A DNA stretch of 64,000 nucleotides. Source: Corynebacterium lactis. Its GTDB lineage: Bacteria; Actinomycetota; Actinomycetes; Mycobacteriales; Mycobacteriaceae. The position numbers and the translations under genes were made by a program. Where the stretch lies: contig NZ_ULHE01000001.1 in assembly GCF_900519355.1 (NCBI RefSeq), positions 806,001 through 870,000 on the forward strand. Direction: 5' to 3'. Below, in pieces: positions 1-64,000 of this stretch. The notes beneath the pieces were generated by a model. It saw only the letters and a list, made by a program, of their open reading frames with translations. It was not told the origin of the DNA and did not search any database. Positions within the stretch are counted from its first letter, which is position 1. Each line of letters starts with the position of its first letter.

Positions 1-60
1 GGGTTCGTCGCCCTCGCCGCGGGGCCTGCCGCCGAAGGAGGGGTGATTTTCCATGGACAT
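1..60 (-). CDS. 5' end of an unidentified gene (partial)
   Basis: Reading the minus strand from an ATG at 60 gives 20 codons without a stop up to the window edge; a second in-frame ATG lies at 54. A GGAGGG-like ribosome binding site sits about 9-15 bases upstream of the first ATG. The residues visible are polar and rich in Gly, Arg and Glu, and match no family I know. In relatives a fumarylacetoacetate-hydrolase-type gene often lies upstream of gltX, but nothing here shows that. It could be non-coding. Confidence 0.35.
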   Translation of the reverse strand, partial: MSMENHPSFGGRPRGEGDEP

Positions 61-128
61 GCTGGGGGCTCCCTCCTCGTCGTCCTCCGGGGGTTGTCCC
101 CGGTTGAGACCCAAGCTTAGCCAGCGCC

Positions 129-854
129 CTAACCCCGACCCAAAAAGGGCATGCCCGCAGCGGTGATGGTCAGGTGGTCCACCACGGCCGTCGCGGGCAG
201 CTCCGCGGCGTAGACGAAGGCGCGCGCGGCCTCGGCGGCGTCGAACATCGGCTCGGCGCCGTCCTCGCCGGTAAACGCGCCCAGCAGGTCCGTCTTCGCG
301 TTGCCGATGTCGATGCGCGTGGCCAGAATCCCGTGCTCGCGCCCGTCGAGCGCCAGCACCCTGGTCAGCCCCGCCAGCGCGCTTTTCGACGCCGCGTACG
401 CCGCGGTATGGGCCCTCGGCACCTGTGCGGCGATGGAGCAGTTGACCAGGATGCGGCCGCCTGTGCCCTTCATGATCCGGAACGCCTCCCGGGCGCACAG
501 GAAGGAGCCGACGACGTTGGTGTCGATGACGCGCCGGAAGTCCTCTATATCGGTGTCGCCGAACTCGGCGGGCGTGCCAGGCAGCCCGGCGTTGAGGACC
601 ACGGCCTCGATGCGTCCGGATACGCTCACCGCGTCCGCGAACATCGCGGCGACCTGCGCCTCGTCGGTGATGTCGCACTGCGAGTAGGTGATGTGGTCGC
701 GGCGGGCGACGTCGGCAAGCGGGGCCAGCGTGCGGCCGCAGATGTGCACGTGCCAGCCGGCGCCTGCGAAGGCCAGGGCGATTTCGCGGCCGATGCCTGC
801 GCCGCCTCCGGTGACGACGACGGTCCTCTTCGGTGTCAGGGGTGGCTGTGTCAT
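129..854 (-). CDS. Short-chain dehydrogenase/reductase (SDR)
   Basis: An NAD(P)-dependent oxidoreductase of the classical SDR fold, about 241 residues, which is normal for the family. The cofactor-binding motif TGGGAGIG is at residues 15-22, the NAG motif follows strand 4 (VVLNAG), and the catalytic Ser (VNCS) and YAASK tetrad residues are all present. The ATG at 854 is preferred to the one at 863 because it starts the usual short lead-in to the first beta strand. It is divergent from the hydroxypyruvate-isomerase-like gene, with the two starts only 37 bases apart, so they share a promoter region. The substrate cannot be told from sequence. Confidence 0.85.
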   Translation of the reverse strand: MTQPPLTPKRTVVVTGGGAGIGREIALAFAGAGWHVHICGRTLAPLADVARRDHITYSQCDITDEAQVAAMFADAVSVSGRIEAVVLNAGLPGTPAEFGDTDIEDFRRVIDTNVVGSFLCAREAFRIMKGTGGRILVNCSIAAQVPRAHTAAYAASKSALAGLTRVLALDGREHGILATRIDIGNAKTDLLGAFTGEDGAEPMFDAAEAARAFVYAAELPATAVVDHLTITAAGMPFLGRG

Positions 855-891
855 AGGTCTCATTGTGGCAGGCCGCTATAGAGTGTGAGAA

Positions 892-1608
892 ATGATCACC
901 GCAATCAATTGCTCCACCGTCTACGCGCACCTCACCCCGGCCGAGGCGGTCGCCGCCGCGCGTGCCGACGGCTACGGCGCCGTGGAATTCTGGTGGCCGT
1001 TCCCCGAGGCGGTACCGGAGGCGCACGCCGTCGAGGAGTTCTGCTCCCTGTTCGGGCCCGAGGTGAGGCTGCACGCGCTGAACCTGTGGGGCGGCGACAT
1101 GGCGGCGGGGCAGCGCGGGGTGCTGCACGACGGAGGCCTGCCGGAGGGGCACCTGGATGTGGTGCGCCAGATCGCGGAGGCCACGGGGCTGCGCTGCTCG
1201 AACGTGCTGCTGGGGCGCTCCGGCGGGGCGGTGACGCGGCAGCAGGTCGAGCGGCTGAGGTCTGTCGCGGCCGAGCTGCGCAGCTTCGGCGTGGAGGCGA
1301 TGGTCGAGCCGCTGTCGGGGATGGGGGACTATCCCGTCACCGACCCGTGGGCTGCGACGGAGGTGGCGCGCGCGGCCGACTGCGGCGTCCTGCTGGACTT
1401 CTACCACCTGGCGGTCAATGGCGTGGACGTGGAGCGCTACCTGGCCGACGTCGAGTCCGGCGAGCTGCCCCTGCCCGCACACGTGCAGGTCGCGGACTTC
1501 CCGGGCCGCGGCGCGCCGGGCAGTGCGACCCTTCCACTGGAGGAGTGGGTGGGGCGCCTGCGCGCCGCCGGGTACGCGGGGGAGGTAGCGGGGGAGTGGA
1601 CGAGCTAG
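892..1608 (+). CDS. Hydroxypyruvate isomerase-like TIM-barrel protein
   Basis: A xylose-isomerase-like TIM barrel of the Hyi/IolE group, 238 residues, slightly short for Hyi (about 258). The acidic metal-binding positions of the family are visible: Glu in VEPLS near residue 143, Asp in LLDFYHL, His in AHVQVAD and the closing Glu in AGEW near the C-terminus. Family members interconvert hydroxypyruvate and tartronate semialdehyde or act on related small sugars. The divergent SDR upstream may act in the same small pathway; that is inference from position only. Confidence 0.75.
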   Translation: MITAINCSTVYAHLTPAEAVAAARADGYGAVEFWWPFPEAVPEAHAVEEFCSLFGPEVRLHALNLWGGDMAAGQRGVLHDGGLPEGHLDVVRQIAEATGLRCSNVLLGRSGGAVTRQQVERLRSVAAELRSFGVEAMVEPLSGMGDYPVTDPWAATEVARAADCGVLLDFYHLAVNGVDVERYLADVESGELPLPAHVQVADFPGRGAPGSATLPLEEWVGRLRAAGYAGEVAGEWTS

Positions 1609-1648
1609 AAGGTGTGGCGCAGATACGGGCGGGGGTATGATAGTTGAC

Positions 1649-1840
1649 ATGAAAACTAACGAGTCCGGCATTGACCGCATCATCCGTATTGTCCTCGCCA
1701 TTGTCTTCGGCATTGTTGCCTACAAGACCTCCGGCGCACTGTCCGTCGTCATGTGGGTGCTGACCGCCATCGCCGGTATTACCGGCATCGTCGGCTTCTG
1801 CCCGCTGTACCGCATCTTCGGTATCGCCACCCGCAAGTGA
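1649..1840 (+). CDS. DUF2892 small membrane protein
   Basis: A 63-residue protein with two hydrophobic segments (about residues 9-26 and 30-48) and the typical DUF2892/YgaP-tail pattern: N-terminal [11 protein letters not shown], then [10 protein letters not shown] near the C-terminus. The ATG at 1649 is chosen over the one at 1637 because the latter lies inside a clean -10 hexamer TATGAT (1636-1641), which puts the transcript start at about 1649 and makes the mRNA leaderless. The function of the family is unknown; some members are fused to rhodanese domains. It stands alone between the isomerase-like gene and gltX. Confidence 0.75.
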
Positions 1841-1874
1841 TAGCCGGGCCCGGCGGCGGGTATCGTGTGAAAGC

Positions 1875-3359
1875 ATGTCTGATGTTCGCGTTCGCTTTTG
1901 CCCGTCGCCAACCGGTACCCCGCACGTTGGCCTGATCCGCACGGCCCTCTTCAACTGGGCCTACGCCCGCCATACCGGCGGCAAGCTGGTCTTCCGCATC
2001 GAAGATACTGACGCCGCCCGCGATTCCGAGGAGTCCTACCAGGCGATTATCGATGCCCTGACGTGGCTCGGTATTGACTGGGACGAGGGCATTAACGTCG
2101 GCGGGCCGCACGAGCCCTACCGTCAGTCGCAGCGCAAGGACATCTACGCCGACGTCCTGCAGCGCCTGATTGATGCCGGCGAGGCTTACGAGGCCTTCTC
2201 CACCGCCGAGGAGGTCGAGGAGCGCCACAAGGCTGCGGGCCGCGACCCGAAGCTGGGCTACGACAACTTCGACCGCGACCTCACCGAGGAGCAGAAGGAG
2301 GCCTTCCGTGCGGAGGGCCGCAAGCCGGTGATTCGCCTGCGCATGCCCGATGAGGACATCGTCTTCGAGGACTTGGTCCGCGGCCGCATCGAGTTCAAGG
2401 CAGGCCTGGTCCCGGACTTCGTCATCGCCCGCTCCAACGGCGAGCCGCTCTACACGCTGGTCAACCCGGTCGACGACGCGCTGATGGAGATTACCCACGT
2501 CCTGCGCGGCGAGGACCTGCTGCCGTCGACCCCGCGCCAGATTGCGCTCTACGAGTCGCTGAAGCGCATCGGTGTTGCCAAGTTCACCCCGGAGTTCGGC
2601 CACCTGCCGTTCGTGATGGGCGAGGGCAATAAGAAGCTGTCCAAGCGCGACCCGCAGTCGAACCTGTTTATCCACCGCGACAACGGCTTCATCCCCGAGG
2701 GCCTGCTGAACTACCTGGCCCTGCTTGGCTGGTCGATGGAGGGCGACAAGGACGTGTTCTCCATGGAGGAGATGGTCGCCGCCTTCGACGTCCACGACGT
2801 GCTGTCCAACCCGGCCCGCTTCGACCAGAAGAAGGCCGACGCCATCAACGCCGACCACATCCGCATGCTGGAGCCGGAGGACTTCGCCGCCCGCCTGCGC
2901 ACCTACCTGGAGGGTCACTTCGACTTCCCGGAGGACTTCCCGGCCGACCAGTTCGCCTTCCTGGCCTCGCTGCTGCAGACCCGCGTGAAGACGCTGTCCG
3001 ACGCCTGGGACCTGTCCAAGTTCCTCGTCGTCGACGAGTCCGAGTTCGCCTTCGACGAGAAGTCGGCCCGCAAGAACTTCAAGGAAGACGCCGTCGCCGT
3101 GCTTGAGGCCACCATCGCCGCCGTCGAGCCGCTTGATGACGCCTCCTTTGTCACGGACAAGATCGAAGCGGCGCTGCAGAAGGCCCTGATTGAGGACCTG
3201 GAGCTGAAGCCCCGCAAGGCCTTCGGCCCCGTGCGTGTCGCAGTGACCGGCGCCCAGGTGTCCCCGCCACTGTTCGAGTCCATGGAGCTTCTCGGCCGCG
3301 AGCGCACGCTGGGGCGCCTGCGCAAGGCGCTGGAGGCCACACCTTGGCAGGAAAACTAA
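1875..3359 (+). CDS. gltX: Glutamyl-tRNA synthetase
   Basis: Class I aminoacyl-tRNA synthetase of 494 residues that charges tRNA-Glu with glutamate. The HIGH-type motif is [10 protein letters not shown] (residues 10-19) and the KMSKS-type motif is KKLSKRDPQ near residue 253. Corynebacteria generally lack GlnRS, so a non-discriminating GluRS would also load tRNA-Gln for the GatCAB amidotransferase. That fits the tRNA-Gln and tRNA-Glu genes placed directly downstream. A -10-like TATCGT starts at 1861, 14 bases before the ATG, suggesting a leaderless mRNA. Confidence 0.97.
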
Positions 3360-3373
3360 TGTGACCAGGCGAT

Positions 3374-3403
3374 TTGCTCTCTGAACTGCGGATTGGTTAT
3401 ATT
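3374..3403 (+). promoter_or_regulatory. Probable promoter of the tRNA-Gln/Glu cluster
   Basis: TTGCTC (3374-3379) and TATATT (3398-3403) are separated by 18 bases, and the first tRNA begins 23 bases after the -10. This is close to the sigma-70/SigA consensus and lies in an AT-rich patch just after the gltX stop, so the tRNAs are probably transcribed independently of gltX. Confidence 0.5.
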
Positions 3404-3426
3404 ATTCCTCGTTGCGTTCGCAGCGA

Positions 3427-3498
3427 TGGCCTATGGTGTAATTGGCAACACTACGGTTTCTGGTACCGTCATTCTAGGTTCGAGTCCTGGTAGGCCAG
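3427..3498 (+). tRNA. tRNA-Gln (anticodon CTG), copy 1
   Basis: Cloverleaf of 72 bases: acceptor stem TGGCCTA pairs exactly with TAGGCCA, anticodon stem ACGGT/ACCGT closes a loop TTCTGGT whose middle bases are CTG (reads CAG), and the T arm GGTTCGAGTCC is standard. No CCA is encoded after the discriminator G. Identical to the copy at 3669-3740. Confidence 0.95.
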
Positions 3499-3559
3499 CA
3501 GAATTCTCGCTCTGCTAATGTGGTTCACCGATTTAGTTCGAGTTCGAATTCAGTTCTAC

Positions 3560-3632
3560 GCCCCGTTCGTCTAGCGGCCTAGGACGCCGGCCTCTCACGC
3601 CGGTAACACGGGTTCAAATCCCGTACGGGGTA
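3560..3632 (+). tRNA. tRNA-Glu (anticodon CTC), copy 1
   Basis: 73 bases; acceptor GCCCCGT pairs with ACGGGGT (one G-T pair), anticodon stem CCGGC/GCCGG closes loop CTCTCAC with anticodon CTC (reads GAG), T arm GGGTTCAAATCCC. Differs from copy 2 by one base in the variable region (GTAAC here, GTAGC in copy 2). Confidence 0.95.
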
Positions 3633-3668
3633 CAAAGATTAATGCGCTTTTCAGTGCGTCGATCTTAT

Positions 3669-3740
3669 TGGCCTATGGTGTAATTGGCAACACTACGGTT
3701 TCTGGTACCGTCATTCTAGGTTCGAGTCCTGGTAGGCCAG
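3669..3740 (+). tRNA. tRNA-Gln (anticodon CTG), copy 2
   Basis: Base-for-base identical to the tRNA-Gln at 3427-3498. Together with the following tRNA-Glu it makes the second unit of a tandem duplication. Confidence 0.95.
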
Positions 3741-3789
3741 CGGTGAAGAGATTCACTACTGAACAATTTCAGATTGGGAAAAGTTCTAC

Positions 3790-3862
3790 GCCCCGTTCGT
3801 CTAGCGGCCTAGGACGCCGGCCTCTCACGCCGGTAGCACGGGTTCAAATCCCGTACGGGGTA
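3790..3862 (+). tRNA. tRNA-Glu (anticodon CTC), copy 2
   Basis: Same cloverleaf as the tRNA-Glu at 3560-3632 with one variable-loop change. The eight bases before it (AGTTCTAC) and after it (CAAAGATT) are the same as around copy 1, which shows that the duplicated unit extends beyond the tRNA itself. Confidence 0.95.
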
Positions 3863-3870
3863 CAAAGATT

Positions 3871-3910
3871 GCAGAAACCTCCGCTCCTCTATGGGGCGGA
3901 GGTTTTCTGC
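3871..3910 (+). terminator. Hairpin terminator after the tRNA cluster
   Basis: GCAGAAACCTCCGC and GCGGAGGTTTTCTGC are nearly perfect complements around a loop of about 10 bases, directly after the last tRNA-Glu. No long T run follows on the plus strand, but the stem itself contains TTTT. Confidence 0.6.
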
Positions 3911-3943
3911 GTTCGGGATTCGGACCGTCGTACACTCGGCCCT

Positions 3944-4906
3944 ATGAGAAACACCAAACTCGTGATCGTCGGCCTGGGCCACGTCGGCTCTTACGTTTTG
4001 ACCTACGCGATGGAGTCCGGGCTCTTTGCCCAGATCGTCACCATCGACACCGCCCCCGGCGTCGCCCACGGCGAAGCCCTCGACCAGTCCCAGTCCACCG
4101 GCGTCCCCGGCACCGACTACGTCGACGTCCGAGCCGGCGACTACTCCGACTGCGCCGACGCCGACATGGTCATCGTCGCCGCCGGTGCCTCCATCCTGCC
4201 GGACCCGGACAATCCCAACGCCCGGCCCGACCGCGCGGGGTTGGCCAAGCTGAGCGGGGAAGTGGTCCGCGACGTGATGCCCCAGATTGCGGCGCACACC
4301 CGCGACGCTATCGTCGTCTTCATCACCAACCCTCTGGACGCGGTCGTCCACCTGGCGCACCAGACCGTGGACTACCCGGCGGAGCGGCTCTTCGGCACCG
4401 GCACGATGTTGGACTCGGCCCGCCTGAGGTGGGTCGTCGGCAAGCAGCTCGGCGTGGACCCGAAGTCGGTGACGGGCTACATGATGGGCGAGCACGGCCT
4501 GACAGCGGTGCCGATCCTGTCGAGGCTGAACGTGCAGGGCGTCGGCTGGGAGGACCTGCAGGAATGGCATGGGGCGCCGCTGCCCAGCGCGGAGGAGATC
4601 AAGGACGCGGTCGTGGGCGCGGCCTACGACGTGCTCAACGCGAAGGGCTGGACCAACGCGGGCGTGGCCCGATCCGCGCTCGAGATCGCCCGCGCCGTGA
4701 TGCTGGACCAGCACAGCGTCCACCCGGTGTGCACGCGGCTGGACGGCGAGTACGGCCTGCCGGACGTGTCCCTGTCCATGCCCGCCGTGATCGGGCGCGG
4801 CGGCATCGTGCGCCGGATGCCCCCGAAGCTAAGCGAGTGGGAGACCGCGCAGCTGCGCGAATCCGCCGACTACATTTTGGCCACGGTGGAGAAGATGAAG
4901 CCCTAA
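3944..4906 (+). CDS. L-lactate/2-hydroxyacid dehydrogenase family (LDH/MDH)
   Basis: NAD-dependent 2-hydroxyacid dehydrogenase of the LDH/MDH fold, 320 residues. Visible are the Rossmann start VIVGLGHVGS, NPLDAVV after strand 4, the catalytic region GTGTMLDSARLR and the active-site GEHG (catalytic His). The residue after GEHG is Leu instead of the Asp usual in LDH, so the substrate may be a larger 2-oxo acid, as in L-2-hydroxyisocaproate dehydrogenases. The ATG at 3944 follows a -10-like TACACT at 3931, giving a leaderless mRNA; open frame upstream of it runs through the tRNAs and is not coding. Confidence 0.85.
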   Translation: MRNTKLVIVGLGHVGSYVLTYAMESGLFAQIVTIDTAPGVAHGEALDQSQSTGVPGTDYVDVRAGDYSDCADADMVIVAAGASILPDPDNPNARPDRAGLAKLSGEVVRDVMPQIAAHTRDAIVVFITNPLDAVVHLAHQTVDYPAERLFGTGTMLDSARLRWVVGKQLGVDPKSVTGYMMGEHGLTAVPILSRLNVQGVGWEDLQEWHGAPLPSAEEIKDAVVGAAYDVLNAKGWTNAGVARSALEIARAVMLDQHSVHPVCTRLDGEYGLPDVSLSMPAVIGRGGIVRRMPPKLSEWETAQLRESADYILATVEKMKP

Positions 4907-4917
4907 AATAACTGAGC

Positions 4918-6045
4918 ATGACTAATCCCGCGCCCGCCGACTCCAAGCGCCAGATACCGGAGCTGACCAGCATCCGCGCGCTCGGCGCCTTCGGCGTGCT
5001 GCTCACCCACGCGGCATTCTGGACCGGCCACTACACCGACGACTGGTCCGGCCGCCTCCACGGGCGCTGGGAGATCGGCGTGACCATCTTCTTCGTGCTC
5101 TCCGCCTTCCTCCTCACCGGGCATTGGCTCGGCAGGCTTGCCGACGGCTCCTCGTCCGCGCCGCCGGAGCGCCCCAGCGTGCGCCGCTATTTCTGGCATC
5201 GCGCGAAGCGCGTGCTGCCCGCGTACTGGATCGTGGTGACGGTCGCCTACCTCGTCCACTCGGGGGATAACCCCGCGCCGACGGGTGCGGGCTTTAGCGG
5301 GTGGCTGCGCTCGATGACGTTCACGCAGACGCTGCAGTTCGGCTGGATCCATCCGGGACTGTCGCAGATGTGGTCGATGGTGGTGGAGGTCGGGTTTTAC
5401 CTGGTGCTGCCGCTGGTCGGGCTGGCGATATGGAGCGCCGCCAGGGGGCGGGTGAAGGCCGGGCCGGTGTTGGCCATCATCATCGTTTTCGGGCTGATTG
5501 GGCCTGTGTGGACCGTTCTGTCGCACCAGTTCGACTCGCTGCCGGTGGTCTCGCGCCTGTGGCCCATGGCCTACTTCGACTGGTTCGCCGCAGGAATGCT
5601 GCTGGCCTACGGCAGGCGCGTCGGCTGGCGGGCGAACCTTCCGGCGTGCTGGGCGTTGGCGCTGGGTTTCTTTATACTCTCCACCACGACGCACGCGGGG
5701 CCCGCGACCCTGGTGCCGGAGGACGTCAACCAGGCGCTGTGGAAGACCCTGCTCTACGGGCTCTCGGCGGCGCTGTTTGTGGCGCCGGTGGCATTGGGCG
5801 CGCAGGTGCGCTGGCTGCGCCACCCGGCGCTGGTGTGGCTCGGCGAGATTTCCTACGAGTTCTTCCTGGTCCACGTCCTGGTGATGGATTGGGTCATGAC
5901 CCAGATGGGATACCAGACTTTCCAGGGCTCGATGCTGGCGGTGGCGATTGTGACCGCGGCGGTGTCGATTCCGCTGTCCAGGGCGCTGCGCTGGGTCACC
6001 GACCTCATGACCGGCCGGCAGGGACCGGCGGGGCTGTGGAGCTAG
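4918..6045 (+). CDS. Acyltransferase 3 family membrane protein
   Basis: A polytopic membrane O-acyltransferase of the OafA/NodX type, 375 residues. The family signature near the N-terminus is clear: SIRALGAFGVLLTHAAFW with the conserved His, followed by FFVLSAFLLTGHW and the Arg-rich RRYFWHRAKRVLPAYW. About ten hydrophobic segments follow. Such proteins transfer acetyl or succinyl groups to sugars, peptidoglycan or lipids; the acceptor here is not known. It begins 11 bases after the LDH-family gene and so may be cotranscribed, and it overlaps convergently by 4 bases with pcaC. Confidence 0.85.
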   Translation: MTNPAPADSKRQIPELTSIRALGAFGVLLTHAAFWTGHYTDDWSGRLHGRWEIGVTIFFVLSAFLLTGHWLGRLADGSSSAPPERPSVRRYFWHRAKRVLPAYWIVVTVAYLVHSGDNPAPTGAGFSGWLRSMTFTQTLQFGWIHPGLSQMWSMVVEVGFYLVLPLVGLAIWSAARGRVKAGPVLAIIIVFGLIGPVWTVLSHQFDSLPVVSRLWPMAYFDWFAAGMLLAYGRRVGWRANLPACWALALGFFILSTTTHAGPATLVPEDVNQALWKTLLYGLSAALFVAPVALGAQVRWLRHPALVWLGEISYEFFLVHVLVMDWVMTQMGYQTFQGSMLAVAIVTAAVSIPLSRALRWVTDLMTGRQGPAGLWS

Positions 6046-6464
6046 GCTTCCTGCTCTAGCGGCCCGAGTTCCGCGACCAGTACCTCCTGGGCCACCTTCA
6101 TGGCGGATAGCGCCGCGGGCGCCCCGCAGTAGCCGGAAGCGTGCACGATGGCTTCGGTGATCTCCGTGCGGGTCAGGCCGTTGGCGAGCGCGCCCTTGAT
6201 GTGCCCGCGCAGCTCCTCGGTGGCGCGGAGGGCGACCAGCATGCCGATGTTCAGCAGCGAACGGTCCCGCTTGGCGAGACCCTCGCGGCTCCACACCGAG
6301 CCCCATACGGTCGCGGTGATGTGCTTCTGCAGAGTCTCGCCGTCGGAGCCAGCGTTGCGGGCAAGCGCCGCGTCGACGAATTCGTCGCCCATCACTTCAC
6401 GACGGATAGCAATGCCGGCATCGTAGCGCTCGGAGGAGAAGAGGTCATCGTTTGGGTTACTCAT
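6042..6464 (-). CDS. 4-carboxymuconolactone decarboxylase family
   Basis: A 140-residue member of the carboxymuconolactone decarboxylase/AhpD superfamily, closest in length and pattern to PcaC (beta-ketoadipate pathway): RYDAGIAIRREVMGDEFVD at the N-terminus and GHIKGALANGLTRTEITE followed by HASGYCGAPAA. It lacks the CxxC of AhpD, favouring a decarboxylase role. No other protocatechuate genes are nearby, so the true substrate is uncertain. The gene is convergent with the acyltransferase gene, with a 4-base overlap at the stops. Confidence 0.8.
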   Translation of the reverse strand: MSNPNDDLFSSERYDAGIAIRREVMGDEFVDAALARNAGSDGETLQKHITATVWGSVWSREGLAKRDRSLLNIGMLVALRATEELRGHIKGALANGLTRTEITEAIVHASGYCGAPAALSAMKVAQEVLVAELGPLEQEA

Positions 6465-6607
6465 GCTCTCAGAGCATAGGGCAGCCGTCTGGGGAGCGTG
6501 TGCGTATTGGGCTAAAAACGTGCTGTGACCACCCGATTAGGTATACGTAAGGCGTGCTTGCTAATGTTTGTCGAGTCCGCGGCGAGCAGTTGCTCGCGGT
6601 AGAACGC

Positions 6608-6680
6608 GCCCCGTTCGTCTAGCGGCCTAGGACGCCGGCCTCTCACGCCGGTAACACGGGTTCAAATCCCGTACGGGGTA
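6608..6680 (+). tRNA. tRNA-Glu (anticodon CTC), copy 3
   Basis: Identical to the tRNA-Glu at 3560-3632 through the mature sequence. It stands alone, with different flanks from the duplicated pair, between pcaC and a secreted-protein gene. Confidence 0.95.
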
Positions 6681-6685
6681 CAACG

Positions 6686-6730
6686 AAAAACTCCCCGCTT
6701 CCTCATTATGAGGGGGCGGGGAGTTTTTTG
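6686..6730. terminator. Bidirectional terminator
   Basis: AAAAACTCCCCGC and GCGGGGAGTTTTTT are inverted repeats around a loop of about 17 bases. A runs on one side and T runs on the other make it work for the tRNA-Glu on the plus strand and for the secreted-protein gene on the minus strand. Confidence 0.85.
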
Positions 6731-6747
6731 ACCCTAGTTCGGGAATC

Positions 6748-7272
6748 CTAGTTCAGGAAGTTGAAGTTGAGCGAGTCCTGGTTGAGCAGGCCGAGGCTCG
6801 GGGAACCGAAGGACGGGGAGCTCAGCGACGGGGCCGGCAGGGAGGGGGTCGGTGCGGGGTCCGGTGCCGGGGTCGGAGCCGGTGCGGGGTCCGGTGCCGG
6901 GGTCGGGGCCGGTGCCTGCTTGGCGGCCTCCGCCTCCCATGCCTTCATGGTGGCGGCGAGGTCCATTGCGCCGTTCTCGTCGTAGACGACCGGAACGCTG
7001 ATGCCGTTCTTGTGGAACATGTCGGTGTTCTCGTCGGCCGGTGCCGGAGCAGGGGCCTGTGCCTTCTTTGCGACCTCGGCCTCCCATGCCTTCAGGGTGG
7101 CCTCGTTGTCAGCCTCGCCGTTGTCCTTGTAGACGACCGGAACGGAGACGCCGTCCTTGTGGTACATCTCGACAGGCTCGTCGGCGTTTGCGAAGTTAAC
7201 GCCAGCAAGAGCAACGACGGCTGCGGCCGTGGTGGCGATGGCGGAGCGAGTCAGCACTTTGTAGGTCTTCAT
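6748..7272 (-). CDS. Secreted protein with two HK[DN]G repeats and a Pro-Ala linker
   Basis: 174 residues, family not recognised. A signal peptide covers about residues 1-30, with likely cleavage after ANA. Two homologous modules of about 31 residues follow at 36-66 and 85-115. Each begins M-aromatic-H-K-[DN]-G-[VI]-SVPVVY and ends KAWEAE. Then comes a Pro-Ala-Asp repeat region (about 120-145), encoded by a 30-base DNA repeat, and a Ser/Phe/Leu/Asn-rich tail ending LNFNFLN. No membrane anchor or lipobox is seen, so it is probably released or bound to the wall. The gene is monocistronic and terminates in the shared hairpin. Confidence 0.8.
   Translation of the reverse strand: MKTYKVLTRSAIATTAAAVVALAGVNFANADEPVEMYHKDGVSVPVVYKDNGEADNEATLKAWEAEVAKKAQAPAPAPADENTDMFHKNGISVPVVYDENGAMDLAATMKAWEAEAAKQAPAPTPAPDPAPAPTPAPDPAPTPSLPAPSLSSPSFGSPSLGLLNQDSLNFNFLN
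6851..6910. repeat. 30-bp tandem repeat, two units, inside the secreted-protein gene
   Basis: Bases 6851-6880 and 6881-6910 differ at one position (A or G near the end), and a partial third unit follows. In frame they encode the ten-residue Pro-Ala-Asp unit. Copy number could change by slippage without shifting the frame. Confidence 0.85.
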
Positions 7273-7615
7273 TAATCGCTCTCAGGTATCGCGCGACGGC
7301 GCGTTATGAACGTTTACTACCGTCGAAAGTATCAATGAAACAAAAGCGCGGCAAACGTCATTCAAAAACAGGGGTTGCCGTTTCGGTAGAAAGTGTAATC
7401 GGTAGATCAAGTTACGTTTTTCCTGGTTAGGGTCACCTTGTGGGGAGTGTTAACTTCTGGATCGATGCAAGAAATGTCAAAAAGAATAGTGTCGATGCAG
7501 GCAGTGAGGTGAAAATTGCGCCATTGTGGAGAAAATGTGTTTCACATCGTTTTTTGTGCGACGGACTCGCCCATTGGCATGAAAACATAAGTATGGGTAT
7601 ATAGAATTGCGGATA
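7273..7615. other. 343-bp intergenic region, AT-rich
   Basis: No gene found. The left part should carry the promoter of the secreted-protein gene: read on the minus strand, TTTGCC and GATACT lie 16 bases apart around 7325-7350. A small perfect inverted repeat ATGTG-ttt-CACAT is at 7535-7547 followed by a T run, and the 8-mer TCGATGCA occurs twice about 30 bases apart near 7463 and 7493. Composition is clearly lower in GC than the flanking genes. Confidence 0.5.
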
Positions 7616-8776
7616 CTAGCGGGGGTATGCCGCCGAGGGGAGCGTGGGTGACGTCATCTGCGGCACCAGCCATCGCGCGGCCGCCGTCACGGCCGCAATC
7701 GTGATGAGCGCCCCGAGGAGCAGTCCCGTCGCCTCGGCCGAAGAGAAGAGTCCCTGCGCGGTGCCGATTCCCGCCGCGCCGATGGGGACGCCGAGCTGCG
7801 CGCTGGTCGCGACGGCGACGGGCAGCGGCTGTCGCAGCAGTGCCATCGCGCCGTGCAGGGCGACCGCGCCGAGTCCCAAAGCTACGCCAATGGCGATGCC
7901 GCTGGGATCGGCCACGAGTTCCCGGAGATTCAGCGAGGAACCCAGCCAGATGAAGAAGATCGGCGCGAAAAAGCCCTGCGTAATGGCAAAGAGCTGTCGG
8001 CGCACGCGGTGCGGCTCGCCCGACCCGGCGATCGCCAGGCCCGCCGCGAATCCCGCGAGCATCACCGAGACGCCCATCGACCTCGCCAGCGCCGCGATCG
8101 CGAAAACCGCCACCAGCACGACGCGCACCTCCAGCCCGAGCTCGCGCCGCTTGCTCATCTCGTGCGAGCGCTCCCGCAGCCCGGTCTTTTCCAGCCACAG
8201 CAGGAAGAGGAAGAACGCCCCCGCCGCGCCGATGACCGCAAGCGATCCGAGTGCCGCTCGTCCCGCGCCCGACGGGGACATGACAAGTGGAAGCGCAACG
8301 ATGCAGGCGGCGTCGGCAAGCGCGATCTGCGCGAGCATGGCCAGGCCCTCGCGCGAGGTGACCTGCGTGGCGCCGAGCAGCGGCAGCACAATGCTTGCCG
8401 ACGACGATGCCAATATCACCGCGTAGACGGCACCGTGTCCCGTGCCGAACGCCCAGGCAACTCCGTAGCCGAGGGGCACGGCGAGGAGTCCGACGCCGAC
8501 TGCTCGAAGCGTTCCAGTGCGCAGTCCTGCCACAATCGCCGGGTTGCGCAGCGGCACGTGGGTCCCGGCGACCAGCATGACCATGGCGAAGCCGACCTGC
8601 GCCATGAAGGTGAAGGTCGGGTCGGCGGATTGCAGGAGGTCCGCGCCCGTCGTGCCCAGGAGGATGCCCACGACGAGGTCGCAGATGACCAGAGGGACGG
8701 TAAAGCGCGGCGAGATGTTGAGCAGCGGCCCCACGAGGGAGACCGCGAAAACGATAAAAAGGGTGGTGAAGTCCAT
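7616..8776 (-). CDS. Cation/proton antiporter (CPA2 family)
   Basis: A 386-residue polytopic membrane protein with about 12 hydrophobic segments, of the KefB/NapA-like sodium-proton exchanger family. It begins MDFTTLFIVFAVSLVGPLL, and conserved features include the glycine-rich segment GFAMVMLVAGTHV and the ASSSASIVLPLLG stretch. It lacks the C-terminal TrkA-N/RCK regulatory domain of KefB/KefC. Its ATG is separated by one base from the stop of the LysR gene upstream, so it is translationally coupled to that gene. The transported ion is unknown. Confidence 0.8.
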   Translation of the reverse strand: MDFTTLFIVFAVSLVGPLLNISPRFTVPLVICDLVVGILLGTTGADLLQSADPTFTFMAQVGFAMVMLVAGTHVPLRNPAIVAGLRTGTLRAVGVGLLAVPLGYGVAWAFGTGHGAVYAVILASSSASIVLPLLGATQVTSREGLAMLAQIALADAACIVALPLVMSPSGAGRAALGSLAVIGAAGAFFLFLLWLEKTGLRERSHEMSKRRELGLEVRVVLVAVFAIAALARSMGVSVMLAGFAAGLAIAGSGEPHRVRRQLFAITQGFFAPIFFIWLGSSLNLRELVADPSGIAIGVALGLGAVALHGAMALLRQPLPVAVATSAQLGVPIGAAGIGTAQGLFSSAEATGLLLGALITIAAVTAAARWLVPQMTSPTLPSAAYPR

Positions 8777-8777
8777 G

Positions 8778-9668
8778 TCAGAGGCCCTCCTCCCGGGCTA
8801 CGGCAATGAAGGCCGCCACGTCCGGGTTGTCGTTGCGCCCGGCCCGCGTGACGACGGATATGTTGCGGTTGAATGGGGTCTCGGAGCCGACTACGCGGAT
8901 GCGCCCCAGTGCGACCTGATCCGCGACCGCGCCCTTCGAAATAATCGCGGGGGCCTCCAGCGCGAGCATTCCGGCCCTCTGCGCCGACAGCGATCCGAAC
9001 TCGCCGGCGGGTTCCGCCAGGTGGCCGAGAGCGTCCTCGATGACGCGGCGGCTGCCCGATCCCGGCTCTCGGACGACGAGCGCCGTGCTGCGCAGTTCGT
9101 CGTTGCTGACCTGCCCCCTTGCCGACCACGGGTGGCCTGACGGCACCGCGATGACAAGTTCGTCGGCACCGATGACCGTCTCACGCAGGTCGTGGCGCGG
9201 GGAGCCGCCCTCGACGATGCCGAGGTCGACGACGCTGTCCGCGACCATCGCGCGGACCGCCCTCGAGTTCGCCTGGAGCATGGTCATGCGGGCCGCCGGG
9301 TGCAGCTGGTGGTAGCGGGCTGCCCAGTGCGGGTAATGCACCTCCGCGACCGTGTTGGAAGCTGCGATGGTGAGGTGGCGCGGGGTGTCGTCGGCAAGCA
9401 GCGAGGAGACGGTGGCCGTGAAGTTGCGGGCGGCGGCGAGTAGGTCGGGGAGCGCCTGCAGTACGGTGGCGCCGCGCTCGGTGGCGGTGACCCCGTAGGG
9501 CGAGCGGGCGAAGACGGTGACGCCCAAGGCTTTTTCGGCGCGGGAGATGCGTGTGGACATCGTCTGCTGGTGGACCCCGCGTTCGCGCGCCGCCAACGAG
9601 ATGGAGCCCGCGCGGGAGACGGCGAGGAGCGCTTCGAGGTCCTCCAGTGCTGGTAGGCGGGGGTACAT
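8778..9668 (-). CDS. LysR-family transcriptional regulator
   Basis: 296 residues. The N-terminal winged helix-turn-helix is typical (LEDLEALLAVSRAGSISLAA, then TMSTRISRAEKALGVTVFAR), followed by a type 2 periplasmic-binding effector domain. The ATG at 9668 is chosen because it starts just before the HTH; the open frame upstream to 9746 would run into the promoter and start of the divergent transporter gene. It is divergent from the TDT transporter gene and coupled to the antiporter gene, so both are plausible targets. Confidence 0.88.
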   Translation of the reverse strand: MYPRLPALEDLEALLAVSRAGSISLAARERGVHQQTMSTRISRAEKALGVTVFARSPYGVTATERGATVLQALPDLLAAARNFTATVSSLLADDTPRHLTIAASNTVAEVHYPHWAARYHQLHPAARMTMLQANSRAVRAMVADSVVDLGIVEGGSPRHDLRETVIGADELVIAVPSGHPWSARGQVSNDELRSTALVVREPGSGSRRVIEDALGHLAEPAGEFGSLSAQRAGMLALEAPAIISKGAVADQVALGRIRVVGSETPFNRNISVVTRAGRNDNPDVAAFIAVAREEGL

Positions 9669-9680
9669 AATTTCATGGTA

Positions 9681-9704
9681 CCCCTGACAAAAATTCCTGA
9701 GGGG
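9681..9704. promoter_or_regulatory. Candidate LysR operator between divergent genes
   Basis: CCCCT and AGGGG form an inverted repeat with a 14-base AT-rich centre, in the 71-base gap between the LysR gene and the TDT transporter gene. Position and symmetry fit a LysR-type binding site, although the spacing is not the textbook T-N11-A. Confidence 0.35.
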
Positions 9705-9739
9705 CCGGGGCTGGCGCGGCGGCGGATACCGTGGTGGGC

Positions 9740-10702
9740 ATGCCACTTTCCGTCTCTTTCCGCAGCTCGAGCCGCAGCGACCTGGCCCCGCCCGGCCCCG
9801 CGTGGGCTGGCTCGCTGATGGGCACCTCCATCTTTGCGACGCTCGCGCACGTTCATGGGGTGCCTTTCGTGCCTTGGGCCCTGCTTGCCGTTGCTGTCGG
9901 CGCGCTGTGCTTCATCGTGGTCGGCTGGCTGATCAGGCGGAATCCCGGCTGGGGGAGCCATCTGATGGCCCCGTGGGGGATGTTTGCGATGGGCGTGATG
10001 GCCGCCGGTTCCGCCGCGACGGCCGTGACCGGCGCGGTCGGCTGGCAGGTCGCGTCCTGGTGGGTTGGGGCGCCGCTGGCGTTCGTGGTGTGCCTGAACC
10101 AGCTGCGCGGGTTCCCCGGCGCGCCGACTTTCCAGTGGGGGCTGGCCCTGGTCGCCCCGATGGTCGCGGCGACGTCCGCGGGGCAGCTTGCGGCTGCGGG
10201 CGGTGTGCTGGGTGGCTCGTTGGCCGGGCTGTATCGCTGGGTCGGCATCGTCGCCTTCTGCCTGGCGCTCTTTAGCGCCCTGCCAATCTTCGGCCGCTGC
10301 TACCTGGAGGCCTTCCGGGGACGCCTCGACATTCCCGCCACCCTCGCGGGCACGGCCTGGATCCCGCTCGGCGTCGTCGGGCAGTCCACCGCCGCCGCGC
10401 AGGTCCTCTTCGGCGGCGCGTTTGCAGTGGTCTACGGCTTTTTGATGCTCGCCGCGGGCATCGCCCCGATGCTCTTCGCCTTACGACGCTTCGTTCCCGC
10501 CGTCCTCGGTTGGGCCGGCTATAGCCCGGGTTGGTGGGGGTCAACATTCCCGGTTGGAACGCTGTGCCTGGGAACGCACTTGCTCTCTGTTTCTGCGGGC
10601 CTGGCGTGGCTGGATGCGGTGAGCGTCGGTTTCCTGGCGCTGCTGGCCGTGCACTGGTCTGTTTGCGTCGCTCGTTTTGGTTGGTGGGCGCTGGCTGAGT
10701 AG
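9740..10702 (+). CDS. TDT-family transporter (TehA/SSU1-like)
   Basis: 320 residues with about ten transmembrane segments, in the tellurite-resistance/dicarboxylate transporter family, recognised by PAWAGSLMGTSIFATLAH near the N-terminus and by overall layout. Family members export sulfite or move malate and related anions. The ATG at 9740 is preferred over GTG at 9731 because a -10-like TACCGT at 9727 places the transcript start at the ATG. Divergent from a LysR regulator that probably controls it. The substrate is unknown. Confidence 0.8.
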   Translation: MPLSVSFRSSSRSDLAPPGPAWAGSLMGTSIFATLAHVHGVPFVPWALLAVAVGALCFIVVGWLIRRNPGWGSHLMAPWGMFAMGVMAAGSAATAVTGAVGWQVASWWVGAPLAFVVCLNQLRGFPGAPTFQWGLALVAPMVAATSAGQLAAAGGVLGGSLAGLYRWVGIVAFCLALFSALPIFGRCYLEAFRGRLDIPATLAGTAWIPLGVVGQSTAAAQVLFGGAFAVVYGFLMLAAGIAPMLFALRRFVPAVLGWAGYSPGWWGSTFPVGTLCLGTHLLSVSAGLAWLDAVSVGFLALLAVHWSVCVARFGWWALAE

Positions 10703-10708
10703 GTCGGA

Positions 10709-10775
10709 GTGAGCGACGGGTGGGCGACGGGTGCGGGGTGAGGGGTGCGGGGTGAGCGACGGGTGCGGGTTGGAA
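10709..10775. repeat. Degenerate short tandem repeat
   Basis: Repeats built on GCGACGGGTG and GTGCGGGGTGAG fill the gap after the TDT gene. It shows no symmetry and does not read as a gene. Confidence 0.6.
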
Positions 10776-10816
10776 ATTGTCTGGGGAAAATATTCGAAAC
10801 ACTATTTACAATTGCA

Positions 10817-10832
10817 TCGAACGGGTGTACGA
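10817..10832. promoter_or_regulatory. LexA (SOS) box-like site, first DUF222/HNH gene
   Basis: TCGAACGGGTGTACGA matches the corynebacterial LexA motif TcGAA(A/C)AnnTGTtCGA at 12 of 14 defined positions, lies 48 bases before the start codon and just after a -10-like TACAAT (10807-10812). That position would block transcription when LexA is bound. Confidence 0.55.
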
Positions 10833-10880
10833 TAAAGGTAATTGAAGAATTGAGGGCATCCAACGGGGAGGGGATTGCTC

Positions 10881-12212
10881 ATGGGGGAATCGGAAACAGC
10901 TTACTGGGCACACCAGCAGCCCGAAGATGAGTTGTCGGCGCTGGTCAGGGCGTCGAATCTTGCTCTGCTCGACCTGATTGAGGCCTGCTGCCCGGATGGT
11001 GGCGCGGACGTCGAGTTACACGCCGCATCACTGAGTATTCGGCTGGGGCTAAGTCGCGGAAAAGTCTTGCAGTTGTGCGAGATTGGGCTGATGCTGCGGC
11101 GGATGCCCCACGTCGCTGCTCTTGCTCGCGATACCGCCGCGCTCGGCCTGCCGCACCTAAACATCATCGCCAACGGAACCTACGGAGTCTTGTACGAACA
11201 GTTAGCGCACGTTGACGCGGAAATTGTGGACTTGTTGACTCCGGTGAAGCGTCGGCAGGCCATGGTGGGGCCTCGCACACTGAATAACAAGATCGGTGAC
11301 ATCGTCGCTTCGTACGATGACCGGGCGCGGGGCGACGGCACGATTCGGCATGTGATTACGTCCGAGTCTGTGACGTTGCAGACCGCGAGCGGCGGGGAGT
11401 ACTCGCAAATCATTGCAACGCTTCGCCCGGATCGCGCACACCTCGTCATGTCGGCGATTGAGGCCGCGTCGCGGAAGTTGACTGCTGAGAAGCACAAGGA
11501 GGACAAAGAGGCGCCCGAGGAAGGGGAAAAGGGTGGGGAAGTGCAGAAGTCTGGCGCTAGCCGTGTCCCGCTGCCAGAGGCTTTGGTGAAGCTGGTTTCG
11601 CAGCAGGTAGAAGCGGAGGTTGTTCTCAATATCTACCGCAGCCCGGACTCCGACGACGCCTGGCTGGACGGCGCCGACTGGCTCGGAGCGCTCGCGACTG
11701 AGGAATGGATGCGGGAAGTTACGCACCTCCGCCTGTCTGGGGACAGTGTTTCGGATGGCTACCAACCGACTCCGGCCCAAACTGCCCGCGTGCACGGTCG
11801 CGACGGTACCTGCCGTTTCCCCGGTTGTGAGACCCCTGCCCACAAGTGCGACCTGGACCATATCAAGCCGTATGACGCTGAAAATCCTGACAACGGAGGG
11901 CCGACGGACACCGAAAACTTGCACTGCCTGTGTCGTCGGCACCACAACTTGAAGACGCACAAACTCTACGACGTCACCGCCTACGCGGACGGTACTGAAT
12001 TGTGGACTTCGGTCGACGGAACCACAGCGGTAAGCATTCCGAGCGGTCCGATGGCCGGATTCGGGCGCCAGACCTTCGACCAGCGAATGACCCGAAAACT
12101 CAAAGCCCGCCACAAGAATTACATCGACTGGCTGTTGTCATTCTCGGAGTCGACGATCTTCGTCTTTGATGAGGAGGATGATGAGGAAGGAGAAGGAGGC
12201 CAAGCGCACTAG
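10881..12212 (+). CDS. DUF222/HNH endonuclease-domain protein (13E12 type), copy 1
   Basis: 443 residues. An N-terminal helical DUF222 region is followed by a C-terminal HNH nuclease: GRDGTCRFPGC, then CDLDHIKPYD, then a Cys/His-rich LHCLCRRHHNLKTH. The Cys pairs would bind zinc and DH...HH form the catalytic core. The ATG at 10881 has a good GGGGAGGGG ribosome site; the TTG at 10875 is less likely. The acidic, Glu-rich tail (about 430-443) resembles a disordered end. These proteins are common in mycobacteria as the 13E12 repeat family and their job is unknown. A paralogue lies at 52453-53802. Confidence 0.85.
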   Translation: MGESETAYWAHQQPEDELSALVRASNLALLDLIEACCPDGGADVELHAASLSIRLGLSRGKVLQLCEIGLMLRRMPHVAALARDTAALGLPHLNIIANGTYGVLYEQLAHVDAEIVDLLTPVKRRQAMVGPRTLNNKIGDIVASYDDRARGDGTIRHVITSESVTLQTASGGEYSQIIATLRPDRAHLVMSAIEAASRKLTAEKHKEDKEAPEEGEKGGEVQKSGASRVPLPEALVKLVSQQVEAEVVLNIYRSPDSDDAWLDGADWLGALATEEWMREVTHLRLSGDSVSDGYQPTPAQTARVHGRDGTCRFPGCETPAHKCDLDHIKPYDAENPDNGGPTDTENLHCLCRRHHNLKTHKLYDVTAYADGTELWTSVDGTTAVSIPSGPMAGFGRQTFDQRMTRKLKARHKNYIDWLLSFSESTIFVFDEEDDEEGEGGQAH

Positions 12213-13391
12213 CTATAGCTCCACAGCCCCACGCCTCGACTGATCCTCCCGCGGCGCCACCGCCAGCGCCACGGCGGGGAAGAGCGCGGTTACCGCGAAC
12301 AGCGCCGGGAAGCCGACCGCGCCCACGATGGCGCCCGACAGGGGAGGGGCAGCTGCGTAGACGATGTTCTGGAACGTGTTCTGCGTGCCCATGGCCCGGC
12401 CGGACCAGAAGGGGCCGGCGTACTCGGCGACCGCGGTGAAGGCCAGGCCGTTCGGGCTGACGGCCGCCACGGCAAGGGCGCACACCAGCACGGTCCCGAG
12501 CAGGCGCGCGTCGCCGGAGACGACCATGCCCGCCGAGAGCAGCAGCGTTGCCGCGGCCACCCATCGGTACGGCCGAATCCGGGATCGCACGCGGTCGGAG
12601 ACCACGCCCATCGCCGCCCGCGAGCCAGCGCCGAGCAGCTGCGCGACCATCACAATCGTCCCGGCCGCGCCGCTGGAATAACCGGCGGCCAGCAGCCACA
12701 CCAGGATGTACGCGCCCATCATCGACTGAGGCCAGGACAATAGCGCCGAGGCGATGTGGATGCGCACCAGGTAGCGCGAGCCCCGATACGGATTGGCGGT
12801 CGCCACGGGGTTAGAGGCGTCGGGGCGCGGCGGATTCTTCACGCCTACAAGCACCAGCACGGCCAACACCGCGCACAGGACAGCGGGCATGACCAGGGCG
12901 CCGGAGACCCCGTAGCTCTGGGCCAGCGGGTGCATCGTCACAGCTGACAGGGCCGCGCCGAGCGGCTGCGCCATCTGCCGGATGCCCATCGCCGTGCCGC
13001 GCTGGTGCGGCGGATACCAGCCGGACACCACCCGCCCCGACGCCGAATTCACGCTCGCCGCAGCACAGCCTGCCAGAAACAGGGCGCCGCCGAGCAGCGC
13101 CGGGCCCGCCGACGCGGCCCAGGCCGAGAGCGCCGTCGTCAAGCTGGTGGAGGAAAGGCCGGCGAAGAGGGCGGCGCGCTCGCCGAACTTGTCGACGAAC
13201 CATCCCCAGGCAATCAGCGTGACGACGATGCCCGCCGCGGGCATGGCGGCGACGAGGCCGGCGGCGGACAGGCTGAGGCCGGAGTCCTCGAGGGAGGGGA
13301 TGAGGAAGGGCACGCCCATGTGGACGACGGAGGAGCCCACCGCCGCGAACATGGACAGAAAGAGGACGACGTGGCGGTAATAGGAAGGCAT
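12213..13391 (-). CDS. MFS transporter
   Basis: 392 residues with 12 predicted membrane segments and the family loop motif between TM2 and TM3 (GWFVDKFGERAALFAG). RQMAQPLGAALS in the TM5 region resembles sugar-phosphate or cyanate type MFS permeases. It lies 35 bases after the stop of ltbR on the same strand and may be cotranscribed with it. The substrate is unknown, but placement behind a leucine/tryptophan regulator makes an amino-acid-related or precursor exporter possible (inference). It meets the HNH gene end to end with no gap. Confidence 0.85.
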   Translation of the reverse strand: MPSYYRHVVLFLSMFAAVGSSVVHMGVPFLIPSLEDSGLSLSAAGLVAAMPAAGIVVTLIAWGWFVDKFGERAALFAGLSSTSLTTALSAWAASAGPALLGGALFLAGCAAASVNSASGRVVSGWYPPHQRGTAMGIRQMAQPLGAALSAVTMHPLAQSYGVSGALVMPAVLCAVLAVLVLVGVKNPPRPDASNPVATANPYRGSRYLVRIHIASALLSWPQSMMGAYILVWLLAAGYSSGAAGTIVMVAQLLGAGSRAAMGVVSDRVRSRIRPYRWVAAATLLLSAGMVVSGDARLLGTVLVCALAVAAVSPNGLAFTAVAEYAGPFWSGRAMGTQNTFQNIVYAAAPPLSGAIVGAVGFPALFAVTALFPAVALAVAPREDQSRRGAVEL

Positions 13392-13426
13392 CGAAATCAG
13401 CGAGCGGAATCAGTGAGCAGAAGGCA

Positions 13427-14152
13427 TTACAGCCGCGAGCTCATGTCCTTCGCGGCGGCGAGGACCTGCTCGCCCCAGCACTGGTAGGGGGAGGGGAGCA
13501 TGCGCTCGACGGGGCCGGAGACGGACAGGACGGCGGTCATGCGCTGGTGGGCATCGAAGACGGGCGCGGAGACCGAGGCCAGGGCTGGGTCGCGCTCGCC
13601 CATGGACTCGGACCAGCCGAGGCGGCGGCAATCCTCGAGGTCCTGCTGGGTGAAGTCGGCCTCGGGGAGCAGTCGCTCGGCGAGGTCCGCGGGACCGAAG
13701 GCGAGGAGCACGCGGGCGGCGGAACCGGCGGTCAGGGGCATGCGCGAGCCGACGGGGACAGTGTTGCGCAGGCCCGTGGCGGGTTCCATCGAGGCGATGC
13801 AGGTGCGGGTCTCGCCGGTCAGGCGGTAGAGCTGGACGGACTCGCCGGTGGCCTCGACGAGGCGGGGGAGGATGTGCGCGGCGGCGTCGGCGAGCAGGTC
13901 GGAGGTCACGGGGGTGATCTCGGTCAGGCCGGGTCCGGTGGTCCAGCGGCCGTCGGGGGTGCGGGTGACCAGGCGGTGCACCTCGAGTGCGGTGGCGAGC
14001 CTATGCGCGGTCGCGCGCGGCAGGCCGGTGTCCTCGCAGAGCTCGGCGAGCGTGCGCGGGTGGTCGGCGACGGACTTGAGAATCAGTACCGAACGGTCAA
14101 GAACTTTGATGCCGCTTAGGGCAGGCGTGTCCTGTGTGCTAATCTGTCCCAT
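13427..14152 (-). CDS. ltbR: IclR-family regulator, LtbR-like
   Basis: 241 residues: an N-terminal winged helix (VLDRSVLILKSVADHPRTLA, then PRATAHRLATALEVH) and a C-terminal IclR effector domain with RMPLTAGSAARVLLAF. It is divergent from leuC at 67 bases. In C. glutamicum the orthologue LtbR represses leuB, leuCD and the trp operon; position and sequence make the same role very likely here. The N-terminus (QISTQ.TPA..GIKVLDR) fits my memory of the C. glutamicum protein closely. Confidence 0.9.
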   Translation of the reverse strand: MGQISTQDTPALSGIKVLDRSVLILKSVADHPRTLAELCEDTGLPRATAHRLATALEVHRLVTRTPDGRWTTGPGLTEITPVTSDLLADAAAHILPRLVEATGESVQLYRLTGETRTCIASMEPATGLRNTVPVGSRMPLTAGSAARVLLAFGPADLAERLLPEADFTQQDLEDCRRLGWSESMGERDPALASVSAPVFDAHQRMTAVLSVSGPVERMLPSPYQCWGEQVLAAAKDMSSRL

Positions 14153-14165
14153 GACATGATATTAA

Positions 14166-14184
14166 CATCTCATAGTTTGAGATG
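14166..14184. promoter_or_regulatory. Probable LtbR operator of ltbR/leuCD
   Basis: CATCTCA and TGAGATG are perfect inverted repeats around a 5-base centre, exactly in the divergent ltbR-leuC gap, 35 bases before the leuC start. The only strong symmetry in the gap. Confidence 0.65.
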
Positions 14185-14218
14185 AAAGAATTCACATCCG
14201 GAAGGCGGATCACCCACT

Positions 14219-15646
14219 ATGCGCACCACGGACACCAGCCCGAAGACCCTGGCCGAGAAGGTCTGGCGCGATCACGTAGTCAAGCAGGGCGACAACGGCG
14301 AACCCGACCTGATCTACATCGACCTGCACCTCGTCCACGAGGTTACCTCCCCGCAGGCTTTCGACGGGCTGCGCCTGGCGGGCCGCAAGGTCCGCCGCCC
14401 GGATCTGACCATCGCCACCGAGGACCACAACGTGCCGACGACGGTCGCAGGCGGGGCCATCAACCTGATTGAGGAGCCGACCTCGCGCACGCAGATCGCC
14501 ACGCTGCGCAAGAATGCCGAGGAATTTGGCATCCGCCTGCACCCGATGGGCGACCGCGAGCAGGGCATCGTCCACGTCGTCGGCCCGCAGCTGGGCCTGA
14601 CCCAGCCGGGCACCACCGTCGTCTGCGGCGACTCGCACACCGCCACCCACGGCGCGTTCGGCGCGATGGCCTTCGGCATCGGCACCTCCGAGGTCGAGCA
14701 CGTCCTGGCCACCCAGACCCTGCCGCTGAAGCCGTTCAAGACCATGGCCGTCAACGTCTCCGGCGAGCTGGCCGAGGGTGTGACCGCGAAGGACCTGATC
14801 CTGGCGATCATCGCCAAGATCGGCACCGGCGGCGGCCAGGGGCACGTCATCGAGTACCGCGGCGAGGCTATTGAGAAGCTGTCGATGGAAGCTCGCATGA
14901 CCATCTGCAACATGTCGATCGAGGCGGGCGCCCGCGCCGGCATGATCGCGCCGGACGAGACCACCTTCGAGTACCTGAAGGGCCGCCCGCACGCACCGGC
15001 AGGCGAGGAGTGGGATAAGGCGGTCGAGTACTGGAAGTCCCTGGTCACCGACGATGACGCCGAGTTCGACACCGTCGTCGAGATCGACGGCTCCGCGCTG
15101 ACCCCGTTCGTGACCTGGGGTACCAACCCGGGCCAGGGCATCCCGCTGGGCGAGAAGATCCCGGACCCCGAGCTGATCGCCGAGGACTCCGAGCGCATCG
15201 CCGCCGAGCGCGCACTGGAGTACATGGACCTGACGCCCGGCACCCCGATGCGCGACATCGACGTCGACGTCGTCTTCGTCGGCTCCTGCACCAACGGCCG
15301 CATCGAGGACATGCGTGCCGTCGCGGAGGTCCTCGACGGCCGCAAGGTCGCCGACGGCGTCCAGATGCTCATCGTCCCGGGCTCCGCGAAGGTCCGCGAG
15401 CAGGCAGAGGCCGAGGGCCTGGGCGCGATCTTCACCGAGGCCGGTGCCGAGTGGCGCATGCCCGGCTGCTCCATGTGTCTCGGCATGAACCCGGACCAGC
15501 TGACCCCGGGCCAGCGCTGCGCGTCGACCTCGAACCGCAACTTCGAGGGCCGCCAGGGCAAGGGCGGGCGCACCCACCTGGTCAGCCCCTCCGTCGCAGC
15601 TGCCACCGCCGTCGCAGGCCACTTCGCATCCCCCGCAGACCTCTAG
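14219..15646 (+). CDS. leuC: 3-isopropylmalate dehydratase large subunit
   Basis: 475 residues, aconitase fold. With LeuD it isomerises 2-isopropylmalate to 3-isopropylmalate in leucine synthesis. The three cysteines that hold the 4Fe-4S cluster are visible in VGSCTNGR and [29 protein letters not shown] near the N-terminus is also characteristic. The ATG at 14219 follows a GGAAGGCGG-like ribosome site. It forms an operon with leuD, 19 bases downstream, under probable LtbR control. Confidence 0.97.
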
Positions 15647-15665
15647 AGATTAAGGAATCCACCCC

Positions 15666-16256
15666 ATGGAAAAGTTTGTCACCCACACCGGCGTCGGCGT
15701 TCCCCTGCAGCGCTCCAACGTCGACACTGACCAGATCATCCCGGCCGTGTACCTCAAGCGCGTCACCCGCACCGGATTCGAAGACGGCCTGTTCAGCAAC
15801 TGGCGCAACAAGGAGTCGGACTTCGTCCTGAACCGCCCGGCCTATGCCAAGGGCTCCGTCCTGGTCGCCGGCCCCGACTTCGGCACCGGCTCCTCCCGCG
15901 AGCACGCCGTCTGGGCCCTGATGGACTACGGCTTCCGCGTCGTCATCTCCTCCCGCTTCGCCGACATCTTCCGCGGCAACGCGGGCAAGGCTGGCCTGCT
16001 GGCCGCCCAGATGTCCCAGTCCGACGTCGAGCTGCTGTGGAAGCTGCTCGAAGCTGAGCCGGGCATGGAGCTGACCGTCAACCTGGAGGCCCGCACCGTC
16101 GAGGCCGGCGAGCAGGTCTTCCCGTTCGAGGTCGACGACTACACCCGCTGGCGCCTCATGGAGGGCCTCGACGACATCTCCCTGACGCTTCGCGACGAGG
16201 ACGCCATCGCCGCCTACGAGGCGCAGCGCCCGAGCCACAAGCCGAAGACGCTGTAG
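15666..16256 (+). CDS. leuD: 3-isopropylmalate dehydratase small subunit
   Basis: 196 residues, normal for LeuD, the swivelling small subunit of isopropylmalate isomerase. Substrate-binding signatures are [10 protein letters not shown] near residue 20 and [13 protein letters not shown] near residue 75. The last gene of the leuCD operon, followed by a strong terminator. Confidence 0.97.
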
Positions 16257-16289
16257 CGGGGCAGCGAAAAAGCCTCAACGTAAAAGCGA

Positions 16290-16335
16290 GAACCCGCCCT
16301 GCATCACTCCGGTGATGGGGGCGGGTTCGTCGTTT
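16290..16335 (+). terminator. Terminator of leuCD
   Basis: GAACCCGCCC (16290-16299) pairs with GGGCGGGTTC (16319-16328); a second small stem ATCAC/GTGAT sits inside the loop. A T-rich stretch follows. Confidence 0.8.
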
Positions 16336-16375
16336 GTCTTAAAAGCTGTTTGGTCTGAAAAATCTGTAAAAGCAA

Positions 16376-16552
16376 CTACATCCGGTGCTTCGGGCGGAAC
16401 GGGCCCTCATAGTTGGCAAGGGCGCGAATACGGTCGTCCAACGGTTTGGTGGCCTTGCCCTCCTCGTCGCGCTTGACCATGAGTCGAGCCGCTGCAACCG
16501 CAACGCGGGACGGATAGTTGCTCATGCCGTTAACGGGGGATGAAGTAGTCAT
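16376..16552 (-). CDS. Small unknown protein of 58 residues
   Basis: An ORF of 58 codons starting at the ATG 16552-16550 and ending with TAG at 16376. It is basic (several Lys and Arg), soluble, has SRVAVAAARLMVKRDEEG in the middle and ends PFRPKHRM. Its ATG overlaps the TGA of the upstream membrane-protein gene as ATGA, a classical sign of translational coupling, which is the main evidence that it is real. Family not recognised. It ends in the gap between leuD and its own stop, convergent with leuCD. Confidence 0.65.
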   Translation of the reverse strand: MTTSSPVNGMSNYPSRVAVAAARLMVKRDEEGKATKPLDDRIRALANYEGPFRPKHRM

Positions 16553-16968
16553 TTGCGTCTCGCCTCCTTCTGCTCACCGTCTGAGTCGTTCGCAGTCTGC
16601 GTCACTTCAGTGTAGTCTTCACGGTCCGATAAATCACTACCTATGTTGTCAGCGGGCGCGTCTGGGAGATCCATATTTGTCGGGATCGTCGCGAGGATAG
16701 CGTCGATAAAACGTTGATCCGACTCAGACAGTTTGCCCTTGTCATCGAGTGCGTCGAGGGCATTGATCCCAAGGAGATTCGCGAAATCGTCGTCGGATGC
16801 GACATGGTCGGCGGCCCACCGCAGATTTCGGTGCCATTCCTCCGCTGACTTTTGCCGCGCTTCGTGCCTGTGCTGCAAAAACCATAAAACGAGAGCGCCT
16901 ACTTGCGTAATTAGTGCGACCCCGAGCGCGAGAGCAACCGCGCCCCAGACGGGCATGGTGCTGGACAT
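16549..16968 (-). CDS. Small membrane-anchored protein, unknown function
   Basis: 139 residues. One N-terminal membrane segment (about residues 7-30: GAVALALGVALITQVGALVL) is followed by a charged cytoplasmic part. That part includes a helical stretch with WHRNLRWAADHVASDD and a pattern (LGINALDAL) seen in short proteins that resemble membrane-tethered phage or accessory factors. The tail is rich in Asp, Glu and Lys. It is coupled by ATGA to the 58-residue gene. Family not recognised. Codon use is somewhat less GC-rich than in leuCD, hinting at an accessory origin. Confidence 0.7.
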   Translation of the reverse strand: MSSTMPVWGAVALALGVALITQVGALVLWFLQHRHEARQKSAEEWHRNLRWAADHVASDDDFANLLGINALDALDDKGKLSESDQRFIDAILATIPTNMDLPDAPADNIGSDLSDREDYTEVTQTANDSDGEQKEARRK

Positions 16969-16976
16969 TGCGCCCC

Positions 16977-17957
16977 CTACTTCACCGGCAGCGCCGACGC
17001 GTAGTAGTCGGCGGTGGTGAGCACCCCGTCGTTGAAGCCGAGCACCCAGGCGGAGCCCTTCTTGCAGTTGATCTCGCCGTCCAGCGGCAGCGTACCCGCC
17101 GCGGACAGCGACGCCAGCAGGTGCGGAATCGTGTGGCCCTGCGAGCAGACAACGCTCACCCCGCCCAGCGCGACGACATCCGCGAACGCCTTCTTGGCGA
17201 GCACCTCCTGGGAGATCCAGTACTCGTCGCCGAAGCGCTCGTCGACCGCGACCTCCAGCCCCAGCTCGGCGGCCAGTGGCGCGACCGTGTCGGCGCAGCG
17301 CACCGGGTCGGCCGAGTAGATGCGCTCGGGGTGGAAGCCCTCCAGCTCGCTGACCAGCAGCTCCGCCTGCCGACGTCCCTTCTTGTCCAGCGGCCGCAGC
17401 AAATCATTGCCAGACCAGTTGGCGCGGGAGTGGGCGCGGCCGTGGCGCACCAGAATCAGGCGGGCGTCCGGCTCGGAGGTCAGGCGCTTGCGGGCCTTCG
17501 CCAGCACCTGGCGGTCCAGGTCGTAGGACACCAGCTTCTCGGCCTCGTCGAAGCGCACCCAGCGCAGCTCGTTGACCTCGCTGTTCTTCTCAAAGTCGCC
17601 GTCCAGCACCTCGGCGGTCCAGTACCAGACCAGCTTGGTGCGGCTGCCGACGGGGTAGGAGACCCGACCCACGAGCTTGCCCAGGCGGACGCGGTAGCCG
17701 GTCTCCTCCCAGATCTCTCGGACGGCCGTGGCCGGCAGATTCTCGCCGGAGTCCAGCTTGCCCTTGGGCAGGGACCAGTCGTCGTAATGCGGGCGGTGGA
17801 TGACGCACACCTCGGGGTCGGAGGGCTCCCCGCGCCAGAGGACCGCGCCGGCCGCATACGTCGGCTTGGCGATGCCCTCGGCGGGCGAGTTGGGGATCTC
17901 CTGCAGCCGACCGGTGACGAACGTGTCGCCCTCGCGGTCCTTGTCCTCTTCGTGCAT
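16977..17957 (-). CDS. mutT1: MutT1-like Nudix hydrolase with histidine-phosphatase domain
   Basis: 326 residues in two domains. The N-terminal Nudix domain has its box spread over GKLDSGEN and REIWEETGY (about residues 75-97 from the Met at 17984). The C-terminal histidine-phosphatase domain has LVRHGRA and SQGHTIP as catalytic His motifs. Mycobacterial MutT1 has the same fusion and cleans the nucleotide pool of 8-oxo-dGTP by two successive hydrolyses, and also acts on Ap4A-type nucleotides. The ATG at 17957 is chosen because an AGGGAGG site lies 5 bases upstream; the TTG at 17984 is weaker. Confidence 0.9.
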   Translation of the reverse strand: MHEEDKDREGDTFVTGRLQEIPNSPAEGIAKPTYAAGAVLWRGEPSDPEVCVIHRPHYDDWSLPKGKLDSGENLPATAVREIWEETGYRVRLGKLVGRVSYPVGSRTKLVWYWTAEVLDGDFEKNSEVNELRWVRFDEAEKLVSYDLDRQVLAKARKRLTSEPDARLILVRHGRAHSRANWSGNDLLRPLDKKGRRQAELLVSELEGFHPERIYSADPVRCADTVAPLAAELGLEVAVDERFGDEYWISQEVLAKKAFADVVALGGVSVVCSQGHTIPHLLASLSAAGTLPLDGEINCKKGSAWVLGFNDGVLTTADYYASALPVK

Positions 17958-17990
17958 GGTGTCCTCCCTGTTCGCGACTAGCAATGGGCC

Positions 17991-18003
17991 ATACGGTCCG
18001 TAT
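17991..18003. promoter_or_regulatory. Perfect palindrome between mutT1 and gpsA
   Basis: ATACGG-T-CCGTAT is symmetric over 13 bases and lies 34 bases upstream of the mutT1 start, in the divergent mutT1/gpsA gap. It resembles TetR-type operators. Confidence 0.35.
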
Positions 18004-18095
18004 TTCCTCAGCCGAGCTTAGTATCCGCCCGCGGGCTTCGCCGGACGCAGCTAAACTGGGGTGCCAAAGGCTCAAGTGGGAAAGGGTGAGGCGCC

Positions 18096-19094
18096 GTGGT
18101 GGCTGTTTCGGTAATGGGGGCGGGCTCGTGGGGCACGACCCTGGCTAAGGTGTTCGCGGACGCGGGCAACCCCGTGAAGCTGTGGTCGCGCAGGGCGGAG
18201 CAGGCGCAGCGCATCCAGATCACGCGCGAGAACCACGACTACCTCCCGGGCCTCGGCCTGCCCCGCAACCTGGAGGCGACCTCGGACGCGGCCTTTGCGC
18301 TTGCCGACGCCGACATTGTCGTCCTCGGTGTTCCCTCGCAGACCCTGCGCGGCAACCTGGCCGCCTGGAAGGAGCACATCGGGCCGCAGACAATCCTGCT
18401 GAGCCTGGCCAAGGGCGTGGAGAAGGAGACCCACCTGCGCATGAGCGAGGTCATCGCCGAGGTCACCGGCTTCGGCCCCGAGCGCATCGCGGTGCTCTCC
18501 GGCCCGAACCTGGCCCGCGAGGTCGCCCTCGAGCAGCCGGCCGCAACCGTGATTGCATGCTCGGACGAGAACAACGCCAAGATGATCCAGGCGGCGGTCG
18601 CGACCAACTACTTCCGGCCCTACACCAACACCGACGTCATCGGCTGCGAGATCGGCGGCGCCTGCAAGAACGTCATCGCGCTGGCCTGCGGCATGGCCTC
18701 TGGGCAGGGGCTCGGCGAGAACACGCTGGCCACCATCATTACGCGCGGCCTGGCGGAGATCACCCGCCTGGGTGCCGCCGTCGGCGCGGAGGCCAAGACC
18801 TTCGCGGGCCTGGCCGGCATCGGCGACCTGGTGGCGACCTGCTCCTCGCCGCTATCGCGCAACCGCACCTTCGGCGACCGCCTGGGCCGCGGCGACACCC
18901 TGGAGCAGGCGCAGCACGCCACCCGCGGGCAGGTCGCCGAAGGCGTCATCTCCTCGATCTCGGTGCGCGACCTGGCGCGCAGCAACGGCGTCGAGATGCC
19001 GATCACCGAGGCCGTCTACGCCGTCTGCCACGAGGGCGTGAAGGTCGACGAAACAATTCGCGCACTGATGGGGCGTAGCCGCAAGGCCGAGTGA
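18096..19094 (+). CDS. gpsA: Glycerol-3-phosphate dehydrogenase [NAD(P)+]
   Basis: 332 residues; reduces dihydroxyacetone phosphate to sn-glycerol 3-phosphate for phospholipid synthesis in the cytoplasm. The Rossmann motif [12 protein letters not shown] is at residues 6-17, the catalytic Lys lies in [13 protein letters not shown], and NRTFGDRLG is the conserved C-terminal motif. The start is GTG at 18096, with AAAGGGTGAGG upstream. First gene of the gpsA-ddl run, as in other Mycobacteriales. Confidence 0.95.
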
Positions 19095-19131
19095 GTCCGG
19101 CGCACTAGAAGGCGGAGTAGAATCAGCAACC

Positions 19132-20226
19132 ATGACTTCGTCGAACCCCTCGTCTGATTCCCGCATCTCCGTCGCCGTCATCTACGGCGGCGCAAGCCCG
19201 GAGCACAGCGTCTCCTGCGTGTCCGCGGGCGCCATCATGGAGCACCTTGACCCGGAGCGCTTCCGCGTTGTCCCGGTGGGCATCACCCGCGACGGCGTCT
19301 GGACCGTCGGCACGAGCGACCTGGACTCCCTGCACAAGCACGGGCGCACCCTGCCGGAGGTCCCGGCCGACGGCACCGAGATCGCCCTGAGCACCAGCCC
19401 TGCCCGCCGCGGCGAGTTCCGCTACGTCACCGGCGAGGTCTACGACACCGTCGACGTCATCTTCCCGGTCCTGCACGGCCCGCACGGCGAGGACGGCACC
19501 ATCCAGGGCCTGTTCGAACTCTCCGGCGTGGCCTACGTGGGGCCGGGCGTGCTCGCGTCATCGGCAGGCATGGACAAGGAGCGAACGAAGAACTTGCTGC
19601 ACGCGGCGGGGCTGCCCACGGGCGACCAGGTCGTGCTGCACGCGGGCGAGGAGCTGAGCGGGGCCGAGAAGGAGCGCCTGGGTCTGCCGGTGTTCGTGAA
19701 GCCGGCGCGCGGCGGCTCCTCGATCGGCATTTCGCGTGTCGACGACTGGGCGGCCCTGGACTCAGCGATTGAGCTGGCGAGGGAGCACGACTGGAAGGTC
19801 ATCGTGGAGGCCGGGATCGTCGGCGCGGAGGTCGAGATCGGCGTCCTGCAGCGCGCGAACGGCGAAATTGAGGTCTCCGTCCCGGCGCTGCTCAGCGGCA
19901 CCGAGGACTCGGAGGAGGGCTTCTACGGCTTCGAGACGAAGTACCTGGACGACGTGGTCACGGCCCAGATTCCGGCGCAGCTGCCAGAGAAGGTGCTGCA
20001 GGAGCTGGACGCGGATGCGCGCCGGGCGTTCCGCGCACTGGGCTGCGACGGCCTGACCCGCGTGGACTTCTTCGTCACCGAGTCCGGCCCGATCATCAAC
20101 GAGGTCAACACCATGCCGGGCTTCACGCCGATCTCGATGTTCCCGCAGATGTTCGCGGCCTCCGGCGTGGCCTACCCGGACCTGCTGGCCGCGCTGATCG
20201 ACCGCGCCCTGGTGGCGCGGCGCTAG
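19132..20226 (+). CDS. ddl: D-alanine--D-alanine ligase
   Basis: 364 residues, ATP-grasp ligase that makes D-Ala-D-Ala for peptidoglycan. The N-terminal motif YGGASPEHSVSCVSA, HGPHGEDGTIQGL, VKPARGGSSIGIS and the C-terminal EVNTMPGFTPISMFP are all present and intact. A -10-like TAGAAT begins 14 bases before the ATG, so the mRNA is probably leaderless and not strictly coupled to gpsA, 37 bases upstream. The stop is 9 bases from the stop of the convergent DUF3515 gene. Confidence 0.96.
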   Translation: MTSSNPSSDSRISVAVIYGGASPEHSVSCVSAGAIMEHLDPERFRVVPVGITRDGVWTVGTSDLDSLHKHGRTLPEVPADGTEIALSTSPARRGEFRYVTGEVYDTVDVIFPVLHGPHGEDGTIQGLFELSGVAYVGPGVLASSAGMDKERTKNLLHAAGLPTGDQVVLHAGEELSGAEKERLGLPVFVKPARGGSSIGISRVDDWAALDSAIELAREHDWKVIVEAGIVGAEVEIGVLQRANGEIEVSVPALLSGTEDSEEGFYGFETKYLDDVVTAQIPAQLPEKVLQELDADARRAFRALGCDGLTRVDFFVTESGPIINEVNTMPGFTPISMFPQMFAASGVAYPDLLAALIDRALVARR

Positions 20227-20235
20227 TCAGCCCTT

Positions 20236-21213
20236 CTACTTAGCCTCGGACGGCGAGGTGTTCTTCAGGTTGTCGGCGATGACGCTGGAGAGCACCGGCA
20301 GCAGGCCGGAGGCCTCCGACATCGGCATGTTCACGGCGACAAAGCGCTCGCGGCCGAGCGCGTACCAGGTGCCGGCGGTACCGGATGACAGCGAGGGCTC
20401 GTTGAACCACACGATGTCGCCGACCTGGGTCAGCTGCTTGGACACCGCGTAGCCCGGCGCCTCGTCGACGCCGCAGCGCAGCGTAATCGGGTCGGCGGCC
20501 GTGCCGCCCCAGACGAGCATGTCCTTCGGCAGGCTCTCCGGGAGCTCGTCGGCGCCGAGCAGGTGGCGGCCGCCCAGCTCCTTCGGCAGCGCGGCGGTCA
20601 GCCCGGTGCACAGGCTATCGGCCTGCGGCGCCGCGAGCGTCGACAGCGGGATGGGGCTGCGCTTCGGGGTGACCTTGTACTCGGAGTCGGGGCGCAGCGC
20701 CTCGGCCAGGTCGCCGAGGGCGTCCTCCGCATTGGCGTGGCCCTCGGCGGTGATGGCCACGACCGGCTCGCGGCCGACGGTGAACCAGGTCGACAGGGTG
20801 TCGTCGGTGGAGTCCACGACGCGCAGCCACTCGACGCCGTCAACGGTCTTGGTCCTCGCCAGGTCGTTGAACTGGGCTGGGACCGGAGCGCCGCAGCGCA
20901 GCGTGATGCGGTCGCTCTCCAGGTTGCGGTAGACGGCCGCACCGAGCGGGGCGGGGTCGGCAACCTGGGCGCGGACCAGGCCTGCGGCGCGGTCCGGGAG
21001 GCGGTCGAGAAGCGCGGCGCACTCGGGGGAGTCGTCCGCGGGCAGCTCCGGGTTCGAGATGGCCACCGGCTGCGCTGCCTGCGTGTCCTGCACGTACTTG
21101 GCGACGCCGATCACGCCCAGGACGGCGACGACGGCGACGGCAAGTGCAACGGCCGCCCGTCGACGGCTACTGTTGGCCTGTACAGTTTCTCCCGATTGAG
21201 GTGCGTTTCCCAT
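20236..21213 (-). CDS. DUF3515 protein with the domain duplicated in tandem
   Basis: 325 residues. A membrane segment (about 19-39) anchors an extracytoplasmic part made of two homologous halves, about residues 50-172 and 188-315. Both contain the exact string ITLRCG (103-108 and 243-248), a preceding Cys (65 and 202), and the pattern W-F/Y-x-x-GRE-x-x-VA near 143-153 and 283-293. DUF3515 proteins in mycobacteria, as I remember them, have one such unit and about 180 residues. The ATG at 21213 is chosen; the open frame farther upstream is antisense to thiL. Function unknown. Conserved neighbour of ddl and thiL. Confidence 0.85.
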   Translation of the reverse strand: MGNAPQSGETVQANSSRRRAAVALAVAVVAVLGVIGVAKYVQDTQAAQPVAISNPELPADDSPECAALLDRLPDRAAGLVRAQVADPAPLGAAVYRNLESDRITLRCGAPVPAQFNDLARTKTVDGVEWLRVVDSTDDTLSTWFTVGREPVVAITAEGHANAEDALGDLAEALRPDSEYKVTPKRSPIPLSTLAAPQADSLCTGLTAALPKELGGRHLLGADELPESLPKDMLVWGGTAADPITLRCGVDEAPGYAVSKQLTQVGDIVWFNEPSLSSGTAGTWYALGRERFVAVNMPMSEASGLLPVLSSVIADNLKNTSPSEAK

Positions 21214-21276
21214 ACGGCCAATCCTACGTTGCCGCCGGGGAGACTGGGACAACGAGGACCGGATTACCAAAGGACC

Positions 21277-22245
21277 GTGAAAGCCACAGTGACTGAGCAG
21301 ACTATCGCCGACATCGGCGAATTCGGCGTCATCGAGGCCATCCGGGCGATTGCCCCGTCGGCGCGCAACGGCGACGACGCGGCCGTCCTGGCCCAGACCA
21401 CCCCGAACGCCCGCTTCGTGGCGTCCACCGACATGCTGGTTCAGGGCCGTCACTTCCGGCTCGACTGGTCGACCCCGCAGCAGGTGGGCGCGAAGGCCGC
21501 GATCCAGAACTTCGCGGACATCGAGTCGATGGGCGCGCGCCCGACGGCCATCCTCTTCGGCATCTCGGCCCCGCTGTCGACGCCGGTGCGCGTCGTCACC
21601 GGAATCGCCGAGGGGCTGTGGGAGCAGGGCAAGCAGTGCCCGGCGGAGCTGGTCGGAGGCGACGTCGTCAGCGGTGACAGCCTGGTCATCTCCATCACGG
21701 CGATGGGGGAGCTGGGCGGCCTGTCGCGCCCGCTGCTGCGCTCCGGCGCGAAGCCGGGGGACACGGTCATCGCCTCGGGCCGGATCGGTTACTCGGCGGC
21801 CGGGCTGGCGCTGCTGCAGAAATTCGGCAGCCCGGCGGCCGTGCCGGAGCAGTTCGCGCCCCTGGTCGCCGCGCACTGCGTCCCGGAGTTCGAGTACCGG
21901 CGCGGAGCGACCGCCAGGGCCGCCGGCGCCCGCTGCCTGACGGACAACTCCGACGGCTTCGTGATCGACATCGGCGCGATCGCGAAGGCCTCCGGCGTCA
22001 CAGTTGAGATCGACGGCGACGCCATCGCCCCCGACGACCTGATGCTCTCCGCGGCCGACTACCTCGGCGCCGACCCCTGGGACTGGGTGCTCACCGGCGG
22101 CGAGGATCACGCGCTGCTCGGCTCCATCCAGGGCGAGCCGCCGACGGGGTTCCGCGCCATCGGCCAGGTGGTCCGCAGCAAGTTCGACGCCGTGCTAATC
22201 GACGGCAAGGCCCCCGCGCACGACAGCGGCTGGGTTTCTTTCTAG
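21277..22245 (+). CDS. thiL: Thiamine-monophosphate kinase
   Basis: 322 residues, PurM/AIR-synthase fold. Phosphorylates thiamine monophosphate to the active cofactor thiamine pyrophosphate. Visible are the N-terminal NGDDAAVL, STDMLVQGRHFRLDW, the metal-binding GDVVSGDSLVIS and LTGGEDHALLGS near the C-terminus. The start is GTG at 21277 or GTG at 21289; the reading frame open far upstream is a shadow of the DUF3515 gene. No TPP riboswitch is visible upstream. Confidence 0.92.
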   Translation: MKATVTEQTIADIGEFGVIEAIRAIAPSARNGDDAAVLAQTTPNARFVASTDMLVQGRHFRLDWSTPQQVGAKAAIQNFADIESMGARPTAILFGISAPLSTPVRVVTGIAEGLWEQGKQCPAELVGGDVVSGDSLVISITAMGELGGLSRPLLRSGAKPGDTVIASGRIGYSAAGLALLQKFGSPAAVPEQFAPLVAAHCVPEFEYRRGATARAAGARCLTDNSDGFVIDIGAIAKASGVTVEIDGDAIAPDDLMLSAADYLGADPWDWVLTGGEDHALLGSIQGEPPTGFRAIGQVVRSKFDAVLIDGKAPAHDSGWVSF

Positions 22246-22254
22246 GAGCAGAAC

Positions 22255-22926
22255 ATGTACGAAGACAAGCCACTTCCCGTCGAGCCCGGCTGGGCGCGCG
22301 TCCTCGAGCCGGTGGCGGGGGAGATTCACCGGATGGGGCAGTTCCTCCGGGAGGAAAACGCCGCCGGTCGCGGCTACCTGCCCGCAGGCTCGGACGTCTT
22401 GCGCGCCTTCACGTACCCCTTCGACGAGGTCAAGGTCCTAATCATCGGCCAGGATCCCTACCCGACGCCGGGGCACGCGATGGGCCTTAGTTTCTCCGTG
22501 CAGCCGGACGTCCGCCCGGTGCCGCGCTCCCTGGCCAATATCTTCAAGGAGTACTCCGCGGACCTCGGCCTGCCGACGCCGGGAAACGGCGACCTGACCC
22601 CGTGGTGCCGCCAGGGTGTGGCCCTGTTTAACAGGGTCCTCACGGTCTCTCCCGGCGCGCCCGCCTCCCACCGGGGCAAGGGCTGGGAGGCCATTACCGA
22701 GCACGCCATCAAGGCCCTGGTCGCGCGCGACAAGCCGCTGGTCGCGATCCTGTGGGGCCGCGACGCCCAGAACCTGCAGAAGTGGATGCCGGGCGTGGAC
22801 TGCATCTGCTCGCCGCACCCGTCGCCGCTGTCGGCGTCGCGGGGCTTCTTCGGCTCGCGCCCGTTTAGCCGCGCGAACGAGTCGCTGCAGCGCCAGGGAG
22901 CGACGCCCATCGATTGGACTCTGTAG
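22255..22926 (+). CDS. ung: Uracil-DNA glycosylase
   Basis: 223 residues, family 1 UDG, which removes uracil from DNA as the first step of base-excision repair. The catalytic water-activating motif [18 protein letters not shown] is near residue 64, and the minor-groove loop [18 protein letters not shown] is near residue 183. The start ATG has AGGAGC 6 bases upstream and lies 9 bases after the thiL stop, so it is probably cotranscribed with thiL. Confidence 0.96.
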
Positions 22927-22941
22927 GTAACATCAGTATCC

Positions 22942-24500
22942 ATGTCTTCGGTTGAATCGCACTCGGTTGAGTCCCTCGGCGGCCAGGCCATCCTCGGCTG
23001 GGTCCGCCGCGGGGTCGACGTGCTGCGCCGCCGCCGCGACGAGATCAACGGTATGAACGTCTTCCCGGTGCCGGACTCGGACACGGGATCGAACATGCTG
23101 GCCACGCTGGAATCGGCCTATGCTTCCGCGGAGCGCTCCGATACCTCGGACGTCCGCGCGGTCACCGCGGCGCTTGCGGCCGGCGCGGTGCGGGGTGCCC
23201 GCGGCAATTCCGGGACCGTGCTCTCCCAGGTCTTTCGGGCTCTGGCGGAGGCCGCCTCCGAGGAGGGCATCACCGTCGACGCGATCCGCCACGCCCTGAA
23301 GCTGGCGGTGCGCCACGTCGCCGGCGCCATCGCCAACCCGGTCGAGGGCACCATCCTGACTGTGCTGCGCCACACCGCCGTCGCGCCGAGGAGTACGGCG
23401 GGGGAGACGTCGCGGGCCTGGCCCAGCACGTGTCCGCCGCCGCGCGCGAGGCGCTGGGCAAGACGCCGAGCCAGCTCCCCGCGCTGCGCGAGGCCGGGGT
23501 GGTCGACGCAGGCGGCGCGGGCCTGGTCCTCCTGCTGGACGCGCTTTACGACGAAATCACCGGCCAGGAGGCGGCGCCCGTCGACCTTCACGTTGACGCC
23601 TCGGTCGCCACCGGCCCGGAGATGGAGGTCATGTACCTAATCTCCCTGCCCGACGCGGCCGCCGCGGGGCAGCTGCGCCAGCGGCTGGAGGGACTTGGCA
23701 ACTCGCTGATCGTGGCGGGGGAGGGCGACGGCACGACCCACATGGTGCACATCCATTCCACCGACCCCGGCGCAGCTATCGAGGCGGCGCTGGATTTCGG
23801 CCGCCCCGAGGGCATCCGCATCGAGGTCCTGGAGCAGCCGCCCGTAATGCCGGGCGCCGAGGACCCCTATGCCGGGCGCACCGTCATCGCCGTGGTCCCG
23901 GAGGGGCCGCTGACCAACCTGGTCGCCTCCACTGGCGCAATCCCGGTGAGCCCGACGCCGCGTGCCGTCGGCAAGCGGGATGCGGACCGTGAGTTCGACG
24001 ACGACGTCATCACGAAGGTGCTGACCGCGATGCGCGCGGTGCCGGGGCGCGCGGAGGTCATGCTGCTGCCAAACGGCCTGGCGGGGGCCGACGAGCTGGT
24101 GCAGATCGAGATGGCGGCCGCGGCGGGCAAGCACACCCTCGGCATCGTCCCGACCAGCTCGATTGCGGCGGGCCTGGCCGCCCTGGCGGTGCACGACCCC
24201 GCGCGGCCGCTGGCGGTCGACGCCTACGCCATGAGCGAGGCGGCCTCCGGGATCCGCACGGCGACGGTCGACGCGGGCTCCCAGGAGCTCCCGGAGCAAC
24301 TGCGCCAGCGCCTGGACCAGACCGTCACCGAGATGCTCGGCGGCGGCGGGGAGCTGATCACGCTGCTGCTGGGCAACGCCGCCGCGGCGAGCGTCGTCGA
24401 GCCCCTGCGGGCACGCCTGGCCGCCTCGCACGCGCACGTCGACGTCGTCGCCTACGACGCGGCCGGCATCGGCGACGAGATCCAGATCGGAATCGAGTAG
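22942..24500 (+). CDS. DAK2/FakA-like kinase protein (frameshifted)
   Basis: The N-terminal DAK2 domain has NVFPVPDSDTGSNML and GARGNSGTVLSQ, the nucleotide-binding signatures of the DhaL/FakA group; the C-terminal half matches FakA (DUF1949/DegV-related). The frame changes after base 23385: frame 1 carries codons to 23385 and the downstream frame carries the rest. Restoring one G (GCGGCCGAG for GCGCCGAG) joins the two parts into a continuous protein of about 519 residues. FakA phosphorylates fatty acids bound by FakB; the role in this lineage is unproven. A -10-like TAACAT lies 14 bases before the ATG. Confidence 0.82.
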
Positions 24501-24502
24501 CG

Positions 24503-26658
24503 ATGCTGGGCTGGCTGGGCTCCGACTACGCGCGCACCCCGCTCAACATCGTGGTGGGACCGAAGACGGCGAAGAAGCTGCAGGCCGCCTACGGCGCGGA
24601 GACCGTCGCGGATGCGCTGACGATTTTCCCGAAGCGCTACGTCGCGCAGGGCAAGAGCTTGAACGTCTCCTGGTCGGACCTGGGGGACACCATCACCACC
24701 GTGGTCGAGGTCGATAGCATCCTGCCCGCCCCGGAGCGTGGCGCCTACGACCGCAAGCGGCCCCTGAAGCTGGTGGTCAGCGACGGCTCGCGCCGCCTTC
24801 CCGTGGCCATCTTCGGCCAGGAGTGGCTGCGCAAGGTCCTCTACCCGGGCATCCGCCTGCTGATTCTCGGCACGCTCAGCGAGTTCCGCGGCGACCTGCA
24901 GATCAAGAACGTCGACTGCCTCGTCCTCCACGACGACGGCACCCCCGGCGCCGCCACCGGCAAGCTGGCCACCCTGACCAAGACCGCCCAGGGGCTCGCC
25001 GAGATGCAGCGCCTGCTCACACGGCCCTACCTGCCCATCTACCGCGGCCGCAAGGGCGTGGCCGGCATCCACATGGCGCTGTATATGCAGCGCATCCTCG
25101 AGTGGCTGCCGCTCCAGCCGGAGCCGCTGCCGAATCCGCCTCTCGGCCTGCCCACCTTCGACGACGCCCTGCGCGGCGCCCATTTCCCGACCGTGGCGGG
25201 CCCCGCGCCAGCGCTCGACCGCCTGAAGTACGACGAGGCCCTTGAGCTGCAACTTGCCGTCGGCAAGCGCAGGGAGATCCAGGGGCGTCTGTCCGCTCCG
25301 GTGTGCAAGCCTCTTCCCGGCGGCGTGCGCGAGCAGCTGCGCGCCGGGCTGCCCTTTTCGCTTACCGACGGCCAGTCCTCGGTCGCATCCGAGCTGGAGG
25401 CCGACCTGGAGGGCGGGCATCCCATGAACCGCCTGCTCGCCGGCGAGGTCGGCTCCGGTAAGACGGTCGTGGCGCTGATGGGAATGGCGCAGGCCATCGA
25501 CGCGGGGAGACAGTGCGCGCTGCTGGCGCCGACGGAGGTGCTGGCGCAGCAGCACCACCGCTCGATCACGGCGATGCTGGAGCGGGCGGGGGTGGACGTG
25601 AATGTGCGGCTCCTGACAGGCTCCCTGCCGACCGCCGAGCGCCGGCAGACCCTGCTGGAGGCGGTCAGCGGCGAGGCGGACATCGTGGTCGGCACGCACG
25701 CGCTGCTCAGCGAGGGCGTGGAGTTCTTTGACCTCGGCCTGGTCGTGGTGGACGAGCAGCACCGCTTCGGCGTGCGCCAGCGCGACCGCCTGCGCAGCCG
25801 GGGCCGCGGCGGGCTGACCCCGCACCTGCTGGTCATGACGGCGACGCCGATCCCGCGCACCGTGGCCATGACCATCTTCGGCGACCTGGCGGTCTCGCAG
25901 TTGACGGAGCTGCCCGCAGGCCGAAAGGAGATCCAGACCTTCGTGGTCCCGACCGTGGAGCTGCCCCGCTGGGAGGAGCGCACCTGGGAGCGCATCGGCG
26001 AGGACGTCGCCGCGGGCAACCGGGCCTTCATCGTCTGCCCGCGCATCACCGCCGACCCGGAGCAGTACCTCGACGAGTCCGTCGAGTCCGTGCTGGCCAA
26101 GGCCCGCGCGAAGCTGCCCGGCGCCCGCGTCGGCGAGCTGCACGGCCAGATGGACCCCGAGGACAAGGACCGCGCCATGCAGGCGTTCGCCGCGGGAGAC
26201 CTGGACGTTTTGGTGTCCACCACCGTCATCGAGGTCGGCGTGGACGTGCCGGAGGCGACCATCATGATGATCCGTCGCGCCGAGAGCTTCGGCATCTCCC
26301 AGATCCACCAGCTCCGCGGCCGCGTCGGGCGCGGCGACCACGGGGGCCTGTGCTTCCTGTGCACGCACACCCACTCCGGCACGCCCGAGCGCGCCCGACT
26401 CGACCGCATCGCCGCCACCACCGACGGCGTCGAGCTGGCCGAGCTAGACCTCGCCACCCGCTCCTTCGGCGACCTGCTCGGCGACGACCAGTCCGGCATC
26501 GCCACCGGGCTCGGGCTGGTGGACCTCACCACCGACGCGCCATCATCGAGCGCTCGCGTGCCGACGCCGCCCACCTCCTGTCCGCGCAGCCCGACGCGGT
26601 GGAGCACCTGATCTCGGACATCGACGCCGAGCAGTCCGATTACCTCGACCGGGCCTGA
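24503..26658 (+). CDS. recG: ATP-dependent DNA helicase RecG (frameshifted near the 3' end)
   Basis: A wedge (OB-fold) domain, then superfamily 2 helicase motifs: GEVGSGKTVVALMG (Walker A), VVDEQHRFG (DExH-type), TATPIPRT, STTVIEVGVDVPEAT and QLRGRVGRGDHGGLC. RecG reverses stalled forks and branch-migrates Holliday junctions. The frame is lost after base 26539, where GCGCCATC would need to be GCGGCCATC; the last 40 residues or so (IIERSRADAAHLL to the stop at 26658) continue in another frame. As written, the product ends at 26611 with an unrelated tail. Confidence 0.88.
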
Positions 26659-26673
26659 CGTAGACTGTTGGGC

Positions 26674-26904
26674 ATGGTAGATGTCTGCGCACCCTTTGCT
26701 GGAGTAATCCGCTGGGAAGTCGCCGCGAATGATGCGGTGGCCACCGGCCAAACCATCGGCGTGGTGGAGGCCGTGAAGCTCGAGGCCCCCGTGGTCGCCC
26801 CCTGCCCCGGAACGGTGGCGGAGCTGCTGGTCGGCGAGTTCACCGATGTTGAGGGCGGGCAGTTGCTGGCCCGGATCGCCCCGTCGGCAAGCGAGGGGGA
26901 GTAG
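26674..26904 (+). CDS. Small biotinyl/lipoyl-domain protein (BCCP-like)
   Basis: 76 residues, a stand-alone biotinyl domain. The biotin site is EAVKLEAPVVAP (the classical EAMKM/EAMKLE with Val in place of Met before the Lys). GTVAELLVGEFTDVEGGQLLARI completes the barrel. Such small carriers serve acetyl-CoA or acyl-CoA carboxylases; no carboxylase gene is nearby. The ATG at 26674 is 13 bases after the first base of a -10 TAGACT (26661), giving a leaderless transcript. Confidence 0.8.
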   Translation: MVDVCAPFAGVIRWEVAANDAVATGQTIGVVEAVKLEAPVVAPCPGTVAELLVGEFTDVEGGQLLARIAPSASEGE

Positions 26905-26909
26905 GCCAC

Positions 26910-27488
26910 GTGACACGCATCATCGCAGGTGAGGCGCGCGGGCGGAAGCTCGTGGCGCCGAAGGGGCAGGCGACGCGGCCGACCACGGACCGCGCGAAGG
27001 AGGCCCTGTTTTCCTCCTGGACCACGCGCTTCGGGCTGGAGGGCACCACCGTGTTGGACCTCTTCGCTGGCTCGGGCGCGCTCGGGCTGGAGGCGGCCTC
27101 GCGCGGGGCGGCCACGGTCGTGCTGGTGGAGCACGACGCCAAAGCTGTTGAGGCGATCGAGAAGAATATCCGCACGGTCGGGCATCCGGACACGCGCGTG
27201 GCGCCGATGAAGGTGTCGACGTTCCTGGCCGGAACTCCCGGAGTGCTCTTCGATCGCGTTATCGCGGACCCGCCCTACGAGCTCTCCGGCGAGGCCGTGA
27301 CCGAGATGCTGGATGCGCTGCGCCCCTTCCTCGCGCCGGGCGCGGTGGTGACGGTGGAGCGCTACCGCGACGACGAGGAGACCGTCTGGCCGGAGGGCTA
27401 CGAGCTGCTGCAGCAGAAGCTAAAGCGCCGCATCCACGGCATCGCGCGCTTCGACACGGCGATCTTCGGCGAAGCGGAGGAGGAGTAG
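26910..27488 (+). CDS. rsmD: 16S rRNA (guanine966-N2)-methyltransferase
   Basis: 192 residues, Rossmann-fold methyltransferase. VLDLFAGSGALGLEAASRGA is the S-adenosylmethionine motif and DPPYELSG the catalytic NPPY-type motif. It modifies G966 of 16S rRNA (E. coli numbering). GTG start at 26910; it follows the biotinyl gene by 5 bases and its stop abuts the coaD start. Confidence 0.93.
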   Translation: MTRIIAGEARGRKLVAPKGQATRPTTDRAKEALFSSWTTRFGLEGTTVLDLFAGSGALGLEAASRGAATVVLVEHDAKAVEAIEKNIRTVGHPDTRVAPMKVSTFLAGTPGVLFDRVIADPPYELSGEAVTEMLDALRPFLAPGAVVTVERYRDDEETVWPEGYELLQQKLKRRIHGIARFDTAIFGEAEEE

Positions 27489-27962
27489 ATGACGCACGCG
27501 TGCTGCCCGGGCTCCTACGACCCGATGACATCCGGCCACCTCGACATTGTCGAGCGGGCCTCCCGCCAGTTCGACCGCGTGACGGTGCTGGTAACCCACA
27601 ACCCGAACAAGCAGGGCATGTTTAACGTCGACGAGCGCATCGCCCTGATCCGGGAGTGCACCGCGCACCTGGACAACGTGGTGGTGGACTCCTGGTCGGA
27701 GCTGCTGGTCAACTACACCTCGGCCAACGACATCTCCTGCCTGGTCAAGGGCCTGCGCTCGGCCGCGGACTACGAGTACGAGGTACCGATGGCGCAGATG
27801 AACCGCCGCATGACGGGCATCGAGACGCTATTCATGGAGGCCGATCCGCAGTATGGCCACGTCTCCTCGACGCTGATGAAGGAAGTCGTGCGCTACGGCG
27901 GCTCCGTGGAAGGCCTGGTTCCTGAGCCTGTCTTGCGGGCCCTGCAGAGCAGGCTGGGCTAG
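27489..27962 (+). CDS. coaD: Phosphopantetheine adenylyltransferase
   Basis: 157 residues, nucleotidyltransferase fold; makes dephospho-CoA from 4'-phosphopantetheine and ATP. The TxGH motif is TSGHLDIVERA (the stretch GSYDPMTSGHLD at residues 7-18), and the C-terminal motif is VSSTLMKEVVRYGG. The ATG is immediately after the rsmD stop; the pair is coupled, as in most bacteria. Confidence 0.96.
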   Translation: MTHACCPGSYDPMTSGHLDIVERASRQFDRVTVLVTHNPNKQGMFNVDERIALIRECTAHLDNVVVDSWSELLVNYTSANDISCLVKGLRSAADYEYEVPMAQMNRRMTGIETLFMEADPQYGHVSSTLMKEVVRYGGSVEGLVPEPVLRALQSRLG

Positions 27963-27977
27963 CGCACAAAATGCAAA

Positions 27978-28051
27978 GCACCTTAGCGCTGGCTGGTGAC
28001 TGTAGCCCACGCTATCGGCTGCTCTAAAGTCACGGGCCAGCGCTAAAGTGC
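27978..28051. other. 74-base extended inverted repeat between coaD and sepIVA
   Basis: GCACCTTAGCGCTGGC (27978-27993) pairs with GCCAGCGCTAAAGTGC (28036-28051) with one mismatch, and a second stem GTGACT/AGTCAC (27996-28001 and 28028-28033) lies inside. It lies 16 bases after the coaD stop. No T run follows, so it is not a classical terminator; a structured RNA or attenuator is possible. Confidence 0.6.
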
Positions 28052-28155
28052 GGGGAAGCGGAAGGGGCCGCGTGCCCCGCCGTACGGGCCATTTTCCGCA
28101 ACACGCTGACCAGGGCTAACCCCAAAGCCGCAGCCCAGCCCGTACACTCAAAACC

Positions 28156-28938
28156 ATGTTTCGCGTCTTCGAATCCCTTGATGAACTAGTCCAAATTATC
28201 GAAGAGGCCCACGGCGTGCCGCTGTCGGCCAATTGCATGGTCCCGCGCCAGCGCGTCCTCGAGCTTCTCGACGAGCTGCGCGACGCCTTCCCGGCCGAGC
28301 TTGACGACGCCCAGGACGTCCTGGACCAGCGCGACGAGATTATTGATGACGCGGAGGCCCGCGCGAATAACACGATTAGCACCGCGGACGATGAGGCCCA
28401 CCGCATCGTCGACGAGGCGAATGCCCGCGCCACCCAGGAGATTGAGGATGCGCAGGCCCGCGCGGACAACACGATTGGCGCGGCCGAGGACGAGGCAGCC
28501 CGCGTCCGCGAGGATGCGCAGCGCGAATACGACGACGTGGTCGGACGCGCGGCCGCCGAGGCCGACCGCCTGATCGCTGACGGTAACGCCTCCTACGACC
28601 GCTCCGTCGCGGAGGGCCGCGAGGAGCAGGCCCGCCTTATCGCCGAGTCCACCGTGGTCCGAGAGGCCAACGAGGAGGCCCGCCGCGTCGTCGCCGACGC
28701 CCACGCGGATTCGACCCGCCTGCGTGAGGAGTGCGATCGTTACGTCGACGGCAAGCTGGCCGAGTTCGAGGAGTCCCTGTCCGCGACGCTGCGCAGCGTC
28801 AACCGCGACCGTTCCGCGCTGCGCTCGGGCGCGGGCGCATCGGGCGCTGGTGCGCAGGGCGAGCGCGAGCCGCGCGAGGCCCGAGAGGTCCGAGAGTCCC
28901 GCGAACCGCGCGAGCCGCGCCGCCGTTACGAGCGCTAG
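28156..28938 (+). CDS. sepIVA: SepIVA-like DivIVA-family coiled-coil protein
   Basis: 260 residues. It opens MFRVFESLDELVQIIEEAHGV and then is almost entirely alpha-helical coiled coil rich in Ala, Glu, Asp and Arg, with heptad-like repeats at about 60-130; it closes with ECDRYVDGKLAEFEESL and an Arg/Glu-rich tail. The ends match the mycobacterial septation factor SepIVA (Rv2927c) as I remember it. SepIVA works in septum and cell-envelope assembly. A -10-like TACACT begins 13 bases before the ATG (leaderless). Confidence 0.85.
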   Translation: MFRVFESLDELVQIIEEAHGVPLSANCMVPRQRVLELLDELRDAFPAELDDAQDVLDQRDEIIDDAEARANNTISTADDEAHRIVDEANARATQEIEDAQARADNTIGAAEDEAARVREDAQREYDDVVGRAAAEADRLIADGNASYDRSVAEGREEQARLIAESTVVREANEEARRVVADAHADSTRLREECDRYVDGKLAEFEESLSATLRSVNRDRSALRSGAGASGAGAQGEREPREAREVRESREPREPRRRYER

Positions 28939-28967
28939 GGCGATCGCGGGGTAGACTGTCATGCATC

Positions 28968-29519
28968 ATGACTGACTCATCCCCATTTATCCTCGACGTT
29001 TCCAACTGCCTGCGTGACTCCATGCCGGAGCAGTTCCGCACGGTGGGCAACACCCCTGTCCGCATCGGCGCCGAGATGATCGGCGTGCCGGAGGGCACCG
29101 AGGTCGTCGTTGACGGCATCATCACGAACCTGGGCGGCGGCGTCATGGTTGACGCGACCGTGACCGCACCTGCCCAGGGCGAATGCGTCCGCTGCCTCGC
29201 CGGTCTGAACAAGGAGCTGAACATCCACGTCAGCGCCGTGTTCTCCGGCAGCGACGACTTCATCACCGGCGATGATGCCGAGGAGGGCGAGGACGAGGTC
29301 CTCGAGATCGTCGACAACACCGTCGACATCACCCAGGCCGTCATCGACGAGGCCGTGCTGAGCCTGCCGTTCAACCCCTCCTGCGAGAACCTCGGCATCG
29401 ACTGCCACGACTCCGACACCGACGTACCGGAGCCGGACGGCGTCTCCGGCGAGGAGGAGAAGGCCGACCCGCGCTGGGCCGCGCTCGCCGAGAAGTTCCA
29501 GAACCTGGACGAAAAGTAA
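28968..29519 (+). CDS. DUF177 (YceD) family protein
   Basis: 183 residues. DUF177 is identified by the central GECVRCLAGL with conserved Cys pair, the acidic middle (residues about 98-110), and the C-terminal LPFNPSCENLGIDC followed by DPRWAALAEKFQNL. The family is linked to 23S rRNA/ribosome assembly, and its gene usually lies next to rpmF; here it is followed by rnc instead, which is the normal order in Mycobacteriales. A -10-like TAGACT is at 28952. Confidence 0.9.
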   Translation: MTDSSPFILDVSNCLRDSMPEQFRTVGNTPVRIGAEMIGVPEGTEVVVDGIITNLGGGVMVDATVTAPAQGECVRCLAGLNKELNIHVSAVFSGSDDFITGDDAEEGEDEVLEIVDNTVDITQAVIDEAVLSLPFNPSCENLGIDCHDSDTDVPEPDGVSGEEEKADPRWAALAEKFQNLDEK

Positions 29520-29538
29520 TTAGAAGGAGAGATGTCGG

Positions 29539-30267
29539 ATGAGCCGCAAGCGTCGGCTAACCGGTGAGGCCGCCCGGAGCGCGGCCTTCGACAGCGTCGA
29601 CCACGCGCCGCTGCTGGACAACCTCGGAGTGGAGCTGTCGGAGGATTCGCTGCGCCTGGCGCTGACCCACCGCAGCTTCGCCAACGAAAACGGAAACCTC
29701 ACCAACAACGAGCGGCTGGAGTTCCTGGGCGACGCCGTGCTGGGCATGTGCGTCGCGGAGGAACTCTACCGCCGCTTCCCGGACCGCGCTGAGCAGGACA
29801 TTTCCAAGATGCGCGCCGGCGTGGTGAACATGTACGCGCTGGCCGACCTGGCCCGCCGCATCGGGCTGGGTGAGCATATTCTGCTGGGCCGCGGCGAGCA
29901 GTCCACCGGCGGCGCCGATAAGCACTCCATCCTCGCGGACACCACCGAGGCGCTGCTGGGCGCGATCTACCTGCAGCACGGCTTCGAGGTCGCCAAGGCG
30001 ACCGTCCTGCGCCTGTTCAGCACGATGATCGACGACGCCCCGACGGAGTCCCGCGGCCGCGACTGGAAGACGCTGCTGCAGGAGCGCATCGCCGCGAAGA
30101 AGCTCTCGGCGCCGGAGTACACGGTCAAGACGACCGGCCCGGACCACGACCTCACCTTCTTCGTCGACGTCTCCGTCGACGGCGTGGTCAAGGGCAGCGG
30201 CACCGGCGCCACCAAGAAGGAAGCCGAGATGAAGGCCGCCCACCAGGCGCACACCGCGCTGGGCTAG
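29539..30267 (+). CDS. rnc: Ribonuclease III
   Basis: 242 residues. The catalytic domain carries NERLEFLGDAVLGM (residues about 56-69), which holds the Mg-binding Glu and Asp, and the C-terminal double-stranded-RNA-binding domain ends GTGATKKEAEMKAAHQAH. It processes rRNA precursors and structured mRNAs. An AGAAGGAGAG ribosome site precedes the ATG; likely cotranscribed with DUF177, whose stop lies 19 bases before, and followed closely by mutM. Confidence 0.96.
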   Translation: MSRKRRLTGEAARSAAFDSVDHAPLLDNLGVELSEDSLRLALTHRSFANENGNLTNNERLEFLGDAVLGMCVAEELYRRFPDRAEQDISKMRAGVVNMYALADLARRIGLGEHILLGRGEQSTGGADKHSILADTTEALLGAIYLQHGFEVAKATVLRLFSTMIDDAPTESRGRDWKTLLQERIAAKKLSAPEYTVKTTGPDHDLTFFVDVSVDGVVKGSGTGATKKEAEMKAAHQAHTALG

Positions 30268-30280
30268 GGCACACGATCCC

Positions 30281-31123
30281 ATGCCCGAGCTCCCCGAGGT
30301 CGAGTCGGTCCGCCGAGGACTGGAACCCTACGTGCTCGGCGCGCGCCTGGACGATGTGCAGGTGCTTCGTGACCGCGCGGTGCGTCGTCAAGCGGGAGGC
30401 GCCGCGCAGTTCGAGGGGTGGGCGCGCGGCCGCACGGTCGTCGGCACGGATCGCCGCGGCAAGTTCCTGTGGCTTGTGCTTGACGACGGCTCGGCCGTCA
30501 CCGTCCACCTGGGCATGAGCGGCCAGTTGCGCATTGAGCACCCCGGGACGGCGCCCGGGAGGCACACCAGAGCGGTCTTCGAGCTCGGCAACGGCCACGC
30601 GGTGCACTTCAACGACCAGCGCACGTTCGGCTGGGTGTGGGCGACGGAGATGGTGGATTCGGCGGGCAAGCGGGTGCCTGTGCCGGCCCGCGATATCGCG
30701 CCGGACCTGCTGGAGCCGGGCCTGGACGTGGTGGCGCTCGCGCACCGGATGCGCAGGTCGCGCTCGGCGGTGAAGAGGGTGTTGCTGAACCAGAACGTGG
30801 TTAGCGGCATCGGCAATATCTACGCCGACGAGATGCTGTGGGCCGCGCGCGTGGACGGGAAGACTCCGGCGGACGAGGTCTCGGTGCGGCGCCTGGCGAA
30901 GCTGCTGAGGGAGGGCCAGCGGGTGCTACTCGCAGCTTTGGACGCGGGCGGGACCAGCTTCGATTCCCTGTACGTGCACGTCAACGGGGAGAGCGGCTAC
31001 TTCGATAGGTCGCTGAACGCCTACGGGCGGGCGGGGCAGCCGTGCGCGAGGTGCGGCACCCCGATCGTGCGGGAGCAATTTATGAACAGGTCAAGCTATC
31101 TGTGCCCGCGCTGCCAACGCTAA
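30281..31123 (+). CDS. mutM: Formamidopyrimidine-DNA glycosylase
   Basis: 280 residues. Bifunctional glycosylase/AP lyase that removes 8-oxoguanine. The N-terminal PELPEVESVRRGLEP has the catalytic Pro2 and Glu3, HLGMSGQLR is in the middle, and the C-terminus is a four-Cys zinc finger (CARCG ... CPRCQ). Together with Ung and MutT1 in this window it covers oxidative and uracil damage. Confidence 0.96.
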   Translation: MPELPEVESVRRGLEPYVLGARLDDVQVLRDRAVRRQAGGAAQFEGWARGRTVVGTDRRGKFLWLVLDDGSAVTVHLGMSGQLRIEHPGTAPGRHTRAVFELGNGHAVHFNDQRTFGWVWATEMVDSAGKRVPVPARDIAPDLLEPGLDVVALAHRMRRSRSAVKRVLLNQNVVSGIGNIYADEMLWAARVDGKTPADEVSVRRLAKLLREGQRVLLAALDAGGTSFDSLYVHVNGESGYFDRSLNAYGRAGQPCARCGTPIVREQFMNRSSYLCPRCQR

Positions 31124-31132
31124 GATTTCCTT

Positions 31133-32593
31133 ATGAACTTCATGGAAACGGCGACCGAATGGGTCAATGCTTGGAACGACAAGTACTGGCTCTTCATGAT
31201 TGTGCTGCTGATCGCGGCCGGCCTCTACTTCTGTTGGCGGACCATCGTGGTCCAGATCCGCTACATCCCGGAGATGTTCCGGGCGATCACCGAGAAGCCC
31301 TCGGACATCTCGGAAGGCGTCAAGGGCATTTCGGCCTTCAAGGCGTTTACCATCTCGGCGGCCTCTCGCGTCGGCACGGGCAACGTGGCGGGCGTGGCCG
31401 TGGCCATCACCACGGGCGGCCCGGGCGCGGTGTTCTGGATGTGGCTGCTAGCCGGCATCGGCGGCGCGACCAGCTTCATCGAGTCGACCTTGGCGCAGCT
31501 CTACAAGGTGCGCGACCACGACTCCTACCGCGGCGGCCCCGCCTACTACATCACGAAGGGCCTCGGTAAGAATTGGCGCTGGATGGCGACGCTGTTCGTC
31601 CTGGCCATCACCGTCACCTACGGCTTCGTGTTCAACGCGGTGCAGTCCAACTCGATTACGGCGGCCATCTCCGAGTCCACCGGCAACGACTCGGTCGGCT
31701 TCAAGCTGGGCATCGGCGTCGTGCTGGCGATCCTGACCGCCCTGATCATCTTCGGCGGCGTGCAGCGCATCTCGGCCGTCACCCAGGTCGTCGTGCCGAT
31801 TATGGCGGTGGCCTACATCGTCTTGGGCCTGATCGTCCTGGCCCTGAACATCACCGAGGTCCCGGGCATGATCGCCCTGATCTTCGAGCACGCCTTCGGC
31901 ATCCGCGAGATTACCGGCGCCGCGATCGGCACCGCGATGATGCAGGGCATCCGCCGCGGCCTGTTCTCCAACGAGGCCGGCATGGGCTCCACCCCGAACG
32001 CCGCCGCCACCGCGTCGGTGTCGCACCCGGTCAAGCAGGGCCTGATCCAGACCATGGGCGTCTACTTCGACACCTGGGTGGTCTGCACCATCACCGCCGT
32101 GATCATCCTGCTGTCGGACCCGTCGTTTGGCGGCGACGCCGAGGGCACCTCGCTGACGCAGGCCGCGCTCGCGGCGCAGCTCGGCGGCTGGGCGATCCAC
32201 GCGGTGACGGTCATCATCTTCTTCCTGGCGTTTTCCTCGGTGGTGGGCAACTACTACTACGCCGAGGCCAACGTGCCCTTCCTGACCAAGAGCAAGGCGG
32301 CCCTGAACACGGTCCGCGGCTTGGTGGTCCTGTGCGTCGTCGGCGGCGCCGTCGGCTCCGTGCCGCTGGTCTGGTCGCTGGCGGATACCTTCTCGGCGCT
32401 CATGGCGACCATCAACATCGTGGCCATCCTGCCGCTCGGCGGCGTGGCTGTGGCCCTGCTGAAGAACTACTCGGCCCAGAAGGCTGAGGGCCTCAACCCC
32501 GTGTTCCACCGCGATGACCTGCCGAACCTGCGCGGCCACGCCAACATTGAATGCTGGGACGGCTCGGACCCGATCACCCGTCGTGAAGCATGA
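31133..32593 (+). CDS. Sodium:alanine/amino acid symporter (AGCS family)
   Basis: 486 residues with about 11 membrane segments. AGCS signatures are visible: [16 protein letters not shown], the glycine-rich [30 protein letters not shown] and [19 protein letters not shown]. Members import alanine or glycine with sodium. The start may be ATG 31133 or ATG 31142; TAAGAT at 31121 would put the transcript start close to the first. acyP follows with an ATGA overlap. This transporter is an insertion in the otherwise conserved mutM-acyP-smc order. Confidence 0.9.
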
Positions 32594-32883
32594 GTGAGCA
32601 CGTAAGCGATGCCGCGACCCGGCTGACCGCGTGGGTCCACGGTCACGTCCAGGGCGTGGGCTTTCGCTGGTCGACGCGCGTGAGGGCCCTGGAGCTGGGG
32701 CTGGTCGGCTACGCGAAGAACTACCCGGACGGGCGCGTGCTCGTCGTGGCGGAGGGGCCGCGCGAGGCCTGCGAGGCGCTGCTGGCCTGGCTGGAGGGCG
32801 ACTCGACGCCCGGAACGGTCACGACGGTAGTGGCCTCGTACGGGGAGCCCAAGGGCCAATATCAGTCCTTCGACCGCAAGTAG
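32590..32883 (+). CDS. acyP: Acylphosphatase
   Basis: 97 residues, normal length. The active-site loop [15 protein letters not shown] has the catalytic Arg, and the catalytic Asn lies in [12 protein letters not shown]. It hydrolyses carboxyl-phosphate bonds. The ATG overlaps the symporter stop as ATGA. Placement before smc is conserved. Confidence 0.93.
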
Positions 32884-32898
32884 GTAGAATTTCCACCC

Positions 32899-35800
32899 AT
32901 GTATTTGAAATCGCTGACTCTGAAGGGCTTTAAGTCCTTCGCTTCGGCGACCTCAATGAAGTTCGAGCCCGGCATCTGCGCGGTGGTGGGGCCGAACGGG
33001 TCGGGCAAGTCCAACGTGGTCGACGCCCTGGCCTGGGTGATGGGCGAGCACTCCGCCAAGACGCTGCGCGGTGGCAAGATGGAGGACGTCATCTTCGCCG
33101 GAACCTCGGGGCGCAAGCCGCTGGGCCGCGCCGAGGTCACGCTCACCATCGACAACTCGGACGGCGCGCTGCCGATCCAGTACCGCGAGGTCAGCGTGAC
33201 CCGCCGCATGTTCCGCGACGGCGCCAGCGAGTACGAGATCAACGGCTCCCGCGTGCGCCTCATGGACGTCCAGGAGCTGCTCTCCGACACGGGTATCGGC
33301 CGCGAGATGCACATCATCGTCGGGCAGGGGCGCCTGTCGCAGATCCTGGAGTCGCGGCCCGAGGACCGCCGTGCCTTCATCGAGGAGGCCGCGGGCGTGC
33401 TCAAGCACCGCCGCCGCAAGGAGAAGGCGCAGCGCAAGCTGGCGTCGATGCAGGCGAACCTCGACCGCCTGCAGGACCTGACCGGCGAGCTCTCCCGGCA
33501 GCTGAAGCCGCTGAAGCGCCAGGCCGAGGCGGCCTCGCGCGCCCAGACCGTGCAGGCGGACCTGCGCGACGCCAAGTTGCGCCTGGCCGCCGCCGACTTC
33601 GTGGACCTCAAGGCGAGCCTGGAGGACATCGCCGGCCAGGCCCGCCTCATCGAGGAGAAGGTGGAGGCAGCCACCGAGCGCGTCGAGATGGCCACCGAGC
33701 GCACCGCCGAGCTGGAGTTCGAGCTGGAGGAGATCACGCCAGCTGCCGACGCCGCCCGCGACCTGTGGTTCCGCCTGTCGGCTCTCGGCGAGCGCGTCGC
33801 CGCCACCGCCCGCATCGCGGCCGACCGCGCCGCTGACCACTCGGTCACCCCCTGGACCGGCCCGGACCCGGACTTCTTGGAAAAGCGTGCCGACGACGCG
33901 GCCGCCGAGGAAGCGACGCTGCAGGAGGCCGAGGACGAGGCGCGGGAGCGCCTGGAGTCGGTCCGCGAGACCCTCTTCGACGCCGAGGAGGAGGCCCGCG
34001 CCGCGGAGGCCGAGCACCTGGCGGCCGTGCGCGCCATCGCCGATAGGCGAGAGGGCGTCGTTCGCCTGATCTCGGCGGAGGAGTCGCTGCGCACCCGACT
34101 GGAGGCGGCGCAGGCGGAGGCCGAGCGCCTGGCGGAGCAGACCGCCGAGACCGGGCAGCGCCGTGCGGACGCCACCGCGGCCGTGGAGGCCGCCGCCGAG
34201 GAGCTGGCCACCGCCGAGCTGGAGGGCCCGGAGCTACAGCGCGCCCACGAGCAGGCCACCCGCGAGGCCGACGCCGCCACCGCGCGCCTCAAAGAGCTGC
34301 GTGTCGACGAGCGCGACCTGGAGCGCACGGTATCGGGCCTGGCCGCCCGCATCGAGGCCCTGGAGGCCGCCCGCGCCGCCGCGGCCAACGACGGCACCGC
34401 GTGGCTGAAGGAGAATCACGGGCTGGGGACGGTCTCGGAGGCCATCTCGGTGGATTCGGGCTGGGAGAAGGCCGTCGCCGCGGCACTCGGGGGCGCTGCG
34501 GAGGCGCTCGTCTCTGGCGCCGAGCACACCGGCGAGTCCCTGATTACCGAGCTGCTGGACTCCGGGAAGGGCAGCGCCGTGGTGCTCGACGGCGTCGCCG
34601 ATGCCAGCCCCTGGCGCCTGGACGTCTCCCTGCCCTCCGGCGCCGACTGGCTGCTCGACCACGTTACGGTCCCCGGCCACCTGACCCGCCCGCTGACCGC
34701 GCTGCTGGTCGACGTCGTCGCCTGCGCCGACCCCGAACAGGCCGCCCAGATCGTCGAGCAGGACTCCCGCCTGCGCGTGGTCAGCCGCGACGGCGTTGTG
34801 CGCGGCCCCGGCTGGGTCGCGGGCGGCTCCGGCGGCCGGCAGTCCGGCATGGAGATCGCCTCGGACATCGCCGCGGCCCGGCAGGAGCTGCAGGCCGCCA
34901 CGGAGCGGCTGAACGACCTGGCTGGCGTGCTCTCCGGTGCCGCGGCCGAGGAGGAGGACCGGCGCACCGACGCCGCGGCCGCCCGAGCGGCCCTGCGCGA
35001 GCACCAGCAGCGCATGAAGGTCTTGGGCGACGCCCGCACCCGCGCGACCGCGCAACTCTCCGGCGTCGTCCACGACTCCGAGCGCGCCGAGAAGCGTGGG
35101 GCGGAGGCCGCCGCACGCGTCGAGTCCCTGCGTGGCGAGCTGGAAGAGGTCGCCGATCGCCTGGCCCGTGTGGATCGCGACCCCGCCGAGGGGGAGCCGT
35201 CGACAAGCGAACGCGACCGCACGGCGGAGGCCCTGGCGGCGGCCCGCGCGATGGAGACGGAGGCGCGGCTGGCGCTGCGCACGGGCGGAGGAGCGCGCGG
35301 GGCAGCGTGCGTGGCAAGGCGGAGCGTCTGCGCAGGCAGGCGGCGGCGGAGCGCATCGCGAAGGCCCGGCACGAGGACGCCCAGGCGGCGCAGGTGGCGC
35401 AGCGCGAACTCGCAGGAGTCGTCGCCGAGGTGGCAGAGGACCTGCGCGCGAAGGTGGCGGTGTCGCTCGCGCGCGCGGAGGCCGACCGCGACGAGACCGA
35501 GGCGACCAAGAAGACGGTGACGGCGGCGCTGGCGCAGGCGCGCCAGGAGGCCAGCCAGGCGCAGCGGGAGCTGAGCGCGCTGACGGATTCGGCGCATCAG
35601 GGAGACATCGCAAAGGCGCAGGCGCAGGTGCGGGTCAATGAGGCCGCCGAGCGCATCGTCGATCAGCTGGGCCTGTCGGTCGCGGACCTGCTGGAGGAGT
35701 TCGCGCCGGACGAGGACTTTGACCGCGCCGCGGTGACCAAGAAACTCAAGCAGGCGGAGAAGGACCTGCGTGTGCTCGGCCGCGTCAACCCGCTGGCGCT

Positions 35801-36434
35801 GGAGGAGTACAAGGCGATGGAGGAGCGCTACTCCTTCCTGTCCACCCAGCTTGACGACGTCCTCCAGGCACGCAAGGACCTCATGGGCGTCGTGGAGGAG
35901 GTCGACGGGACGATTCTGCAGCTCTTCGCCGACGCCTGGGAGGACGTGGAGGCGGAGTTCCCCAAGGTCTTCCAGACGCTGTTCCCGGGCGGCGAGGGCC
36001 GCCTGGTGCTCACGGAGCCGGACGACCTGCTGACCACGGGCATCGAGGTGGAGGCGCGCCCGCCGGGCAAGAAGGTCAAGCGCCTGTCGCTGCTCTCCGG
36101 CGGCGAGAAGTCCCTGACCGCGCTGGCGATGCTGGTCGCGATCTTCCGCGCCCGCCCGAGCCCCTTCTACGTGCTCGACGAGGTCGAGGCCGCGCTTGAC
36201 GACGTCAACCTTCGGCGGCTGATTGCGCTCCTGGAGGAACTCCGGGAGTCCAGCCAGCTGATTGTGATTACGCACCAGAAGCCGACCATGGACGTGGCCA
36301 ACGTGCTCTACGGCGTGACCATGCGCGGCGACGGCGTGACCCGCGTGATCTCGCAGCGGATGACCCCGGTGTCGGCTGCTGCTTCGTCGGCTGGCGCAGG
36401 GGCTGCACCTGAGCCACCTGCTGAGAGCGTGTAG
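32899..36434 (+). CDS. smc: Chromosome partition protein Smc (frameshifted)
   Basis: N-terminal ATPase half starts [16 protein letters not shown], with Walker [15 protein letters not shown] (about residues 32-45), a long coiled coil, a hinge (about 500-660), a second coiled coil and the C-terminal ABC half [17 protein letters not shown] with [11 protein letters not shown]. The frame changes at 35284-35303: frame 1 up to LALRT, another frame from [12 protein letters not shown]. The residues AEERA fit the third frame in between, so two nearby single-base insertions in G runs explain it best. Restored length is about 1,177 residues. TAGAAT starts 14 bases before the ATG (leaderless). Confidence 0.9.
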
Positions 36435-36456
36435 GCGTTATTGCATAATAGGGGGC

Positions 36457-37902
36457 ATGACTCCTACTCAGTGGCTAATCGTTGCCGTCGCGGCTATCGT
36501 CATCATCCTTCTCCTCCTGGTTGCGGGCTACCTGCGCCGGAAGAAGAACAGGGTCTCCTTCGCCAAGGAGGAGCAGCCGAAGGAGCTGACGCAGGAGCAG
36601 AAGTCCGGTAATTACCAGGCCACCGGCGGCTTCAACTTCGCCCCGGCCGCGGCACCCGAGAAGGCCCCGGAAAAGGAGCCCGAGCTGCTGCCGGGCCAGG
36701 AGCTGCGCGCGGAGCCTATTGCTGAGCCTGTCGTAGAGCCGGAGCCGACCCCCGAGCCGGAGCCTGTCGCTGAGCCGGAGCCGGAGTCCGAACCGGAGAC
36801 CATCGAGGAGCTTGCCCCCGAGGCCGGGGAGTCCGAGGTTGTGGCGCCGGAGCCGGAGCCGACCCCGGAGCCCGAGGCGGAGACTGTAGCACCCGAGCCG
36901 GAACCCGAACCTGAGTCCGTCGAGCCCGCCCCGGAGCCCGAACCCGCACCCGCTCCCCAGAAGCTCGACGACATCGAGCCCGCCGAGGGCCGACTGAACC
37001 GCCTGCGCGGTCGCCTGTCCCGTTCGCAGAACGCCATCGGCCAATCCGTGCTGGGCATCCTGGGCGCCGGCGACCTGGACGAGGACGCCTGGGAAGAGGT
37101 CGAGGACACCCTGGTCATGGCCGACCTGGGTGCGGCCGCCACGCAGCGCGTCGTCGATAAGCTGCGCGAGCGGATTGCCAGCCGCGGCGTGAACAGCGAG
37201 GCGGAGGCGCGTGCGATGCTGCGCGAGGTGCTGGTGGAGGAGTGCCAGCCGCAGATGGATCGCTCGATCCGCGCGCTGCCGCACGAGGGCAAGCCGGCCG
37301 TGATTCTGGTCGTGGGCGTCAACGGCACGGGCAAGACCACCACCACCGGCAAGCTGGCGCGCGTCCTGGTCGCCGGTGGCCACCGCGTGGTGCTCGGCGC
37401 CGCGGATACCTTCCGCGCGGCCGCGGCCGACCAGTTGGAGACCTGGGGCCGCCGCGTCGGCGCCGAGACCGTCCGCGGCGCGGAGGGCGCCGATCCCGCC
37501 TCCATCGCCTTCGATGCGGTGGCGCACGGCATCGACACCGGCGCCGACGTGGTTCTCATCGACACCGCGGGCCGCCTGCACACGAAGGTCGGTCTGATGG
37601 ATCAGCTGGACAAGATCAAGCGCGTGGTCGAGAAGAAGGCCCAGGTCGATGAGGTGATCCTGGTACTCGATGCCACGGTCGGCCAGAACGGCCTGACGCA
37701 GGCGCGCACCTTCCGCGACGTCGTCGATATCACCGGCGTCGCGCTGACCAAGCTGGACGGCACCGCGAAGGGCGGCATCGTCTTCCAGGTGCAAAACGAG
37801 CTCGGCGTGCCCGTGAAGCTAGTCGGCCTCGGCGAGGGCGCCGACCACCTGGCGCCGTTTGAGCCGGAGAGCTTCGTCGACGCGCTGCTGGGCACCAACT
37901 AG
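36457..37902 (+). CDS. ftsY: Signal recognition particle receptor FtsY
   Basis: 481 residues. One N-terminal membrane segment (about 5-26), then a long Glu-Pro linker (about 70-165, repeats of EPEP), then the NG GTPase domain: [48 protein letters not shown]. It receives the Ffh-ribosome complex at the membrane. The linker is a low-complexity acidic stretch and will vary among strains. CATAAT at 36444 gives a leaderless start. Follows smc, as in relatives. Confidence 0.96.
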
Positions 37903-37970
37903 GGCACCAACTAGGACACCAGCTAGCCCCGCTCTAGCCCCGCACTAGCTTCGTTCGAGCCTTGTTCTAG
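37891..37970. repeat. Degenerate CTAG-ending tandem repeat after ftsY
   Basis: The end of ftsY, GGCACCAACTAG, is repeated once exactly, then as GACACCAGCTAG, CCCCGCTCTAG, CCCCGCACTAG, CTTCGTTCGAG, CCTTGTTCTAG, a run of seven units of 11-12 bases most ending in CTAG, which is otherwise rare in this window. Confidence 0.8.
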
Positions 37971-37979
37971 CTACGTAAA

Positions 37980-38014
37980 CCCCCTTACCTTTGTGGCAGG
38001 TGAGGGGGATTTTT
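37980..38014 (+). terminator. Terminator of ftsY
   Basis: CCCCCTTACCT and AGGTGAGGGGG pair (one G-T), with loop TTGTGGC, followed by ATTTTT. It separates the smc-ftsY run from amtB. Confidence 0.85.
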
Positions 38015-38112
38015 CGTGCCTGCCGTGTCCCGCCGTGCATGCCCGCGCCCACTCCGCCCAATCCCAAAATATCCACAATAAAGCAATAAACTACGCAAAT
38101 ACGGTGTCATGT

Positions 38113-38128
38113 GTTCTATATTAAGAAC
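38113..38128. promoter_or_regulatory. Inverted repeat at the amtB promoter
   Basis: GTTCT-atatta-AGAAC is perfectly symmetric and contains a -10-like TATATT (38117-38122), 28 bases before the start codon. Possible operator. No match to the C. glutamicum AmtR motif (CTAT-N6-ATAG) is visible within it. Confidence 0.35.
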
Positions 38129-38155
38129 CACCTACAACACACCAGGGAGGTTCGT

Positions 38156-39472
38156 ATGACACCTGAGCTAGTCGCCGCGCAATCGGGAAACGCGGCTTGG
38201 ATGCTTATTTCGGCGTCATTAGTCCTGCTGATGACCCCGGCACTCGCACTGTTCTACGGCGGCATGTCCCGCCAGAAGTCGGTGCTGAACATGATGATGA
38301 TGAGCTTCGGCGCGATCGGCGTCGTCGGCGTCGTCTACGTGCTGTGGGGCTGGTCCATGTCCTACGGCACCCAGTCGATCGGGGGCATCTTCGCGAACCC
38401 CTTCGAGTTCTTCGGCCTGCGCAATTCCATCACGCTTGCCGACGGCTCCTACATTGCCGGGGCCAACGGGTACGCGAACATCATCGACATCGGATTCCAG
38501 CTCACCTTCGCCTCCATCTCGGTGGCGCTAATCTCGGGTGCGCTGGCCGAGCGCGTGAAGTTCTCGACCTGGCTGACCTTCGTCGGCATCTGGGTCACGC
38601 TCGTCTACTTCCCGCTGGCCCACATGGTGTGGGGCGGCGGCCTGCTGGGACACACGGCCCACGGCATCTCGGCTGCACTCTTTGGCACGGACGGAGAGGA
38701 CGCCGCCATCGCGCCGATCGACTTCGCCGGCGGCACCGTGGTCCACATCTCGGCGGGAACGGCGGCGCTGGTGCTGGCCCTGATTATCGGTAAGCGCAAG
38801 GCGTTCATGCGCACCCCGCACCGCCCGCACAACCTGCCACTGGTGATGCTGGGCGCGGCCCTGCTGTGGTTCGGCTGGTTCGGCTTCAACGCGGGCTCTG
38901 CCTTCGGTGCTAATGGCGCCGCGGGCCTGGCCTGGCTGAACACCACCGTCGCCACCAGCGCCGCGATGCTCGGCTGGATTGGGCTGGAGCGCGTCCGCGA
39001 CGGCCACGCCACCTCTCTGGGCGCGGCCTCGGGCATCGTCGCGGGACTGGTCACCATCACTCCGGCCGCGGGTGACTTGACCCCGCTGACCTCGATCATC
39101 CTGGGCGCCATCGGAGGCGCGCTGGGCTGCTGGGGCGTGGGCCTGAAGTACCGCTTCGGCTTCGACGACACCCTCGATGTCGTGGGCGTCCACCTGGTCG
39201 CCGCGCTGTGGGGCACCATTGGCGTCGGCCTGCTGGCGACCGATCGCGGCCTGCTGACCGGCGGCGGCGTCGACGGCGCGAAGCTATTCGCCATCCAGAT
39301 CATCATTGCCCTGGCCGCAGTGGTCTTCGCGGGTATCCTGACGGCAATCATCGCATTCGGCCTTGCCAAGACGGTCGGCTGGCGCGTCGACGACGAGGCC
39401 GAGTTCGCGGGCATCGACGTCGCGCAGCACGGCGAGTCGGCCTACGACTCCGCTAACCAAGACGCATTCTAG
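38156..39472 (+). CDS. amtB: Ammonium transporter
   Basis: 438 residues, 11 membrane segments. It has the Amt signature DFAGGTVVHISAGTAALVLALI, with the pore His, and PAVxLFYGG-type N-terminus (TPALALFYGGMSRQKSVLN). The ATG at 38156 has AGGGAGG 6 bases upstream; an upstream in-frame ATG at 38111 would overlap the promoter. First gene of amtB-glnK-glnD, the ammonium sensing cluster. The C-terminal cytosolic tail carries the GlnK contact region. In C. glutamicum this operon is AmtR controlled. Confidence 0.95.
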   Translation: MTPELVAAQSGNAAWMLISASLVLLMTPALALFYGGMSRQKSVLNMMMMSFGAIGVVGVVYVLWGWSMSYGTQSIGGIFANPFEFFGLRNSITLADGSYIAGANGYANIIDIGFQLTFASISVALISGALAERVKFSTWLTFVGIWVTLVYFPLAHMVWGGGLLGHTAHGISAALFGTDGEDAAIAPIDFAGGTVVHISAGTAALVLALIIGKRKAFMRTPHRPHNLPLVMLGAALLWFGWFGFNAGSAFGANGAAGLAWLNTTVATSAAMLGWIGLERVRDGHATSLGAASGIVAGLVTITPAAGDLTPLTSIILGAIGGALGCWGVGLKYRFGFDDTLDVVGVHLVAALWGTIGVGLLATDRGLLTGGGVDGAKLFAIQIIIALAAVVFAGILTAIIAFGLAKTVGWRVDDEAEFAGIDVAQHGESAYDSANQDAF

Positions 39473-39496
39473 GGCCAGCACGGGAAGGAAGGCTAG

Positions 39497-39841
<345 letters not shown>

Positions 39842-39845
39842 TCCG

Positions 39846-41918
39846 ATGCGCACCCCGCAGCAAATCCGCGCCGAGGCCGACGCCCGCGTGCGCGAGGTGG
39901 TCGGCTCGCTCGACGTCCCAGCCGGGTGCGCGTTGGTGGCCACCGGCTCGCTGGCGCGCGGCGAGATGACCGCCTTCTCCGACTGCGATGTCTTCTTGCT
40001 TATCGACGACTCCCGCGGCACCACCCCGGCGGCGCAGGATATCGAGGCCCTGTGGTACCCGTTCTGGGACGCGAAGCTGCGCCTGGATTACTCGGCCCGC
40101 ACCGTGGCCGAGACCGTCGAGGTGATGGCGTCGGACCCGCGGGTGGCGCTGGCGGTGCTGGACATGACGCTGCTGGCGGGCGACGAGGAGCTTTTCGACG
40201 CCGCCCGCGCCAAGGTCCTTGCGGCCTGGCGGCGCCTGGTGGCCAAGCGCTTCGACGACGTGATTGACCAGGTTCACCACCGTTGGAAAAACACAGGCTC
40301 GCTGGCAGATATGATCAGCCCGGACTTGAAGCATGGTCGCGGGGGGCTGCGGGATGGGGAGCTACTTCGCGCTCTGTCGCTGGGGCACCTCTGCGATATG
40401 CCAGACCTCCGCGTCCCGCGCCAGTTGATCGTGGATACCCGTGTGCTAGTCCATGAATCCGCGGGGCGACCTCGCGATATTCTGGACCCGGAGTTCGCCT
40501 CAGAAATTGCACCGCTGCTAAGAATGCCCGACCGCTTCGCTCTTTCGCGCCGAGTTGCTGCTTCCGCCCGCGCAATCGACTACGCCGTCCAGCGTGGCTT
40601 GACAACTGCGCGCGACGCCATCCCCCGGCATCGAAGTTTAAATCTGCGTGCAAAGCGCCGGGTGCCCCTCGACTTAGACGTCATGATTTCCGATAACCAG
40701 GTCGAACTCGCGGACAAGCCGGACTTCTTCGATCCAGAATTGCCGTTGCGAATGGCCGCGGCAGCGGTCCGAGCGAAAAGAGAATTGTCTGCGGGGGCGC
40801 TCGACCGGCTGGCTAAGAACTGGCGGCCGGGCGAGATCATTTGGACCGCCTCCATGCGCTCGAATTTCTGTTGCGTTCTAGGAGCGGGGGAACAAGTTGC
40901 GGAGTTAGTTAATGCACTCCACGTGGCGGGGTTGTGGTCGAGATACGTACCGGAGTGGGAGGCAATCGCGGGTTTGCTGCCAGCCGAGCCAATCCACGTG
41001 CGAACCATTGACCAGCACACACTGGAGGCGCTACGTCTGGTCTCACCCGCAGTGACTCAGGTAGCCCGCCCAGACCTGCTATTACTTAGCGTGTTTTTCC
41101 ACGATCTCGCAAAGGGTAAGGGCGTTCCGCATGAGGCTGAAGGCGCCAGGCTCGCGCTCTCCCAGATGGCGAACATGGGTTTTTCCGAAAGCGAGTGCGA
41201 GATTGTCGCGAGAGTCGTCGGAAAACATAGCCTGATAGCTCGTCTCGCCGCTCGGTACAATCCAGCATCCAGTGAGGCAATCGGCAGCGTCGTGAAGAAT
41301 ATGGGTGACCCGGTCGCGATTGAAATTCTCGGCGTGTTGACGCGTGCCGACGCCCAGGCGACTGGAGTCGGCGTATGGACGAATTCGCTGGCTAATGCCG
41401 TGGACACCATTATCCCAGCCGCGATTGCGTTGACTCGGGAGTCCTGTGTCGCGTCTGGCAAAGGAAAGGAAGAGGACCTTTTGTCTTGGTCCGGCTCGGC
41501 GGATGAGATTGCTGCTCTCATCGATACTTTGAATCGCTTTGCATGGCGCCTGAACTACTTCGCTTTCCGCCGCGGCGACCGTATTAATGCGGAGTTCCAC
41601 GTGAATTCCTTGATTGGTGACAGGTGGAATCCTATCGCAGTCCGGCAGTCCGTGCGGCATCTATTGCAGCGAGGCCAAGGGGTCGTGGCGGAACCGCCGG
41701 GGATGCAGAGTGCAGGAAACTTTTACTGGGATAATGGGCGCACAACGATTAAAGTGCCAGGGTTGGATAGTAGGCGCCTAAAGTTACTGTTGTTTTGCGA
41801 GGCGATAAGGGGCGTGGACATAAAAGACCTCGGAGCTGTCATGATGGTCTCCGTAGAGATTACGCAAGGCTCCGAGGAAATTGTCAGTGAAGTCCTTGGC
41901 AAACTAGTTGAAGACTAG
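39846..41918 (+). CDS. glnD: PII adenylyl/uridylyltransferase GlnD
   Basis: 690 residues. The nucleotidyltransferase domain has GSLARGEMTAFSDCDVFLL (about 38-56), and the HD domain has FFHDLAKGKGVPHE (about 418-431). It adds and removes the nucleotide on GlnK Tyr51. The C-terminal two ACT domains are hard to recognise by eye (last 100 residues). From about base 40270 the gene uses many TTA, CTA, TTG and AT-ending codons unlike its own first 140 codons and its neighbours. The ATG at 39846 lies 4 bases after the glnK stop; it overlaps the next gene convergently by 4 bases. Confidence 0.88.
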   Translation: MRTPQQIRAEADARVREVVGSLDVPAGCALVATGSLARGEMTAFSDCDVFLLIDDSRGTTPAAQDIEALWYPFWDAKLRLDYSARTVAETVEVMASDPRVALAVLDMTLLAGDEELFDAARAKVLAAWRRLVAKRFDDVIDQVHHRWKNTGSLADMISPDLKHGRGGLRDGELLRALSLGHLCDMPDLRVPRQLIVDTRVLVHESAGRPRDILDPEFASEIAPLLRMPDRFALSRRVAASARAIDYAVQRGLTTARDAIPRHRSLNLRAKRRVPLDLDVMISDNQVELADKPDFFDPELPLRMAAAAVRAKRELSAGALDRLAKNWRPGEIIWTASMRSNFCCVLGAGEQVAELVNALHVAGLWSRYVPEWEAIAGLLPAEPIHVRTIDQHTLEALRLVSPAVTQVARPDLLLLSVFFHDLAKGKGVPHEAEGARLALSQMANMGFSESECEIVARVVGKHSLIARLAARYNPASSEAIGSVVKNMGDPVAIEILGVLTRADAQATGVGVWTNSLANAVDTIIPAAIALTRESCVASGKGKEEDLLSWSGSADEIAALIDTLNRFAWRLNYFAFRRGDRINAEFHVNSLIGDRWNPIAVRQSVRHLLQRGQGVVAEPPGMQSAGNFYWDNGRTTIKVPGLDSRRLKLLLFCEAIRGVDIKDLGAVMMVSVEITQGSEEIVSEVLGKLVED

Positions 41919-42703
41919 GAGTCTTTGGAGTTCTTACGAGCGTAACGAGTAGCGGCCACACCGCCGACTATGAGCGCGAGGGCGGCACCGCCGAAAGCGG
42001 TTGCCTGAACACCTGTAACAGCAAGCCCGGAGCTCGAAGAGGCAGGAGCCTTCTTTTCGTCGGACTTCTTCGAGTCGTCCTTGCTCTGTTTTTCGTCCTT
42101 CTTGGGGGCGTCGGTCTTCTTTTCGTCGGACTTCTTCGAGTCGTCCTTGCTCTTTTCTTCGCCCTTCTTCGGGGCGGCGGACTTGTCTGCGGGCTCTGTC
42201 GGCTTCACCGGGTCTTTTGTACTGTCGTTTAGGGACGGTACGCCTGGGCAGCCTCCCCAGACACCAGTCACGGGGTCTTTCTTGCCCATGTCGCGAATGG
42301 ATCCATCCGGGCAACGGTCGGTGTCTTCCACCTTTGGAGGAATGCCGGGGAGGCGCGATTCGGACGGCGCAGCAGGCTCATCCGGCTTGACGGCTGAGGT
42401 GGGTACGCCTGGGCAGCCTCCCCAGACACCAGTCACGGGGTCTTTCTTGCCCATGTCGCGAATGGATCCATCCGGGCAGCGGTCGGTGTCTTCCACCTTT
42501 GGAGGAATGCCGGGGAGGCGCGATTCGGACGGCGCAGCAGGCGTGCCTACGCAGACTACCTTGCCATCAACTGCGCCGAAGTCTTGGCCTAGGGGGCAGG
42601 TCTCTGGTGCTGGAGCCGGAATCTGCGCCGTAGCAACGCTCGAGCCAACGAGCATTCCTGTAGAGAAAACTACCGCGACGAAGGCGGAAGAGAACTTATT
42701 CAT
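41915..42703 (-). CDS. Repeat-containing surface protein with LAVTG sortase-like signal
   Basis: 262 residues, family not recognised. Signal peptide (about 1-27), then three Cys-pair modules: C36/C51, C76/C97 and C131/C152, the last two almost identical and 55 residues apart (each with CPDG and GCPGVP). A Lys-Asp-Ser linker follows, with KDDSKKSDEKK at 186-196 and 208-218. The C-terminus ends with LAVTG (227-231), a hydrophobic segment and RYARK, the layout of a sortase-anchored wall protein with an LAxTG motif. The ATG at 42703 is chosen because it starts the signal peptide. Lower GC than the flanks. No sortase gene is nearby. Confidence 0.8.
   Translation of the reverse strand: MNKFSSAFVAVVFSTGMLVGSSVATAQIPAPAPETCPLGQDFGAVDGKVVCVGTPAAPSESRLPGIPPKVEDTDRCPDGSIRDMGKKDPVTGVWGGCPGVPTSAVKPDEPAAPSESRLPGIPPKVEDTDRCPDGSIRDMGKKDPVTGVWGGCPGVPSLNDSTKDPVKPTEPADKSAAPKKGEEKSKDDSKKSDEKKTDAPKKDEKQSKDDSKKSDEKKAPASSSSGLAVTGVQATAFGGAALALIVGGVAATRYARKNSKDS
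42237..42542. repeat. 141-bp direct repeat, two copies, in the surface-protein gene
   Basis: 42237-42377 and 42402-42542 differ at one base (A42314 versus G42479). The period is 165 bases, or 55 codons. The near identity shows recent duplication or ongoing gene conversion. Confidence 0.95.
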
Positions 42704-43173
42704 AGCTTGAATACCTCGCAAAGAATCTGAGTCAAAGTCATTGATGGGGGGCAAGACCGAACCTAGATTGCAGAAGCTGCGAACCTTGATTCGCAATCTA
42801 TTTAATCGAATTTAGGTAAACTGCTCAACATTTCACTAAATAAAACTCAAAATGGGGGGTATGAAAAGGGGTCGTCAGGTCGGTAGGTCGTGTGTCGTAA
42901 GTGAAATGGTACATTCAGTTGGGAATCCTATTTTTGGGTGCGGACAATTTCTCATAGAAAAGGTGTTTGGCGCGGCCCTGATAAAGGGGATTTAAGTTGG
43001 GGAGCTGTTGGGTGGAATTGGCGAAGCGGTAGTGTTGGGGCGCTATTGATTTGGTTTGCCCCTGAGCGGGGACATGTCTTCGGCCAGCGCGTTGTCCGGA
43101 ACATGCAAAAATGGTATCCAGCGGGTACGGTAGAACAGTTAAGAAATGACACGCCAAAAGGGGAGCTGGAAAC
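42704..43173. other. 470-bp intergenic region, low GC
   Basis: Divergent promoters for the surface-protein gene (minus) and ffh (plus) are expected. No RNA gene, IS end or convincing ORF is seen; an 87-codon frame at 42938-43201 has no ribosome site and unlikely composition. Composition is lower in GC than either side, and matches the foreign-looking stretch from within glnD. Confidence 0.5.
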
Positions 43174-44767
43174 TTGTTTGAGTCTCTTTCCGATCGTTTG
43201 ACGGGTGCCCTGCGGGGCCTGGGCGGGAAGGGCCGCCTGACTGAGGCGGACATCAACGCCACCGCCCGCGAGATTCGACTCGCCCTCCTTGAGGCCGACG
43301 TCTCCCTCGAAGTGGTCCGCACGTTCGTCAAGCGCATTAAGGAGCGCGCGAACGAGATTGCCAAAAACCAGACCGTCAACCCGGCGAATCAGGTCATCGA
43401 AGTTGTCAACGAGGAACTCATTAATATCCTCGGCGGCGAGACCCGGCGCCTGAACCTGTCCAAACAGCCGCCGACCGTCATCATGCTCGCCGGCCTGCAG
43501 GGTGCCGGTAAGACCACCCTGGCGGGCAAGCTGGCCAAGTATCTGACCGGCCAGGGGCACACCCCGGTCCTGGTCGCCTGTGACCTGCAGCGCCCCGGCG
43601 CCGTCCAGCAGCTCCAGATCGTCGCCGAGCGTGCAGGGGTCCCGTGCTTCGCGCCCTTCCCGGGCACCAGCATCGACTCCACCCACGAGATGGGCACCAG
43701 CGAGGACAACCCCGTCGACGCCGCCTTCCGCGGCCTGGCCTACGCGCGCCAGCACCGTCACGACGTCGTGATTATCGACACCGCGGGCCGCCTCGGCATC
43801 GACGAGGTCCTCATGAAGCAGGCCTCGGACATCCGCAATGCCATCAACCCGCACGAGGTTCTCTTCGTCATCGACTCGATGATCGGTCAGGACGCCGTCG
43901 AGACCGCCAAGGCCTTCCGCGACGGTGTCGACTTCACCGGCGTCGTCCTGACCAAGCTGGACGGCGACGCCCGCGGCGGTGCCGCGCTGTCCATCCGCGA
44001 GGTCACCGGCAAGCCGATCCTCTTCGCCTCCACCGGCGAGAAGCTGGAGGACTTCGACGTCTTCCACCCGGACCGCATGTCCAGCCGCATCCTCGGCATG
44101 GGTGACCTGAGGACGCTCGTCGAGGTTGCCGCCAAGGAGATCGACCACGAGCAGGCCGCCAAGTCCGCGCAGAAGCTGGGCTCCGGCGAGCTGACCCTCG
44201 AGGACTTCCTTGAGCAGATGATGATGGTCCGCAAGATGGGCCCCATCGGCAACATCCTCAAGATGCTGCCAGGCGGCGCTGAGATGTCCAAGCGCCGACA
44301 TGGTCGACGAGAAGCAGCTGGACCGCATCGAGGCGATCATCCGAGGCATGACCCCGGAGGAGCGCGAGAACCCGAAGATCCTGAATGCCTCGCGTCGCCG
44401 TCGTATCGCGAACGGCTCGGGCGTGTCCGTATCTGACGTCAACCAGCTGATCGAGCGTTTTAACGACGCCAAGAAGATGATGGCCCAGATGGCCGGCCGC
44501 TTCGGCATGGGCGGCGGGCGCCCGTCCAACCGCAAGAACAAGAAGGGGCGTAAGGGCAAGCGCAAGGGCGGCAACCGCGGCCCGACGCCGCCGAAGGCCA
44601 TGCGCCAGGGTGGCTTCCCCGGAATGCCAGGAATGCCGGGCATGGGTGGCGGAATGCCGGACATGGCCGAGCTGCAGAAGCTGCAAAAGCAGATGGGCAA
44701 CCAGCTGCCCGAGGGCCTCGAGGGCTTCGACCTGAACAACCTCGACTTCGGCCAGGGCAATAAGTAA
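43174..44767 (+). CDS. ffh: Signal recognition particle protein Ffh (frameshifted)
   Basis: SRP54 GTPase: [17 protein letters not shown] at the N-terminus, then [46 protein letters not shown], and a C-terminal M domain with [21 protein letters not shown] and a Gly-Met-rich tail that binds signal peptides and SRP RNA. Start codon TTG at 43174, AAAGGGGAGC upstream. The frame is lost after base 44292 (AAGCGCCGAC for AAGGCCGCCGAC, two bases missing) and regained in the frame that ends at 44767. About 531 residues when restored. Ffh is essential in bacteria, so a sequence error is likely. Confidence 0.92.
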
Positions 44768-44810
44768 GGCGCAAGAAGTAAGGGGCACGACGCAGCCGTC
44801 GCGCCCTGTT

Positions 44811-44851
44811 CGTTAACAGGTTTGTTAACGGCGCGGTCCTGCTGGTAAAGT
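44811..44851 (+). promoter_or_regulatory. rpsP promoter overlapped by a GTTAAC palindrome
   Basis: CGTTAACA-ggtt-TGTTAACG (44811-44830) is a perfect inverted repeat. Its right half supplies the -35 TTGTTA (44822-44827), and the -10 TAAAGT (44846-44851) follows after 18 bases. A factor bound to the palindrome would block or tune transcription of rpsP. Confidence 0.6.
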
Positions 44852-45020
44852 ACTGCGAGTTGTCTCGCGTTAGAGACGATGCTGCGAATTCATCGGACCC
44901 GGCCACGGCCGCCCGGTGGTCACCCGCAGGGTTAAACATTGTAAGGGCAAAACCGGCCCCCTGCGCAGCGCAGAGGGTGCATAAGTATTGCCCAGTGACA
45001 CTAGAGAAGAGGAATACCTC

Positions 45021-45502
45021 ATGGCAGTCAAGATTAAGCTGCAGCGCCTCGGCAAGATCCGTACCCCGCAGTACCGCGTCGTCGTTGCTGACGCTCGCAC
45101 CCGCCGCGACGGCAAGGTCATCGAGAACCTGGGCATCTACCAGCCGAAGGAAGAGCCGTCGGTCATCAAGATTGACTCCGAGCGCGCACAGTACTGGCTG
45201 GGCGTTGGCGCTCAGCGACCGAGCCGGTTCTGGCTCTGCTGAAGATCACCGGCGACTGGCAGAAGTTCAAGGGCCTCGAGGGTGCAGAGGGCACCCTGAA
45301 GGTTGCTGAGCCGAAGCCGTCCAAGCTGGAGCTGTTCAACAAGGCTCTGGAAGAGGCCAACAACGGCCCGTCCGCAGAGGCCATCACCGCCAAGCGCCGC
45401 GAGGCCAAGGAGGCTAAGGCTGCTAAGGAGGCCGAGGCTGCCGCTAAGGCCGCAGAGGCTGAGGCCGCTGAGTCCGAGTCCGAGGCTGAGTCTGCAGAGT
45501 AA
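45021..45502 (+). CDS. rpsP: 30S ribosomal protein S16 (frameshifted)
   Basis: The N-terminal 65 residues are standard S16 ([20 protein letters not shown], then [20 protein letters not shown]). The frame is lost after base 45215 (CAGCGACC for CAGCCGACC, one C missing); the other frame continues with [12 protein letters not shown] and a long Ala-Glu-Lys tail ending SESEAESAE at 45502. The restored length is about 160 residues, long for S16 because of the tail, which is known from actinobacteria. S16 is essential, so the missing base is probably an error. ATG at 45021 with AGAAGAGG upstream. Confidence 0.92.
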
Positions 45503-45551
45503 GTCTGCGAAGTAATTCTCTAGCGCTCGCGTGCGGGCGCAAGTGAATCCG

Positions 45552-45597
45552 GGCGCTACCCTATACTTCCTTGTAAGGAGGCGGGTAGCGCCTTTTG
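45552..45597 (+). terminator. Hairpin terminator between rpsP and rimM
   Basis: GGCGCTACCC (45552-45561) pairs with GGGTAGCGCC (45583-45592), with an inner stem TCCTT/AAGGA, and TTTT follows. It may be leaky, because rimM starts only 29 bases later. Confidence 0.75.
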
Positions 45598-45625
45598 TCT
45601 TGATTTTCAGTAGGGGAGTGTCTCG

Positions 45626-46189
45626 GTGACTGACCTGGTACACATTGGCCGCGTGATCAAGCCGCACGGCGTCCGGGGTGAGGTCGTGGTGGATCCCACC
45701 ACGGATGACCCGCAGGGCCGCTTCGCGGTGGGTAACGTGATCGTCGGAAAGCAGACGGGCAAGGAGTCCTCGCTGACGGTGAAGACGATGCGCCCCCACC
45801 AGGGCCGCCTGCTGATCCGCTTCGAGGAAGTGCCCGATCGCACCGCGGCCGAGCGCCTGCGCGGCATGAAGTTCTACGCGGAGCCCGTCTTCGACGAGGA
45901 CGAGGACGCCTACTACGACTTCGAGCTGGTCGGCCTGCGCGTGCTGAACTGCGGCGCGGTCGACGAGGCCACCGCCAACGCCCGCGCCTACGAGGGCGCG
46001 CAGCCGGAGCCCGTCGATGTCGGCGAGGTCACCGGTGTGGTGCGCGGGCCCGTGCAGCGCCTCCTCGAAGTCTCGCTTGACGACGGCGGATCGGCGCTGG
46101 TCCCGTTCGTCCACGCGATCGTCCCGATCGTGGACCTGGACAACGGCGCGGTGGTCATCACCCCGCCGGAGGGGCTGCTGGAGCTGTGA
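45626..46189 (+). CDS. rimM: Ribosome maturation factor RimM
   Basis: 187 residues, two beta-barrel domains (RimM N-terminal and PRC barrel). [19 protein letters not shown] opens the protein, and [29 protein letters not shown] is the C-terminal signature. It assists 16S rRNA processing and binds S19. Start codon GTG at 45626. Its stop overlaps the trmD GTG start (GTGA). Confidence 0.95.
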
Positions 46190-47058
46190 GCGTGAAGATG
46201 CGGCTGGACGTCGTCACCGTTTTCCCGGAGTACTTGGACCCGCTGCGCCACGCCCTGCTGGGCAAGGCCATTGAGCGCGGGATTCTGGGTGTCGGCGTGC
46301 ACAACCTGCGCGACTGGGCCCCGGGCGTACATCAGGCCGTGGATGACTCGCCCTACGGCGGCGGCCCCGGCATGGTGATGAAGCCCGAGGTCTGGGGTCC
46401 GGCGCTCGACGACATCGCGGCGGCCGGCATCGAGGGTCTCGGCGGGGCAACGCTCGACTCCGCGGTGCCGCACCTGGACAACGTCCGCCACGACCAGAAG
46501 CTGGGGCTGGCGGAGGAGTCGTCTTATGGTGCCAGCGGATCCGGTGCGGGCACGGAAGACTCCGACAAGCCCCTGCTGATTATCCCGACTCCGGCGGGAG
46601 AGCCCTTCACGCAGGAGATGGCCCGGGAGCTCTCCCACGAGTCGCACGTGGTTTTCGCCTGCGGCCGCTACGAGGGCATTGACCAGCGCGTCGTCGATGA
46701 CGCCGCGAACCGGTACCGGGTGCGCGAGGTCTCCATCGGCGACTACGTGCTGATCGGCGGCGAGGTTGCGGTGCTGGTCATCGCGGAGGCCGTGGTGCGC
46801 CTGATCCCGGGCGTGCTGGGCAACCGGAAGAGTCACGAGGAGGACTCCTTCTCCGACGGGCTTTTGGAAGGGCCGTCCTACACCAAGCCGCGCGTGTGGC
46901 GAGGGCTGGAGGTCCCCGAGGTGCTGCTCAGCGGCAACCACGCCCTGGTGGACCGGTGGCGCCGCGACCAATCGCTGCTGCGCACCGCGGCGCGCCGCCC
47001 GGACCTGTTGGAGGGCGTGGAGCTCTCGGCCCGCGACCGCGAGGTCCTGGGGCGCTGA
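46186..47058 (+). CDS. trmD: tRNA (guanine37-N1)-methyltransferase
   Basis: 290 residues, SPOUT trefoil-knot enzyme that methylates G37 next to the anticodon. It has [54 protein letters not shown] and [11 protein letters not shown]. An extra loop of about 35 residues (about 100-130) between the knot and the C-terminal part is typical of actinobacterial TrmD. The GTG at 46186 is used, although ATG 46198 is possible. Confidence 0.96.
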
Positions 47059-47651
47059 TGGCGGGCGTCGGCAAGTGGCTGCTGACCCTGGCGGCGGTCG
47101 TGTACGCGACCTTCGTCCACGAGGCGCTGCTCGGCTACCCGCTGGACCCCACCATTTCCTACCTGTCGGAGTACGCGGCGTTTTCCAGCCCGGTCCGCCC
47201 GATCTTCGCCGGTTCCGACGTGGTCGCCTCCACGCTGGGGCTGGCCGGCCTCGGGCTGTTGGCGGGGCAGGGGCGCTGGAGGACCTGGCCGCTCCTGCTG
47301 AAGGTCGCAGCGGTGGCACTGGCCGTGGCGTGGGTGTGCACGCTCGCGGACGTCTTCGTCGCCATGGAGTGCGCCGAGTCCCTGCCGAACTGCAACCCTG
47401 AATCGCCCGGCTGGGGCCATGTTGTGACCTCGACGTTGGCGTCGGCGGGGCAGTTCGTCATGGCGGTGGCCCTGTGGACGCGCTACAGGATCCTGTCCAG
47501 CGCTTTCGTGCTGGCCACCGTGTGGACGTCGTCGGCGGCCGTCCTGTCGCAGCCAGTCGGCGTCGCCCAGCGCATCCAGGTCGCCCTGGCCTGCGTCCTC
47601 ATCGGCTGCCTGGCGGTGGCGCTGGAGAACACTCACAAGAAGGAGCACTAG
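47058..47651 (+). CDS. DUF998-like membrane protein
   Basis: 197 residues with about six membrane segments. SYLSEYAAFSSPVRPIFAGSD in the first loop and LPNCNPESPGWGH in the middle fit the DUF998 pattern. Its ATG overlaps the trmD stop by one base. Function unknown. It forms a small unit with the following PAP2 gene, both inserted between trmD and the conserved downstream genes. Confidence 0.7.
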   Translation: MAGVGKWLLTLAAVVYATFVHEALLGYPLDPTISYLSEYAAFSSPVRPIFAGSDVVASTLGLAGLGLLAGQGRWRTWPLLLKVAAVALAVAWVCTLADVFVAMECAESLPNCNPESPGWGHVVTSTLASAGQFVMAVALWTRYRILSSAFVLATVWTSSAAVLSQPVGVAQRIQVALACVLIGCLAVALENTHKKEH

Positions 47652-47656
47652 TTTCC

Positions 47657-48295
47657 GTGGCACGAGCACGCATTGCCGCACCCGTTCACTTCGTTGGCTG
47701 GGTCGCGGCCCTGATCGCCCTGGCCTGGTTCACCCAGAGCGCCGCCGCCGAACGCCTCGACGGCTCCTTTGCGGGCCTGGTCGCGGGCCTGCACGGCGGG
47801 ACGCTCGATGGGGTGATGGTCGGCCTCGGCGACGTCATCCGCCCGGCCTACATCGCGCCGGCCACCTTGATCGCCGCCGCTGTCCTGTGGTGGCGCTTCC
47901 GCGCGATGGCGCTGCTCCTGCCGGCCTCCTTCGGCGCCTCCATCGCCGTGACCTACGCGATGAAGTGGTTCCTGGGCCGCGACCGCCCCGGCGAGGGCCT
48001 GTCCCTGGTCAGCCTCCACGACGCCGCGTTCCCCTCCGCCCACGTCGCCGGGACGACCAGCACGGGCATGGCCGTCATCCAGCTCCTGCTGCCCGTGCTG
48101 CGCAATGCTGCCCGCAAGCTTCTCGACGCCGCCATCATCGCCCTGATCGGCGCGGTGGCGCTATCCCGCGTCTGGATCGGCGCGCACTGGCTGACCGACG
48201 TCATCGGCGGCCTCATCGCCGGGATTGTCGGCCTAATTGTCGCGCTGCTGGTGCTCAGGAGATTGCAACGAGGACGGCTGCGCCGCTTCGCATAG
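47657..48295 (+). CDS. PAP2-family phosphatase
   Basis: 212 residues with about six membrane segments. The three PAP2 motifs are all present: KWFLGRDRP (K-x6-RP), PSAH, and SRVWIGAHWLTDV (SR-x5-H-x3-D). Such proteins remove phosphate from phosphatidate, undecaprenyl pyrophosphate or prenyl-linked sugars. GTG start at 47657. Its 3' end overlaps convergently by 41 bases with the DUF1877 gene. Confidence 0.88.
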   Translation: MARARIAAPVHFVGWVAALIALAWFTQSAAAERLDGSFAGLVAGLHGGTLDGVMVGLGDVIRPAYIAPATLIAAAVLWWRFRAMALLLPASFGASIAVTYAMKWFLGRDRPGEGLSLVSLHDAAFPSAHVAGTTSTGMAVIQLLLPVLRNAARKLLDAAIIALIGAVALSRVWIGAHWLTDVIGGLIAGIVGLIVALLVLRRLQRGRLRRFA

Positions 48296-48749
48296 TGGCC
48301 TCGTAGAAGGCGACCAGCTCGCTGTAGCGCTGCGCCGCGGTCGCGTCGTCGATAAGCGAGCCGTTGTCCGCGATGCGCGCGGCGAGATCGATGGAGGACA
48401 GCGTCTGGTAGACCTCGCCCACGCGGCCTGCGCGGATCACGGCGGCCATAGGCTTGCGGCTGACGCGGTCGGCGCCAAGGATCGCCTCCGCGAGCGGGTC
48501 GCCGAGGGCCTGGCCGTCGATGGGGTTGCCGGTGAGGCTGCGCAGCAGGGACTCCCAATCGGTGTCGATGTCCAGCGCGTCCTCGTCGGGCACCTGCACA
48601 AAGTGCTCGAGGATGAGCTTCTCCGCGCCCTGGCCGACGAGCCCCGCGGTGCCGCCCTCCGTCGTCGCCGCGGGCGCCGCGAGCTGCACCAGGTGGGCGG
48701 CGTCGGCGTCGGAAATGCGGAGGTATTCGGCGCAGAGTGACTGCTTCAT
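48255..48749 (-). CDS. DUF1877 (YfbM) family protein
   Basis: 164 residues. The pattern LDIDTDWESLLRSLTGNP is characteristic of DUF1877, as is the YxELVAFYExxxRxG C-terminus. No function is known for the family. Convergent with the PAP2 gene, with 41 bases shared at the 3' ends. Start at 48749 has GGAAAGG (GAAAGGAACC) upstream on the minus strand. Confidence 0.7.
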   Translation of the reverse strand: MKQSLCAEYLRISDADAAHLVQLAAPAATTEGGTAGLVGQGAEKLILEHFVQVPDEDALDIDTDWESLLRSLTGNPIDGQALGDPLAEAILGADRVSRKPMAAVIRAGRVGEVYQTLSSIDLAARIADNGSLIDDATAAQRYSELVAFYEATMRSGAAVLVAIS

Positions 48750-48836
48750 GGGGTTCCTTTCGCGGTTTGGCGCACGGCTGGGGTGTGGCTGGGGCGCTGT
48801 CCCAACGATAGTAGCGCTGATAGTAAAGTGGCCCGG

Positions 48837-51166
<2,330 letters not shown>

Positions 51167-51170
<4 letters not shown>

Positions 51171-52201
51171 CGCGCTATCCCCGGCGCGCGTGGGCGTGCG
51201 GCATCGAGCCGCGAGTTGATGTCCCCGGAGACTGCTTCTGCGTGCCCGTCGGGGACCACAACGGTATAGCCCGCCCCCGACGTCTCAATCTTGACGGCCT
51301 CCCCGGAGCGGGCTGCCACGCTGATCCTGCCATCGTTGCCGAAGCGGAGCCCCACACCGCCGCCGTCGGCCCAGTGATAGCGGCCTGGCTCGGCATACCT
51401 GACCGTCCGCATGTCGATAGTGTGGCGAATCTTCACCGGCCCGACCCCGATGAAAACGACGATGTCACTGTCGCGGACCTCAAGGCCGGAGCGATAGCCC
51501 AGCAGCATCGGGATGAGGCACAGCAGGAATATCACGCCGAGTACCGGTAGGAAATAGGCGACTACCAGCGAAACCAGTGCCCATACGCCGAGCATCACCT
51601 TGACAGCTATAGAGCAGGTGACCACCGTTACTCCCGTGGGTTTTCCCCGTGGCAGTTTTTCGGCAGGGGCGCCGGTAACCGAGACGTCGGCAAGCGGGGA
51701 GAAGTCCCGCTGGCGGCTGGCTAGGAGGATTCCCGCGATCAGCCCGATGAGTGCGCCGGTGCCGGCGTAGCTCCAGTAGATGCGAGCGGCGGTGGGGTCC
51801 GCGAGACCGATTTGCGGGAGCGTTACCGCCAGGCCCATACCGATAAGGAAGCCGCACAGCAGTAGGGTGGCCACCGTATTGATTCTGCGCGCGACGAGGG
51901 GCACCCGCACGAGCGCGCCGAACCACCCCATTTGCGCACAGACGACCGTGACGACGAGCAGTGTTGTCGCGCTTTGCAGCGGAGTCATAAACCCGTCCGG
52001 CGCTCCTGCGAGGCTGCCACTCCAGTGCGTTGCCATCTGTTCGGGGAGGCGGCCGAGGCTGGCGGCCGTTACCGTCGCCGCGAAGGCCACGGCAGCCAGA
52101 GCGCATGGCAGAACGATAGTGCCCCAGATTGCGATGGAGTCGTATTTGTGCACGTCATGGGCGTTGTTCTCAGTGTTGGCGTGGCTGCTGGTCTCGCTCA
52201 T
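51167..52201 (-). CDS. Membrane protein with DUF1648-like region
   Basis: 344 residues. Six or seven membrane segments: an N-terminal DUF1648-like pair (LPEQMATHWSGSLAGAPDGF, the PxHWxxxGxxDG motif of the SdpI type) then further segments, and a C-terminal extramembrane domain (about 240-330) with GYRSGLEVRDSDIVVFIGVG resembling a PH-like fold. DUF1648 proteins include immunity proteins such as SdpI, but the function here is unknown. Convergent with tex, with a 4-base overlap. Confidence 0.7.
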
Positions 52202-52251
52202 GGCCTCGACCGTAGCAAGGGGTGCGGATCGAGGGTGTCCAGCGGGGGTAG

Positions 52252-52267
52252 TGGAAAAAATGTTCGA
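52252..52267. promoter_or_regulatory. LexA (SOS) box-like site, second DUF222/HNH gene
   Basis: TGGAAAAAATGTTCGA matches TcGAA(A/C)AnnTGTtCGA at 13 of 14 defined positions and lies 9 bases before the -35 of the promoter below. The second DUF222/HNH gene thus has the same type of site as the first. Confidence 0.6.
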
Positions 52268-52276
52268 ATATGACTC

Positions 52277-52304
52277 TTGCGAAATAGAACAGGCGTGCTA
52301 AAAT
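52277..52304 (+). promoter_or_regulatory. Promoter of the second DUF222/HNH gene
   Basis: TTGCGA (52277-52282) and TAAAAT (52299-52304), 16 bases apart. Leader of about 140 bases before the ATG. Confidence 0.5.
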
Positions 52305-52452
52305 AGGGTCAAAGGAAACCGGCGCTTGAGGTGTTGTCTTGGGGAGTGGTCTCAAGGTGTTGTGAGGCCCTGAAGGAACGTGAAGGGTTCTGCCTCGGGT
52401 GGTATTCAGGATTTCGGTCCGCTGCCGTAGTGGCGGGTTGGAGGGGGATTGA

Positions 52453-53802
52453 ATGTGTGCGGTAACTGATGTTTACGAAGAGGCAATGGGGGAGGGTGCT
52501 CCGCGGTTTTTCCACGAGATCTCGCGGGAGCCTTCCGCGAGGTTAGGTATTCACCGCAATCGAGTGGACCTCGACATTGCGTCAGCTTGCGTGCCATCGT
52601 CGACCATGGTGGACATGGAGGCGTTCATCGCAGAGTTGGCGCCCACGCTTGGGCTGTCGCGGGGCCGTACGCTCACCTATATCGACGTGGGCATGCAGCT
52701 CGAGCTGATGTCTCGACTCGCCAGGCTCCTGCATCATCGCGCCCATCTTCCGCTGGCGCATCTGGCGGTGCTCGCTCGTGCCACGGTGGCGCTGAGCAAG
52801 CCGGAGTCGCTCGCGGCTCTCGAAGATCGCCTCCCGTCCTTCATTCTTCCGCGGGAAGATGGCGAAGCCCTCCGCGGCGTTCGGAGCTTTCACAAGTTCC
52901 TGCAGAAGGAAATCGAGGAAATCGAGCCGCAGCTTCGCCCCCGTGACCTGCCTGGAGACAAAGATCCGCAACTCATGGAGGCCGACCTTGAGAAGGTCGG
53001 AGAGTCCATTTCCTTCGAAGGTGACGGTCCGCTCGCCGAGGTGCTCATGGACCTCGAAAAGTCTCGCGCGCTCGAGTTCAAGGCCACCCTCGACGCCATC
53101 GCCACCTCCGCGGAATGCAGTCGCGTGGAAGCTCTGACGCACCTGGTACGTGGCACGTCCGAGGCGTCGCAAGCCAAAATCGTGCTCAACCTCTACTGCC
53201 CGGCCACGCAGGAGCGCCCGCGTACCGCCTGGCTCGGCGGGGCTGGCTGGCTCTCGGAGGTGGTGACCCCATCCTGGATCGCGCGCGTAACGCATGTCCG
53301 CATGCTTGCCGACGATTCCACGGACTCCTACGTGCCCACCGACTCCCAACGGGCCTACGTGCAGGGGCGGGACGGAACCTGCCGATTCCCGGGATGCGAT
53401 GCACCGGCCGAGGCCTGCGACATTGATCACATCGAGCCCTTTGATCACGAGAATCCGGAAGATGGCGGAAAAACCGAGACCGAAAATCTCCATTGCCTGT
53501 GTCGTCGTCACCACAACATGAAAACTGCGGGTCTGTGGAGCGTCGCGCGGGAAAAGGGTGGGAAGGAAACCTGGGAATCGTCCAGCACGGGCAAGAAACT
53601 GGTGTCCATGGAGCAGGGGCCACTCGCAGGGCATGGGCGCTACTCCTTTGACCTCCGAGGTCAGAAGATTGCGCAGACGCTGGCGGAGCACAACGCCCGC
53701 CGCAAGGATATCCTGGAACGGTCGCGGCGAGTGGTTGAATCGACCCGCGAAACCGAACACGAAACCCAGCACGAAACACCGAGGGAGGAGTTTGGTTTCT
53801 GA
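52453..53802 (+). CDS. DUF222/HNH endonuclease-domain protein (13E12 type), copy 2
   Basis: 449 residues with the same layout as the protein at 10881: helical DUF222 domain, then an HNH module with GRDGTCRFPGC, CDIDHIEPFDHENP and LHCLCRRHHNMKT; the Cys ligands and DH...HH core are intact. The N-terminal half is diverged from copy 1, so they are paralogues of some age and not a fresh duplication. Tail Glu-Thr-His rich (ETEHETQHET). A GGAGGGGG site is present before the ATG. Confidence 0.85.
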   Translation: MCAVTDVYEEAMGEGAPRFFHEISREPSARLGIHRNRVDLDIASACVPSSTMVDMEAFIAELAPTLGLSRGRTLTYIDVGMQLELMSRLARLLHHRAHLPLAHLAVLARATVALSKPESLAALEDRLPSFILPREDGEALRGVRSFHKFLQKEIEEIEPQLRPRDLPGDKDPQLMEADLEKVGESISFEGDGPLAEVLMDLEKSRALEFKATLDAIATSAECSRVEALTHLVRGTSEASQAKIVLNLYCPATQERPRTAWLGGAGWLSEVVTPSWIARVTHVRMLADDSTDSYVPTDSQRAYVQGRDGTCRFPGCDAPAEACDIDHIEPFDHENPEDGGKTETENLHCLCRRHHNMKTAGLWSVAREKGGKETWESSSTGKKLVSMEQGPLAGHGRYSFDLRGQKIAQTLAEHNARRKDILERSRRVVESTRETEHETQHETPREEFGF

Positions 53803-53821
53803 CCTGCGGGTGTGCAATAAT
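53792..53821 (+). promoter_or_regulatory. Probable rplS promoter
   Basis: TTGGTT (53792-53797) and AATAAT (53816-53821) with 18 bases between, at the very end of the DUF222/HNH gene. It gives a leader of about 115 bases before rplS. Confidence 0.4.
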
Positions 53822-53943
53822 CTTCGGGTTGTCTTATTAGGCAGCTTTACCTGTTTCGGGCACGAACCGGCCGAGCGTCCCCACCTGAGGGAAAGAGCCG
53901 CCAGGGTCCTCTGTCTATGCAAAAAGTAAAGGAATAAGTTTCC

Positions 53944-54285
53944 ATGAACATTCTTGACAAGGTTGATGCAGCGTACCTGCGCGACGATGTGCCGGAGTTC
54001 CGCGCCGGTGACACCGTCGAGGTTCACGTGAAGATCGTCGAGGGTAAGAACGAGCGTATCCAGGTCTTCAAGGGCGTCGTTATCCGTCGTCAGGGTGGCG
54101 GCATCCGCGAGACCTTCACCGTCCGCAAGATCTCCTTCGGTATCGGCGTCGAGCGTACCTTCCCGGTTCACTCCCCGAACATCGATCACATCAAGGTCGT
54201 CTTCAAGGGTGACGTCCGCCGTGCCAAGCTGTACTACCTGCGCAACCTGCGCGGTAAGGCTGCACGCATCAAGGAGCGCCGCTAG
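53944..54285 (+). CDS. rplS: 50S ribosomal protein L19
   Basis: 113 residues, normal for L19. [34 protein letters not shown] and [24 protein letters not shown] are all typical. It stabilises the 30S-50S bridge. Followed by a strong terminator. Confidence 0.98.
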
Positions 54286-54313
54286 TCTTCTAGCGCCTGC
54301 GCGCTTCGTACCG

Positions 54314-54345
54314 AAAACCCCGCTGGGATCCCCGGCGGGGTTTTT
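54314..54345 (+). terminator. Terminator of rplS
   Basis: AAAACCCCGC pairs with GCGGGGTTTTT around a short loop. Symmetric enough to act on both strands. Confidence 0.85.
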
Positions 54346-54399
54346 CCGTGTCCGTCATCGCGTATTTCATCGCAAATATCATCGCGTATAGTTTTCTGC

Positions 54400-55197
54400 A
54401 TGACCGCCGACGCACCGCGAGACGAAACCGCCAACGACCCCAAGGGCAATGCCAAGGGTATTGACACCTTCCAGAAGCTGGAAGAGGAAAACGAAAAGTC
54501 CACTCCGTGGTACATCGAAATTCCCATCATTGTCGTAATCGCGCTACTCATCAGCGTCGGCGTGCAGACCTTCATCGGTCGCGTCTATGTAATCCCGTCG
54601 GAGTCGATGCAGCCGACCCTCAACGGCTGCGCGGGCTGCACCGGCGACCGCATCTGGGTGGATAAGATCGCCTACGAGCTGGGCGACCCCAAGCCTGGCG
54701 ACGTCCTCGTCTTCAACGGCCCCGAATCCTGGAACACGGGCTTCGTCTCCCAGCGTTCCACCAATCCGCTGACCAACTCGGTACAGACGCTCGGCTCCTG
54801 GGTGGGCCTCGTGGCTCCGGACGAAAATGCACTGGTCAAGCGCGTTATCGCCACAGGTGGCCAGACGGTTCAGTGTCGGCCGGGAGACCCCGGCATCATG
54901 GTCGACGGCAAGGTGACGGATCAGTCCTTCACCAAGTCGCCGGCCGACCACCCCGTCGACCCCTCCATTGGTTCCGAGCAGTGCGGCGGCCCTTACTTCG
55001 GCCCCATCACCGTGCCGAAGGACAACCTGTGGATGATGGGCGACAATCGCACCAACTCGCGCGACTCCCGCTTCCACATGGGCGACGAATACCAGGGTTC
55101 GGTGCCGAAGGAGAAGGTCGTCGGAAAGGTGCAGGCCATCATCCTGCCGTTTAGCCGTATCGGTGGCGTCGATGACCCGAACATCCAGGGCAACTAG
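54400..55197 (+). CDS. lepB: Signal peptidase I
   Basis: 265 residues, one N-terminal membrane segment (about 39-58). The catalytic Ser69 is in [10 protein letters not shown], the catalytic Lys in [11 protein letters not shown], and [11 protein letters not shown] is box E. Cleaves signal peptides of exported proteins. TATAGT starts 13 bases before the ATG (leaderless). Its 3' end overlaps the likely rnhB start by 26 bases. Confidence 0.95.
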
Positions 55198-55864
55198 CTC
55201 TCAGTCCATCAGCACCCTCAAGCACGCCCGCACCTACGAGGTCGCGCTCTCAAAACGAGGATTCGGTCCGGTTGCGGGCGTCGACGAGGCCGGCCGTGGT
55301 GCCTGCGCCGGTCCCATTGTCATCGCGGCCTGCTGCCTGCCAGAGAAGCCCATCGCTGAACTCGCCGAGCTGACGGACTCGAAGAAACTTTCCCCTCGCA
55401 CCCGCGAGAGGCTGTTCCCGCTGGTGCAGCGCTTCGCGACGTCGTATAGCGTCATCGTCATTCCGGCCGCCGAGATCGACGAATGTGGCATCCAGCACGC
55501 GAACATCTCGGGTATGAGGCGCGCGGTCGCGACGCTCGAAGAGCGCCCCGGCTACGTGCTGACCGACGCCATGAAGGTCCCCGGGCTGCGCTGCCCTTAC
55601 CTGCCGATCATCGGCGGGGATGCCGCGTGCCGGTGTATCGCGGCGGCGAGCGTGCTGGCGAAGGTCACCCGCGACCACATCATGGTCGACCTCTCTGAGC
55701 GCTACCCGGAGTACGGGTTCGAGGGGCACAAGGGCTACGGGACGGCCATTCACATGGATGCCATCCGTCGGCACGGGGCGAGCGCGGAACACCGCATGAC
55801 GTATAGCAACGTGCGACAGGCCCAAGCCGTGTTCTTGACCCAATCTGGGGCGCAACCCGGCTAA
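55172..55864 (+). CDS. rnhB: Ribonuclease HII
   Basis: 230 residues. [21 protein letters not shown] holds the first catalytic Asp-Glu pair, [14 protein letters not shown] and [20 protein letters not shown] the remaining metal-binding residues. It removes ribonucleotides from DNA-RNA hybrids. The start is uncertain: ATG at 55172 or GTG at 55163, both within lepB, so translation is probably coupled. Confidence 0.93.
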
Positions 55865-55909
55865 TCTTGAGCAGGAAATCTTGACAACCCTAAAAGGAGC
55901 CGACGCGAC

Positions 55910-56212
55910 GTGAGCGCTGAAGATCTTGAAAACTACGAAGCCGACGTAGAACTGTCGCTGTACAAGGAGTTCCGTGACGTCGTCAGCCAGTTTTCCTACG
56001 TCGTCGAAACGGAGCGGCGCTTCTACCTGGCAAACGCCGTGGAGTTGATTCCGCACAACTCCGACGGTGAGGTCTACTTCGAACTGCGCATGTCGGATGC
56101 ATGGGTGTGGGACGTCCACCGCCCGGCGCGATTTGTCCGCTACGTCCGCGTGATTACGTTCAAGGACGTCAACATTGAGGAGCTGGACAAGCCTGACCTG
56201 CGCCTTCCCTAG
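55910..56212 (+). CDS. DUF2469 family protein
   Basis: 100 residues, family conserved through actinobacteria between rnhB and yraN. SAEDLENYEADVELSLYKEF, SYVVETERRFYLANAVEL and DVHRPARFVRYVRVITFKDVNI are the conserved blocks. Function unknown. GTG start with AAAGGAGC. Confidence 0.93.
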   Translation: MSAEDLENYEADVELSLYKEFRDVVSQFSYVVETERRFYLANAVELIPHNSDGEVYFELRMSDAWVWDVHRPARFVRYVRVITFKDVNIEELDKPDLRLP

Positions 56213-56221
56213 GTCCCGCGG

Positions 56222-56261
56222 TTATCCATAAAGGTTATCCACAGCCGCGATTCTATCCACA
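56222..56261. promoter_or_regulatory. Cluster of three DnaA-box-like sites
   Basis: TTATCCATA (56222-56230), TTATCCACA (56235-56243, exact consensus) and CTATCCACA (56253-56261), all in the same orientation within 40 bases between DUF2469 and yraN. There is no dnaA or dnaN here, so it is not the origin. Confidence 0.65.
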
Positions 56262-56266
56262 GCTTT

Positions 56267-56300
56267 GACCCTTCGGCCCGCTCGCCGAGGGGTCTTTTTT
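56267..56300 (+). terminator. Terminator before yraN
   Basis: GACCCTTCGG pairs with CCGAGGGGTC around CCCGCTCG, followed by TTTTTT. Confidence 0.8.
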
Positions 56301-56350
56301 GTGCCCGTATGCGACAGTGATGGCGGTCCCGCGACATGGGGCCACGATAA

Positions 56351-56815
56351 ATGGGGGAAGTGACGAGGGGGAGGATAGTGGCGATGCGTATCGCTGTCGA
56401 TCTATCACGGCTGGGGGAGGGGCTCGCGGGTCGCCGCCTGACGTGCCTTGCTCCGAAGGAGCTGGGGGCTGTGGGCGAGGAGATTGCGTGCCGCGAATTG
56501 CAGGCCCGCGGGTGGGGGCTCGTGGGTCGGAACATTCGTGTTGGCCGCGACGAGATCGATCTCCTCTTCGTCGCAGACGGGGAGCTGCGCGTCGTCGAGG
56601 TCAAGAGCCGCAAGGGGGACCGGTTTGGGCTGGGGCGGGAGGCCATGACGGCCGACAAGCTGCGAAGGATGCGCCGCGCCGCATCCGCCTGGCTCCGTTT
56701 GCGTGACGACGCCGCGCAGCGTTACCCGAGCATCTGTTTCGACTGCGCCGAGGTGACCGTGGTGAGCGGGAGTGAAGTGGACTTCGAGCTGGTGGACAGG
56801 ATCGAGGAGTCATGA
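56351..56815 (+). CDS. yraN: UPF0102/YraN endonuclease-fold protein
   Basis: 154 residues with a restriction-endonuclease-like core: GAVGEEIACRELQARGW, then DEIDLLF and VVEVKSRKG, which supply the D...ExK metal site. YraN is thought to work with ComM in DNA handling; its exact task is not known. The ATG at 56351 or the ATG at 56384 could be the start. It overlaps comM by 4 bases (ATGA). Confidence 0.88.
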   Translation: MGEVTRGRIVAMRIAVDLSRLGEGLAGRRLTCLAPKELGAVGEEIACRELQARGWGLVGRNIRVGRDEIDLLFVADGELRVVEVKSRKGDRFGLGREAMTADKLRRMRRAASAWLRLRDDAAQRYPSICFDCAEVTVVSGSEVDFELVDRIEES

Positions 56816-58332
56816 CGGTAGGGACGGCGTTGGCGGTGGGGCTTTGCGGAGTCGAAGGATCGATTGTCGAGGTTGAGGCCGATGTGGGCCGAGGGCTTCC
56901 CGGCATCTATATCGGGGGCCTCGGCGACGCGGCTGTGGGGGAGGCCCGCGAGAGAGTGCGCACGGCGGCGGCCAACTCGGAGATGGCATGGCCCCGGACA
57001 AAGATCGTGGTGAGCCTCTCGCCGGCGCACATGCGCAAGCACGGCACCGGCTTCGACCTCGCCATTGTCTGCGCGGTGCTGATCGCCAACTCGGACAACG
57101 CCGAGGCGAAAGGGCGCCTGCGCAGGACCGTCCTCATCGGGGAGTTGGGTCTGGACGGATCTATCAGGCCCGTGCGTGGCGTACTGCCTGCGGTCCTGGC
57201 GGCGCGCGACGCCGGTGCGAGGTGGGTCGTGGTCCCCGAGGCCAACGCTCAGGAGGCAGCGCTTGTCGACGGAATCGCGGTGGGCACGGCCGCGGACCTG
57301 CAGCAGCTCTGGCGCTGGGTGCTCACCGGCGAGGGAATTGCCACGCCGCGCTCCGGAGCGCCTGGCCAGGCAGAATTTGCCGTCGATCTCAGCGACGTCG
57401 ACGGGCAGAGTCAGGCCCGTTTCGCCCTCGAGGTCGCTGCAGCCGGAGGGCATCACCTCTTTATGCAGGGCTCGCCGGGGACAGGTAAGTCGATGCTGGC
57501 CGAGCGCTTGCCGACGATCCTGCCGCCCCTGACCAGGCGCCAGCAGTTGGAGGTGACGGCAATCCACTCGGTGGCCGGCGCGCTGGACCAGTCGGGCACA
57601 CTGATAACGCACCCTCCCTTCGTGAACCCGCACCATGGGGCGACGGCGGCGGCGCTCGTGGGAGGCGGTGCGATACCTCGGCCCGGGGCCATCAGCCTCG
57701 CCCACCACGGCGTTCTCTTCCTGGACGAGGTCACGCTGATGAGGCCCGCGGTCACCGATGCGCTGCGCACCCCGCTCGAGACGGGTTCGATCGCGCACGT
57801 ACGGACCCACCACCGCGTCGTGTTTCCCTGCCGGACGCAACTGGTGATGGCCGCGAATCCCTGCCGCTGCGGGGCGGCGTACGCCAGCGAGTGCACGTGC
57901 ACCGCCACCGATCGGGCCAGGCACGACAGGGCGCTGTCGGGACCGCTGTGCGACCGCATCGACATCAACGTCATGCTGACTCCCGCGGGTGCCATCGTGG
58001 GAACCGGCGAGCCGGGGGAGCCTTCCGCTGCGGTACGCGAGCGAGTCGTCGAGGCTCGCGAGAGGGCCGCACACCGTTGGCGGGCGCAGGGGCACGCTGC
58101 AGAACTCACGAACGCTACGGTGCCGAGGGCGCGGATGCGTCGGCAAGCGGGGCTGAACCCGGAGGCGATGGCGCTGCTCGAATACAAGCTGAAGGCGGGG
58201 GAGCTGAGCCGAAGAGGGGTCGACAAGGTCATTGCGCTGGCCTGGACGCTGGCAGACCTCGACGGCGCCGCGACGTTTACTTTCGACCACGTCACTACCG
58301 CGTGCGGCCTGCATGACGAGAAGATCTACTAA
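56812..58332 (+). CDS. comM: Mg-chelatase-like AAA+ protein, ComM family
   Basis: 506 residues. VEVEADVGRGLPGIYIGGLGD opens the lon-like N-terminal domain, the Walker A is GSPGTGKSMLAERLP (about 220), the Mg-chelatase region has HHGVLFLDE, NPCRCG (near the Cys-rich insertion CRCGAAYASECTC), and the C-terminus has NPEAMALLEYKL. ComM proteins are helicases that help branch migration during natural transformation. Forms the yraN-comM-dprA operon. Confidence 0.92.
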   Translation: MTVGTALAVGLCGVEGSIVEVEADVGRGLPGIYIGGLGDAAVGEARERVRTAAANSEMAWPRTKIVVSLSPAHMRKHGTGFDLAIVCAVLIANSDNAEAKGRLRRTVLIGELGLDGSIRPVRGVLPAVLAARDAGARWVVVPEANAQEAALVDGIAVGTAADLQQLWRWVLTGEGIATPRSGAPGQAEFAVDLSDVDGQSQARFALEVAAAGGHHLFMQGSPGTGKSMLAERLPTILPPLTRRQQLEVTAIHSVAGALDQSGTLITHPPFVNPHHGATAAALVGGGAIPRPGAISLAHHGVLFLDEVTLMRPAVTDALRTPLETGSIAHVRTHHRVVFPCRTQLVMAANPCRCGAAYASECTCTATDRARHDRALSGPLCDRIDINVMLTPAGAIVGTGEPGEPSAAVRERVVEARERAAHRWRAQGHAAELTNATVPRARMRRQAGLNPEAMALLEYKLKAGELSRRGVDKVIALAWTLADLDGAATFTFDHVTTACGLHDEKIY

Positions 58333-58349
58333 CTAACCAAGGGGGAATC

Positions 58350-59498
58350 ATGAATGCGGAGAGGAATACCGAGAGGGCGTACGCCTACCTCAACAGGGTC
58401 ATCGAGGGTACTCACCCGGAGATTGTGAGGCTTGTCGACGAGTACGGTGCCGAGGACGTAGCCGAGCGCATCAAGGCGCGCCGGGCGCTTCCGAACCGAC
58501 TATTGGCATCGACGGAGTCGCGGGCCTACACGGACACGAGCGCGCAGGACGTGGCCGATGCCGCGGCGCTTGGCTACCGGCTGGTCCACCCGGGCTGCGC
58601 GGAGTGGCCGGTCGAGAAGTTTGCGGCATTTGACGCGCTGGAGGCCACCGACCGCTCGGATGCCCCGCCGTTGGCGCTGTGGGTATGCGGCCGGGACCTG
58701 CGCGAGACGGCCGGGGAGTCGGTGGCGCTGGTCGGAACGCGTGCCTCGACCCGTTACGGCGTGGATGTCGCAGCGCAGCTCGCCGGACAGATGGCCAGCA
58801 ATCGGGTGACTGTCGTCAGTGGAGGGGCCCTCGGCATCGACGCGGCGGCGCACAGGGCGGCGCTTGAGGCCGGCGGGGTCACCATTGCGGTTGCCGCGTG
58901 TGGGCCCGGCGTGGCCTACCCCTCGGCACATCGGCAACTCTTTTCCGACATCGCGCGGAGTGGATGCCTGGTCAGCGAGTATCCGCCCGCGGTGCGCCCC
59001 GCCCGCCATCGCTTCCTCACCCGAAACCGCCTGGTCGCCGCGCTTGCCGACGCCACCATCGTCGTCGAGGCCGGGTGGCGGTCGGGGGCCCGCAACACCG
59101 CGAGCTGGGCCACACGCATGAACCGGCCCCTCGGCGCGGTGCCCGGGCCGGTCACCTCCCCGGCCACGACGGGGAGCCACGACCTGATCCGCACAGGGCA
59201 GGCGGTACTGGTGACGAACGCGGACAACGTTTTCGCCCTCTACCGCGCGGTGGGCAGCGTCGACGAGGACCGTCAGCTCGAGCTTGAGTGGGCCAAGAGC
59301 GCGACGCAGGGGCTCAGCCGCAACGAGCTATCGGTCTTCGACGCGCTGAACGTTTCGTCGCCGGTCGGCGTTGATGTGGTCTCGGCCAGGGCCGGCTTCT
59401 CGATCGAGTTGGCGACCTTCCTCCTTCTTGACCTCCAGAAACGCGGCCTCGTGCGCAGGAGCGAAGGCGGCTGGTCCCGTGCCGCGGAAGCCGCCTAG
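58350..59498 (+). CDS. dprA: DNA processing protein DprA
   Basis: 382 residues, Rossmann-like DprA/Smf core: ALVGTRASTRYG, SGGALGIDAAAHRAAL, LTRNRLVAALADATIVVEAGWRSGARNTA, and a C-terminal winged helix-like part. DprA loads RecA on incoming single-stranded DNA. It follows comM by 17 bases, with GGGGGAA as ribosome site. The N-terminal residues 1-100 form a SAM-like domain. Confidence 0.92.
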   Translation: MNAERNTERAYAYLNRVIEGTHPEIVRLVDEYGAEDVAERIKARRALPNRLLASTESRAYTDTSAQDVADAAALGYRLVHPGCAEWPVEKFAAFDALEATDRSDAPPLALWVCGRDLRETAGESVALVGTRASTRYGVDVAAQLAGQMASNRVTVVSGGALGIDAAAHRAALEAGGVTIAVAACGPGVAYPSAHRQLFSDIARSGCLVSEYPPAVRPARHRFLTRNRLVAALADATIVVEAGWRSGARNTASWATRMNRPLGAVPGPVTSPATTGSHDLIRTGQAVLVTNADNVFALYRAVGSVDEDRQLELEWAKSATQGLSRNELSVFDALNVSSPVGVDVVSARAGFSIELATFLLLDLQKRGLVRRSEGGWSRAAEAA

Positions 59499-59534
59499 AA
59501 ATTTCCTATTGCACTTTCGGCCCCACTATGTAAA

Positions 59535-59553
59535 ATAGGAAAGGCAAGCCTAA
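59535..59553. promoter_or_regulatory. DtxR (iron) box-like site
   Basis: ATAGGAAAGGCAAGCCTAA matches the DtxR consensus TTAGGTTAGGCTAACCTAA at 14 of 19 positions, with the core AGG...GGCnAnCCTAA kept. It lies 37 bases after the dprA stop, in an AT-rich patch. Confidence 0.5.
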
Positions 59554-59665
59554 GTATCCGGGCGGTTCGGGCTGGTTCCGCCTGGTCGTTAGTCGCTTAG
59601 GCGTTTGCAACATGGGTGAGGCATGGGCAGTGGCCCCGGCGACGGGGCCACTGCCTTTTCCGCGT
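59554..59665 (+). ncRNA. Candidate small RNA between the DtxR-like box and a terminator
   Basis: About 110 bases without a convincing gene that end in a strong terminator. Inside, GGGCGG and CCGCCT can pair. No ribosome site precedes the only short frame (ATG at 59611, 30 codons). It could also be a leader or decaying read-through of dprA. Confidence 0.35.
59626..59660 (+). terminator. Strong terminator upstream of xerC
   Basis: GGCAGTGGCCCC and GGGGCCACTGCC are perfect 12-base complements around GGCGAC, followed by TTTTCC. It lies upstream of the xerC start. Confidence 0.85.
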
Positions 59666-59700
59666 GTTTGCGCAGTGTGGGGTCGCCTAAGATGGTCTGC

Positions 59701-60612
59701 GTGAACGAGTCACGAGATAACTGGGCGGAGGGGCTATCTCCGAATGTCGAAGCGGTGCTCATGGACTTCCTCGACGAGGCCACGTTTTCCAGGGGGCTCT
59801 CGCCCGCGACCGTCCGCGCCTACCGCGCCGACCTCGTTCCCCTTCTCACGGGGCTCTCCCATATCCGCGATCTCGATACCGCCACCATCCGCGCACACCT
59901 CGGCGCCAAGCACAAAGGGGGAGCGGCGCGCACCTCGCTCGCTCGGCTGACGACGTCGATCAGGCAGTTCTGCAGCTGGGCCGTCGCCCGGCAGATCCTT
60001 GAAACCGACCCCTCGGTGCGACTGTCGTCCCCGAAGCCGCGCAGACATCTGCCGGAGGTGCTCTCCCCGGGGCAGGTGGACGGGGCCCTCGGGCAGATCG
60101 GGGGCGAGGATTCGCCCGAGCAGCGCCGGGATCGGGCAATCGTCGAGCTGCTCTACGCCACAGGAATCCGCGTCGAGGAGCTCTGCGGCGCAAATGTGGG
60201 CGACCTCAACCTCTCGGGCGAGATGATCCGCGTTGTCGGCAAGGGAAACAAGGAGCGCGGCGTCCCCTTTGGAGTTCCCGCCCGCACAGCTCTGCAAGGC
60301 TGGCTCGACGTGCGCGCCCGGATGGCCTCGCCGGAGGCGGGAGACGCCCTCTTCGTCGGGGTGCGCGGAGGACGGCTGGGGGCGAGGCAGGCGCGGCGCA
60401 TCGTGCACAAGTACACCGCCGCGGCCGGGGTGGACGTCTCCCCGCACGCCCTGCGCCACTCTGCGGCCACCGCCATGGTCGAGGGTGGGGCAGACCTGCG
60501 CGTCGTGCAGGAGATGCTCGGGCACAGCTCGCTGGCCACGACGCAGATCTACACGCACGTCTCCGCCGACCGCCTCCGCGAGGTGCATAAGCGCGCGCAC
60601 CCCAGGGGGTAG
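59701..60612 (+). CDS. xerC: Tyrosine recombinase XerC
   Basis: 303 residues. N-terminal SAM-like core-binding domain, then the catalytic domain with Arg in GIRVEELCG, Lys in GKGNKER, HALRHSAAT (HxxR) and GHSSLATTQIYTHVS (His and nucleophile Tyr). Resolves chromosome dimers at dif with XerD. The GTG at 59701 is chosen: TAAGAT begins 13 bases before it (leaderless), and the terminator sits inside the frame upstream, which excludes an ATG start at 59623. Confidence 0.92.
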   Translation: MNESRDNWAEGLSPNVEAVLMDFLDEATFSRGLSPATVRAYRADLVPLLTGLSHIRDLDTATIRAHLGAKHKGGAARTSLARLTTSIRQFCSWAVARQILETDPSVRLSSPKPRRHLPEVLSPGQVDGALGQIGGEDSPEQRRDRAIVELLYATGIRVEELCGANVGDLNLSGEMIRVVGKGNKERGVPFGVPARTALQGWLDVRARMASPEAGDALFVGVRGGRLGARQARRIVHKYTAAAGVDVSPHALRHSAATAMVEGGADLRVVQEMLGHSSLATTQIYTHVSADRLREVHKRAHPRG

Positions 60613-60615
60613 GTG

Positions 60616-61131
60616 CTACTCGACGGGCTTCAAGACAATAGGGCGCCGTCGCAGGAGATCGAGCGGATTGAGATAGTCCTGTCCCAAAAGAGCGCCCCAG
60701 TGAAGGCCTGGCTCGGGATGCTTCGGGTGCGCCACCAATGCGCCGATGACCTGCCCCCGCAAGACGCGGTCGCCCCTTTTTAGCGCAGTCTCCACGGGCT
60801 GGTAGGTCGTGCGAATTCCGTCGGCGTGCAGGATGGATACCGAGGTCACGCCGCCAATTGGCCCGGAAAAGTGCACGACGCCATCGGCCGACGCCACCAC
60901 AGACGCGCCGGGCGCCGCCGCGAGGTCCACGCCACGGTGCCCGCTGAGCCAGCGCTTCTCGGGCGGGCTAAAGCCACGCAGGACGCGGCCGGGTACGGGC
61001 TTGATGTGCGCAATGTCGGAAATGCTGCCTGTCGACGGCCTCGCGAGCGCCGCAGGTGCGGAGCCGAAAACGAGCAAGGCCACCGCAAATGCTGCAGAAA
61101 CGGCGCGAGGGTGCGCTGTAATCGTTGCCAT
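60616..61131 (-). CDS. Secreted M23-family peptidase
   Basis: 171 residues. Signal peptide (about 1-29), then a LytM-type domain with HRGVDLAAAPGASVVASADG (HxxxD zinc ligands) and GLHWGALL for the second His motif. Here the first His of the usual HxH is Gly, as in several actinobacterial homologues, so catalysis may be altered. It would act on wall peptidoglycan. The ATG at 61131 is used; the open frame upstream is not coding. Convergent with xerC. Confidence 0.85.
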   Translation of the reverse strand: MATITAHPRAVSAAFAVALLVFGSAPAALARPSTGSISDIAHIKPVPGRVLRGFSPPEKRWLSGHRGVDLAAAPGASVVASADGVVHFSGPIGGVTSVSILHADGIRTTYQPVETALKRGDRVLRGQVIGALVAHPKHPEPGLHWGALLGQDYLNPLDLLRRRPIVLKPVE

Positions 61132-61549
61132 GGGCACTAGGATGTGGGAGACGGCCGGCGTCGGCAAGCGAAAATGGGGGAGTCGGCGCGAAACTGTGGA
61201 TGGACGGGCGAGCTGTGGACAACCCGCCGACGCGGCCGCAAATATTGCAGTTAGCCGGGGGATTCCGCTAAGATAGCGCCCGCAGTGTGTGCCCTGGGAA
61301 GTCCTAGATAGGAAGCCCATGGATCGCTACTGCACAAACACGACTACGCGCGCGACCCATTCCGGTTCGCTCACGGGTGCCTCATCGGGTGGCTGAAGTA
61401 TGGCCGCTGCGGGGTGTGAGCGGGCAGGGGAGCGCTAGGGCACAGGGAAAGCCTGTGCATTGATTTAACCGCATCTTTATCGGAAAGAAAGGAAGGGGAG
61501 CAGCCGCAGCCCTAGTCAGGCTGGACGCGAGGACTTCCCTGAATATCAC
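61132..61549. other. 418-bp intergenic region with the rpsB promoter and leader
   Basis: It contains the rpsB promoter (next entry), an untranslated leader of about 270 bases and, near 61191-61229, two DnaA-box-like sites on the minus strand (TTGTCCACA and CCATCCACA). No gene is seen. Confidence 0.55.
61245..61274 (+). promoter_or_regulatory. rpsB-tsf promoter
   Basis: TTGCAG (61245-61250) and TAAGAT (61269-61274), 18 bases apart, form a good promoter. The transcript would start near 61281 and leave a leader of about 270 bases, long enough for S2 feedback control. Confidence 0.6.
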
Positions 61550-62350
61550 ATGGCTGTTGTATCCATGCGAGAACTGCTCGACGCTGGCGTCCACTTCGGT
61601 CACCAGACCCGCCGTTGGAACCCGAAGATGAAGCGCTTCATCTTCACCGAGCGCAACGGCATCTACATCATCGACCTGCAGCAGACCCTGACCTACATCG
61701 ACGAGGCTTTCGAGTTCGTCAAGGAGACCGTCGCCCACGGCGGCAACATTCTCTTCGTCGGCACCAAGAAGCAGGCTCAGGAAGCTGTCCAGAACGAGGC
61801 AGAGCGCGTTGACATGCCGTACGTCAACCACCGCTGGCTCGGCGGCATGCTGACCAACTTCTCCACCGTCTCCAAGCGTCTGGCTCGCCTGAAGGAGCTT
61901 CAGGCAATGGACGCCGCTGAGAACGGCTACGAGGGTCGCGGCAAGAAGGAAATCCTGATGCTGACCCGCGAGCGCACCAAGCTGGAGCGCACCCTGGGTG
62001 GTATCCGCGATATGGCTAAGGTTCCGTCCGCACTGTGGATCGTTGACACCAACAAGGAGCACATCGCCGTCGCCGAGGCCAAGAAGCTGGGCATCCCGGT
62101 TGTCGCTATCCTCGACACCAACTGCGATCCGGACGACGTCGACTTCCCGATCCCGGGCAACGACGACGCCATCCGCGCCGCTTCCGTCCTGACCCGCATC
62201 ATCTCCACCGCTGTGGAGGAGGGCCGCAAGGCTCGCGCCGAGCGCGAGGTCGCTGCTGCTCGCGAGGCCGCTGGCGACGCTCCGGTTGAGGCTGCTGCTG
62301 AGGCGGAGACTGAGGAAGCAGCCGCTACCGAGGCTGCTACCGCAGAGTAA
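61550..62350 (+). CDS. rpsB: 30S ribosomal protein S2
   Basis: 266 residues. The N-terminus reads [21 protein letters not shown], followed by [20 protein letters not shown] and [13 protein letters not shown]; an Ala-Glu tail (about 230-266) follows. It starts at ATG 61550 and is cotranscribed with tsf, 32 bases downstream. Confidence 0.98.
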
Positions 62351-62382
62351 TTAACAACCACAACAAGGGAGGATCGCCACAC

Positions 62383-63210
62383 ATGGCGAATTTCACCGCT
62401 GCTGACGTGAAGAAGCTCCGCGAGCTGACCGGCTCCGGCATGAAGGCCTGCAAGGACGCTCTCGTCGAGACCGATGGCGACTTCGACAAGGCTGTCGAGA
62501 TCCTGCGCATCAAGGGTGCTAAGGACGTCGGAAAGCGCGCCGAGCGCACCGCCGCCGAGGGCCTGATCGCCGTCTCCGGCAACACCATGATCGAGGTCAA
62601 CTCCGAGACCGACTTCGTCGCGAAGAACCAGGAGTTCATCGACTTCGCCAACAAGGTCGCCGAGGCTGCTGCCGCTGTCAAGGCGAACACCCCGGAGGAG
62701 CTCGCTGCTGCCGAGGTCGACGGCAAGACCGCCGCCGAGGCCACCCAGGAGCTCTCCGCCAAGATCGGCGAGAAGCTCGAGCTGCGCCGCGCCGTCACCC
62801 TCGAGGGCGACAAGGTTTCCGTCTACCTGCACCGCCGTGCAGCTGACCTGCCGGCCGGCGTCGGCGTTCTGGTTGCCTACACCGGCGAGGGCGAGAAGGC
62901 CGAAGAAGCCGCTCACGCCGCCGCTATGCAGGTTGCCGCTCTGAAGGCTCAGTACCTGTCCCGCGAGGACGTTCCGGCTGAGCGCGTCGAGGCCGAGCGC
63001 GCCGTCTACGAGAAGATCACCCGCGAGGAGGGCAAGCCGGAGCAGGCTATCCCGAAGATCGTCGAGGGTCGTCTGAACGGCTTCTACAAGGACGTCGTCC
63101 TGGTCGAGCAGGCTTCCGTCGCCGACAGCAAGAAGACCGTCGAGCAGCTCATGAAGGAAGCTGGCGTCACCCTGACCGGTTTCGCTCGCTTCGAGGTCGG
63201 CCAGCACTAG
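62383..63210 (+). CDS. tsf: Elongation factor Ts
   Basis: 275 residues. [20 protein letters not shown], then CKDAL, the TDFVAKN motif ([12 protein letters not shown]) that contacts EF-Tu, and [20 protein letters not shown]. It exchanges GDP for GTP on EF-Tu. AGGGAGG precedes the ATG. Followed by a strong terminator, so pyrH is separately transcribed. Confidence 0.98.
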
Positions 63211-63259
63211 TCTTTAATCCGAGGCCAACTCGGACTCGCTTGCCGGACTGATTGTTCGG

Positions 63260-63304
63260 TATCCCCCTGATGCGCCATTTGTGCATATCAGGGGGATATT
63301 TTTA
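63260..63304 (+). terminator. Terminator of rpsB-tsf
   Basis: TATCCCCCTGAT pairs with ATCAGGGGGATA across a loop of about 15 bases, followed by TTTTTA. Confidence 0.9.
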
Positions 63305-63413
63305 TGCGCTCGCGGTCTGCTGGGGCCGAACGGCGCGTGCATGTGCAACCCGTGGGCGCCACCGGGTAGACTCGTCTGCGACTTTTAGTATGCGCGAGAA
63401 AGGTGCAATAGCG

Positions 63414-64000
63414 ATGGCGGAAACTTCCGACCGTTCTGGTTTCAAGCGAGTAATGCTCAAGCTCGGCGGAGAGATGTTCGGCGGTGGCAACGTCGGCGTC
63501 GACCCGGACGTGGTCCAGAACGTCGCTCGCCAGATCGCGGAGATCGCGCGTGACGGCGTCGAGGTCTGCGTCGTCATCGGCGGTGGCAACTTCTTCCGCG
63601 GCGCGCAGCTGCAGCAGCGCGGCATGGACCGCGCCCGCTCCGACTACATGGGCATGCTCGGCACCGTCATGAACTGCCTCGCGCTGCAGGACTTCCTGGA
63701 ACAGGAGGGCATCGACAGCCGCGTGCAGACCGCCATCAATATGGCCCAGGTCGCCGAGCCCTACCTGCCACTGCGCGCGAAGCGCCACCTGGAAAAGGGC
63801 CGCGTCGTTATCTTCGGCGCTGGCATGGGCATGCCGTATTTCTCCACCGACACCACCGCAGCCCAGCGCGCCCTCGAGATCGACTGCGAGGTCCTGCTGA
63901 TGGCGAAGGCCGTCGACGGGGTCTACTCGGCCGATCCTCGCGAGGTTCCGGATGCGGAGCTCTTCTCCGAGATCACCCACCGCGAGGTCCTCGAGCGCAA
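63414..64000 (+). CDS. pyrH: Uridylate kinase (5' part, cut by the window end)
   Basis: 195 codons are visible with no stop. [13 protein letters not shown] (ATP-binding), [26 protein letters not shown] and [17 protein letters not shown] are UMP kinase signatures of the amino-acid-kinase fold. It makes UDP from UMP. A -10 TAGACT at 63367 and the ribosome site GAGAAAGG precede the ATG at 63414. Confidence 0.97.

Follow-up and report, generated by a model that had tools for sequence, protein, structure and literature searches.

The protein described here is closest in kind to the LAxTG surface proteins that are substrates of class E sortases; SrtF of Corynebacterium diphtheriae is presumably such an enzyme. 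Class E sortases are described as using LAXTG (PMC5148588), and in C. diphtheriae the surface display of a LANTG protein is reported to drop sharply without SrtF (PMC12445094). In the same species the formation of disulfides in exported proteins is attributed to MdbA (PMC9974433). For C. amycolatum, a pan-genome paper presents SpaD-type pili as adherence machinery (PMC9709149).

The protein P0001 is encoded within a stretch of 64,000 nt, which as a whole is called the window below. Its anatomy, its place in the genome and the history of its repeated modules were compared with these systems.

Anatomy and anchoring of P0001

The frame of P0001 starts with an ATG at 42703 and stops at 41917-41915 on the minus strand, and its translation gives 262 residues. 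The ORF listing of the window also contains an upstream TTG start that would give 293 residues; the ATG was chosen because the orthologues begin at this position. The following features were assigned:

41915 to 42703, minus strand: gene for the 262-residue LAVTG surface protein P0001, from the ORF and the orthologues
42714 to 42717, minus strand: probable ribosome-binding site GAGG, found by eye 10 bases before the ATG
42623 to 42703, minus strand: Sec-type signal peptide, residues 1-27, predicted cleavage near ATA/Q, assigned by eye
42551 to 42598, minus strand: module A, C36-C51, CPLGQDFGAVDGKVVC, from the Cys positions and a low-confidence beta hairpin
42413 to 42478, minus strand: module B1, C76-C97, CPDGSIRDMGKKDPVTGVWGGC, from the Cys positions and a low-confidence hairpin
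42248 to 42313, minus strand: module B2, C131-C152, the same residues as B1, from the Cys positions and a low-confidence hairpin
42026 to 42247, minus strand: charged K/D/E/S/P linker, residues 153-226, with short repeats of its own
42011 to 42025, minus strand: LAVTG sorting motif, residues 227-231, LAVTG in 6/6 orthologues
41918 to 42010, minus strand: hydrophobic segment and basic tail (..TRYARKNSKDS), from sequence and alignment

The initial annotation had described three Cys-pair modules of which two are almost identical, a charged repetitive linker and an LAxTG-like sorting signal with a hydrophobic segment and a basic tail, and all of these parts were recovered. The six Cys of P0001 all lie in the three pairs, and in an alignment these Cys and the anchor are kept in the five orthologues from other genomes, that of G055 having one extra, seventh Cys. 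The start of the signal peptide, as judged by eye in the alignment, resembles that of P0001 in 6/6 orthologues. Since the Cys and the anchor are kept in five orthologues and synonymous change exceeds amino-acid change (see below), the pattern is more than chance. A scan of 41700-43300 for one promoter type gave no match, with 0.6 expected by chance. No conserved upstream operator was found among the orthologues, and a 6-bp palindrome at 42778-42795 is not common to them.

The P0001 modules gave nothing over cut-off in Pfam or NCBIfam, and P0001 had no match among the PDB sequences at E <= 1. The best NCBIfam matches cover just the linker and the anchor and are far under cut-off (NF041527 SCO1860_LAETG, 18.6 of 200 bits; NF058582 Microco_LAVTG surface protein, 11.4 of 27 bits), which places P0001 in neither family. 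No description of the protein was present among the matches listed for titles and opening abstracts of the open-access literature. The modules, to which no family had been assigned initially, therefore still stand unrecognized in these libraries; they appear to be a new family of a known kind, and P0001 would add to the sortase-anchored proteins a module family that has no model in the libraries searched.

AlphaFold2 was run twice, on 3 and on 4 sequences, and reached mean pLDDT values of 47.9 and 53.8. Both runs placed a short two-stranded hairpin at each Cys-pair module, at low confidence, and the linker was without predicted structure. These models suggest disulfide-closed hairpins on a flexible stalk, although fold models by nature cannot show disulfides. 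An extended chain measures 0.35 nm per residue, and the 74 linker residues, if fully extended, would span ∼26 nm.

When P0001's own genome was searched for sortases, four matches were obtained; as two of them are pieces of a single gene, three sortases are present, two of class C and one of class E, none of them inside the window. One class C sortase is flanked on both sides by pilin-like genes, one of them over the cut-off of the pilin model. The class E sortase scored 199.5 bits (cut-off 160), and exactly one class E sortase over cut-off was found in each of the nine genomes searched, seven from the clade described below and two from outside it. This single enzyme is the likely anchoring enzyme of P0001. 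Together, the signal peptide, the class E-type sorting signal and the presence of one class E sortase over cut-off indicate that P0001 is probably a wall-anchored surface protein, in agreement with the initial annotation.

The preferred reading is that P0001 is a sortase-anchored wall stalk which bears three disulfide-closed hairpins and serves contact or adhesion on a wall without a mycomembrane, and this is considered reasonably probable. Points against it are the weak fold models, the extra Cys of the G055 orthologue, the empty promoter scan, the relative in G243 described below, and that neither a ligand nor a functional neighbor was found. P0001 would be exported by the Sec route via its N-terminal signal peptide. 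A disulfide in each Cys pair would close a small hairpin, with which the low-confidence fold models agree, and these disulfides would probably be made by an MdbA-like thiol oxidoreductase, by analogy with C. diphtheriae. The class E sortase is expected to cleave LAVTG between T and G and to link P0001 to the wall, as the presence of both motif and enzyme suggests. The ∼74 linker residues could then extend the three modules across the wall, and the modules may there come into contact with a surface or with another cell, or contribute to a protein coat.

Distribution and gene neighborhood

With a profile of five family members, an orthologue was found in 6/242 Corynebacterium genomes: G000 (the window), G055, G033, G104, G105 and G165. 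This count leaves out G189, where the match is in the signal region of a frame seen without a Cys-pair module, and G102 and G243:C6, where the matches fall on the anchor and the end of the linker in other proteins. The HMM search of the module that had been proposed as a check was performed on two sets. Over the 242 Corynebacterium genomes the same six carriers were strongly matched, leaving out G007, G231, G157, G106, G102 and a third place in G104 (E 0.006-0.046). Order-wide, the module profile matched 1/298 genomes from 76 genera, some of them Corynebacterium, and this one was the window's own; G243, within the same 298, lies just below the match limit. When 101 relatives of 28 genera were searched, all 6 genomes with any match were Corynebacterium. 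The weak rows of G054, G052 and G002 (E 8e-5 to 6e-3) from this search were set aside before counting. The frames at the omitted module-profile places and at L006 (G052) showed no module of the P0001 kind, and L007 (G002) and L005 (G054) were excluded on score alone.

Two of the six carrier loci correspond to named records: L033 (G105) to C. amycolatum SK46, and L032 (G033) to a strain registered as C. vitaeruminis 1285_CVIT. The window protein was unmatched at 24 ffh loci of Corynebacterium outside the clade (L056-L079). No second copy was found in the window genome, where an antisense match (E 0.2) was left out as weak, or in G105. So far, the family has been seen in one Corynebacterium branch only. 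A plasmid or phage origin was also considered and was rejected, as neither collection gave a match at E <= 0.01.

The gene has a fixed place upstream of ffh, from which the orthologue points away in 6/6 genomes. In the window it converges on a glnD-like gene, with overlapping stops. The names ftsY, amtB, glnK, ffh, rpsP and smc of the neighbors are backed by Pfam; that of glnD comes from sub-cut-off NCBIfam matches only (562.5 of 799 bits over residues 1-528). No functional neighbor of the P0001 gene was found. The orthologue directly adjoins ffh in G000 and G105, and in the other four genomes a paralogue lies between them. In G033, G104 and G165 this paralogue has the order A+A+B', a Gly-rich collagen-like stalk and LAATG; in G055 it is a different neighbor with CPGNLEVF modules, also ending in LAATG. 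In G243 a remote relative occupies this ffh interval; its gene contains a stretch of N, and no LAxTG was found in any of the three forward frames read over 440 bases.

These neighbors bear on a narrower form of the preferred reading, by which P0001 is an adhesin with modules specific for one ligand of host or microbial origin. Many repeat proteins that are anchored to the wall and have flexible stalks are adhesins, and the stalk of the G033 paralogue, the sole paralogue scanned, exceeds the cut-off of the collagen model PF01391 (39.6 bits, cut-off 27.2) and scores 43.2 bits (cut-off 325) with a streptococcal collagen-like adhesin model. P0001 itself, however, matches no collagen, EGF-like or pilin model and has no known ligand. 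The Gly-X-Y stalk is absent from it according to Pfam, and against EGF-like domains it was unmatched in Pfam at E <= 1 and has one Cys pair per module. An EGF-like domain has three Cys pairs. An adhesin in this strict sense is plausible, if somewhat short of probable.

The clade and its probable lack of a mycomembrane

The model for the mycolate condensase Pks13 (NF040607) gave no match at E <= 1e-60 in 14/242 Corynebacterium genomes. The other 228 are within this limit, 221 of them over the model cut-off; the limit is not fully specific, and E. coli and B. subtilis controls also match, below cut-off. The 14 genomes include G243 and every one of the six carriers, and the family was found in 0/228 genomes with a Pks13 match. 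In the clade, Pks13 matches are weak at most (E 1.9e-13 or worse; none in G033) and fall in very long frames, which may encode fatty-acid synthase. A tree of the ffh protein unites the six carriers and G243 in a single clade (100/100) with a long stem; the remaining genomes that lack a Pks13 match fall elsewhere in it. This tree has 40 rows, with L075 (same genome as L096), L083 and L084 left out; G001 fills just 21% of its columns, and G061, G194 and G239 are on long branches. Because a good Pks13 match is lacking, the clade is probably without a mycomembrane, the waxy outer layer that is usual in the genus. For C. amycolatum, both corynomycolates and the fadD32-pks13-accD4 operon are reported absent (PMC9709149, PMC8733736).

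The restriction of the family to this clade, and the reported lack of corynomycolates in one of its species, would fit a structural wall coat that partly replaces the lost mycomembrane. However, as the link between family and Pks13 is found on a single branch, it amounts to one coincidence, the clade counting as a single event. Neither a Pks13 match nor the family was found in seven further genomes (G012, G169, G194, G202, G239, G250 and G276, with a completeness of 53% for G239 and 77% for G276), which argues that the family is not generally required where mycolates are gone. Moreover, C. amycolatum is reported to have yielded a channel-forming wall protein despite its lack of mycolates (PMC3658426); the outer layer is thus not settled by gene content and may exceed a bare wall. 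A replacement coat is therefore considered unlikely. Still, a family tied to a clade seemingly without mycomembrane provides a gene for asking what covers mycolate-less walls, and the mycolate-less corynebacteria include C. amycolatum, an opportunist.

History of the B modules and comparison with known systems

The two B modules of the window lie in a DNA repeat:

42402 to 42542, minus strand: 141-nt repeat, copy that encloses B1
42237 to 42377, minus strand: 141-nt repeat, copy that encloses B2 and differs from the B1 copy at one base

The 141-bp repeat with one differing base was thus found as initially described. The sole mismatch is 42314 A / 42479 G, the repeat extends on neither side, and 24 non-repeat bases separate the copies. 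From start to start the copies are 165 nt apart, so the proposed period of 55 residues stands, but the near-identical part takes up 47 residues of it and not the full 55.

Recent expansion, as suggested in the initial annotation, was rejected. The architecture A+B+B, with exactly two B modules, is present in 6/6 orthologues, which makes the B pair a probable ancestral feature. In 5/5 other orthologues B1 ends in G-A-C and B2 in G-Y-C. Since these end residues differ consistently, B1 and B2 were probably already distinct in the common ancestor of the orthologues. In the window B1 and B2 are identical at 98/99 bases, with one synonymous change, compared to 75 in G055, 79 in G033, 82 in G105, 80 in G165 and 81 in G104; near-identity of the two modules is thus a property of the window genome alone, from which it follows that they were homogenized in its lineage. 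The duplication looks old, and the uniformity of the B sequence appears recent and limited to the window lineage. Either gene conversion or loss followed by re-duplication could have led to it, and both fit equally well. A DNA tree of the B modules (12 sequences of 99 nt) pairs window B1 with B2 (0.999) and puts both G055 modules with this pair (0.788, 0.978). As B1 and B2 are not split throughout the tree, independent duplications are not strictly excluded. A near-identical repeat may mislead, and it is the comparison of orthologues that tells homogenization from expansion.

The window gene was also considered as a possible fusion of two neighboring paralogues. Its linker, which is of low complexity, scores nearer to the G055 neighbor gene (122 vs 84), and its modules and anchor are nearer to the orthologue. 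No upstream region stood out in the fusion test (19 to 143 of 300 shuffles were as good).

When the six genes are compared in pairs, synonymous change in the modules is proportionally greater than amino-acid change in 15/15 pairs, with synonymous sites at or near saturation in comparisons with G000 or G055. Among G033, G105, G165 and G104, dN is 0.000-0.030 and dS 0.10-0.44 (6 pairs). The modules are under purifying selection among these close species, which argues for a constrained protein.

A wider proposal places the origin of the family on the Corynebacterium branch in which mycolic acids were lost. With the paralogue, the family would form a disulfide-stapled, sortase-anchored layer that does part of the work of an outer surface in place of the mycomembrane, gene conversion keeping the copies alike. 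This proposal is rather improbable. For the antigenic role named in the initial annotation no evidence was found, synonymous change being far above amino-acid change among the four closest species. Antigenic variation through repeat gain and loss could draw on the near-identical DNA repeat and on the neighbor gene of G055, which has a 90-nt unit of its own in two copies identical at 90/90 bases, but it conflicts with the constant number of B modules across the six orthologues and with the purifying selection among close species, and is very improbable. Conserved Cys pairs would also be expected of a metal-binding or thiol-active surface protein, and zinc-binding wall proteins are reported from C. 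diphtheriae, but P0001 contains neither CxxC nor any His, and so lacks the HxD/HxH motif described there (PMC12445094), and the His in module A of five orthologues is Asp in P0001; such an activity is highly doubtful. That the near-identity of the B modules is an assembly artefact is very improbable: smc, ffh, rpsP and one further ORF are apparently frameshifted in the assembly, but the P0001 frame is intact, the copies differ at one base with non-repeat sequence between them, and every orthologue has two B modules.

Retaining the disulfide-closed wall stalk as the preferred reading, P0001 can be placed beside known systems. Substrates of class E sortases, such as the chaplins of Streptomyces coelicolor (PMC5148588), are LAxTG surface proteins, and P0001 resembles them in its signal peptide, LAxTG motif, hydrophobic segment, basic tail and the class E sortase of its genome; it differs in its modules, which are unrelated. 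Spa-type pilins are likewise corynebacterial and carry a sortase signal, but P0001 has no pilin match in Pfam or NCBIfam and is without WxxxVxVYPK, given as the pilin motif in PMC12445094. Module A of the G033 paralogue is similar to the central hairpin of EGF_CA (PF07645; 20.6 bits, profile 10-29 of 43), from which it differs in staying below the cut-off of 27 and in having one Cys pair per module. The paralogues of G033, G104 and G165 and the different LAATG neighbor in G055 share with P0001 the interval upstream of ffh, related A modules and a very similar anchor. They differ from P0001 in module order, and the paralogues of G033, G104 and G165 also in their collagen-like linker and in an extra Cys pair before the anchor.

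Genes around the surface-protein gene

The surface-protein gene and the glnD-like gene are convergent and their stop codons overlap, so that no space remains for a terminator between them. The features concerned are, in window coordinates:

39846-41918, glnD-like gene, 690 residues
41915-41918, overlap of the two stop codons
42778-42795, inverted repeat with perfect 6-bp arms (TGCGAA-N6-TTCGCA), on the upstream side of the surface-protein gene

The inverted repeat was absent from the orthologues of the surface-protein gene. Uridylyltransferase models covered only residues 1-528 of the glnD-like protein and did not reach their thresholds there (562.5 bits, where 799 are required), and the last 162 residues (529-690) were unmatched in the model search. 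The glnD-like gene was present in the C. lactis genome and in six of the eight tested genomes outside the clade that lacks a good Pks13 match, and no match at E <= 1e-5 was identified in any of the six clade relatives. In G055, one of these relatives, glnK is followed by the surface-protein gene at the position where glnD would be. Among the other Corynebacterium ffh loci, 10 of 24 had a glnD match at most 1500 bases upstream of ffh.

Frame breaks and a species label

Comparison with the uninterrupted orthologues of relatives revealed frame changes in four genes of the window:

about 35290, 44291, 45215 and 48770-48790, frame changes in smc, ffh, rpsP and a fourth ORF

Such breaks in essential genes suggest sequencing indels in the assembly of the window. 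Matches to a long synthase, which we infer to be a fatty-acid synthase, were divided between a 711-aa and a 2446-aa frame in the C. lactis genome and lay in a single frame of 2791-3069 aa in five relatives. The locus filed under the name C. vitaeruminis 1285_CVIT (L032, the G033 locus) clusters with that of C. amycolatum SK46 (G105), both by ffh and by the surface-protein family, and its species label looks doubtful.

Neighbouring LAATG genes and pilin-like genes

Further genes lie on loci of the C. lactis genome and of its relatives:

L004 35-991, L026 1501-2340 and L028 1501-2454, paralogue beside the surface-protein gene, its stalk collagen-like
L003 2519-3535, the different LAATG neighbour in G055
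L015 60-2980, C. lactis, class C sortase flanked by two pilin-like genes

Among the neighbouring paralogues the stalk differs in length, and an extra Cys pair (CKNENKC) ahead of the anchor is conserved. The G055 neighbour gene carries two identical copies of a 90-nt unit and encodes a long K/D-rich linker. When the two pilin-like genes were compared with the pilin model (cut-off 95 bits), the one with LAITG scored 46.1 bits, under the cut-off, and the one with LPLTG reached 144.4 bits.
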